Shown here: positions 1-35,755 of the stretch, one piece after another
Layout of the letters: every line of letters begins with the position of its first letter
How positions within the stretch are numbered: position 1 is the first letter of the stretch
Assembly (NCBI GenBank): GCA_002070215.1
Contig: MWCV01000024.1
Coordinates: 1 to 35,755 of the forward strand
Origin: Chloroflexi bacterium ADurb.Bin180
GTDB taxonomy: Bacteria > Chloroflexota > Anaerolineae > UBA2200
Direction: 5' to 3'
DNA length: 35,755 bases
Position numbers and translations under genes: made by a program
The notes under the pieces: generated by a model
What the model was told of the DNA's origin: nothing
Database searches by the model: none
What the model saw: the letters and a program-made list of their open reading frames with translations, nothing else

Positions 1-45
1 CGGCGGGTCCCGTACCTGCCAAGAGGGAGACTGGCCAGATCGACC

Positions 46-71
46 AAACCGCCTTCACCGGCGGTTTTTTT
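46..71 (+). terminator. Hairpin with T-run (upstream terminator or part of the T-box leader)
   Basis: An 8-bp perfect stem (46-53 with 60-67, loop 54-59) runs into seven T residues (65-71), which is intrinsic-terminator geometry. It may end a gene lying before the window. It also sits inside a longer pairing (CTGGCC 31-36 with GGCCAG 90-95), so it could instead be a stem of the T-box leader that follows. The window start cuts off the evidence needed to choose. Confidence 0.6.
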
Positions 72-102
72 GTTCGAGTGGCGTCGGTGGGCCAGCCTAA
101 TG

Positions 103-165
103 TGGGTGGTACCACGGGAGCCAGGGCCTCTCGTCCCAGTGTGATTTGGGATGAGAGGCCTTTTT
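103..165 (+). promoter_or_regulatory. T-box riboswitch: antiterminator and terminator
   Basis: Bases 104-117 match the T-box consensus (GGGTGGTACC core). They can fold as a canonical antiterminator: 103-106 pair with 135-138, a 7-nt bulge 107-113 (TGGTACC) carries the tRNA-end-binding TGGU, and 114-120 pair with 128-134. The competing terminator pairs 125-138 with 147-160 (14 bp, one G-U) and runs into TTTTT at 161-165. The two folds share 128-138 and exclude each other, so uncharged tRNA should promote readthrough into trpB2-aminotransferase-serA. The specifier codon could not be placed; Stem I probably starts before the window. TGGU pairs best with a tRNA whose discriminator base is A. Confidence 0.9.
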
Positions 166-202
166 CGTTTGTCCCGCAAGTACAGAGAAAGGAGCGACAG
201 AG

Positions 203-1558
203 ATGGAGAGACAAAGATTCATTCTGGACGAGAGCAGGCTGCCGAAGGAGTGGTACAACATCCAGGCCGACCTGCCCGGGCCGCTGCCGCCGGTGCTGCA
301 CCCGGTGACACTGGAGCCGGTGAAACCGGAGGACCTGGCGCCGTTGTTTCCGATGGAGGTCATCCGCCAGGAGGTGAGCACAGAACGCTACATCGCCATC
401 CCACCCGAGGTGCGGGAGATCTACCGACTGTGGCGGCCCACGCCCCTGGTCAGGGCGGTGAGGCTGGAGAAGGCGCTGGGCACGCCGGCGCACATCTACT
501 ACAAGAACGAAGGGGTGAGCCCTCCTGGCAGCCACAAGCCGAACACGGCCGTGGCACAGGCTTTCTACAACAAGGCGCAGGGCGTCAAGCGTCTCTCGAC
601 CGAGACGGGTGCCGGGCAGTGGGGCAGCTCGTTAGCCCTGGCCTGCAATATGCTCGGCCTCGAATGCCAGGTCTATATGGTGAAGGTGAGCTACCAGCAA
701 AAGCCGTACCGCCGCTCGCTGATGCACCTATGGGGTGCGAGCGTCACCGCCAGTCCCAGCAGCGAGACAGAGGCCGGACGGAGCATTCTGGCACAGGATC
801 CTGACTCGAACGGCTCCCTGGGCATCGCTATCAGCGAGGCGGTGGAGGTGGCGATGAAGGACGACGAGACCAAGTACTCGCTGGGCAGCGTGCTCAACCA
901 CGTGCTGATGCACCAGACGGTGGTGGGGCAGGAAGCGATGAGCCAGATGGAGATGGCGGGAGAAGAGCCGGACGTGGTCATTGGCTGCGTGGGCGGCGGC
1001 TCGAACCTGGGCGGCATCGCCTTCCCCTTCCTGCGGCGCGTGCTCAAAGAGGGCGCCCGGACGAGGTTCGTGGCGGTTGAGCCACGCGCCTGCCCATCGC
1101 TCACCAAAGGTATCTACGCCTATGACTATGGGGACACGGCCCGCATGGCGCCGGTGACCAAGATGTACACGCTGGGGCACAGCTTTGTGCCGTCAGGAAT
1201 CCATGCCGGGGGCCTCAGATATCACGGCATGGCACCGCTGGTCTCGGCATTGGCCAAGGCGGGCTATATCGAGGCGGTCGCGTACCATCAGAATCCGGCG
1301 TTCGAGGCGGCCGTTCTCTTTGCCCGCACGGAAGGCGTGGTGCCGGCTCCAGAGACAGCACACGCAATCAAGGCAGCAGTGGACGAAGCGCTGCGCTGCA
1401 AGGAAAGCGGCGAGCGCAGGGTCATCCTGCTCAACTTTAGCGGACACGGCCACTTTGACCTGGCCGCCTATGATGCTTACCTGGCGGGCAAACTGACCGA
1501 CACCGAGTACAGTCAGGACCAGTTGTCGGCTTCTCTGGCCGAGCTGCCCAGGGTCTAG
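203..1558 (+). CDS. trpB2: Tryptophan synthase beta-like protein, TrpB2 type
   Basis: A PLP-dependent fold type II enzyme of 451 aa. The family joins indole with serine, or in characterised archaeal TrpB2 enzymes with O-phosphoserine, to make tryptophan. The PLP lysine is K112 in GSHKPNT (residues 109-115), and the phosphate-binding glycine loop GGGSN is at 254-258. The long N-terminus before the catalytic region (about 75 residues up to WRPTPL) is typical of TrpB2 rather than TrpB1. No trpA or other trp gene is nearby, which also fits TrpB2. The ATG follows AAAGGAG and lies 38 bases after the T-box terminator. It heads an operon with an aminotransferase 17 bases downstream and serA. Serine deamination is an alternative activity. 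Confidence 0.93.
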
Positions 1559-1575
1559 TAGAGAGAGAAACGACG

Positions 1576-2673
1576 ATGAACTTGCGTATTCCTGGTCCGA
1601 CTCCGCTGCCCGAGGCAGTCAGAATCGCCGCGGGCGGCGATGCTTGTGACCATCGAGGCGAGCGTTTCGAGCAGCTCCTCCGACAATGCGAGGCGCGCCT
1701 GAAGCAGTTCTATCAGACCGAGAGCGACGTTCTCGTGCTCACCGGTTCCGGCACGGGTGGACTGGAAGCGGCGCTGGTGAACGTGCTTTCGCCGGGGCAA
1801 GCGGTGCTGGCCGTATCGGTGGGGCACTTTGGGGAGCGGTTTGCCGCGGTGGCCAGGGCCTTTGGCGGACAGGTGACGATGCTCGAATCCGAGCCAGGGC
1901 AGGCTCTGGATGCGCGCAGGGTCGAGGCGGCGCTGGCCAGGCTGCCCGAGCCGGCGGTGCTGCTGACCACACACAACGAGACCTCGACCGGCGTGCTGAA
2001 CGACCTGGAAGCGGTGTCGCAGGTGCTGCCAGGCCCTGGGCCGAGGCGGCCGCTGTGGTTGGTGGACGGAGTGAGCTCGCTGGGAGCCACTGACCTGCCA
2101 ATGGACCGCTGGGGCTGCGACGTGGTCGTCTCGGCCTCACAGAAGGCCTGGATGGCTCCGGCGGGCCTGGCCTTCCTGGGCGTGAGCGAGAGAGCCTGGG
2201 AGTGGATCGACCGTGCCAGGTGCCCCCGCTATTACTGGGATCTGCGCGAGGCCAGAAAGTACGCCCGTAAGGGACAGACGCCATTCACGCCGGCGGTGAA
2301 CGCGCTGGCGGGGCTGGATGCGGCCCTTGAGTTGATGGTGCAAGAAGGACTGGAGACCATTGTGCAGCGTCACCGCGACCTGGCCAGGCAAACGCGCGCG
2401 GGCCTCAGGGCTCTCGGGTTCGCCATGCTGGCCAGCGACCAGGATGCCTCACCCACGCTGACAGCGGCGCGTGTGCCGGTGGGCCTCTCGGCAACCGAAA
2501 TCAAGAAACGACTGCTGCGAGACTATGGCGTTGCGGTGGCCGCGGGAATGGGCGAGCTGAAAGAGCAGATCATTCGTGTGGCGCATATGGGCTACTGTTC
2601 GGAAGAGAACATCAGTCAGTTGCTGGCGGCGCTCAAGGGACTGCTGCCACATCTGAGGAACCAACGGAATTAG
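1576..2673 (+). CDS. Class V aminotransferase (serine/phosphoserine or alanine-glyoxylate type)
   Basis: A PLP fold type I aminotransferase of 365 aa, about the usual length for the alanine-glyoxylate/serine-pyruvate group. The schiff-base lysine is K190 in SASQK (186-190), and D164 in VDGVSS is the PLP-ring aspartate. The N-terminal IPGPTPLP and the GSGTGGLEAA stretch (57-66) are typical of this group. Lying between trpB2 and serA, it most likely makes the amino-transfer step from 3-phosphohydroxypyruvate, or hydroxypyruvate, to phosphoserine or serine. This is inferred from context; serC itself is a different subgroup. A GC-rich hairpin (2689-2695 with 2706-2712) lies between its stop and serA but has no T-run, so I do not call it a terminator. 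Confidence 0.85.
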   Translation: MNLRIPGPTPLPEAVRIAAGGDACDHRGERFEQLLRQCEARLKQFYQTESDVLVLTGSGTGGLEAALVNVLSPGQAVLAVSVGHFGERFAAVARAFGGQVTMLESEPGQALDARRVEAALARLPEPAVLLTTHNETSTGVLNDLEAVSQVLPGPGPRRPLWLVDGVSSLGATDLPMDRWGCDVVVSASQKAWMAPAGLAFLGVSERAWEWIDRARCPRYYWDLREARKYARKGQTPFTPAVNALAGLDAALELMVQEGLETIVQRHRDLARQTRAGLRALGFAMLASDQDASPTLTAARVPVGLSATEIKKRLLRDYGVAVAAGMGELKEQIIRVAHMGYCSEENISQLLAALKGLLPHLRNQRN

Positions 2674-2735
2674 TACAACGTAAGCACTCCCCGGGCTTTC
2701 AAGACCCCGGGGAACCACGGAGGTGAGCGACGGAG

Positions 2736-4319
2736 ATGAAGCAGATTCTGGTAATGGAGCCGCTGGCCCAGGAGGGGCTGAACCTTCTGGCCACGGCGGC
2801 GCGCGTTACTATCGCAGCAGGGGCAAGTGCGGCCGACCTGGCCGCGCTACTTGAGCAGGCCGACGCGCTGCTGGTGAGGAGCAAGACTCGGGTCACCGCG
2901 GAGCTGATCGCGGCGGCGCCACGGCTGAGAGTCATCGGCCGGGTGGGCACAGGGGTCGACAACATCGACCTGGAAGCCGCTACCCACCGCGGAGTGGTGG
3001 TGGTCAACGCACCGTACGGCAACACCGTGTCGGTGGCGGAGCACACGCTGGGCCTGATGCTGGCCCTGGCACGGCACATCTCTGAGGCCGACCGTTCGAT
3101 GCGCGCCGGACGCTGGGAAAAGACGGCCTTCGAAGGCACCCAGCTCAGGGGCAAGACGCTGGGGCTGATCGGCCTTGGGCGCGTGGGCGCAGCAGTGGCC
3201 AGGAGGGCGCTGGGCCTGGAGATGAAGGTCAAAGCGCACGACGCGTTTGTCACTCCCGAGCGCGCCGCGCAGATGGGGGTGGCCTGGGTAACCCTCGACG
3301 AGCTGCTGGCGAGTTCGGATTTCGTTTCGCTGCACCTGCCCGACACAGAGCAGACGCGAGGCATGATCGGGGCACGAGAGCTGGCCAGGATGAAGCAAGG
3401 CGCCTATCTCATCAACTGCGCGCGAGGGAGCCTGGTTGACGAGCAAGCGCTCCTGGCAGCGCTGGACAGCGGCCGGCTGGCCGGGGCGGCGCTCGACGTG
3501 TTCTCCCGTGAGCCGCTCCCAGACTGTGCACTGCTGCACCACCCACGCGTTTTGCTGACCCCGCATCTGGGCGCCTCCACAGTGGAGGCGCAGCGCGATT
3601 CGGCGGTGGACGTGGCCAGGCAGGTGCTGACCGTGCTGGAGGGAGGGGTGCCGGAGTATCCGGTCAATGCACCGGCTCTTTCGGCTGAGGAGTTGAGCGC
3701 GTTAGGGCCCTTTATGGATCTGGCGCGGCGGCTGGGCCAGTTCTACGCCCAGTGGTCGGGCAATCACGTGCAGTCGGTCGAGTTGATCTGCTGCTCCGAG
3801 CTGGCCGGGCAGCGGACGGACCTCCTGGTCTCGTCGCTGCTGGTTGGGCTCTTGTCGGCGCGGGCCGAGGAAGGCATCAACTGGATCAACGCCCAGTGGG
3901 CTGCCAGAGAGAGGGGCATCGCCTTTGCGGCGCGGCTGGAGCCAGACACGATGCCCTCGGGCTGGACGCACTGGATCGAGCTCAAGGTGCGGACAAACGG
4001 CGAGATGCGCACCGTGACCGGCGCCGTGCTGCGCGGCGAGCCACATATCGTGCAGGTCAACGGCTACTGGCTTGATTTTGTGGCCCGGGGGATGCTGCTG
4101 GTGAGCGAGCATAGGGAGCAGCCGGGCATCCTGGGCCGAATGGGGACAGTGCTGGGCGACGCCGGCGTCAACATCCACTTTGTGCAGGTGGGTCGAGAAG
4201 AGAGGGGCGGCGCGGGGCTGCTGGTGATGGGCCTGGACGATCCCCTGACAGCAGAAGCGCTCCAACAGGTTCTGGCGCTGCCGAGCATACGCACGGCGAC
4301 GATGGTGCGGCTGGGCTAG
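2736..4319 (+). CDS. serA: D-3-phosphoglycerate dehydrogenase
   Basis: Catalyses NAD-dependent oxidation of 3-phosphoglycerate, the first step of serine synthesis, in the cytoplasm. At 527 aa it is the long form: split substrate-binding domain (about 1-95 and 285-315), Rossmann domain with GLGRVG at 146-151, an intervening allosteric-substrate-binding domain (about 325-450) and a C-terminal ACT domain (about 452-527). The catalytic trio is R230 (INCARGS), E259 (SREP) and H277 (TPHLGAS). The start is set by GGAGGTGA ten bases upstream. The ACT domain suggests feedback control by serine. It is the last gene of the T-box operon. Its stop codon shares the bases CTAG (4316-4319) with the stop of convergent folC. 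Confidence 0.95.
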   Translation: MKQILVMEPLAQEGLNLLATAARVTIAAGASAADLAALLEQADALLVRSKTRVTAELIAAAPRLRVIGRVGTGVDNIDLEAATHRGVVVVNAPYGNTVSVAEHTLGLMLALARHISEADRSMRAGRWEKTAFEGTQLRGKTLGLIGLGRVGAAVARRALGLEMKVKAHDAFVTPERAAQMGVAWVTLDELLASSDFVSLHLPDTEQTRGMIGARELARMKQGAYLINCARGSLVDEQALLAALDSGRLAGAALDVFSREPLPDCALLHHPRVLLTPHLGASTVEAQRDSAVDVARQVLTVLEGGVPEYPVNAPALSAEELSALGPFMDLARRLGQFYAQWSGNHVQSVELICCSELAGQRTDLLVSSLLVGLLSARAEEGINWINAQWAARERGIAFAARLEPDTMPSGWTHWIELKVRTNGEMRTVTGAVLRGEPHIVQVNGYWLDFVARGMLLVSEHREQPGILGRMGTVLGDAGVNIHFVQVGREERGGAGLLVMGLDDPLTAEALQQVLALPSIRTATMVRLG

Positions 4320-5677
4320 CCTACGTGGGGGTCCAGAGGCGGCAGGGGACGGCCGTGCAGACGCAGCCAGGCCTCCCTGGCCGCCCCGGCCGTGGTGAAA
4401 GAGCCGGTGGCGACGACCAGGCCGTTCTCGCCAGCAGCAGCGACGGCCTGCTCAGTGGCGTGGAGGATCGAGTCGCAGACGCGGGTCGGCACGTCGTAGG
4501 CGGCAGCGAGCTGCTGCAACTCGAGCGGGTCCGCGGCGCGGGGATGCCTCGAGCTGGCCAGGAACGCTCCGGCGCTAATGGGGAGAAGCTGGTGGAGGAT
4601 AGCCGGTATGTCCTTGTCGCTGAGAATGCCGAGCACTAGCCAGGGGCGCTGGCCAGGGAAGTAGGTACGCAGCGTCCTGGCCAGAACGTGCGCCGAGTCC
4701 AGGTTATGCGCCCCATCGACCACAAAGTAGGGCCGCGAACCCAGTATCTCGAAGCGCGCCGGCCAACGAACGGAGGCCATACCGTGGCGCACGGCCTCAT
4801 CCTCGATCTTGAGACCGGCAGTGCGCAGCACCGCGACCGTCTCCAGCACCACGCCGGCATTGCGTAGCTGGTGCGTGCCCAGCAGGGGCAGACAGAGGCC
4901 GTGCAGACTCCAAAGGTCACGCCCTGCGTGACGGCTGGCAGTGAACTCTTGACATTCGAGCGAGTGACAGGTCGCCCGCCAGGTCCACAGCTGCGATACC
5001 GCGTGCAAGGGTGCCGCTTGCCGGCGGGCGGTGCGACGGATGACCTCCATGGCAGGCCTCTGCTGAGGAGCGGAGACCACCGGGGTCTCCGGCTTGATGA
5101 TGCCTGCCTTTTCGCCAGCGATCTGAGCCAGAGTGTGGCCCAGGATGTGCATATGGTCGTGGCCGATCGTGGTAATCACCGACACGGCCGGTTGGAGCAC
5201 GTTGGTCGCATCCAAGCGCCCACCGAGGCCAACCTCGACCACGGCAACTTGAATCTGGCATCGGGCAAAGTACTCAAAGGCCAGCGCGGTGGCAACCTCG
5301 AAGGTGGTCAACTCGGGGTCCTCGGCGGCGATCGGGCGAATCCTCTCGGCGACGTCGGCCAGCTCCTGCTCGCCGATCATCTCGCCATCGACCTGGATGC
5401 GCTCCCGGAAGCTGTGCAGATGGGGAGAGGTGTACAGGCCGGTGCGATAGCCAGCCTGCCGCAGGATGCTGGCCAGCATGGCCGAGGTAGAGCCCTTGCC
5501 TTTGGTTCCGGCGATGTGCACCGACAGGTAGCGGCGCTCGGGGTTGCCCAGCGCATCGAGCAGACGCTGTGCGCGCCGCAGATCAAAGAACTGCGGCGCG
5601 TAGGCAGAGGCGGCCTTGACTTCATAGTTGGTCAAGGAATAGAGGTAGGCGAGGGCCTGCTGGTATGTCATAGCCAT
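4316..5677 (-). CDS. folC: Folylpolyglutamate synthase / dihydrofolate synthase
   Basis: An ATP-dependent Mur-ligase-family enzyme that adds glutamate to folates and, in bifunctional members, to dihydropteroate. It is 453 aa, normal for the family. The P-loop GTKGKGSTSAM starts at residue 57, followed by YTSPHLHSFRERI (82-94), the folate-domain signature. EVGLGGRLDATNV and the GAHN stretch are also present. The start ATG has GGAG eight bases upstream; a second in-frame ATG two codons later is possible. It lies downstream of the HPS-like gene on the same strand, with a terminator-like hairpin and a candidate promoter between, so it is probably transcribed on its own. The 3' end overlaps serA by four bases in convergent orientation. 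Confidence 0.95.
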   Translation of the reverse strand: MAMTYQQALAYLYSLTNYEVKAASAYAPQFFDLRRAQRLLDALGNPERRYLSVHIAGTKGKGSTSAMLASILRQAGYRTGLYTSPHLHSFRERIQVDGEMIGEQELADVAERIRPIAAEDPELTTFEVATALAFEYFARCQIQVAVVEVGLGGRLDATNVLQPAVSVITTIGHDHMHILGHTLAQIAGEKAGIIKPETPVVSAPQQRPAMEVIRRTARRQAAPLHAVSQLWTWRATCHSLECQEFTASRHAGRDLWSLHGLCLPLLGTHQLRNAGVVLETVAVLRTAGLKIEDEAVRHGMASVRWPARFEILGSRPYFVVDGAHNLDSAHVLARTLRTYFPGQRPWLVLGILSDKDIPAILHQLLPISAGAFLASSRHPRAADPLELQQLAAAYDVPTRVCDSILHATEQAVAAAGENGLVVATGSFTTAGAAREAWLRLHGRPLPPLDPHVG

Positions 5678-5707
5678 TGGCTGAGCTCCGCATCGGCGAT
5701 GGTGACT

Positions 5708-5735
5708 ATTCTACGCCAGCGCAGGCCGGGCACAA
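5708..5735 (-). promoter_or_regulatory. Candidate folC promoter
   Basis: On the minus strand TTGTGC (5730-5735) and TAGAAT (5708-5713) are separated by 16 bases. The -10 is good and the -35 is weak. It lies about 30 bases before the folC start, just after the preceding terminator hairpin. Confidence 0.45.
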
Positions 5736-5775
5736 AAACGAGAAGAGGGGACCCAGGCATGAACCTGGATCCCCT
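5734..5775 (-). terminator. Terminator after the HPS-like gene
   Basis: On the minus strand a 12-bp stem with one G-U pair (5764-5775 with 5746-5757, loop 5758-5763) follows the stop of the HPS-like gene by 14 bases. A short T-run (5734-5738) comes about seven bases after the stem. The offset T-run makes it weaker than a textbook terminator. Confidence 0.6.
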
Positions 5776-5789
5776 GCGCCGTGAAGATT

Positions 5790-6620
5790 CTACTCGATGG
5801 TCGCCAGAAAGGAGCGGGCGATGGTTCCGACGTCGCCATCAGCAGGGATGCCGTTCCACGGCTTGCCTGGCGAGACCACGTTGACCACGACGATGCTGGC
5901 GCCGTTAAAGATGGCGCTGCGCGCCTCACGCAGGTCTACGCCGCCCGCGGCGGAGATCAGCGTGTCGAACTTGCTGCGCACGCGCGTCACGTGACGGTAT
6001 TGGATCACCTTGCCACGCGTGCCCTCCTCATCGCGGCCGCGGTGAAGCACGACGACATCGGGTGGCAGCCTGAGCTGCATCAGCACACGCAGCGGGTCGG
6101 TGACGCCGAGCATGTCGACCATAGCGGCCATTTCCAGGCGGCGGCAGGCGGCAATGAAGCAGTTCAGGGTTTCGGTCGGCGAGTTGCCCAGCACCGTTGC
6201 GGCCGTGGCGCCAGCCCCGTGAGCCATTGCCGCCTCTTCAGCGCCGCCGTCAGATGCCTTGAGGTCGGCCACGATGTGCCCCGGCCACAGGGCACGGATG
6301 GCGCGGATCCCGTTCATGCCCTCGCGTTTGAGGTAGGGAGTCCCGGCCTCGATCAGGATGCGTTGGTCGCACACGATCCAGGGTAACACGCGCCGCATCT
6401 GACGGATGTCCTCATTGAACGCCAGTTGCAAATAGCGCTTGTCGCTGTCGAGCTTGCTGCGGCCAAGCGCCGCCAGGGATTGAAGGACGGCGACAGCTCC
6501 TTCACCTTCCTGCTGGCCCATTGCCTGTTCGATCCTGGTCAGTTGTTCATCGTCCACGCCCTGAAGGCGCCTTTCTCGGGCGGCCGTCAGGATCTGCCTG
6601 CGGATGATTGAACCCAGCAT
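5790..6620 (-). CDS. HPS/OMPDC-superfamily lyase-like protein
   Basis: A 276-aa protein. Residues from about 80 onward match the hexulose-6-phosphate synthase / orotidine-5'-phosphate decarboxylase (HUMPS) fold: EAGTPYLKREG (91-101), the family DxKxxD motif as D119-K121-D124 (ADLKASDGG), VTVLG-like ATVLG (141-145), MVDMLG, a conserved histidine H193 (VVLHRG) and AAGGVD. HPS condenses formaldehyde with ribulose 5-phosphate or runs the reverse reaction. The first 80 or so residues are an extra helical segment not found in plain HPS. No PHI isomerase gene is adjacent. It sits six bases behind the slipin gene, so the two are probably co-transcribed; why is unclear. Superfamily is confident, substrate is not. 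Confidence 0.75.
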   Translation of the reverse strand: MLGSIIRRQILTAARERRLQGVDDEQLTRIEQAMGQQEGEGAVAVLQSLAALGRSKLDSDKRYLQLAFNEDIRQMRRVLPWIVCDQRILIEAGTPYLKREGMNGIRAIRALWPGHIVADLKASDGGAEEAAMAHGAGATAATVLGNSPTETLNCFIAACRRLEMAAMVDMLGVTDPLRVLMQLRLPPDVVVLHRGRDEEGTRGKVIQYRHVTRVRSKFDTLISAAGGVDLREARSAIFNGASIVVVNVVSPGKPWNGIPADGDVGTIARSFLATIE

Positions 6621-6626
6621 GGCTCG

Positions 6627-7379
6627 TTACCCCTTGACGATCTTGCCGAGCGTCTCCTGCATGCTGCCGGGTACAAAGATGACGATCTTTTCCGAGGGGT
6701 CGGCGGCGATGTCGCGGATCGTCTGCAGCGTGCGCAGGTGGAGCGCTCCCTCGCTCTGGGAGAGCATCTCGGCGGCCTTTTGCAGGCTCTCGGCGGCCGA
6801 CAGCTCGCCCTGAGAGGCGATGATCACGGCGCGGCGCTCGCGCTCGGCCTCGGCCTGCTTGGCCATAGCACGCTTCATCTCCGCTGGGAGCTCGATCTCC
6901 TGGATCTTGATTGAGCTGATGTCAACACCCCAGCCCGATGTCTCGGCGTCGACAATGGCGCGGATGTTCTCGGCGATCTTTTCGCGCTCGCTCAGCACAA
7001 AGTCCATTTCGGCGTTGCCCACTACGTCGCGCAGGGCGGTCTGCGTGTACTGACGCACGGCGTAGCCATAGTCCTGGATCTTGATGATCGCGTCTTCAGG
7101 GTGTTCGACGCGATAGTAGACCACGGTGTTGGCCAAGATGGTGATATTGTCGCGGGTGATCACCTCCTGCTTGGGGATATCGGCCGTGGTGATGCGCATG
7201 TCCACCACCCGCATGTTCTGCAGAATGGGCGCGACCCAGGTGAGGCCAGGACTGCGCGTGCCCGAGTAGCGGCCCAGCGTGAACACGACGCCGCGCTGGT
7301 ATTCATAGAGCTGTCTGATGCCGCCCAGAAAGTACATCACAACGAGAGTCAGCAGAGGAGTAGCCAGTAGCCAACCCAT
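6627..7379 (-). CDS. Slipin / SPFH (band 7) membrane protein
   Basis: A 250-aa stomatin-like protein: one N-terminal membrane segment (about residues 2-20), an SPFH domain with YEYQRGVVFTLGRYSG and the PKQEVITRDNI stretch, then an AKQAEAERERRA coiled coil and a C-terminal region ending ETLGKIVKG. Slipins form membrane microdomain scaffolds and often work with an NfeD-family protein; no NfeD gene is present here. The reading frame is open to 7460, but I place the start at the ATG at 7379 because AAGGAGGT lies five bases upstream and the membrane segment then starts the protein. The upstream extension is rich in Arg/Pro/Ala and looks non-coding. The downstream HPS-like gene is six bases away. 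Confidence 0.9.
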   Translation of the reverse strand: MGWLLATPLLTLVVMYFLGGIRQLYEYQRGVVFTLGRYSGTRSPGLTWVAPILQNMRVVDMRITTADIPKQEVITRDNITILANTVVYYRVEHPEDAIIKIQDYGYAVRQYTQTALRDVVGNAEMDFVLSEREKIAENIRAIVDAETSGWGVDISSIKIQEIELPAEMKRAMAKQAEAERERRAVIIASQGELSAAESLQKAAEMLSQSEGALHLRTLQTIRDIAADPSEKIVIFVPGSMQETLGKIVKG

Positions 7380-7589
7380 AACATACCTCCTTGTCGAAAA
7401 GAGTGCTGCCGCCGGACGACTCCGGGGCGGACGGCTCTTTGCACCCCCTCCACGAGCCATCGCCGATAGTCAGCTTGGCTGCTCTACAGCGGGGGAATGC
7501 GGTAACCATCCTGCTTGCAGTATAGCCGGGGCAGCGGGAGCTGCCCGAAAAACGGCTGACAACTGGCTGACATCCGGGACGGAGGAGAG
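7380..7589. other. Intergenic region between polyprenyl synthase and slipin
   Basis: This 210-base stretch holds the slipin ribosome binding site (7385-7392) and a 7-bp hairpin (7529-7535 with 7540-7546). The hairpin lacks a T-run on the correct side, so it is not a terminator in either direction. A TATACT box reads on the minus strand near 7520, but I found no convincing -35 for it. No gene seen. Confidence 0.6.
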
Positions 7590-8609
7590 CTACTTGAGTC
7601 GAGAAACCAGCGCGGAGGCGAACTCGGCAAGAAGCGCGGCGGCGGGCTCGCCCGGTCGGGCGTTCTCGAGCGCTGTTGCCGCTCGCCGGTGGTAGTCGAG
7701 CGCTCTGGACTGCACATAATCTCTGGACCCGCACTGCCCGAGCAGGCGCAGCGCCTCGGCCAGGGTTTCGGCGCTCCAGGTGGGCAGCCGGTACAGGGCC
7801 AGCAGGTCCTGGCCCGATTCGGTCGAGGCGACCGCATGGATGACCGGCAGGGTCATCTTGCGGCTCAGCAGATCGTCGCCGGCGGGCTTGCCGGTGACAG
7901 CAGGATCGCCCCAGATGCCCAGCAGGTCGTCGACCATTTGAAAGGCCAGGCCCAGGTTCCGGCCAAAGTCATGGTAATGCGGAGCGGCAGCACTATTCCC
8001 GGCCAGAAAAGCGCCCATCTCGGTCGAAGCCGCCGCCAGGGCGGCGGTCTTGCCACCGATCATCCGCAGGTAGCGCTCCTCGGTCATGGTCAGGTCGCCC
8101 TCGCCAGAAATGTCGAGGTACTGCCCGTGAGTGAGCTCGAGGCAGGTTCGATCCAGCAGGGTTGTCGCTTTGAGAATGGCCGCGGGGGCGTATCCCCGAT
8201 CATGCAGCCTGGCCAGCGCCAGGCGAGCCAGCATCAGCATCGCGTCGCCCGAGTTGATGCCGTGAGCCAGGCCCCAGACCTTCCAGACGGCGGCCCTTCC
8301 GCGGCGGGTGGCGCTCTGGTCTTCGATGTCGTCGTGCAGCAGCGAAAAGTTGTGCACCAGCTCCAGGGCGGCAGCGGCGGGCACGGCGCGCTGCCACTGC
8401 CCGCCGGCAGCCTCGCAAGTGAGCAGACACAGCAGCGGGCGAAGTCGTTTCCCGGCATCGGCCTTCTCCGGCCTGAGCTGCGCGTCGAGCCAGCCAAGGT
8501 GGTACAGCATCATGCCGTACAACCCGGAGAGGTCCGCCGCCGAGGAACAGACCACGGCACGCATCTCTGTCTCGACCGCTTCGATGTAGGGCGCAAAGGC
8601 TGGATTCAC
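7590..8609 (-). CDS. Short-chain polyprenyl diphosphate synthase, probably GGPP synthase
   Basis: A trans-prenyltransferase of 339 aa that extends allylic diphosphates with IPP. The first aspartate motif is DDIED (93-97), the second DDLLGIWGD (227-235); GKRLRPLL (53-60) is the substrate-binding stretch. The first motif has no two-residue insertion and has phenylalanine five residues before it (HNFSLLHDD), the pattern described for archaeal-type GGPP synthases, so a C20 product is favoured. The frame is open upstream, but that part overlaps idi and looks like a shadow. I set the start at GTG 8609, which overlaps the idi stop as GTGA and follows GGGAG. This implies translational coupling to idi. 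Confidence 0.9.
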   Translation of the reverse strand: MNPAFAPYIEAVETEMRAVVCSSAADLSGLYGMMLYHLGWLDAQLRPEKADAGKRLRPLLCLLTCEAAGGQWQRAVPAAAALELVHNFSLLHDDIEDQSATRRGRAAVWKVWGLAHGINSGDAMLMLARLALARLHDRGYAPAAILKATTLLDRTCLELTHGQYLDISGEGDLTMTEERYLRMIGGKTAALAAASTEMGAFLAGNSAAAPHYHDFGRNLGLAFQMVDDLLGIWGDPAVTGKPAGDDLLSRKMTLPVIHAVASTESGQDLLALYRLPTWSAETLAEALRLLGQCGSRDYVQSRALDYHRRAATALENARPGEPAAALLAEFASALVSRLK

Positions 8610-9652
8610 GCGAGGCTCCCATCCCCGGGGTTCGGGTCCAACGGTACCTGACGCAGAGCAGCGATGCTGCCCGCTCCGCAGCCAAACATGGCCAGCCTCA
8701 GGCCGTCGATCAACACCAGCAGCTCCTGGTACACTGCGGCGGCCGAGCGCATGGCTGGCTTGAGCAGAGGACGAGCCAGGCCAACCAGCGAGGCTCCCAA
8801 TGCCAGCGCAACGGCCGCCTGCGGACCCGTGGTGATTCCGCCGCTGGCGATGAGCGGAAGATCGGGCACTGCCTGGCGGCACTGACGCAGGGATTCAGCG
8901 GTGGGAATGCCCCAGCCAGCCAGGGCCTCTGCGAGACGCCGCTGGTGCGTGCTGACGGCGCGCAGTGACTCGACGCGGGTCCACGAGGTCCCGCCCGCGC
9001 CAGCAACGTCCACGGCAGTAACCCCGGCGTCTTGGAGGCGGCGGGCCACTTCGCCGGAGATGCCCCAGCCAACCTCCTTGACAATGACCGGCACCTCCAG
9101 CCCGCGGCAGACAACCTCAATGCGCGACAGCAGGCCGGAGAAATTGGTGTTCCCGTGAGGCTGAATGGCCTCCTGGAGCGAGTTGAGGTGCAGCACCAGG
9201 GCATCGGCCTCGATCATCTGCACGGCGCGGCGGCACTCGTCCAGACCATAACCATAGTTGAGCTGCACCGCGCCCAGATTGGCAAAGAGGAGAAGGTGAG
9301 GCGCAACGGAACGCACCCGATAGGTTCGCTCCAGGCGCGGGTCCTCCAGGGCAGCGCGCTGTGAGCCCAGGCACATCGCCAGACCCAGCTCTTCGGCGGC
9401 TTGCGCCAGATGGAGATTGATCTTTGCCGCTCTGGTTGTGCCGCCCGTAATGGCCGAGATGAGGAACGGCGCGCGGAGGGGATGGCCCAGGAGACTGGTG
9501 CTCGGGTCGACTGCCGCCAGAGCTAGCTCGGGGAGAGCATTGTGGCGCAGGCGGTAGCGCTCCAGGCCAGTGGTGATCCCCCGGCCAGCCACATCCTCAT
9601 CACGGCAGATGCGCAGGTGGTCCTCTTTGCGTTTCGAATGAGATTCAGCCAT
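8606..9652 (-). CDS. fni: Type 2 isopentenyl-diphosphate delta-isomerase
   Basis: An FMN- and NADPH-dependent TIM-barrel enzyme interconverting IPP and DMAPP. At 348 aa it has the usual length. Typical stretches are SKRKEDHLRIC near the N-terminus, FLISAITGGT, LGSQRAAL, LHLNSLQEAIQPHG, VIVKEVGWGIS, VDVAGAGGTSW and the phosphate-binding IASGGITTG. The open frame extends to a GTG at 9700, but that codon has no ribosome binding site and lies only a few bases from the predicted transcription start. The ATG at 9652 has GGAG six bases upstream and places KRKEDH near the N-terminus as in known members. The stop overlaps the start of the prenyl synthase by GTGA, so these two isoprenoid genes form one operon. 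Confidence 0.93.
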   Translation of the reverse strand: MAESHSKRKEDHLRICRDEDVAGRGITTGLERYRLRHNALPELALAAVDPSTSLLGHPLRAPFLISAITGGTTRAAKINLHLAQAAEELGLAMCLGSQRAALEDPRLERTYRVRSVAPHLLLFANLGAVQLNYGYGLDECRRAVQMIEADALVLHLNSLQEAIQPHGNTNFSGLLSRIEVVCRGLEVPVIVKEVGWGISGEVARRLQDAGVTAVDVAGAGGTSWTRVESLRAVSTHQRRLAEALAGWGIPTAESLRQCRQAVPDLPLIASGGITTGPQAAVALALGASLVGLARPLLKPAMRSAAAVYQELLVLIDGLRLAMFGCGAGSIAALRQVPLDPNPGDGSLA

Positions 9653-9716
9653 CAGCGGCTCCGTATCCCGTGCGGCGGGGTGGTGTTTTGAGTTAGACAC
9701 CGGCGGCTCTCGGCAG

Positions 9717-9746
9717 ATGATACACCGGCCAGGCTGCGCCGGTCAA
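9717..9746 (-). promoter_or_regulatory. Promoter of the idi-prenyl synthase operon
   Basis: On the minus strand TTGACC (9741-9746) and TATCAT (9717-9722) are 18 bases apart. The expected start of transcription is about 55 bases before the chosen idi ATG. It is arranged back to back with the acp promoter. Confidence 0.6.
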
Positions 9747-9784
9747 ACATCGTCTTGCTTCCGCTCAAAGGATACGGACAGCAG

Positions 9785-9813
9785 TTGACAGCGAACGGCA
9801 AGGGCACTAGAAT
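9785..9813 (+). promoter_or_regulatory. Promoter of acpP
   Basis: TTGACA (9785-9790) and TAGAAT (9808-9813) are 17 bases apart, a near-perfect housekeeping sigma-type promoter. Transcription should begin near 9820, which leaves a 34-base leader before the GTG start at 9854 and argues against the upstream in-frame start codons. Confidence 0.8.
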
Positions 9814-9853
9814 AGCCGCTGGTAACCTGCATATTATGAAGGGAGAAGCAATC

Positions 9854-10087
9854 GTGGACATCTTTGAACGCGTAAAAAAGATCGTGGTAGACCAGCTTGG
9901 AATCGCCCCGGAGAAAGTCGTGCCGGAGGCGCGCTTCCGCGAAGACCTGGGGGCGGACTCGCTGGACCTGGTCGAGCTGATCATGGCCTTTGAGGAAGAG
10001 TTCGGCGGTCCTGTCTCCGACGAAGAGGCACAGGGCATCAAGACCGTGGGCGAAGCAGTCAAGTACCTGGAGTCTCGCGGCGCCTAG
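9854..10087 (+). CDS. acpP: Acyl carrier protein
   Basis: A 77-aa acidic protein that carries acyl chains during fatty acid synthesis. The phosphopantetheine serine is in [12 protein letters not shown] (about residues 33-44), followed by the acidic helix [14 protein letters not shown]. Its length matches standard ACPs when started at GTG 9854, which has AAGGGAG upstream. Starts at 9755 and 9837 are in frame, but one lies ahead of the promoter and the other has no ribosome binding site. It stands alone, without fab genes beside it, between two isoprenoid loci. Confidence 0.95.
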
Positions 10088-10115
10088 CCGCACCTGCGGA
10101 CAATGATCGAACGGC

Positions 10116-10151
10116 GGACCGAGAGGCGCGGAACATGGCGCCTTTCGGTTC
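10116..10151 (+). terminator. Possible terminator after acpP
   Basis: A stem of about 14 bp with G-U pairs (10116-10129 with 10138-10151) lies 29 bases after the acpP stop. It is followed by GCTTGTCTTA rather than a clean T-run. The hairpin is convincing; its function as a terminator is less so. Confidence 0.45.
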
Positions 10152-10245
10152 GCTTGTCTTAGCAGGATGATGCGGTCGACGCTCACCGAGCCGGTCTTGG
10201 GCGGACGGGGGCCGGTCGGTGTGATTGCCTCGAGCGGAGGTGCTC

Positions 10246-11550
10246 GTGATCGTCGTTGATCCGAAACGCTGTGCCTATTGCGGTTGCTGCGTCAGTGTGT
10301 GTCCCGTGGGGGCTCTCGACCTGCAGGAGACACGGCTGACCGTCTCCGATGCCTGTATCGACTGCCTGCTCTGCGTCGCTGCCTGCCCAATGGGTGCTAT
10401 CAGCGCCTGCGGGGGCAGGCCGGCCTCGCTGGCGAAAACTCACTACGATGTCATCATTGTGGGGGCCGGGCCGGCCGGGTCCGTGACCGCCTGGGAGGCA
10501 GCCAGGCTGGGCCTCTCCGTGCTGCTGCTCGAAAAACGACAGGAGATCGGCTCGCCGGTGCGCTGTGCCGAAGGCATTACTCACTCCGCACTGGCCTCGT
10601 TTCTGCCGCCCGATCCCCGCTGGATCAGCGCCACGATACGCACTGCCTCCATTCACGTCGTCGAGCCGACGCGCGAGCAGGAGTGGGTGCCAGCGCAGGA
10701 GCCTGCCGAAGATGCGGCTATGGGCTATGTGCTCGAGCGGCGTGTCTTTGATCGCGTGCTGGCCGAGCAGGCAGCGGCAGCCGGCGCGCGGGTGATGGTC
10801 AAGACCGCGGCGGAGGGACTGTTGCGCGACGGACAGCGTGTGGTCGGCGTGAGGGTGCGCGGCCCATCCGGTGCGATGGACATCACCGCCAGGGTCACAG
10901 TAGGGGCAGATGGCGTCGAGTCCCGGGTGGGGGCCTGGGCCGGGATCGATACCACTCTGGCGCAGGCTGACCTCATGTCCTGTGCCCAGTACCTGATGGC
11001 GGGAGTCGAGACTGACCCCCACACGACGGTGTACTACCTCGACCAGGAGCTGGCACCCGGCGGGTACGCGTGGATCTTCCCCAAGGGCGACGGCAGGGCC
11101 AACGTGGGGTTGGGCGTCCAGGCCGGGATTACCGAAAAGGCGCCCATCGAGCTGTTGAACCGCTTTGTGGACAAGTACCCATTCCTCAGCCGGGGCAACC
11201 CCGTGACGCTGGTGAGCGGAGGCGTGCCGGTAGGCCTGCCGCCAGCGCAGATTGTCGCCGACGGGCTGCTGCTGGTTGGCGATGCGGCACGGCAGGTTGA
11301 CCCGCTCACTGGCGGGGGAATCGCCAATGGTATGGAGGCAGGCCGGTTGGCAGCGCAGGTGGTTGCGGAGGCCCTTGATGTAGGCGACACGTCAGCGAAA
11401 GCTCTCGGCCGGTACGCCGAGCTGTGGTCTGCCGGGCGGGGCAAAGACATGGCCCGCAACTTGAGACTGAGACGCAGGTTCGCCCCGGAACAGCGAACCG
11501 ACGAGCGTTTCTTGCGGTTGTTCGCTCTGTCCATCGGGGCAGCCAAGTGA
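10246..11550 (+). CDS. Ferredoxin-fused geranylgeranyl reductase family protein
   Basis: A 434-aa flavoprotein. Residues 1-60 are a two-[4Fe-4S] ferredoxin domain with two full CxxCxxCxxxCP motifs (C9-C12-C15-C19 and C37-C40-C43-C47). From residue 68 comes the GGR domain: FAD-binding DVIIVGAGPAGS, the PVRCAEGI stretch with the family's conserved cysteine, the YAWIFPKGDGRANVGLG substrate/FAD motif, and LLVGDAARQVDPLTGGGI. GGRs saturate double bonds of geranylgeranyl chains in archaeal lipids, chlorophyll or quinones. Here the fused ferredoxin would deliver electrons directly. The start is GTG 10246 with GCGGAGG five bases upstream; a TTG at 10225 is also in frame. DegV follows 12 bases on. The substrate cannot be read from sequence. 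Confidence 0.88.
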   Translation: MIVVDPKRCAYCGCCVSVCPVGALDLQETRLTVSDACIDCLLCVAACPMGAISACGGRPASLAKTHYDVIIVGAGPAGSVTAWEAARLGLSVLLLEKRQEIGSPVRCAEGITHSALASFLPPDPRWISATIRTASIHVVEPTREQEWVPAQEPAEDAAMGYVLERRVFDRVLAEQAAAAGARVMVKTAAEGLLRDGQRVVGVRVRGPSGAMDITARVTVGADGVESRVGAWAGIDTTLAQADLMSCAQYLMAGVETDPHTTVYYLDQELAPGGYAWIFPKGDGRANVGLGVQAGITEKAPIELLNRFVDKYPFLSRGNPVTLVSGGVPVGLPPAQIVADGLLLVGDAARQVDPLTGGGIANGMEAGRLAAQVVAEALDVGDTSAKALGRYAELWSAGRGKDMARNLRLRRRFAPEQRTDERFLRLFALSIGAAK

Positions 11551-11562
11551 GAGGAGAGCACC

Positions 11563-12432
11563 TTGAGCCACATCGCCGTGATTGCCGATAGCTGCACCAG
11601 TCTTCCTGACTCGTACTTTGCCGAGTATCAGATCGCCAGTGTGCCTTACTATGTGCATCTGGGCACGGAACAGTACCGGGACAATATCGACATCACGCGC
11701 GACGAGTTCCTGGAACAGATGCGCAACGGCGTTGTGCCCAAGTCGGCCAATCCGGGTCCGGCGGACTATGCGGTCAAACTCCGTGCGGCTGCCGAGCGCA
11801 CCAAGGAGATGATCGTCTACTGCATGACTTCGCTGGGGAGCGGGGCCTACCAGGCAGCGCTGCTGGCCAGGGAGATGGTCAGCGCGGAAATCAGCGGGCT
11901 GCGCATTGAGGTCGTCGACACAAGGAACGTGTCCATGGGGCACGGCTGGATGGCCCTGGAAGGAGCGCGCAAGGCTCTGGCCGGGGCGAGCATGGAGCAG
12001 CTGCTGGCGCTGGCGCAGCGGATGATTCCGGTGACGCGCATGCTGCAGACGGCCGACACGCTGCGCTATCTGTACCTGGGCGGCCGCATTGGCAAGGCAA
12101 AGCATCTGGTTGGGTCAGTGCTCAACCTCAAGCCGATCATCAGCATGGAAGACGGGGTGATTGTAGCTCTGGGCCAGGCCCGTGGCCGACCGGCGGCGTA
12201 CCGCAAGATGATGAGCCTGATCGCCGAGAAGGTGGGCGCAGGAGGGAGAATCAAGTCCGCCATTGTGCACGCGGCCGACCCGGAGGCTGCCGCGACCCTG
12301 CGTGAGATGGTGGAGTCAAGCTTTGCCTGTGTGGAAAGCATCACCACCAACCTCTCTTCGGCGTTGGCCACGCACACCGGGCCGGGCACGGTCGGCGTGT
12401 GCTACTTCCCGGCCAGCGTGGTGGAAGGCTGA
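11563..12432 (+). CDS. DegV family fatty-acid-binding protein
   Basis: A 289-aa protein of the DegV (FakB-like) family. Members bind a single fatty acid; in Firmicutes FakB presents it to the kinase FakA. Typical features are the N-terminal IAVIADSCTSLP, the SANPGPADY stretch with its SxPxP-like loop, TSLGSGAYQAA, VVDTRNVSMGHG, RYLYLGGRIGKAK and LKPIISMEDG. The start is a TTG preceded by GAGAGGAG. It directly follows the GGR gene, so they are likely one transcript. No FakA gene is in the window, so a link to fatty acid phosphorylation is only a family-level guess. Confidence 0.92.
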   Translation: MSHIAVIADSCTSLPDSYFAEYQIASVPYYVHLGTEQYRDNIDITRDEFLEQMRNGVVPKSANPGPADYAVKLRAAAERTKEMIVYCMTSLGSGAYQAALLAREMVSAEISGLRIEVVDTRNVSMGHGWMALEGARKALAGASMEQLLALAQRMIPVTRMLQTADTLRYLYLGGRIGKAKHLVGSVLNLKPIISMEDGVIVALGQARGRPAAYRKMMSLIAEKVGAGGRIKSAIVHAADPEAAATLREMVESSFACVESITTNLSSALATHTGPGTVGVCYFPASVVEG

Positions 12433-12449
12433 GCGGCCTGACTCTGGCC

Positions 12450-13397
12450 CTAGAGCACCGGAGTGTTCAGGCGCTGCAGGCGCTCCAGGGTGTCGGCCCA
12501 GGTGATATCGGAGATGCCGAGCTTGAGTCTCAACCGCTCCGGCTCCATTCCGTTGCGCAAGTCGCGCAGCGCGCAGGTGTAGCGGAGCACCTCGAAGCAA
12601 GCCCTTCGGGGAGGCAGGCCCGCCCGGCGCGAGGCGGTGTCGAGAACGTACTCCAGGTTGCGCGCCGTGCACTCAAAGAGATGCGACACGGGTCGATACT
12701 GGCTCTTGTATTCGTCTACTAGAGTGTCAAACCCCGGCGGCAGCCGCAGCCGCCGCTCCTTATGCCGCTTGCGCGCGCTGTCGTAGCGGACGAACAGGGT
12801 TACTCCCTCTGTCTCGGTCGTATCGATGTCCGCCGGAGTCAAGGCCATACACTCGCTCTTCTTCAAGCCCGTGGTGAGAAGCAGAGTGGCGAGCAGATGA
12901 GGGCGGGCATCGGGAGATTGCGGGTCGCGGCGCAGCGCCTCGGTAGCAGAGAGGAGCTGGCTCACTTCCGCAGCCGAGAGAACCCTGGGCAGGGGAGTGT
13001 CGACGTGAGGATGCTCCAACTGCGCGGCGGGGTTCTGGGCCACCACTTTCGACGCCGCTAACCAGCCGTAGAAAACCTTGAGGGTAGTAATCCGCCGTGC
13101 CAGCGACTTGTCGTTGCAGGGGACGCCCCGCCCATGCCTGAGCCAGCGCAGGAAGCCATAGAGGTCGGCGTAGCGGATGTGGCCGATGACGACGTGCGGA
13201 CCGATGTAGCGCTGAAAGAGGCGGAGGTCGCTGTCAAAAGCGCGCACCGTGTTGCTGCTGCGGCCTTCAGCCAGGAGATGTTCGTGGAACGCGGTGATCG
13301 CCCGGCGCAGCGGTGAGCGAGCATCCAGCGGAGCGGAGAGCCGAACGTCGCCGCTGGGTTCCGGCGGCTCGAGAAAGGACAGCTGACCTGGGCGCAT
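12450..13397 (-). CDS. Tyrosine-recombinase-fold protein lacking catalytic residues
   Basis: A 315-aa protein with the XerC/D-type layout: N-terminal SAM-like DNA-binding domain (about 28-125) and C-terminal recombinase fold (about 135-315). Compared with XerC, catalytic Arg I (GLRxSE) is Lys (K179 in GLKKSE), the first box-II His is Glu (E269), the HxxR arginine is kept (R272), the next His is Tyr (Y273), the LGH histidine is Ile (I295), and the nucleophilic Tyr position holds Leu (L304). The beta-hairpin Lys (K210) is kept. The protein ends soon after the Tyr position. The frame is intact with a strong promoter and AAAGGAGG before the ATG, so it is expressed rather than decaying. It probably binds DNA without cutting it. 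Confidence 0.85.
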   Translation of the reverse strand: MRPGQLSFLEPPEPSGDVRLSAPLDARSPLRRAITAFHEHLLAEGRSSNTVRAFDSDLRLFQRYIGPHVVIGHIRYADLYGFLRWLRHGRGVPCNDKSLARRITTLKVFYGWLAASKVVAQNPAAQLEHPHVDTPLPRVLSAAEVSQLLSATEALRRDPQSPDARPHLLATLLLTTGLKKSECMALTPADIDTTETEGVTLFVRYDSARKRHKERRLRLPPGFDTLVDEYKSQYRPVSHLFECTARNLEYVLDTASRRAGLPPRRACFEVLRYTCALRDLRNGMEPERLRLKLGISDITWADTLERLQRLNTPVL

Positions 13398-13427
13398 GGT
13401 GCCTCCTTTCGTATAGCAGTCCTGCTG

Positions 13428-13455
13428 ATTGTACACCAGGTAGCGACGGCGTCAA
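13428..13455 (-). promoter_or_regulatory. Promoter of the recombinase-like gene
   Basis: On the minus strand TTGACG (13450-13455) and TACAAT (13428-13433) are 16 bases apart. The predicted transcript starts about 25 bases before the ATG at 13397. It is back to back with the permease promoter. Confidence 0.7.
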
Positions 13456-13465
13456 ATAGCCGATT

Positions 13466-13494
13466 TTGGCATGCGCTCGAGCGGAGCCTATAAT
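13466..13494 (+). promoter_or_regulatory. Promoter of the APC permease gene
   Basis: TTGGCA (13466-13471) and TATAAT (13489-13494) are 17 bases apart. A perfect 10-bp palindrome CGCTCGAGCG (13474-13483) lies in the spacer and could be an operator. Transcription should start near 13501, which rules out the in-frame ATG at 13471. Confidence 0.75.
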
Positions 13495-13533
13495 CAACTC
13501 TATCCAGAGACAGAAAGGTGCGAGTGCAGGGGC

Positions 13534-15756
13534 ATGGCTAAACGTAGACTAAAGCGCCAGCTCAACCTGGCCCAGGTAGTGATGCTGGGCACGGCCGGCG
13601 CTATTGCCGCAGAGCTATTCGTCATAACCGGACACGCGGCGGGCATTGCCGGGCCGGCGACGGTGCTGGCCATCCTGGTGGCGGCCCTGATGACGTTGAG
13701 CGTGGCGCTGAACTACTGCGAGCTGGCCACAACCTTCCCTGAGACGGGCGGAGCCATGACCTACGTCCGCGAGGCCTTTGGCAACGGCCTACTCTCCTAC
13801 GTCGTTGGATCGTTTGACTGTCTCTCCAGCACCTTTTACAGCGCACTCTCAGCGGTCGGCTTTGCTTACTCGCTGCGTGTGTTTATCCCTGGGCTGCCCC
13901 TCGTCCCTACGGCGCTAGCCACGGTGGCTTTCTTCACCCTGCTCAATCTCCTGGGGGTGGACGCAGTTGGGAACGTGCAGATCCTGTTGGGCGGCATCCT
14001 CCTGCTGTTCTTGGGGACGTATATTGTGGGAGGCTTGTTCAGTCCGGCCGGATTCCGCCGCGAGGTGTTTCTCAGCGGCGGCGGGTTCTTTGTGGAGCAA
14101 GGTCTCGCCGCCAACCTGGGACGGATCCTTCGCACCGTCGCCTTGATCTATACTGCCTTTGTTGGTTTTGAGGTGATCGCCGACGACGCCGAGGAGGTTG
14201 CTAACCCCAACCGCACCATCCCCAGGGGGATTCTGCTGAGCCTGGGCACGATCACCGTCTTCTACACTCTGGTCATTCTAGTGGCACTGGGGACTGTGCC
14301 CTGGCGCGAGCTGACCGGTTCAGAGACTGCTCTTACCGACACGGCAGCCCGCTCCCTGCCGGGGTGGGGGGTACCGATGATGGCGGCAGCGGGAGTCATC
14401 GCCTCGCTGACAACGGTCAACACGGCGATGCTAAGCGCGACCAGAGAGGCATTTACGCTGAGCCGAGACGGTGCCTGGCCCAGGGCTTTGTCCAAGATGG
14501 GTCGTTTCAGGACGCCCTTCGTCGCCGTACTGGCGGTCGGAACGGTGATCGCTCTCGTCGCCGCCATCGGCGTAGTAGATTTCCTGAGCTACATCTCCAG
14601 TTCCGGGTACCTGTTCGTATTGATCTGGGCCAGTCTGGCGCTGCCACGCCTGCGCCGGCTACACCCGGAGCTGGCTCGCCCCTTCAAAGCGCCGCTGTTT
14701 CCCCTCACTGCCTATGCCGCGGCAGGTGGCGCCGCGCTGATCATTGCCTCAACCGATTGGCGCGCGTTATTGTTCGGGGCAGGTCTGCTCGGCGTACTGG
14801 CCATCCTCTACTATGCCCGGGGGCCGGTGGAGCGATTTCTGGAAACCAGGGTCGCGGCTCGGCAGGAAGCCCGCGACCGGATTCTCATCGCAGTGGCCAA
14901 CCCCGTCACCGCTCGCAAGCTGGCACATCTGGCAACGATGCTGGCCCGGGCAGGAGAGGACACGAGCATTTGCGTGCTCAAGGTGATGGCGACTCAGTCC
15001 GACTTGCAGCCGGAGCTGCGTGACCGGTTGGTCGGCCGTCTGGCCAGAAGGAGCGACGCCCTGCTGCGGTCCATCGCCGACGAAGCCCTGGCCAAGAACG
15101 TGCCGCTGTTCACCAGGATGCTGTCGGCGCCGACCGTGGCCGAGGGTGTGCTGCGGGCGATGGAGCCAAACGTCAAGCTGCTGCTGATGGGCTGGCCGGG
15201 CCCATTAGAAGGGTCGAGCCTGTCTCAGAATCCGGTCAAGGTCGTGTTGCAGCGCGCCAAGTCGCATACGGCGGTGTTCCTTGATCGGCAACTCGGCGCG
15301 GTCAAGCGGATTCTGGTTCCTGTCGGTGGAGGCCCTCATTCACGTCTCGCCATCCGACTCGCCTATGAATTGGCTGAAGAAGAGGACGCAGAAATGACGG
15401 CTCTCACCTGCTTCTGCGAGGACTGCGATGGTGAGGAGCTGGAGAACCGGATGGGGCTCCTGCGGGAGACGGTGGAAGACGTATTGGGTACTGTGCCGGA
15501 CCGGATCGTCACCCGCCTCTCTCATTGTGCGACGGTAACCAGCGGCGTTCTCGAGGAGACGACTAGGCAGGACTATGACCTTCTGGTGGTCGGTGCGTCC
15601 GAGGAGTGGGCGGACCCAGAAGCCCTTTTCGGCCGGGTAGACGACGAGCTCGCCTGTCGGGTGCCCTGTTCGGTACTGATGGTGCGACGATACGAAGCTG
15701 CAGTCATGTCGTGGATTCGCCGCCAGGCCAAGAGCGTTGCCAGCCGAGAGCCGTAG
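13534..15756 (+). CDS. APC-family amino acid permease with C-terminal USP domains
   Basis: A 740-aa fusion. About residues 10-430 form a 12-helix APC (amino acid-polyamine-organocation) transporter, with the GTAGAIAAELFVI first helix, the GGAMTYVREAFG stretch and FVGFEVIADDAEE in helix 6. The cytoplasmic tail has two universal-stress-protein-like domains, from about 448 (RILIAVANP) and about 589 (KRILVPVGG). The second ends with the DLLVVGASEEW and PCSVLMVRR strands typical of USP. The tail is probably regulatory, binding nucleotide or sensing stress; the transported amino acid is unknown. The start at 13534 is chosen because the promoter's transcription start lies at about 13501. A 95-base GC-rich gap separates it from the ABC genes. 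Confidence 0.9.
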   Translation: MAKRRLKRQLNLAQVVMLGTAGAIAAELFVITGHAAGIAGPATVLAILVAALMTLSVALNYCELATTFPETGGAMTYVREAFGNGLLSYVVGSFDCLSSTFYSALSAVGFAYSLRVFIPGLPLVPTALATVAFFTLLNLLGVDAVGNVQILLGGILLLFLGTYIVGGLFSPAGFRREVFLSGGGFFVEQGLAANLGRILRTVALIYTAFVGFEVIADDAEEVANPNRTIPRGILLSLGTITVFYTLVILVALGTVPWRELTGSETALTDTAARSLPGWGVPMMAAAGVIASLTTVNTAMLSATREAFTLSRDGAWPRALSKMGRFRTPFVAVLAVGTVIALVAAIGVVDFLSYISSSGYLFVLIWASLALPRLRRLHPELARPFKAPLFPLTAYAAAGGAALIIASTDWRALLFGAGLLGVLAILYYARGPVERFLETRVAARQEARDRILIAVANPVTARKLAHLATMLARAGEDTSICVLKVMATQSDLQPELRDRLVGRLARRSDALLRSIADEALAKNVPLFTRMLSAPTVAEGVLRAMEPNVKLLLMGWPGPLEGSSLSQNPVKVVLQRAKSHTAVFLDRQLGAVKRILVPVGGGPHSRLAIRLAYELAEEEDAEMTALTCFCEDCDGEELENRMGLLRETVEDVLGTVPDRIVTRLSHCATVTSGVLEETTRQDYDLLVVGASEEWADPEALFGRVDDELACRVPCSVLMVRRYEAAVMSWIRRQAKSVASREP

Positions 15757-15851
15757 GAGATACCCTGGGCGCGCAGCACACTATATTTCTGGGCCAATGC
15801 CGCGGCCGGCGCCAGCGCCGGCACCAGCCAGGAACGCACAGGAGCGCCGTT

Positions 15852-16688
15852 GTGAGTCCTAGTCAGATGCAGTTAGCGGATACCAACCTCACTCTCTCGG
15901 CAGAAGAACCGGCCAGGCTCGAGCTGGACAAGGTCAGCGTCGCCTACGGGCAGCGCCAGGCGCTGTGTGACATCAGCATCCACATCCCGCACGGCCAGTG
16001 TGTGGCAGTCGTGGGGCCCAACGGAGCGGGCAAGTCGACCCTTTTCAAAGCTCTGGTCGGGCTGCTGCCGGTGCAGAGCGGCACCATTCTCATCCACGGA
16101 CGGCCCCTGGGACACCATCGCGATTGCGTGGCCTACGTTCCCCAGCGCGACGAGGTCGATTGGGGCTTTCCGCTCACGGTGAGGGACGTGGTGGTAATGG
16201 GGCGCTACGGTCGAAGAGGCTGGTTGCGCGGACCCACAAAGACCGACCGCAAGGCAGTGGATGAATCGCTCGAGCTGATGGGCATCACCGAGTTGGCCGA
16301 GCGGCCGATTGGCGAGCTCTCCGGCGGGCAGCAGCAACGAGTCTTTGTGGCCAGAGCGCTGGCCCAGAACCCCCACATTCTGCTGATGGACGAGCCCTTC
16401 ACCGGAGTGGACGCCGCCTCTCGCGAGTCCATTCTGCGCGTGCTCGATCAGATGCACCGCCAGGAGGTCACCGTGCTCATCTCGACTCACGACCTCAACC
16501 TGGCCTCCAGCCGCTTTGAGCACGTGCTGGTGCTCAACAAGCGCGTCATCGCCTATGGCAGCCCGGCCGAGGTGTTCACGCCACAGACACTCCACGCCGC
16601 ATTTGGCGGCCAGGCACTCATGCTGGGCGATCACCTGGTCGCGGTCGACCAATGCTGTCCGCCGGAGCGTGGAGGCATGATCCAATGA
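15852..16688 (+). CDS. Metal-type ABC transporter ATP-binding protein
   Basis: The ATPase of a zinc/manganese/iron ABC importer (ZnuC/MntB-like), 278 aa. Walker A GPNGAGKST, the Q-loop in YVPQRDEVDWGFPLTV (typical of this family), signature LSGGQQQR, Walker B ILLMDEPF and the switch histidine in STHDLN are all present. The frame is open much further upstream, but that part overlaps the permease gene; the start is placed at GTG 15852, which has GGAG eight bases before it. ATG 15867 is the alternative. Its stop overlaps the permease start as ATGA. The metal cannot be named from sequence. Confidence 0.93.
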   Translation: MSPSQMQLADTNLTLSAEEPARLELDKVSVAYGQRQALCDISIHIPHGQCVAVVGPNGAGKSTLFKALVGLLPVQSGTILIHGRPLGHHRDCVAYVPQRDEVDWGFPLTVRDVVVMGRYGRRGWLRGPTKTDRKAVDESLELMGITELAERPIGELSGGQQQRVFVARALAQNPHILLMDEPFTGVDAASRESILRVLDQMHRQEVTVLISTHDLNLASSRFEHVLVLNKRVIAYGSPAEVFTPQTLHAAFGGQALMLGDHLVAVDQCCPPERGGMIQ

Positions 16689-17566
16689 CCTGGCTGACTG
16701 CACCTCTGGCGTACGGGTTCATGCAGCGCGGGTTTGTGGCGGCAGTGATGGTGGGAGTGCTGTGCGCTGTGATCGGGTGCTATGTGGTACTGCGGTCGAT
16801 GGCCTTTATTGGCGACGCGATGGCCCACTCGATTCTTCCCGGAGTGGCGGTGGCCTATCTGCTGAAGGGGAACCTGCTGCTGGGTGCTCTGGTGGCGGCG
16901 TTGGCGGTGGCCCTGGGAATCGGGTTGTTCTCGCGACCGAGCGCGGTGAAGGAAGACACGGCCATCGGCATTCTGTTCGCGGCTGCACTGTCGCTCGGGG
17001 TGGCGCTGATCAGCACCATCCGCACCTATGCCGTTGACCTGACGCACATCCTGTTCGGCAACGTTCTCGGGGTGAGCACGAGCGACCTGGTGCTCACCGG
17101 TCTGCTTGGCGGCGGCGTGTTGCTGGCATTGCTCGTGCTCTATCGGCCAATGCTGGTAGCCACTTTCGATCCCGTGCTGGCGGCGACCCTGCGTTTGCCC
17201 GGGCGGCTACTGAGGACCCTGCTGCTGGTGCTGCTGGCGGTGACCATTGTGGTATCCATGCAGACGGTGGGGGTTGGGCTGGTCGCAGCGATGCTGGTCA
17301 CGCCTGGCGCCACGGCTTACCTGCTGGCGCGTCGGCTGCCAAGGATGATGGCCTGGGCCGCTCTGATCGGCGCTTTGAGCAGCGTGTGCGGCCTGTACTT
17401 GAGCTTTTATCTCAACGTGGCCTCCGGTGCGGCGATCGTGCTGGTGGCGACGGCGATGTTTATGCTGGCCTACCTACTGGCACCGGACAAGGGGCTGGTG
17501 TTCGAGCACCTGCGAGCGCGCCGCGCCGTGACGCGGGACGAATGCGACTCGGACGAAGGTCACTGA
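16685..17566 (+). CDS. Metal-type ABC transporter permease
   Basis: The integral membrane partner of the ATPase, 293 aa with about eight or nine hydrophobic segments (ZnuB/MntC family). Recognisable stretches are [40 protein letters not shown] in residues 13-52, the [10 protein letters not shown] segment and the [21 protein letters not shown] segment. It starts at ATG 16685 inside the ATPase stop (ATGA), with GGAGG about ten bases upstream, so the pair is translationally coupled. No solute-binding lipoprotein gene lies beside it, which is unusual for this importer class. An amine oxidase gene follows after 10 bases. Confidence 0.93.
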
Positions 17567-17576
17567 GAGGAGAATC

Positions 17577-19001
17577 TTGCACGACGCCTGGCTGGGACAG
17601 TATCTGGACATCGTGCGCCACGGTCTGGCACGGACCGCGCAGGCCAGGCACGTGGTGATCGTGGGTGCGGGGCTGGCGGGTCTCGTGGCGGCCAGTGAGC
17701 TACAGCGGGCCGGACACCAGGTAACCCTCCTCGAAGCGCAGCAACGGGTCGGCGGGCGGGTGCTCACCCTGCGCAGCCCGTTCACGGAAGGGCTCTATGC
17801 CGAGGCGGGAGCCATGCGCATCCCGCGGACCCACGTACTGGCCCTGGCCTATGTCGAACGCTATGGCCTGAGGACTGTACCCTTCAGTGCGGGGCCTGGC
17901 ACCACGCGCTTTTTTCTGCGCGGCAAGCGTGTGAGTGACGGTACAGCGGGCAAGCTGGCCGCTCAGCTCGGGCTAAGGCTGAACGAGAGCGAGCAACAGC
18001 ACTCTCCGGACGAGCTGTGGAACGCCGCAGTGGCACCACTGGTAGCCGCCATGCGCGCCGAGCGGGAGAGCAACTGGGGACCGCGCTTTGATGAGCTGAG
18101 TCGAGTCTCGACGCGGCAGTTCTTGTGCAACGCCGGATGGTCTGAAGGAGCCATCAAGCTGTTTGGCATTTTGGAGAACCAGGAGGCTCTGCTCGACTGT
18201 TCGTTCCTCGAGCTGTTCCTGGAGGAATCGCACCTGGCCTACGCTAACCCGGTGCAGATCGAAGGGGGGATGGATCGGCTGCCGGCGGCGTTCCTGCCCG
18301 AGCTGGGTGAGAGGGTCCTCTTTGGAGCTCAGGTCTACTCGCTGGCCCAGTCGGAAGAAGGGGTCAAGGTATTCTACCGGACAGAGAGCGGGCCAGGGGA
18401 GATCGCGGGCGACTATGGGGTTATTGCGGTACCCTTCCCGGTGCTGAGGCACATCGAGGTGCAGCAGCCGTTCTCGACGGGCAAGCAGAGAGCCATCCGA
18501 GAGCTGCACTATGATGCTTCGACCAAGGTTCTCGCGCAGTGCCGACGCCGCTTCTGGGAGGAAGATGAAGGGATCCATGGCGGCCGCCTGGTGACGGACC
18601 TGCCGATGCGTTCGATGTACTACCCGGACCACGGAAGAGCAACGGGCCGCGGAGTGCTGCTGGCGAGCTACACCTGGGGCGAGGACGCTGAGAGATGGGG
18701 CGCGCTGGAACCCGACGAGAGGCTGAGGCAGGCCACAGAACAGGTGGCACAAATCCATCCGCAACTGCGGCAAGAGCTCGAGGTCGGGGCCAGCAAGGCA
18801 TGGCAGCTCGATCCCTTTGCTGGCGGCGCGTTCGCCGACTTGCTGCCGGGTCAGTATGGGCAGCTCTACCCGCACATCGCGGCTCCAGAAGGGCGGTTCC
18901 ACTTTGCCGGGGAGCACGCTTCGTTGAATCACGCCTGGATGCAGGGGGCGATCCATTCCGGGATTCGCGCCGCGATAGAGATTCACTCACGAGTTGGATG
19001 A
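17577..19001 (+). CDS. Flavin-containing amine oxidase
   Basis: A 474-aa FAD-dependent oxidoreductase of the monoamine/L-amino acid oxidase family. The N-terminal dinucleotide-binding motif is [18 protein letters not shown] (about 25-42), followed by [12 protein letters not shown] and the substrate-side [18 protein letters not shown] and the C-terminal [19 protein letters not shown] complete the FAD site. It oxidises an amine or amino acid, releasing ammonia and hydrogen peroxide; the substrate is not evident. There is no signal peptide, so it is cytoplasmic. The start is TTG 17577 after GAGAGGA. It lies 10 bases behind the ABC permease and ends before a strong terminator, making it the last gene of that unit. 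Confidence 0.9.
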
Positions 19002-19106
19002 GCTCCCCGCGAAGCTCATCGAGCCAGGAGACACCAAGACATAACCATCCACCAGCTTGATCTGTTCCTCGTTTGCTTGCATCTCCGCATCACATAACGG
19101 ACACTC

Positions 19107-19145
19107 CGCGTCAGGACGGGAAAATCGACTCCTGACGCGTTTTTT
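19107..19145 (+). terminator. Strong intrinsic terminator after the amine oxidase
   Basis: A perfect 10-bp stem (CGCGTCAGGA 19107-19116 with 19130-19139) with a 13-base loop is followed by six T residues (19140-19145). It closes the ABC-amine oxidase unit. Confidence 0.92.
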
Positions 19146-19172
19146 GACAGCAAGGGACAAATGGGGTAGAGT
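19144..19172 (+). promoter_or_regulatory. Promoter of the ATP-grasp gene
   Basis: TTGACA (19144-19149) and TAGAGT (19167-19172) are 17 bases apart. The -35 begins within the T-run of the preceding terminator. The predicted leader is about 125 bases. Confidence 0.7.
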
Positions 19173-19303
19173 CTCTTGAGTGGACGGGCGGCGACAAAGC
19201 CGGCTGCGTCGGCCCGGCGCTCTGGTCCACCATCATGGAGGTGCACTGCGGCTGCAGCGGCGGGAGCAGCGACCCGCAAGCAGAATTCCGGGGGTAGTGA
19301 TCA

Positions 19304-20326
19304 ATGGTGCTGACCAAGACGCGCACTGATTTGCCGATTCTGTTGCTCCACAACGTGGACACCGACTGGACTGACGCCGAGATCGAAGAGGTCGAACAGG
19401 CCGTCGAGTTGTTACGATCGGCTGTGGCGTCGCTCGGGCATCCCGTGGTCAGCGCGACGCTCCGCGACTCTGACCTCGCGTCTCTCCTCAGCAAGTTCGA
19501 TCCTCTGGATTACGTGGTGCTCAACTGGTGTGAGTGCCTTCCCGGAACGACCAGCACCGATTATCGTGTCGCCCAGATCCTGGAGGCTTTGGGGTTCACC
19601 TTCACTGGAGCCGGCTCGGAGGCGCTCGAGTTCAGTTGGAACAAGCCTCAGGTCAAAGAGCGACTGCGCCGCCTGGGCATCAGCACCCCAACCTGGAAGG
19701 TCTTTGAGCGGGCAGAGCCAGATAGCTGGAACTGCTTTCCGGCCATTGTCAAAGCGGGGCTCCAGCACAGCAGCGTGGGCATCACGTCCGAGTCCGTGGT
19801 GCTCAACGAGGAGGAGACGCTGCGCCGCCTGGAGTACATCCTGACGACGTACGGCCCACCGGCGATTGTGGAGGATTTCGTCGACGGACGCGAGTTCTAC
19901 GTTCCCGTCATCGGCAATGGCGAGCCGATGATCCTGCCTCCGGTGGAGATGGACTATGGCGCGTTCTCTGACATGCACCAGCGCCTGTGCACCTACGACG
20001 CCAAGTTCACCCCTGGCTCCGACCAGTACGTGGGCATTACCTGTCGCGTGCCCGCTCCCCTAAGCGCGGATGAGTACGCCCGCCTGGAAAAGCTCGCCCT
20101 GGCGGGGTTTGCTGCGCTGCAATGCCGCGACTATGCGCGCATGGATGTGCGGCTGCGCGATGGAGTGTTCTATCTGATCGATGTCAACCCCAACGCCGAC
20201 ATTAGCGCCGATGCCAGCGTCGCCAGAGGCGCAGCAGCGGCCGGTTATTCCTACGGCGAGATGATCAGCCTTCTGGTGACTCTGGCCGCGGAAAGGCACC
20301 CGCGTTTCGGGCAGAGTTCTCACTGA
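19304..20326 (+). CDS. D-alanine-D-alanine-ligase-like ATP-grasp protein
   Basis: A 340-aa ATP-grasp enzyme. The N-terminal domain (1-100) resembles that of Ddl. The central domain has the ATP-binding lysines (about K114 in WNKPQVKERL and K150 in AIVKAGLQHSSVGI) and the hinge VEDFVDGREFYV (189-200). The C-terminal metal site reads IDVNPNADIS (292-301) where true D-Ala-D-Ala ligases have an ENTxPG-type sequence. The enzyme therefore probably ligates some other carboxylate-amine pair, perhaps amino acids or a peptide. It is not near any cell-wall gene. The ATG follows GGGGGT. The GH31 gene starts 77 bases downstream. Fold is confident, substrate unknown. Confidence 0.85.
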   Translation: MVLTKTRTDLPILLLHNVDTDWTDAEIEEVEQAVELLRSAVASLGHPVVSATLRDSDLASLLSKFDPLDYVVLNWCECLPGTTSTDYRVAQILEALGFTFTGAGSEALEFSWNKPQVKERLRRLGISTPTWKVFERAEPDSWNCFPAIVKAGLQHSSVGITSESVVLNEEETLRRLEYILTTYGPPAIVEDFVDGREFYVPVIGNGEPMILPPVEMDYGAFSDMHQRLCTYDAKFTPGSDQYVGITCRVPAPLSADEYARLEKLALAGFAALQCRDYARMDVRLRDGVFYLIDVNPNADISADASVARGAAAAGYSYGEMISLLVTLAAERHPRFGQSSH

Positions 20327-20403
20327 CCACAGCAGGCCCCGGGCCGCGGTCTCGCGGCAGAAACCTGGACAGTGCTGCAGCAAAGGCCGGTCTGGCGAAA
20401 CGA

Positions 20404-23133
20404 TTGATCGGCACCTCGCTGGCCTGTCTGCTGCTGGCGGTCGTTGCTCCGTTCGCCCTCGTTCGAGGTGCCTCGACCCAGGCACCAACGCTCACCTTCT
20501 CCTCGTCTTCAGGCTATGTGGTGCTCAGACCGCTGGACACGGACCTGCTGTGGATTGAGCTCGGCGCTGGAGCAGTTCCACAGCAGGAAACGTCGGGCCT
20601 GCCGCACAGCGCCATGGTTGCCAGGTCGGACTATCCTGGCGCGCCGTTCAACGCTCTGGACGCGAATCAGGTTGACGCGGGCGCCATCCGCGTGCAGGTG
20701 GAGCCGCAGAGCCTCTGTCTGCGATTGACCGACACGCAGCGCGAGCCGGACCTGCCCCTGACGACACTCTGCCCGCAATTCGATGGCGGCAGCTTGACGG
20801 GGTTCACCCTGCTGCCGACCGGGTTCACTCACGCCTATGGGCTCGGTCAGCAATTTGCGCTGGCCGGACAGATGGACGGTGACTTGATCGGCCGCGTGCG
20901 GGCACCGGGGAACCGCTACGGCAACGCCATGACGCCCCTAGCTGGCGGGATGGTGGGCAAGACCCAGGTCCCGGTGATCTACTTCCTGGGAGAGGGTTCT
21001 GACTGCTACGCCCTGTTCGTCGACAGCGCTGCTCCGCAGACCTGGAACTTGAAGGGCAACCTGTGGAAGGTTACGGCAAAGGCCCCTCAGCTCAGGATCT
21101 ATGTGCTCACCGGACCGGATCTGCCGGACCTCAGGAAGGACTATATGGAGCTGACCGGCAGGCCTCCCGTTCCTCCCAGGGCCTTCTTTGGACTATGGGT
21201 CTCTGAGTACGGCTACGATGGCTGGCCCGAGCTGAGAGACAAGCTGGCCACCCTCAGGGCGGCACGAATGCCGGTGGATGGGTTCGTACTGGACCTGCAG
21301 TGGTACGGCGGCATCGAGAGCAACTCGGGTGACACGTCGATGGGTCGGCTCGATTGGGACAGGCGGGCCTTTCCTGATCCAGAGGCGGAGGTTGCCCGGC
21401 TCAAGCAGCAGGGAATCGGCCTGATGCTGATCGAGCAGCCCTACGTGGGCGAGAGCCTGGACGAGTTCAAGGACCTGCAGCAGCGAGGCTACCTGGTGAG
21501 GACCTGCGAGACCTGCGGCGGCACCATTCTGGCGCAAAACCCCTGGTGGGGCATCGGCGGTATGATTGATTTCAGCAACAGGCAAAGTGCAGCCTACTGG
21601 CACGACAGCAAACGGGCGCCGCTGATCAAGCAGGGCATCGTCGGCCATTGGACCGACCTCGGCGAACCAGAGCTCTACGAGGACCAGGACTGGTACCTGA
21701 ACGACGCGGCGGGTGACAGCGGAGAGCACGGCGAGGCGGCAGTGCACAATTTGTACAATCTGTACTGGAGCAAGGGCATCGTCGAGGGCTACCAGAGAAC
21801 CAGTCCCACGGTGCGGCCATTCATCCTCTCGCGTTCCGGCACGGCTGGCTCCCAACGCTACGGGGTGGCCCTGTGGTCGGGCGACATCGGCTCCAATCTG
21901 GGCAGTCTGGCGGCGCAGCAGAACGCGCAGATGCACCTGTCTTTTTCTGGCATCGACTATTACGGGAGCGACGTCGGTGGGTTCATGCGGCAGGCCCTGG
22001 ACAGCGATCTCGATGAGCTGTACACGCAGTGGTTCGCCGATTCAGCCCTCTTCGATGTGCCGCTGAGACCCCACACCCTGAACCTGTGCAACTGCAACGA
22101 GACCGCTCCCGACCGGGTGGGGGACGTCGAAAGCAACAGAGCGAACCTGCTGCTGCGTTACGAGCTGACTCCCTACGTCTATTCGCTGGCCCACCGTGCG
22201 TACCTGAATGGCGAGCCGATCTTCCCGTCTCTGGCCTTCTACTATCCGTCCGATGCCAACGTCCGCGAAATGGCCAGTGAAAAGCTCATCGGCCGCGACC
22301 TGCTGGCCGCAGTCGTGGCCAAAGCAGGCGTCAGGCAGCAGCGCGTGTACCTGCCGGCCGGAGACTGGGTGGAGTACCACACGCGCCAGTGGCACTCCAG
22401 CCCGGGCGAATGGCTGGAAGAGCGGCCGCTCTATGTGGATGGGCTCTTCAGGCTGCCTCTCTACGCCCGCGCGGGAGCCATTCTCCCGCAGATGTACGTT
22501 GACGAGCGCACCCTCAACATCGAGGGGCAGCGCAGCGACGGCACGCGACGAGACGAACTCGTCGTGACGGTGTTCGCGTCGGAGCAACCCGGCGAGTTTG
22601 CCCTGTACGAGGATGACGGCCAGTCGACGGATTACCAGCGTGGCGCAGTGCGCACCACCGTGCTCTCCCAGGAGACGCGTGCGGAGCAGAGCCGGGTGCG
22701 CATCGCCACGGCCAGCGGCAGCTATCGCGGCGCCGTCAGCCGGCGCGACAACGTGGTGCGGCTTGTCCTCAACGGCCAGGCAGCGAGCCAGGTGATGGTC
22801 AACGGCCGCGCGCTGCCGCAATGTCGCTCCGAAGCGGACTGGACCGCCACTCAGGTGGCCTGCTGGGGCAACGCCGACGCCAACCTGGTACTGGCCCGGT
22901 CGGGGACAATGGACGTCGGGCAGTCCAAGGAGTTCGTCTTTGCTCTGACCGATGCGGCGCAGGCCGAATTGTGGCACGGGCCGGCGGAGCTACCGAGCGA
23001 TACGCATCTTCCCACGCAACCGGCCATCGACCTCAGACTCTGGCTGGCAGTGGCTCTCCTGCTCGCGGCAGCCGTCGTAGTTTCGTGGCGGATAGCGCAG
23101 CGGGAACGGTCGAGCAGGGCCAACGGCCGCTAA
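20404..23133 (+). CDS. Glycoside hydrolase family 31, secreted and membrane-anchored
   Basis: A 909-aa GH31 enzyme (alpha-glucosidase/alpha-xylosidase group). It has an N-terminal signal sequence (about 1-22), an N-terminal beta domain, the (beta/alpha)8 barrel from about 255, a C-terminal beta region and a hydrophobic helix near 875-893 followed by a basic tail. The nucleophile is D418 in GHWTDLGEPE and the likely acid/base is D494 in LWSGDIGS; VSEYGYDGWPEL and DLQWYGG are typical barrel strands. The signal plus tail anchor predict an exoenzyme tethered to the cell surface. The start is TTG 20404, the first start codon in the open frame. It has no clear ribosome binding site, so the N-terminus is uncertain. 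Confidence 0.88.
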   Translation: MIGTSLACLLLAVVAPFALVRGASTQAPTLTFSSSSGYVVLRPLDTDLLWIELGAGAVPQQETSGLPHSAMVARSDYPGAPFNALDANQVDAGAIRVQVEPQSLCLRLTDTQREPDLPLTTLCPQFDGGSLTGFTLLPTGFTHAYGLGQQFALAGQMDGDLIGRVRAPGNRYGNAMTPLAGGMVGKTQVPVIYFLGEGSDCYALFVDSAAPQTWNLKGNLWKVTAKAPQLRIYVLTGPDLPDLRKDYMELTGRPPVPPRAFFGLWVSEYGYDGWPELRDKLATLRAARMPVDGFVLDLQWYGGIESNSGDTSMGRLDWDRRAFPDPEAEVARLKQQGIGLMLIEQPYVGESLDEFKDLQQRGYLVRTCETCGGTILAQNPWWGIGGMIDFSNRQSAAYWHDSKRAPLIKQGIVGHWTDLGEPELYEDQDWYLNDAAGDSGEHGEAAVHNLYNLYWSKGIVEGYQRTSPTVRPFILSRSGTAGSQRYGVALWSGDIGSNLGSLAAQQNAQMHLSFSGIDYYGSDVGGFMRQALDSDLDELYTQWFADSALFDVPLRPHTLNLCNCNETAPDRVGDVESNRANLLLRYELTPYVYSLAHRAYLNGEPIFPSLAFYYPSDANVREMASEKLIGRDLLAAVVAKAGVRQQRVYLPAGDWVEYHTRQWHSSPGEWLEERPLYVDGLFRLPLYARAGAILPQMYVDERTLNIEGQRSDGTRRDELVVTVFASEQPGEFALYEDDGQSTDYQRGAVRTTVLSQETRAEQSRVRIATASGSYRGAVSRRDNVVRLVLNGQAASQVMVNGRALPQCRSEADWTATQVACWGNADANLVLARSGTMDVGQSKEFVFALTDAAQAELWHGPAELPSDTHLPTQPAIDLRLWLAVALLLAAAVVVSWRIAQRERSSRANGR

Positions 23134-23172
23134 GACGAGGATACAACACTCGCCAACACAAGGAGGAGCACC

Positions 23173-24534
23173 ATGTGTGACACGATGGTAGCGCTGGGCA
23201 AGGCCACGGCGGACGGCAGTACCATCCTGGCCAAGAACAGCGACCGCGAACCGAATGAGGCACAGCTTTTGACCTACGTTCCGCGGCAGCAGCACGCCGA
23301 TGGCGAGCAGGTGCAGTGCACCTACATCAAGCTCCCGCAGGTGCGGGAGACGTTCGAGGTCGTGCTCTCGCGCCCGTTCTGGATGTGGGGCGCCGAGATG
23401 GGCGGCAACGAACACGGGGTGGCCATCGGCAACGAGGCGGTGTTCACCAAGGAACCCTATGGCAAGGAGCCGGGCCTCATCGGCATGGACATGCTGAGGC
23501 TCGCGCTCGAGCGGACCGACAGTGCGCGCGGCGCCCTGGAACTGATTATCGAGCTCCTCCGCACCTATGGGCAGAGCGGCAACTGCGGCTTGAAGCATCC
23601 CACGTACTATCACAACTCGTTCCTCATCGCCGATGCGCGGGAAGCCTGGTGCCTGGAGACCTCCGGTCAATACTGGGCGGCGCAGAGGGTCACGGACCGG
23701 CGGACGATCTCTAACGGATTGACCATTGGCCGCGAGTGGGAAATGGCCAGCCCCGGCCTGGTAGAGCACGCCATCGAAAAGGGCTGGTGCAAATCGGCGG
23801 CCGAGTTTGACTTTGCACGCTGCTACTCTGACCTCATCTTTACCCGGCTCGACGGCTGCCGTCCCAGGCAATGCCGCTCCGCAGAGCTGCTGGCAGAGCA
23901 GCAGGGGCGATTCACGATCCTTTCGGCTATGGCTGCTCTGCGCGACCATGGGGCGCGGGCGCAAGGACCCGGCTGGAGCCCTGCCAAAGGGCTGGTGATG
24001 GATACATTGTGCGTCCACGCCGGACTGGGCCCCACCAGACCCAGTCAGTCGACCGGATCCATGGTGGCCCACTTGAGCGATGACCGGCCGACCTTCTGGC
24101 TGACCGGCACCTCCGCTCCCTGCACCAGTCTATTCAAGCCTGTATTCCTGGGCAGCTCAGGGTTGCCCGACCTCGGACCCGAGGCCACAGGAACGGCTGA
24201 CGAGCGGTCGCTGTGGTGGCGCCACGAGCGGCTGCACCGAGCGACGCTCAAGGATTATGCCACGAGGCACGGCCTGTACGCGGACGAGCGCGACCGCGTG
24301 CAGGCCGCCTGGGTGGCCGAAGCAGAGCACGTCATCGCTGAGACGAGGGGGCAAAGGGCTGAAGAGGCCACAGCCCGGCTGCGCGGGCTGACCAGCGCCT
24401 GTTTTGAGCGTGCCGACGCGCTGGAGCAGGCCTGGCTGGAGCTGGTGCAACAGGCACCGCCCGGGCGAAGCGGTTACCCGTTGTTCGATTTCGCCTGGCG
24501 TGGGTATAATCGGCAAGCCGAGTTCCGACCATAG
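23173..24534 (+). CDS. C69-family peptidase / secernin-like protein
   Basis: A 453-aa N-terminal-nucleophile hydrolase of the C69 dipeptidase/secernin group. The predicted nucleophile is Cys2 in MCDTMVALGKATADGS, exposed by removal of the initiator Met. KNSDREPNEAQ and GNEHGVAIGNEAVFTKEP are conserved in the family. It is expected to hydrolyse peptide or amide bonds in the cytoplasm; no signal peptide is present. AAGGAGGAG seven bases before the ATG makes the start secure. It follows GH31 after 39 bases. Secernins have no firmly known substrate, so the peptidase name is a family label. Confidence 0.88.
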   Translation: MCDTMVALGKATADGSTILAKNSDREPNEAQLLTYVPRQQHADGEQVQCTYIKLPQVRETFEVVLSRPFWMWGAEMGGNEHGVAIGNEAVFTKEPYGKEPGLIGMDMLRLALERTDSARGALELIIELLRTYGQSGNCGLKHPTYYHNSFLIADAREAWCLETSGQYWAAQRVTDRRTISNGLTIGREWEMASPGLVEHAIEKGWCKSAAEFDFARCYSDLIFTRLDGCRPRQCRSAELLAEQQGRFTILSAMAALRDHGARAQGPGWSPAKGLVMDTLCVHAGLGPTRPSQSTGSMVAHLSDDRPTFWLTGTSAPCTSLFKPVFLGSSGLPDLGPEATGTADERSLWWRHERLHRATLKDYATRHGLYADERDRVQAAWVAEAEHVIAETRGQRAEEATARLRGLTSACFERADALEQAWLELVQQAPPGRSGYPLFDFAWRGYNRQAEFRP

Positions 24535-24579
24535 CAGGTCCACGAATGACTCGGACTCATCAGCTTAGGAGGACAGGAC

Positions 24580-25065
24580 GTGATTACACCGGCGGAGCTA
24601 GCGCAGTTCTTTGAGCGCAACCTGGGCATCATCGAGCAGCAGGTCAAGGGGCTGACTCACGAGCAGTGCCTGCTTCAGCTCCCGTTCCGTGGCAATTGCA
24701 TGAACTGGGTGCTCGGGCATATCGCTGACAACCGCAGCGGCGTCTGCGAGGCATTGGGTCAGGGGGCGGTGATGACGCCCGAGGAGGCCAAACGCTACAG
24801 CTATGGCTCTGAGCCCATCTGCGGTGAGGGGCCCGGCGTATTGCCCCTGGCCAGGCTTATGGAGATCCTGCGGGAGAGCCAGAAGAGGATCAACGTGGCA
24901 CTGCCCCTGCTGAAGGAACGGGACTGGAAGAGACAGATGAAGGACTTTCGCGGGGAAGTGACCTTTGGCAACCACCTGGTGTTCCTGTACTTTCACGACA
25001 CCTACCACATCGGGCAGACCGAGGCGCTGCGCCAACTGGCAGGCACCAACGACGGCGTCATCTAG
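24580..25065 (+). CDS. DinB-like four-helix-bundle protein
   Basis: A 161-aa protein of the DinB/YfiT-like metalloenzyme superfamily. The expected metal-binding histidines are visible in WVLGHIADNR (about residue 47) and in YFHDTYHIGQTEALRQL (about 138 and 142). Members include thiol transferases (bacillithiol- or mycothiol-dependent) and proteins of unknown role. The start is GTG 24580 after AGGAGG. It lies 45 bases behind the C69 gene in the same direction. Confidence 0.82.
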   Translation: MITPAELAQFFERNLGIIEQQVKGLTHEQCLLQLPFRGNCMNWVLGHIADNRSGVCEALGQGAVMTPEEAKRYSYGSEPICGEGPGVLPLARLMEILRESQKRINVALPLLKERDWKRQMKDFRGEVTFGNHLVFLYFHDTYHIGQTEALRQLAGTNDGVI

Positions 25066-25122
25066 GTCGGCGCCAGAGCCGCCCCGGGCGAGTGCAGTGA
25101 GCATCCATTGGGTGTGTCCCTG

Positions 25123-25893
25123 ATGAGCAGGTCGCGGCGTGCCTTGCTGGATTTCGCCACCGAGACGGCGTATCTGGCGGGCCGCTCAACGTTGGCCTAC
25201 TTTAGCACCGGCGTGGAGCCAGAGATCAAGGCCGACAACACGCCGGTGACCGTGGCCGATAGGGCCTCTGAGGAGATCGTCCGGCGCCGCATCGAGACGG
25301 CCTTTCCCCGACACGCGATCGTGGGCGAAGAGTTCGGCGCGAACGACCAGCCCAAGGCCACGCACCGCTGGTTCATCGATCCCATCGATGGCACCAAGTC
25401 GTTCATCCACGGCGTACCGCTCTACTCCGTCCTGCTCGGACTGGAGGTGGAGGGGCAGATGGAAGTGGGGGTGGCCTACTTTCCGGCGCTGGATGAAATG
25501 ATCTGCGCTGCACGGGGCGAGGGCTGCTGGTGGAACGGCCGTCGGGCGTACGTATCGGCCGTCGCCAGGCTGAGCGATGCGGTGGTGTGCTTCACGGATC
25601 CGCTGTCCTTTGAGCGCACCGGCCGAGGGCAAGCCTGGCAGAGACTGCAGCGAGCGACCTACTATCGGGCTGGCTGGAGCGATGCCTACGGCTACTGCCT
25701 GGTGGCCACCGGCAGAGCGGAAGTGGCCCTCGATCCGCTGATGGCACCGTGGGACAGTGCGCCCTTTCCGGCCATCCTTGCCGAGGCGGGCGGCTACTTT
25801 GGCGATTGGACCGGGAACAGCACCATCTACTCCGGTGACGGGCTGGGCACTACCTCAAGCCTGCTGTCGCAGGTGCTGAAAGCGCTGAAATGA
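25123..25893 (+). CDS. Inositol-monophosphatase-family phosphatase
   Basis: A 256-aa metal-dependent sugar-phosphate phosphatase. Metal ligands are in VGEEFG (67-72) and DPIDGTKSF (86-94), and WDSAPFP near residue 208 is the third motif. Family members act on inositol phosphates, histidinol phosphate, 3'-phosphoadenosine phosphates or fructose bisphosphate. RWFIDPIDGTKSFIHGVP resembles the histidinol-phosphatase (HisN) branch, but the sequence does not settle it. I use ATG 25123; TTG 25108 is an in-frame alternative, and neither has a good ribosome binding site. The stop overlaps the next start as ATGA, indicating coupling to the esterase. Confidence 0.85.
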   Translation: MSRSRRALLDFATETAYLAGRSTLAYFSTGVEPEIKADNTPVTVADRASEEIVRRRIETAFPRHAIVGEEFGANDQPKATHRWFIDPIDGTKSFIHGVPLYSVLLGLEVEGQMEVGVAYFPALDEMICAARGEGCWWNGRRAYVSAVARLSDAVVCFTDPLSFERTGRGQAWQRLQRATYYRAGWSDAYGYCLVATGRAEVALDPLMAPWDSAPFPAILAEAGGYFGDWTGNSTIYSGDGLGTTSSLLSQVLKALK

Positions 25894-26810
25894 CCCGGCA
25901 CGAAACAACGAGACCTCTGCTGCTCGTGGCACTGGCCTGCGCCCTCTGCGCTTCCTGTGCGCGAGTGGAGCCAACCGGCACAGCGCCGCAGGCAGCAGAG
26001 GCCACTGCGACGCCAGCGTTGATGCCGACCGCGGCGCCAGTTGAGCCGACGGCCACGGCCGTCCCAAACAGCCCCGTGCCCACTCTCACCCGCGTGCCTT
26101 CGGTGCAGGCCGCCCACTCCATCACCCTGCACTACTCGGACGCCAAAGGCAAGCCGGTAGAACAAGCAGTGAACTATCTGCTCTACACTCCTGCCGGCTA
26201 CGGACAGGATGGCGCTCCTGAAGGCGGCTGGCCGTTGATCCTTTTCCTGCACGGCCAGCTCGAATGGGGCGATGACCCGACGGTGCTCACCAGGCAGGGT
26301 GTGCCCAAGCTGCTGGCCGAAGGGCAGAACCTGCCGGCGCTGGTCCTCTCGCCGCAGTCGCGGGAAGGAAGCCGGTGGTGGCCCCAAACGGCCATGCTGG
26401 CGGCGCTGCTGGATGCGATCCAGGCGCAATACGATGTCAACCCGCGCCGGGTGTATCTGACGGGCATCAGCATGGGTGGTTACGGGGTCTGGGCGCTGGC
26501 GATGGCCGAGGCTGCCCGCTTTGCCGCTGTGGTGCCCATCGCGGGCGGGGCGGACTATCTGCCGGGTGATACGCCCATTCCAGAGGCCATCTGCAACCTG
26601 CGCGACGTGCCGGTGTGGGTCTTTCACGGCGAGCTGGACCAGAACGTGCCCGTCTCGGCAGCGATCAACGCGGTGCGAGCGCTGGAGAAGTGCGGCGGCC
26701 GGCCCAGGCTCACGTTGTACCCCGATGCGGCTCACGCCGAGGCGTGGGAGGAGGCCTACTCCCACCCGGCATTGTGGGAGTGGCTGTTCGCACAGGTGCG
26801 AAAGGACTGA
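25890..26810 (+). CDS. Secreted alpha/beta-hydrolase (esterase/PHB-depolymerase-like)
   Basis: A 306-aa protein with an N-terminal hydrophobic signal (about 9-23). The cysteines in ALCASC resemble a lipoprotein site, though the -3 position is not a standard residue. A Pro/Thr/Ala-rich linker (about 27-70) leads to an alpha/beta-hydrolase domain. The nucleophile is S194 in TGISMGG; the oxyanion region is LFLHGQLEWG (118-127); the likely acid and base are D in HGELDQNVPV (about 250) and H in DAAHAEAWE (about 285). It resembles extracellular esterases of the phospholipase/carboxylesterase or feruloyl-esterase type. Its ATG overlaps the phosphatase stop. Confidence 0.85.
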   Translation: MTRHETTRPLLLVALACALCASCARVEPTGTAPQAAEATATPALMPTAAPVEPTATAVPNSPVPTLTRVPSVQAAHSITLHYSDAKGKPVEQAVNYLLYTPAGYGQDGAPEGGWPLILFLHGQLEWGDDPTVLTRQGVPKLLAEGQNLPALVLSPQSREGSRWWPQTAMLAALLDAIQAQYDVNPRRVYLTGISMGGYGVWALAMAEAARFAAVVPIAGGADYLPGDTPIPEAICNLRDVPVWVFHGELDQNVPVSAAINAVRALEKCGGRPRLTLYPDAAHAEAWEEAYSHPALWEWLFAQVRKD

Positions 26811-26920
26811 CCTCATCGGTCGTGAACTCGCCGGCGTACACCCGGGAGGAGGATCTGCGTCATCAGGGTAGAGAGCACGGAGGCTGGGACGCCCTGACGA
26901 ATGACGAAAGGAGACTGATT

Positions 26921-27892
26921 ATGAGGGCTAGGCGAGTCCTTCGGCTATTGCTCATCACCGGTGTCCTGTTTATGCTTGCCCTGGCGCCTGTTGCAGCGCA
27001 GGGCCGGCAATTGCCCCCGTCCGCCAGCCGCGTTCTGGTGCACTTCCAGGGCGAGATCAAGAGCCGGCCAGCGGAATCCACTCTGGGCACCTGGGTAGTG
27101 GGGTCTAGAACGATCAGCGTCGTTGAGACGACCATGATCGACGAAACCCGGGGACCGGCTGTGGTGGGTGCGCAAGTTGTGATCATCGCCCGGGCGCTGC
27201 CAACCACTGACGCAACGCAACCGGCACTTGAGGCGGTGCTGATCCGGGTGGTCAGCCCAATGTGGCCGCCGCGCACGGTGGTCGTGCGCGGGATCGTGCT
27301 AGAGAAACAGCCAGCCTTCTTTGTGGTCAATGGCCTGCGCATCATTTATGATGCCAGCACCCCGTGTGCAGATGAGGTCAAGGAAGGCGCACTGGTGCTT
27401 GTCTGGGCTATCCGAACCAGCGAAGGGATCAAGGCGCAACGTATTCGCGTCCTGGCCAGCCCGCTGCCCATTGTCGAGTTTGAAGGCGTCATCAAGCGGC
27501 TGTCGCGTGAGCTATGGGTGGTCGGCGACCGGCGCGTGCGCCTCAATGCCGGCACCGTAATCGATGGAACACCGGCGGTTGGCGCCATGGCGCGGGTACG
27601 CGGCTACGAGCAGAAGAACGGCGTGATCCTGGCGCTGGTGATCGCGGTGGTTGAGCCGCCCGGGACGGTGGAGTGGACTGGACGGATTGACCGTATTCCG
27701 CCGACCATTGCAATCTATCTGCCCATGTACGTTGGGCGATGGGTGGTGGCAGGGCGTGAGGTGTGGGTAACGCGGGCGACCGTGGTTAAGGGCACCCCTC
27801 GCATCGGTGCTCAAGCGCGGGTGGTGGCTGTCCCGGGCACCGGCCGCCTGCTTACTGCAGTTACCATCGAGGTGCTGACTCTCACCGAGTAG
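26921..27892 (+). CDS. Secreted protein with four DUF5666-like beta repeats
   Basis: A 323-aa protein with a clear signal peptide (about 1-27, ending PVAAQG). The mature part consists of four related units of roughly 60-70 residues (about 38-110, 119-178, 184-245, 249-320). Each begins with a V-x-F/W-x-G-x-I strand, has a central WVVG/FVVN strand, a threonine-valine-I/V-x-GTP turn and a GA-x-x-V/A-R/V strand. This matches the DUF5666 pattern as I know it; no molecular function is established. The frame is open back to 26615, overlapping the esterase, but AAAGGAG eight bases before ATG 26921 and the signal peptide fix the start. The repeats imply a small extracellular beta-barrel-like scaffold. 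Confidence 0.8.
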   Translation: MRARRVLRLLLITGVLFMLALAPVAAQGRQLPPSASRVLVHFQGEIKSRPAESTLGTWVVGSRTISVVETTMIDETRGPAVVGAQVVIIARALPTTDATQPALEAVLIRVVSPMWPPRTVVVRGIVLEKQPAFFVVNGLRIIYDASTPCADEVKEGALVLVWAIRTSEGIKAQRIRVLASPLPIVEFEGVIKRLSRELWVVGDRRVRLNAGTVIDGTPAVGAMARVRGYEQKNGVILALVIAVVEPPGTVEWTGRIDRIPPTIAIYLPMYVGRWVVAGREVWVTRATVVKGTPRIGAQARVVAVPGTGRLLTAVTIEVLTLTE

Positions 27893-27947
27893 GCAGCAGG
27901 GGGAAGCGAATTAGGGCGCCTTTTGTTCTTCGGCGGCGCCAGAGACC

Positions 27948-27980
27948 AAGCCAGGGCGGGTACACCGCCTTGGCTTTCTT
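27948..27980 (+). terminator. Terminator after the repeat protein
   Basis: A 12-bp stem with one G-U pair (27948-27959 with 27965-27976, loop 27960-27964) is followed by a mixed T-rich tail (TTTCTTGCTGCTT). It separates the preceding run of genes from the PAS gene, which has its own promoter. Confidence 0.65.
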
Positions 27981-28006
27981 GCTGCTTGAGGGGGCGGCAG
28001 GATCGT

Positions 28007-28035
28007 TTGCGCCCCAAAGCCCTAAAGGGTATACT
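28007..28035 (+). promoter_or_regulatory. Promoter of the PAS gene
   Basis: TATACT (28030-28035) is a good -10; TTGCGC (28007-28012), 17 bases upstream, is a weak -35. The spacing to the ATG at 28067 leaves a leader of about 25 bases. Confidence 0.55.
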
Positions 28036-28066
28036 GAACTCGTAACTCAATCAATGAGGGAGCAAG

Positions 28067-28414
28067 ATGGTCACAAGCGAATGGGCAGAGGAATTTGGAG
28101 CAGCGATCACGGTATGCGACGAGAATGGCGTCATCGTCGAGGCCAACCAGCGTTCGAGGTCCAGGATTGCCTCGGGCAATGAGACGGCGGTGTTGGGCAT
28201 GAACATGCTGGACTGTCACCCCGAGCCGGCGCGCAGCAAGGTGGTGCAGATGCTCAAGACCGAGGCGACTAACGTGTACACCATCGAGAAGAACGGTCGG
28301 CGCAAGCTCATTTATCAGGCGCCGTGGTACAAGGATGGCCATTTCGCCGGGCTGGTAGAGCTGTCGTTGCCGCTCCCAGACGAGATGCCCCACTTTAACC
28401 GGGACAAGAAGTGA
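28067..28414 (+). CDS. Single-domain PAS protein
   Basis: A 115-aa protein that is essentially one PAS domain: AAITVCDENGVIVEANQ (12-28) is the opening strand pair, GMNMLDCHPEP (44-54) the middle, and NGRRKLIYQAPWYKDGHFAGLVELS (80-104) the closing strands. There is no attached kinase, cyclase or DNA-binding domain. The HPEP and IYQ-PWY stretches recall stand-alone PAS proteins and PAS domains attached to DUF438-type regulators. It may bind a small ligand or heme and signal to a partner protein. It has its own promoter and a GGGAG ribosome binding site. The next gene, a lipid kinase, starts 97 bases downstream. Confidence 0.82.
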   Translation: MVTSEWAEEFGAAITVCDENGVIVEANQRSRSRIASGNETAVLGMNMLDCHPEPARSKVVQMLKTEATNVYTIEKNGRRKLIYQAPWYKDGHFAGLVELSLPLPDEMPHFNRDKK

Positions 28415-28511
28415 TCGCTCGTTCGTCGGGCGCAACCGCGCCCTGTTGGTGGTGTTCTTCAAGAGACGCGGGTCTCTGAACTCATTCCCATTGTCGGGGC
28501 AGGGAGGCAGG

Positions 28512-29441
28512 TTGGCCAGGTACAAGATCATCGTCAACCCAACGTGCGGGAGAGGGAACGGCGAACGAAGCATTCCGGCGATTGAGGAGGCGCTGCGGCG
28601 CCGCGGGGTCGACTTTGACCTCGTGCGGACGGAGCGCCCCTGGCACGCCGCAGAGCTGGCCAGACAGGCCGCTCATGATGGTTTTGACGTAGTAGTGTCC
28701 GGCGGCGGCGACGGCACGGCCAATGAGGTAGTGAATGGCCTGATGCTGGCCAAGCAGGACGGCAAAGCGGCGGCGATGGGCATCCTGAGCATCGGTCGAG
28801 GCAACGACTATGCCTTTGGGATGATGGTACCCATGGGCGTCGAAGCCGGATGCCAGGCGCTGGCCGAAGGTAAGCGACGCTGGGTGGATGTGGGCCAGGT
28901 AGTGGGCGGCGACTACCCGCAGGGGCGGTACTTTGGCAACGGCGTGGGCATCGGTTTTGATACGGTGGTCGGATTCGAGGCGCTCAAGCTCAAATGGCTG
29001 ACGGGCTTTCCATCCTACATCGTGGCCGCACTCAAAACGGTATTCCTCTACTTTCGTGCGCCCTTGCTGCGCATCGAGCACGATGGCGGCACTGTCGAGC
29101 GGGCCTGTTTGATGGTTTCGATAATGAACGGTCGGCGGCTGGGCGGAGGCTTCATGATGGCGCCGGAAGGTCGCCCTGACGATGGCATGGCCGATGCGTG
29201 TGTGGCGCGACAGGTCAGCCGGGCCAGGGTGTTCACGCTCGTACCGCACTTTATGAAGGGTACACAGGCGACCCAGCCCGAGGTGGAGATGATCCACTCC
29301 CGGCGATTTGACATAGTCGCACTGGAGGGCACCCTGCCGGTGCATGCCGATGGCGAGACGATATGCACCGCCGGCCAGCGGATAACGGTAGAGATCCTGC
29401 CGCGGCAGGTCGAGTTCATCTTCTGTGGCCCGGAGGCGTAG
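28512..29441 (+). CDS. Diacylglycerol-kinase-family lipid kinase
   Basis: A 309-aa protein of the DgkB/YegS/sphingosine-kinase family, which phosphorylates diacylglycerol or related lipids at the membrane face using ATP. The start IIVNPTCGRGNG (6-17), the nucleotide-binding GGGDGT (64-69), GRGNDYA and the C-terminal PVHADGE stretch are diagnostic. The frame is open to 28446. I use TTG 28512, because GGGAGG lies five bases before it and the family normally begins with this strand. It is three bases from the acyltransferase gene; the two would make phosphatidic acid from different precursors and likely share a transcript. Confidence 0.92.
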   Translation: MARYKIIVNPTCGRGNGERSIPAIEEALRRRGVDFDLVRTERPWHAAELARQAAHDGFDVVVSGGGDGTANEVVNGLMLAKQDGKAAAMGILSIGRGNDYAFGMMVPMGVEAGCQALAEGKRRWVDVGQVVGGDYPQGRYFGNGVGIGFDTVVGFEALKLKWLTGFPSYIVAALKTVFLYFRAPLLRIEHDGGTVERACLMVSIMNGRRLGGGFMMAPEGRPDDGMADACVARQVSRARVFTLVPHFMKGTQATQPEVEMIHSRRFDIVALEGTLPVHADGETICTAGQRITVEILPRQVEFIFCGPEA

Positions 29442-29444
29442 GGT

Positions 29445-30158
29445 ATGGCTCTGACCGAGCGGGTGGTAACCTCCGGAATCAAGGTCGTGGCGCGGACGAT
29501 TCTGCGCATCGACGGCGCCGAGCTGGAACGAGTTCCACAGCACGGGCCGCTCATCCTGGTGCCCAACCACATCAACTTTCTGGACGCGCCGGTACTGTAC
29601 ACCCACCTCCTGCCCCGGCGCATTACGGCGCTGGCCAAGCAGGAAACCTGGGACAATCCGGCCCTGCGGTTTCTGTTTGACATGGGGGAAGCGATCCCAC
29701 TGCGGCGAGGTCAGGCGGACCTGGCAGCTTTGAAGCGCGGGCTCAAGGTGCTGGAAGAGGGACGCATTCTGGCCATCGCTCCGGAGGGGCACAGGAGCAG
29801 CACTGGTCTGCTCCAGCAGGGCCACCCGGGAGTGGTGTTTATGGCAATGCACAGCGGTGCGCCGCTGCTGCCGGTGGTTTGCTACGGGGCGGAAAAGTTC
29901 CGCTCAAACATCGTGCGCCTGCGCAGAACCGACTTTCACGTCGTGGTCGGCCGACAGTTCTACATTGACACGCACGGCGAGACGGTGATGGGCGCCAAGA
30001 GGCAGCAGATAGCGGATGAGATTATGTACCAGTTGGCGGCCCTGCTGCCGCCAGAGTACCGGGGGCACTACCGCGACCTCAGCCAGGCCACCGAACAGTA
30101 CCTGCGCTTTCAGCCGCCTGCCTACAGCAACCTGCAGCGAATCGGCATCGTCGACTGA
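29445..30158 (+). CDS. plsC: 1-acyl-sn-glycerol-3-phosphate acyltransferase
   Basis: A 237-aa PlsC-family acyltransferase that transfers an acyl chain to lysophosphatidic acid. The HX4D motif is NHINFLD (41-47, H42 and D47), and the substrate motif APEGHRS is at 112-118. PLRRG (86-90) is another family block. The length is typical. No ribosome binding site precedes the ATG beyond the end of the lipid kinase gene three bases upstream, which points to translational coupling. It ends 51 bases before the convergent end of the XPB-associated operon; I see no terminator there. Confidence 0.93.
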   Translation: MALTERVVTSGIKVVARTILRIDGAELERVPQHGPLILVPNHINFLDAPVLYTHLLPRRITALAKQETWDNPALRFLFDMGEAIPLRRGQADLAALKRGLKVLEEGRILAIAPEGHRSSTGLLQQGHPGVVFMAMHSGAPLLPVVCYGAEKFRSNIVRLRRTDFHVVVGRQFYIDTHGETVMGAKRQQIADEIMYQLAALLPPEYRGHYRDLSQATEQYLRFQPPAYSNLQRIGIVD

Positions 30159-30209
30159 TGCCAGCGGAGCGGCAGCCAGGCACTACCGACGAAGTGGCGA
30201 GCACTCGGC

Positions 30210-32006
30210 TCAGCCTGTTGCCTGCCCTGGCAGCGACAGGTTGATTCCGCGCTCCTCCAGGCAACGTCGCAGGCCATCCATCTCCTGCGTCTTGACCAGC
30301 AGCAGTCGGCCCGTGGTGTCGCCGTCGAATCTGGCCAGCCGGGCGGCTATCTCAGGGTCAGCCAACAGCTCATCCGCCGTGGCTCGATCCTTCACCTCGA
30401 GCAGCACCACCTGAGAGAGCACCGCCGAGCCGTAATAGCGGCCCCACGCCTTGATCTTGAGCACCAGCTCCGGCGGCAGCGGCCCGCAGTGGATTGCCCC
30501 CAGTCGCTCAAGGTACGCGGCGACCGTCAGTCCTCGCTCGAGAGAGCGCTCGACCGATGAACGGGTGACAACGTACCGTCCATCCACCTCATCAGCCAGT
30601 TCTGCCAGCCGCTCTGTCAGCAGCAAGTCCGGCCCCTCGTGTGCCAGGCTCAGCGTGCCATCCGGCGTTGCCGCAACCTTCGCACGGTCGGGATCAAGTC
30701 CCCTGGTTACCGCGGGCAACTGGCCCCGTTCTAACAACAGCTCGCGCAGCGTAGCGGTGTTCCCTCGCTTGAGGAGAATCATGCCAGGCCCGAGCCGGCG
30801 CTCAAAGACGGGCTTGAGCGCGGGATCTTGCCACAGCGAGTCGGCGAGAGCGGCCGAGTCGGTGTGGCACAGAGCCACGGAGGGTCGAATCACGATGCGC
30901 TCGGACTGCTCGCCCCACTCACGGAGGGTCCTGAGCACGTTTTGCGGCAGGGGCTTCCCGGCCTGACGCTGCAAAAAGTCGATTATCCCGCGCGCGGATA
31001 GACCCCGCTGCTGGGCAGCATAAAAGGTCTGGCGAGACAGTTTGAACTCGAAGGATCCCCGGTCAGCGCGCACGCGGTCCGCAAAGAGCTCGATGCGCGC
31101 CAGGGTTGTCTCGGGCACGCCGCCGAGGGCCAGCAGTTGAAAGTTGGGCTGGACCACGAGCCGGCCATCGGCCACCGCCGCCGGGTTGGAGGAGGGGAGC
31201 GGCTCATCGAGCCGCATGGCGCGGTCAGCATCCTCGGTCAACCTGAACGCCAGGAGCCGACCCCCATCAAGACAGACATCCACCAGCCCGAGCCAGTGCA
31301 GGGGGCCGCTGAGCACACCGCCCACGAACGCAGCCTCGACCTCGGCCACCCAGCGCGCCTGCTGGGTGAGATAATTGGCGTCTTTGAAGTAGGGGATGCC
31401 AGGGTACTTGTCCTCTTTCTGAAAGATCAAGCGCGGCGCCAGCACGGACACCCGCTCCAGAAAGCGCTCGGCGGAAAGCCAGGTGCCGCTCTGCAGTTGG
31501 CACAGGTGGCCGAGCAAGAGCCGCCTGGCCTGGGCCAGGTCCAGGTCGAACGTGGCCATGCCGAGGGTGCTCAGTTCGCTCCACTCAGGCAGGCGCAGCC
31601 ATGCCTCAAGGCAGGTACGGGTGCGACTGAGGGCCGAGCGGCTCCAGAAGGCGGGCGGGGTCAGGTACCCGCCAGCGGCCCGCAGGTGATGGTTGGCACG
31701 CACGCACAGGCCCAGGGCCTGCAGCATCAGACGCGTAAAGTGCAGTCGGGGCGTCTCGTGCTGTGCTCCTTCTCCCAGGGCGGGCTCTGGCGAGATGAGT
31801 TGATCGTTGAGCAAACGGAGCGCGCGCTTTTGCACCTGGCCGGCCGCGTTGAGCGGCAATGGTTTGAACCTGGTGCAGCTCCAGTAGACAAAGAGCTCTC
31901 GTTGCGCCAGGGCTATCGTGGTTTCGATGGCGTCTGAAGGCAATGCGGTGGTGCCCCATTCGATAGGGGGCAGTTGGCTGGCTGGCGGGGACGAGGATGA
32001 GGCCAT
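30210..32006 (-). CDS. XPB-associated Helicase_C_3-like protein A
   Basis: A 598-aa protein without helicase motifs. Residues about 282-370 (LVVQPNFQLLALGG onward) resemble the Helicase_C_3 (XPB/Ssl2-like) domain and align with the N-terminus of the neighbouring XPB: both have a VVQ/IVQ strand, a FxxF/R-L-S-x-x-x segment, a KPLP/YPLP turn and a WGE/YGR strand. A PLHWLG motif (about 235-240) is shared with protein B. The C-terminus holds two similar units (about 385-430 and 535-590) of the form D-P-x-x-x-F/L-R followed by I/L-L-L-V/K and L-x-E-R-G. I use ATG 32006, 7 bases after the gene B stop; TTG 32021 overlaps it. Function unknown; probably a helicase partner. Confidence 0.75.
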   Translation of the reverse strand: MASSSSPPASQLPPIEWGTTALPSDAIETTIALAQRELFVYWSCTRFKPLPLNAAGQVQKRALRLLNDQLISPEPALGEGAQHETPRLHFTRLMLQALGLCVRANHHLRAAGGYLTPPAFWSRSALSRTRTCLEAWLRLPEWSELSTLGMATFDLDLAQARRLLLGHLCQLQSGTWLSAERFLERVSVLAPRLIFQKEDKYPGIPYFKDANYLTQQARWVAEVEAAFVGGVLSGPLHWLGLVDVCLDGGRLLAFRLTEDADRAMRLDEPLPSSNPAAVADGRLVVQPNFQLLALGGVPETTLARIELFADRVRADRGSFEFKLSRQTFYAAQQRGLSARGIIDFLQRQAGKPLPQNVLRTLREWGEQSERIVIRPSVALCHTDSAALADSLWQDPALKPVFERRLGPGMILLKRGNTATLRELLLERGQLPAVTRGLDPDRAKVAATPDGTLSLAHEGPDLLLTERLAELADEVDGRYVVTRSSVERSLERGLTVAAYLERLGAIHCGPLPPELVLKIKAWGRYYGSAVLSQVVLLEVKDRATADELLADPEIAARLARFDGDTTGRLLLVKTQEMDGLRRCLEERGINLSLPGQATG

Positions 32007-32013
32007 GGTGGCT

Positions 32014-33909
32014 CTAGTCAAGAACCCGGGGCATATAGCCGCGTTCGCTGAACTCTTTCACCAGCAGAGGAACATCTTCCTCTGCCACGAGAGCCAGACG
32101 CGGCGTGATGCGGGCCACAATGCGCTGCGACAGGGCCGTGCTGACCTGGAGTTCCGCCAGCAGCACGTCATCCTGCAGCTCGAGGAGGGCAAAGCCCTCG
32201 TAGAGCCTCACCCGACCGTAGCGCGACCACCAGTCATTGAGTGCCTCGGTCACGGCCGGAGGGGCTGGCGCCGAAAGACAGCGATTCCACTCGGCGAGCA
32301 GCTCGGCGGCCGAGTGACCGACCTCGAACTCGGCACAGGCCCGGCGCGGATCGAGTTGATACACGAAACGATCGGGGGCAGCCTCCTGCAGCTCGGCGAT
32401 CCTTCCGAGCAGAACGTGCACCGAGGCACAGACGCTGTGCGGGCGAACCAGAACTATGACCTCGGAGCCGCGCTGCTCAACGGTCAACGGCACGCCTCCA
32501 ACAGGCTCGCGGGGCGCGGGTCTGTCCCAGACCCAGTTGGCCAGGCCAGTGGAGCGATACGCCACCAGACGCTCTCCCTCCAGCAAGAGCTGCACCCAGC
32601 CCAGCCAGTGGAGAGGGCCTTGCAGCATAAACCGGAGTATCCTGCCCTCAACCTGGTCCCACGAAGGGGTTGAGTGCGGAGAGAAGCGCCCCGAGGAATC
32701 GCGGACCGCGACGCCCCAGGCAGTGACAGGAGCATCGAGCAGCGCATTCATCTGCGGCCACAGCCGTCTGATGGCCGCTTCGACCCGGTCCAGCGGAAGC
32801 CACCCCGTTTCTCCGGTGCAGGCCAGGGACCTGAGCAGCAAATGGCGCATCCGCACCAGCCGTGAGCGGAAATGCTGATACGAACAGGCATACTGCGCGT
32901 TGTGCCACAGAACAAGGCCAGTCGACCGACGCAGCACGCTGTCCAGCTCGCTCCAGTTGGCGAGCGACTGATAGGCGTGCGCCAGGCTCCGGGCCCGGGC
33001 CTGCACCGTCTGCGCACTGAATTGCTCCCAGGCATGTTTCCTGGCGACGAGGTGGTCCGCCGTCAGCTCCACGAGGCCCAGCTCCACGAGCAGGCGACAG
33101 AACAGGTCGGCCTCCTCCGCCTCGCCTGATATCGCTGTAGCGAGCTCCTGCAGGGCCGGCTCGGCCAGCAGCATTGCCGCGGGGAGAGCCGTCAACAACT
33201 GCCGGGAGATATCGAGCTTGCGACCCCGACGCAGCCGTGCCAGTTCTGCCTGCTCGATTGGCCAACCCTGCAAGCCGGCCGCCAGTCGCCGTTCGACCGG
33301 CGCAGATCCAGGAGGCGCTCGCCGGGGCCTGACTGTAGCAATGTGCTGCCACACGGTAACCAACTGCGACAGGGCATCGGCCGTGTCGCGACTGCGGATG
33401 TCGGGTGAAGGGGGAATAGGCTCGGCCTGGCACCACCCGGGCAGGGGCGGCACGAGCTGCTGGACTTCCCAGGGCAGCCAGTACTGCGGCATCTGGTGCA
33501 GCGAGTCGCGCCAGGCCAGCAGTAGACCGACTCGCGCCAGGTCAGACAGGAACCCGGCTGCCTCGACGGGCTTGACCTCTGGTTCAGATTCCGGGCGCAT
33601 GGAGCTCATCGCCAGAGCCATTCCGGAAGGAGTCACGCCGCAACCGTCCTCGGCCACAAAAGCGGCACGCAGGGCCTCGCGGAGAAGCGGAGGCAGAGAG
33701 ACGACAATGCGGGCAGTGCCAGTATGGTCAGCCAGCAGCTCTACCAGCCCCGAAACGAGCTGCGACCGATCAGAGCCTGGCAGCGTGCAACCTCTCGCCC
33801 GGGCGAGGTCGCGGAGTTCTTGCTCAGGCAATTGGCTCAGGATTGTGGCCAGGCCGGAACGGGCGTCGTCCAGGCAATCAGTGGACAAGCTGAGGGACCT
33901 CGTCTTCAT
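32014..33909 (-). CDS. XPB-associated Helicase_C_3-like protein B
   Basis: A 631-aa protein. Residues about 28-60 (ELRDLARARGC to LVSGLVELL) look like a SAP-type helix-extended-loop-helix, a DNA-binding fold. The middle is predicted helical with no motif I know. GPLHWLGW (431-438) matches protein A, and the C-terminal 150 residues match the XPB N-terminus and protein A: VLVRPHS at about 487-493, then DWWSRYGRVRLYEG (569-582) beside DYVARYGRVKL in XPB, then TPRLALVAEEDV and ERGYMP. The ATG at 33909 overlaps the helicase gene by 32 bases; a TTG at 33888 has a better ribosome binding site (GAGG). No catalytic motif was seen. Confidence 0.75.
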   Translation of the reverse strand: MKTRSLSLSTDCLDDARSGLATILSQLPEQELRDLARARGCTLPGSDRSQLVSGLVELLADHTGTARIVVSLPPLLREALRAAFVAEDGCGVTPSGMALAMSSMRPESEPEVKPVEAAGFLSDLARVGLLLAWRDSLHQMPQYWLPWEVQQLVPPLPGWCQAEPIPPSPDIRSRDTADALSQLVTVWQHIATVRPRRAPPGSAPVERRLAAGLQGWPIEQAELARLRRGRKLDISRQLLTALPAAMLLAEPALQELATAISGEAEEADLFCRLLVELGLVELTADHLVARKHAWEQFSAQTVQARARSLAHAYQSLANWSELDSVLRRSTGLVLWHNAQYACSYQHFRSRLVRMRHLLLRSLACTGETGWLPLDRVEAAIRRLWPQMNALLDAPVTAWGVAVRDSSGRFSPHSTPSWDQVEGRILRFMLQGPLHWLGWVQLLLEGERLVAYRSTGLANWVWDRPAPREPVGGVPLTVEQRGSEVIVLVRPHSVCASVHVLLGRIAELQEAAPDRFVYQLDPRRACAEFEVGHSAAELLAEWNRCLSAPAPPAVTEALNDWWSRYGRVRLYEGFALLELQDDVLLAELQVSTALSQRIVARITPRLALVAEEDVPLLVKEFSERGYMPRVLD

Positions 33910-35590
33910 AGAGGATGTCGTAGTGGTAGCCCTGCTCGGTCAGGAATAGCTGGCGCTTGGCGGCGCAATCCTGGTCGCGCGTGTCTCTGGTGACCAGGGA
34001 GTAGAAGTGGGCCAGGGTACCGCTGCGTTTGGGACGCAGGATCCGGCCGAGGCGCTGGGCTTCTTCCTGGCGCGAACCGAAGGTGCCCGAAATCTGAATG
34101 GCCACGTTCGCGTCGGGGAGGTCAATGGCAAAGTTGCCGACCTTGGAGACAATCAACCGTCGAATTGCGCCGGAACGGAACCGCTCGTAGAGCTCCTCAC
34201 GCTCTCGCACGGGGGTCTTGCCGGTGATGATGGGCAGCCCATAGCGCTCGGCTACTTGCAGCAGCTGGGTCCGATAGACGCCAATGATCAGGGTACTATC
34301 ATCAGCGTGCAGCGACAGCAGTTGTTCCAGAACCGCCAGCTTGCGCGGGTTCTCGGCAGCCACGCGATAGCGGTCGCGGTCGTCAGCGATGGCATAGTCC
34401 AGACGCAGCTCCTCGTCCAGGGCAACGCGCACCTCGTGACACTCGGCGGTGGCGATCCAGCCCTGGTGTTCGAGGTCCTTCCAAGGGGCGTCGTACCTCT
34501 TCGGACCAATCAACGAAAAGACATCGGTCTCCCGGCCGTCCTCACGGACCAGCGTAGCGGTCAGGCCCAGACGTCGGCGGGCCTGAATCTCAGCCGTGAC
34601 GCGAAAGACCGGTGCAGGGAGGAGGTGCACTTCGTCGTAGATGATGAGGCCCCAATCCTGCTGGTTGAACAGGGCAAAGTGCGGGTACTCGGCGTCCTCC
34701 GGCGCGGCATCGCCGTTTCGCGGCGCGTGATAGGTCATCATCTGATAAGTGCTGATGGTCACGGGGCGCACCTGTTTGCAGTCGCCCGTATACTCGCCGA
34801 TGTCCGCCGCCTTCAGGTCGGTCTTGTCCAGCAGCTCTGCCGCCCACTGACGAGCGGCGACGGTGTTGGTGGTGAGGATCAGCGTGGCACACTGGGCCCT
34901 GGCCATCACGGCCAGGCCAACGACCGTCTTGCCCGCACCGCAGGGGAGAACCACGACGCCGCTTCCCCCGCGCGATGTGCCGTTGGCGAAGAAGGCGGCC
35001 GCGGCGTCGGCTTGATACGCGCGCAGGGTGAGCGGCTGGCCGGACAGCGTAACCTGGCGAAGAGAGTGAGGCAGCGGAGCACCCTGGACGTAGCCGGCCA
35101 GGTCCTCGGCCGGGTAACCGATGGTCACGAGGGCCTGCTTCACGTGCCCGCGCCTCAGGGGGTCGATACGCAGCTTGAGCGGAGAGATGGCCTCGAGCAC
35201 AAACGGCAGCAGGCGCTTTTGCCGCGACAGCTCGGCCATCATGGCCAGGTCATCGGCCACCAGGAAGAGCTGGTCACCTTCGCGAATCAGCTTGACCCGG
35301 CCGTACCTGGCAACATAGTCACGAATGTCGCGGGTGATGTTTTCCGGCAGGGGGTACTTGCTGTACGCCCGCAGGCCGCTCACGATCGATTCCGCATCCA
35401 AACCCGAAGAGGCCGCATTCCACAAAGAGAGGGGGGTTATGCGGTAGGTGTGCACGTATTCGGGGCTCTTTTCCAACTCGGCAAAGCGGCAGAGCTGGTC
35501 GCGGGCAGCGGCGTAGAGAGGGTTGTCGACCTCGAGGAGCACTGTGCGGTCGCTCTGAACGATTATCGGGTTGCCAGATGAGTTACTCAC
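33878..35590 (-). CDS. XPB/Ssl2-type DNA repair helicase
   Basis: A 570-aa superfamily 2 helicase. Motifs: I PCGAGKT (216-222), II DEVH (319-322), III TATL (344-347), the XPB-specific RED (349-351), and VI QRLGRILR (512-519). The first 180 or so residues are the XPB N-terminal module (Helicase_C_3-like, IIVQSDRTVLLEV and VARYGRVKL) seen in many bacterial and archaeal XPBs. XPB unwinds or translocates on DNA in nucleotide excision repair and transcription in eukaryotes; the bacterial role is not settled. The start is GTG 35590, preceded only by a weak AGGT, about 43 bases from the predicted transcription start. It is the first of three overlapping or adjacent genes. Confidence 0.93.
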   Translation of the reverse strand: MSNSSGNPIIVQSDRTVLLEVDNPLYAAARDQLCRFAELEKSPEYVHTYRITPLSLWNAASSGLDAESIVSGLRAYSKYPLPENITRDIRDYVARYGRVKLIREGDQLFLVADDLAMMAELSRQKRLLPFVLEAISPLKLRIDPLRRGHVKQALVTIGYPAEDLAGYVQGAPLPHSLRQVTLSGQPLTLRAYQADAAAAFFANGTSRGGSGVVVLPCGAGKTVVGLAVMARAQCATLILTTNTVAARQWAAELLDKTDLKAADIGEYTGDCKQVRPVTISTYQMMTYHAPRNGDAAPEDAEYPHFALFNQQDWGLIIYDEVHLLPAPVFRVTAEIQARRRLGLTATLVREDGRETDVFSLIGPKRYDAPWKDLEHQGWIATAECHEVRVALDEELRLDYAIADDRDRYRVAAENPRKLAVLEQLLSLHADDSTLIIGVYRTQLLQVAERYGLPIITGKTPVREREELYERFRSGAIRRLIVSKVGNFAIDLPDANVAIQISGTFGSRQEEAQRLGRILRPKRSGTLAHFYSLVTRDTRDQDCAAKRQLFLTEQGYHYDILYEDEVPQLVH

Positions 35591-35639
35591 ACTGACCTAT
35601 CTGCCTCACGGAATCTAATTGCCGGGTAGGGGGCAGGGT

Positions 35640-35668
35640 ATTGTAACAAATCGATGCACTCGAGTCAA
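35640..35668 (-). promoter_or_regulatory. Promoter of the XPB operon
   Basis: On the minus strand TTGACT (35663-35668) and TACAAT (35640-35645) are 17 bases apart, one of the best promoters in the window. It predicts a leader of about 43 bases before the GTG at 35590. Confidence 0.8.
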
Positions 35669-35707
35669 GTGCCCTGCGGAGAGAGTGTTGAAAAACGACC
35701 TGGCGTT

Positions 35708-35736
35708 TTGTGTGCAGGCGGTGAATCCGGTACACT
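35708..35736 (+). promoter_or_regulatory. Candidate promoter for a gene beyond the window
   Basis: TTGTGT (35708-35713) and TACACT (35731-35736) are 17 bases apart on the plus strand, pointing out of the window and divergent from the XPB promoter. The target gene is not visible. Confidence 0.45.
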
Positions 35737-35755
35737 GGGTATGGTGCCACGGCGC

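Follow-up and report, generated by a model that had tools for sequence, protein, structure and literature searches.

Predicted p52-like partners encoded beside a bacterial XPB helicase, a putative prokaryotic version of the TFIIH XPB-p52 submodule

In TFIIH, the N-terminal domain (NTD) of XPB and the 'clutch' domain of p52, itself a structural homologue of that NTD, form a pseudo-symmetric pair that recruits XPB (PMC6422496). The p52/p8 pair stimulates the ATPase of XPB and also caps it (PMC7708078). According to a 2025 review, p62, p52, p44, p34 and p8 are found in eukaryotes only (PMC11855273), and a study on XPB from mycobacteria concluded that the helicase probably acts without a TFIIH-like complex, no p52 homologue being known (PMC3353954). 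Bacterial XPB, the PF13625 domain and the eukaryotic XPB-p52 pairing are already known; a literature search, with preprints and most subscription journals outside its scope, found no paper linking bacterial proteins to p52. The identification of bacterial XPB partners with p52 proposed here, from profile comparison and predicted structures, appears to be new and would contradict both statements (PMC3353954, PMC11855273). An earlier note on this DNA had called such partners poorly characterised. They appear to correspond to a known protein, p52/Tfb2 of TFIIH.

The XPB operon

The window, that is, the whole stretch of DNA analysed, is 35,755 nucleotides long and makes up one whole contig of a 3.1 Mb Chloroflexota genome. 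The XPB gene and the two large helicase-free partners described earlier were confirmed as three open reading frames on the minus strand:

33878..35590, minus: XPB helicase gene (570 aa, GTG start; NF045503 at 845 bits; PF16203, PF04851, PF00271)
32014..33909, minus: protein B gene (631 aa, predicted p52-like fold)
30210..32021, minus: protein A gene (603 aa from TTG, predicted p52-like scaffold)
35640..35668, minus: possible promoter (TTGACT-17-TACAAT, the second hexamer preceded by TG; consensus scan, consensus match only)

The helicase was identified by profile search as DNA repair helicase XPB (NF045503, 845 bits, cut-off 610), and it has the two RecA domains (PF04851, PF16203) that, with the equivalog score, define the family; its closest named relatives are from Anaerolineae. 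A Pfam search found no helicase domain in A or B; apart from PF13625, the sole notable match in both, A has a faint match to Tfb2. The genes do overlap, as had been noted, XPB and B by 32 nt and B and A by 8 nt if A starts at its TTG; an alternative ATG lies five codons inside that reading frame, and from it there is no overlap. The single strong promoter claimed earlier is present as a TG-extended -35/-10 candidate matching 10 of 12 consensus positions, in a scan that found three sites where 0.5 were expected, but such a consensus match is not functional evidence.

XPB, A and B had also been said to share a segment. That homology is real and far above chance, although the shared unit is a module of ~150 residues that reaches beyond the GRV..L patch first noticed, and A holds two copies and XPB and B one each, four in all. 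PF13625 matches XPB at residues 9-135 (E 3.7e-37), B at 495-600 (E 7.6e-8) and A twice, at 288-409 and about 480-560. When profiles built from homologues of the four modules were compared pairwise with hhalign, all aligned, with E values of 1e-15 to 1e-24 over 125-149 columns, and the negative controls (XPB RecA2 and winged-helix regions) aligned with nothing; this was the check that the earlier note had proposed. The two modules of A match each other at E 5.6e-20, and the B module matches that of XPB at E 2e-18 to 2e-16. The PLHWLG motif common to A and B is indeed found in both, but as a separate feature that closes the last winged helix immediately before the module; its p52 equivalent is LREFGLV.

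35075..35569, minus: XPB N-terminal module (residues 8-172; clutch-type NTD, then alpha/beta unit; hhalign to the eukaryotic XPB NTD, E 2.6e-18)
33730..33870, minus: SAP-like N-terminal region of B (residues 14-60; column match in alignment)
32599..32616, minus: PLHWLG in B (residues 432-437, end of last winged helix; model helix 421-435, then strands; alignment)
32017..32493, minus: B module (residues 473-631; PF13625 and hhalign; model residues 469-567 against the human XPB NTD, Z 11.1)
31182..31934, minus: A winged-helix region (residues 30-280; model)
31287..31304, minus: PLHWLG in A (residues 240-245; corresponds to p52 LREFGLV)
30699..31172, minus: A module 1 (residues 284-441; p52-type clutch and C-terminal unit)
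30213..30683, minus: A module 2 (residues 447-603; second PF13625 copy)

Resemblance of A and B to p52

AlphaFold2 models of A (pLDDT 81) and B (pLDDT 83), resting on 16-17 sequences, were searched against the PDB with Foldseek. The 17 best matches of the A model (E down to 1.5e-9) and the 21 best of the B model (best E 1.3e-9) were all p52/Tfb2 chains, chain identities having been checked only where listed; the first match outside TFIIH came at E 0.011 for A and 0.17 for B. For both models the match spans the winged helices, the XPB-binding clutch and, less certainly, the C-terminal domain. In A, predicted residues 22-435 cover p52 131-461, p52's first winged helix seemingly lacking a counterpart, and residues 284-374 superpose on the XPB NTD with Z 14.5 at 1.8 Å, so that A would possess the clutch that characterizes p52/Tfb2. 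A winged-helix array precedes the clutch in both predicted structures: A 16-271 fits the N-terminal half of p52 (6tru_D, 120-318) over 159 residues with Z 11.0 and 3.5 Å, where unrelated winged-helix proteins reach a Z of about 8 at best, and B 12-462 fits p52 15-318 with Z 9.8 and 3.8 Å. Taken as single domains, the B model fits an Orc1 winged helix and the XPB NTD best (Z about 11), and p52 follows at Z about 10 across most of the B chain. Because the domains are arranged differently from those of p52, global TM-scores to p52 stay low, at 0.2-0.3, and superposing several domains at once leaves an rmsd of 8-20 Å; the p52 match therefore holds domain by domain. B also has its SAP-like region; SAP/Rho_N and SWIM Pfam matches occur in other members of the B family, and the SWIM zinc finger of its longer homologues is missing from the window's B.

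Profile comparison points the same way for A. In the p52 profile the human segment agrees letter for letter with PDB chains, and the Chaetomium and yeast segments came from printed alignments. Between this profile and A, 181 columns align, starting at the last winged helix and running to the C-terminal domain (p52 24-219 to A 234-428, E 5.8e-9). The p52 profile also matches a third, one-module partner family, the C-type, at E 2.7e-11 and the Bacillota partners at E 6.3e-10, and prokaryotic XPB at only E 4.5e-5. Eukaryotic XPB finds its best match in prokaryotic XPB (E 2.6e-18). Module 1 of A is closer to p52 (E 1.5e-9) than to eukaryotic XPB (E 3.6e-7), the B module is nearer to eukaryotic XPB (9e-11) than to p52 (9e-8), and the thorarchaeal and cyanobacterial partners have a weak profile match to p52 or none. 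The conserved N, F and W of p52 are present in A module 1. The tryptophan at the position of human p52 W394 is found in all three p52 sequences, 30/30 A modules, 20/21 C-type modules, 13/17 B modules and most other partner modules; in XPB it occurs in only 3 of ~89, all prokaryotic.

Individual sequences are much harder to place. The Pfam Tfb2 model (PF03849) scores 13 bits with the window's A (E 0.047, below the curated cut-off of 34.5), and matches 10 of 16 A proteins, one of them above the cut-off (38.5 versus 34.5 bits); several of these matches begin about 30-45 residues ahead of PF13625. At E 1e-3 it found matches in only two of 121 Chloroflexota genomes, both through A proteins. Poor detection with single sequences may explain why the link to p52 was overlooked.

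In the A model the C-terminal unit following the clutch has the order beta-alpha-beta-beta-alpha, and the structural alignment reaches p52 458-461; with the unit alone as query, hhalign aligned neither p8 nor the C-terminal domain of p52. That the second half of the module is a p8/TTD-A domain was considered and is unsupported by hhalign, the hints coming from secondary structure and the multi-domain structural alignment.

It could be argued that A and B are simply unrelated winged-helix DNA-binding proteins sharing with XPB only the generic PF13625 domain, with the p52 match as a by-product. Winged helices are common folds, PF13625 alone accounts for part of the structural score, and hhalign finds no sequence match to p52 for the winged-helix part by itself. 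However, the domains are matched in the same order, and the N-terminal half reaches Z 11 without any clutch. The preference of A module 1 for p52 over XPB, with the diagnostic tryptophan, the placing of p52 among the partners in the trees below and the restriction of Tfb2 matches to A proteins across the 121 genomes also speak against a by-product, and we regard this explanation as unlikely. The homology of the partners to p52 and to the XPB module is well supported, and we read the trio, on profiles and models, as probably a variant of the XPB-p52 module, the partners not being proven p52 orthologues.

Co-occurrence and descent of the partners

Loci were collected with XPB as bait. A partner gene lies nearby in 40 of 80 XPB loci from many phyla, on the same strand in 39 and counted within 150 nt in 26; it is downstream of XPB in most phyla and upstream in Actinobacteria. 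In about half of the loci the partner is not adjacent, yet ~20 of 24 XPB genomes, picked mostly for having no adjacent partner, carry one elsewhere. Where an XPB gene lacked a partner, the neighbouring genes that were scanned encoded unrelated enzymes or unknown proteins. The order XPB-B-A is contiguous in the window and at eight further loci; in other Chloroflexota the B-A pair stands apart from XPB in the same genome, and it was seen only in XPB-bearing genomes.

Partners strongly co-occur with XPB in four phyla, Asgard archaea included. Genomes with XPB have a partner in 9/9 cases in Asgard (0/50 without XPB), 29/31 in Planctomycetota (1/28), 25/25 in Chloroflexota (28/126) and 49/67 in Spirochaetota (2/13), counts that are approximate, being tallied by hand over species that are not independent. 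For these counts a frame of roughly 530-720 aa was taken as XPB if PF13625 scored about 79 bits or higher, one divergent XPB recognised by the XPB profile being added in Chloroflexota, and a partner was any other PF13625 frame. Some XPB-bearing genomes have no PF13625 partner (18/67 in Spirochaetota, for example). The C-type family is a real exception, present in 28 Chloroflexota genomes without XPB. Independence from XPB, which would count against a shared system, is therefore seen for the C-type homologues but not for A and B, and profile comparison, gene order and co-occurrence all support the earlier proposal of a multi-subunit XPB system.

In trees of the clutch-type module (93 alignment columns), FastTree split all 90 XPB modules from the partner modules (support 0.877) and IQ-TREE separated 27 of 27 (UFBoot 100). 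The XPB group contains prokaryotic and eukaryotic sequences and no partner module, and p52 falls among the partners. A grouping of p52 with three planctomycete partners (UFBoot 91) was set aside, 93 columns leaving room for long-branch attraction. All XPB modules across many phyla, archaea and eukaryotes exclude the partners, and the split therefore predates these phyla. These module sequences indicate that the p52-type and XPB-type modules are separate, ancient lineages and that the partners are no recent copy of the XPB N-terminus.

This bears directly on the idea that the complex grew by duplication of XPB's own N-terminal module within the lineage. The four modules are clearly homologous and that of B is rather XPB-like, but a single XPB group spanning phyla, archaea and eukaryotes excludes every partner module, and even the Chloroflexota partners stay apart from Chloroflexota XPB in the 93-column tree. 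Recent duplication is accordingly very improbable as the source of the partners; what survives of the idea is the second module of A, which looks duplicated and may have arisen inside A. Least probable of all, and given almost no weight by us, is an anti-phage or phosphorothioation-type defence system with a borrowed XPB-like helicase: PADLOC gives XPB weak matches to helicases (PbeA), and the SWIM region of a long B homologue is matched by the PDC-S62 and DpdE models, but the window's A and B match no PADLOC defence model, XPB clears the NF045503 equivalog cut-off by a wide margin, and the pairing is kept across phyla and Asgard archaea in the manner of a housekeeping function.

A proposed mechanism and its known relatives

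We consider it likely, from profiles and models together, that the operon encodes a prokaryotic equivalent of the TFIIH submodule formed by XPB and p52; A and B would dock XPB through clutch pairs and regulate the translocase. We infer that XPB, A and B form a complex and function together as follows. XPB is the ATP-driven double-strand DNA translocase, and A and B are p52-like in their predicted folds, with winged helices, then a clutch homologous to the XPB NTD, then a small alpha/beta C-terminal unit. The XPB NTD would pair beta-sheet to beta-sheet with the first clutch of A, as XPB does with p52; this pairing is our best guess because the same parts are present as in TFIIH. Module 2 of A and the B module leave one more pair, and therefore module 2 may be a further dock, most likely for B, with A bridging XPB and B. 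The winged helices may hold DNA or another protein, and the SAP-like region of B (in its relatives SWIM too) could supply DNA or protein contacts. Assembly would both activate and limit the XPB ATPase, confining DNA opening to the lesions or stalled polymerases to which the complex is recruited. Neither p8 nor Bax1 would be needed, because a C-terminal unit is built into every module. Mycobacteria that lose ercc3 are killed more readily by rifampin (PMC10534295), a phenotype that fits an output in repair or in transcription alike.

On the wider history we lean, with less assurance, towards an XPB-p52 engine that predates TFIIH in prokaryotes, is widespread in bacteria and Thorarchaeota and does the work of a minimal TFIIH in repair or in transcription, an inherited core around which the eukaryotic complex was assembled. 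If true, the account of the origin of TFIIH changes. A bacterial p52 counterpart would also account for the recruitment and control of XPB in bacteria. The clutch mechanism is defective in some patients with xeroderma pigmentosum, and the operon would provide a system of only two or three proteins for it. What is now an uncharacterised gene next to XPB would turn into a specific partner open to test.

Set beside TFIIH XPB-p52-p8 (human GTF2H4/p52, yeast Tfb2), the operon has an XPB with a clutch-type N-terminal domain and a partner that, like p52, is predicted to consist of winged helices, a homologous clutch and a small alpha/beta domain, encoded beside XPB as expected of a complex. Unlike TFIIH, it has two p52-like proteins rather than one, and A has a second module. 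A search of this genome for p8/Tfb5 (PF06331) gave no match at E up to 1; p8 is a partner and not a part of p52, and its absence bears on the complex, not on p52 homology. The archaeal XPB-Bax1 helicase-nuclease resembles the trio in pairing a prokaryotic XPB with a dedicated partner, but differs in that Bax1 (DUF790) is a nuclease, whereas neither A nor B contains a nuclease domain; Bax1 itself was considered as a partner, and no PF05626 match over cut-off was found in this genome. Also related are the PF13625 'helicase-associated' proteins, which carry the same module next to XPB and belong to the same broad family. One example is the PF13625 gene upstream of actinobacterial XPB, Rv0862c beside Rv0861c in M. 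tuberculosis. Actinobacteria usually have one such protein upstream of XPB; here there are two, downstream.

XPB and its partner in archaea

Across the 59 Asgard genomes, XPB and a partner protein carrying PF13625, the module shared with the XPB N-terminus, were either both present or both absent in every genome. The XPB of Thorarchaeota (loci L086, L088 and L091; genome G167) has the N-terminal domain, and the PF13625 partner lies 1.7–3.6 kb downstream. On a Nitrososphaerales contig (L132:634-7061), the partner gene is upstream of XPB; the gene downstream of XPB encodes another SF2 helicase, which has a SWIM finger at its C-terminus.

Protein B and the flank of the operon

An N-terminal SWIM zinc finger (CxC...CxH) is present in many B homologues (alignment A5). 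Compared with this alignment, the finger is absent from B in the window (33870-33909), as well as from L035, L036, L037 and L080. Beyond A, two genes (28446-30158), which from the sequence we read as resembling those for diacylglycerol kinase and the acyltransferase PlsC, are convergent with the XPB operon and end ∼50 bases from A.

C-type proteins and recO-like neighbours

The window's own genome encodes an additional PF13625 protein of the third family, C-type (519 aa; L054:2499-4058). A single TGA lies within its PF13625 match (contig C25:12797-13063), and thus the protein stops early or is truncated relative to its relatives.

Genes that we read as recO-like (L043:8292-9122 and L070:5451-6212) immediately follow the B-A pair in the first case and, in a different genome, a solo C-type gene in the second, positions that hint at a link with recombination repair.

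Single-module C-type proteins are carried by XPB-less Chloroflexota genomes (L068, L069, L070 and other C-type loci); in profile comparison, these single-module proteins were the closest family to p52.
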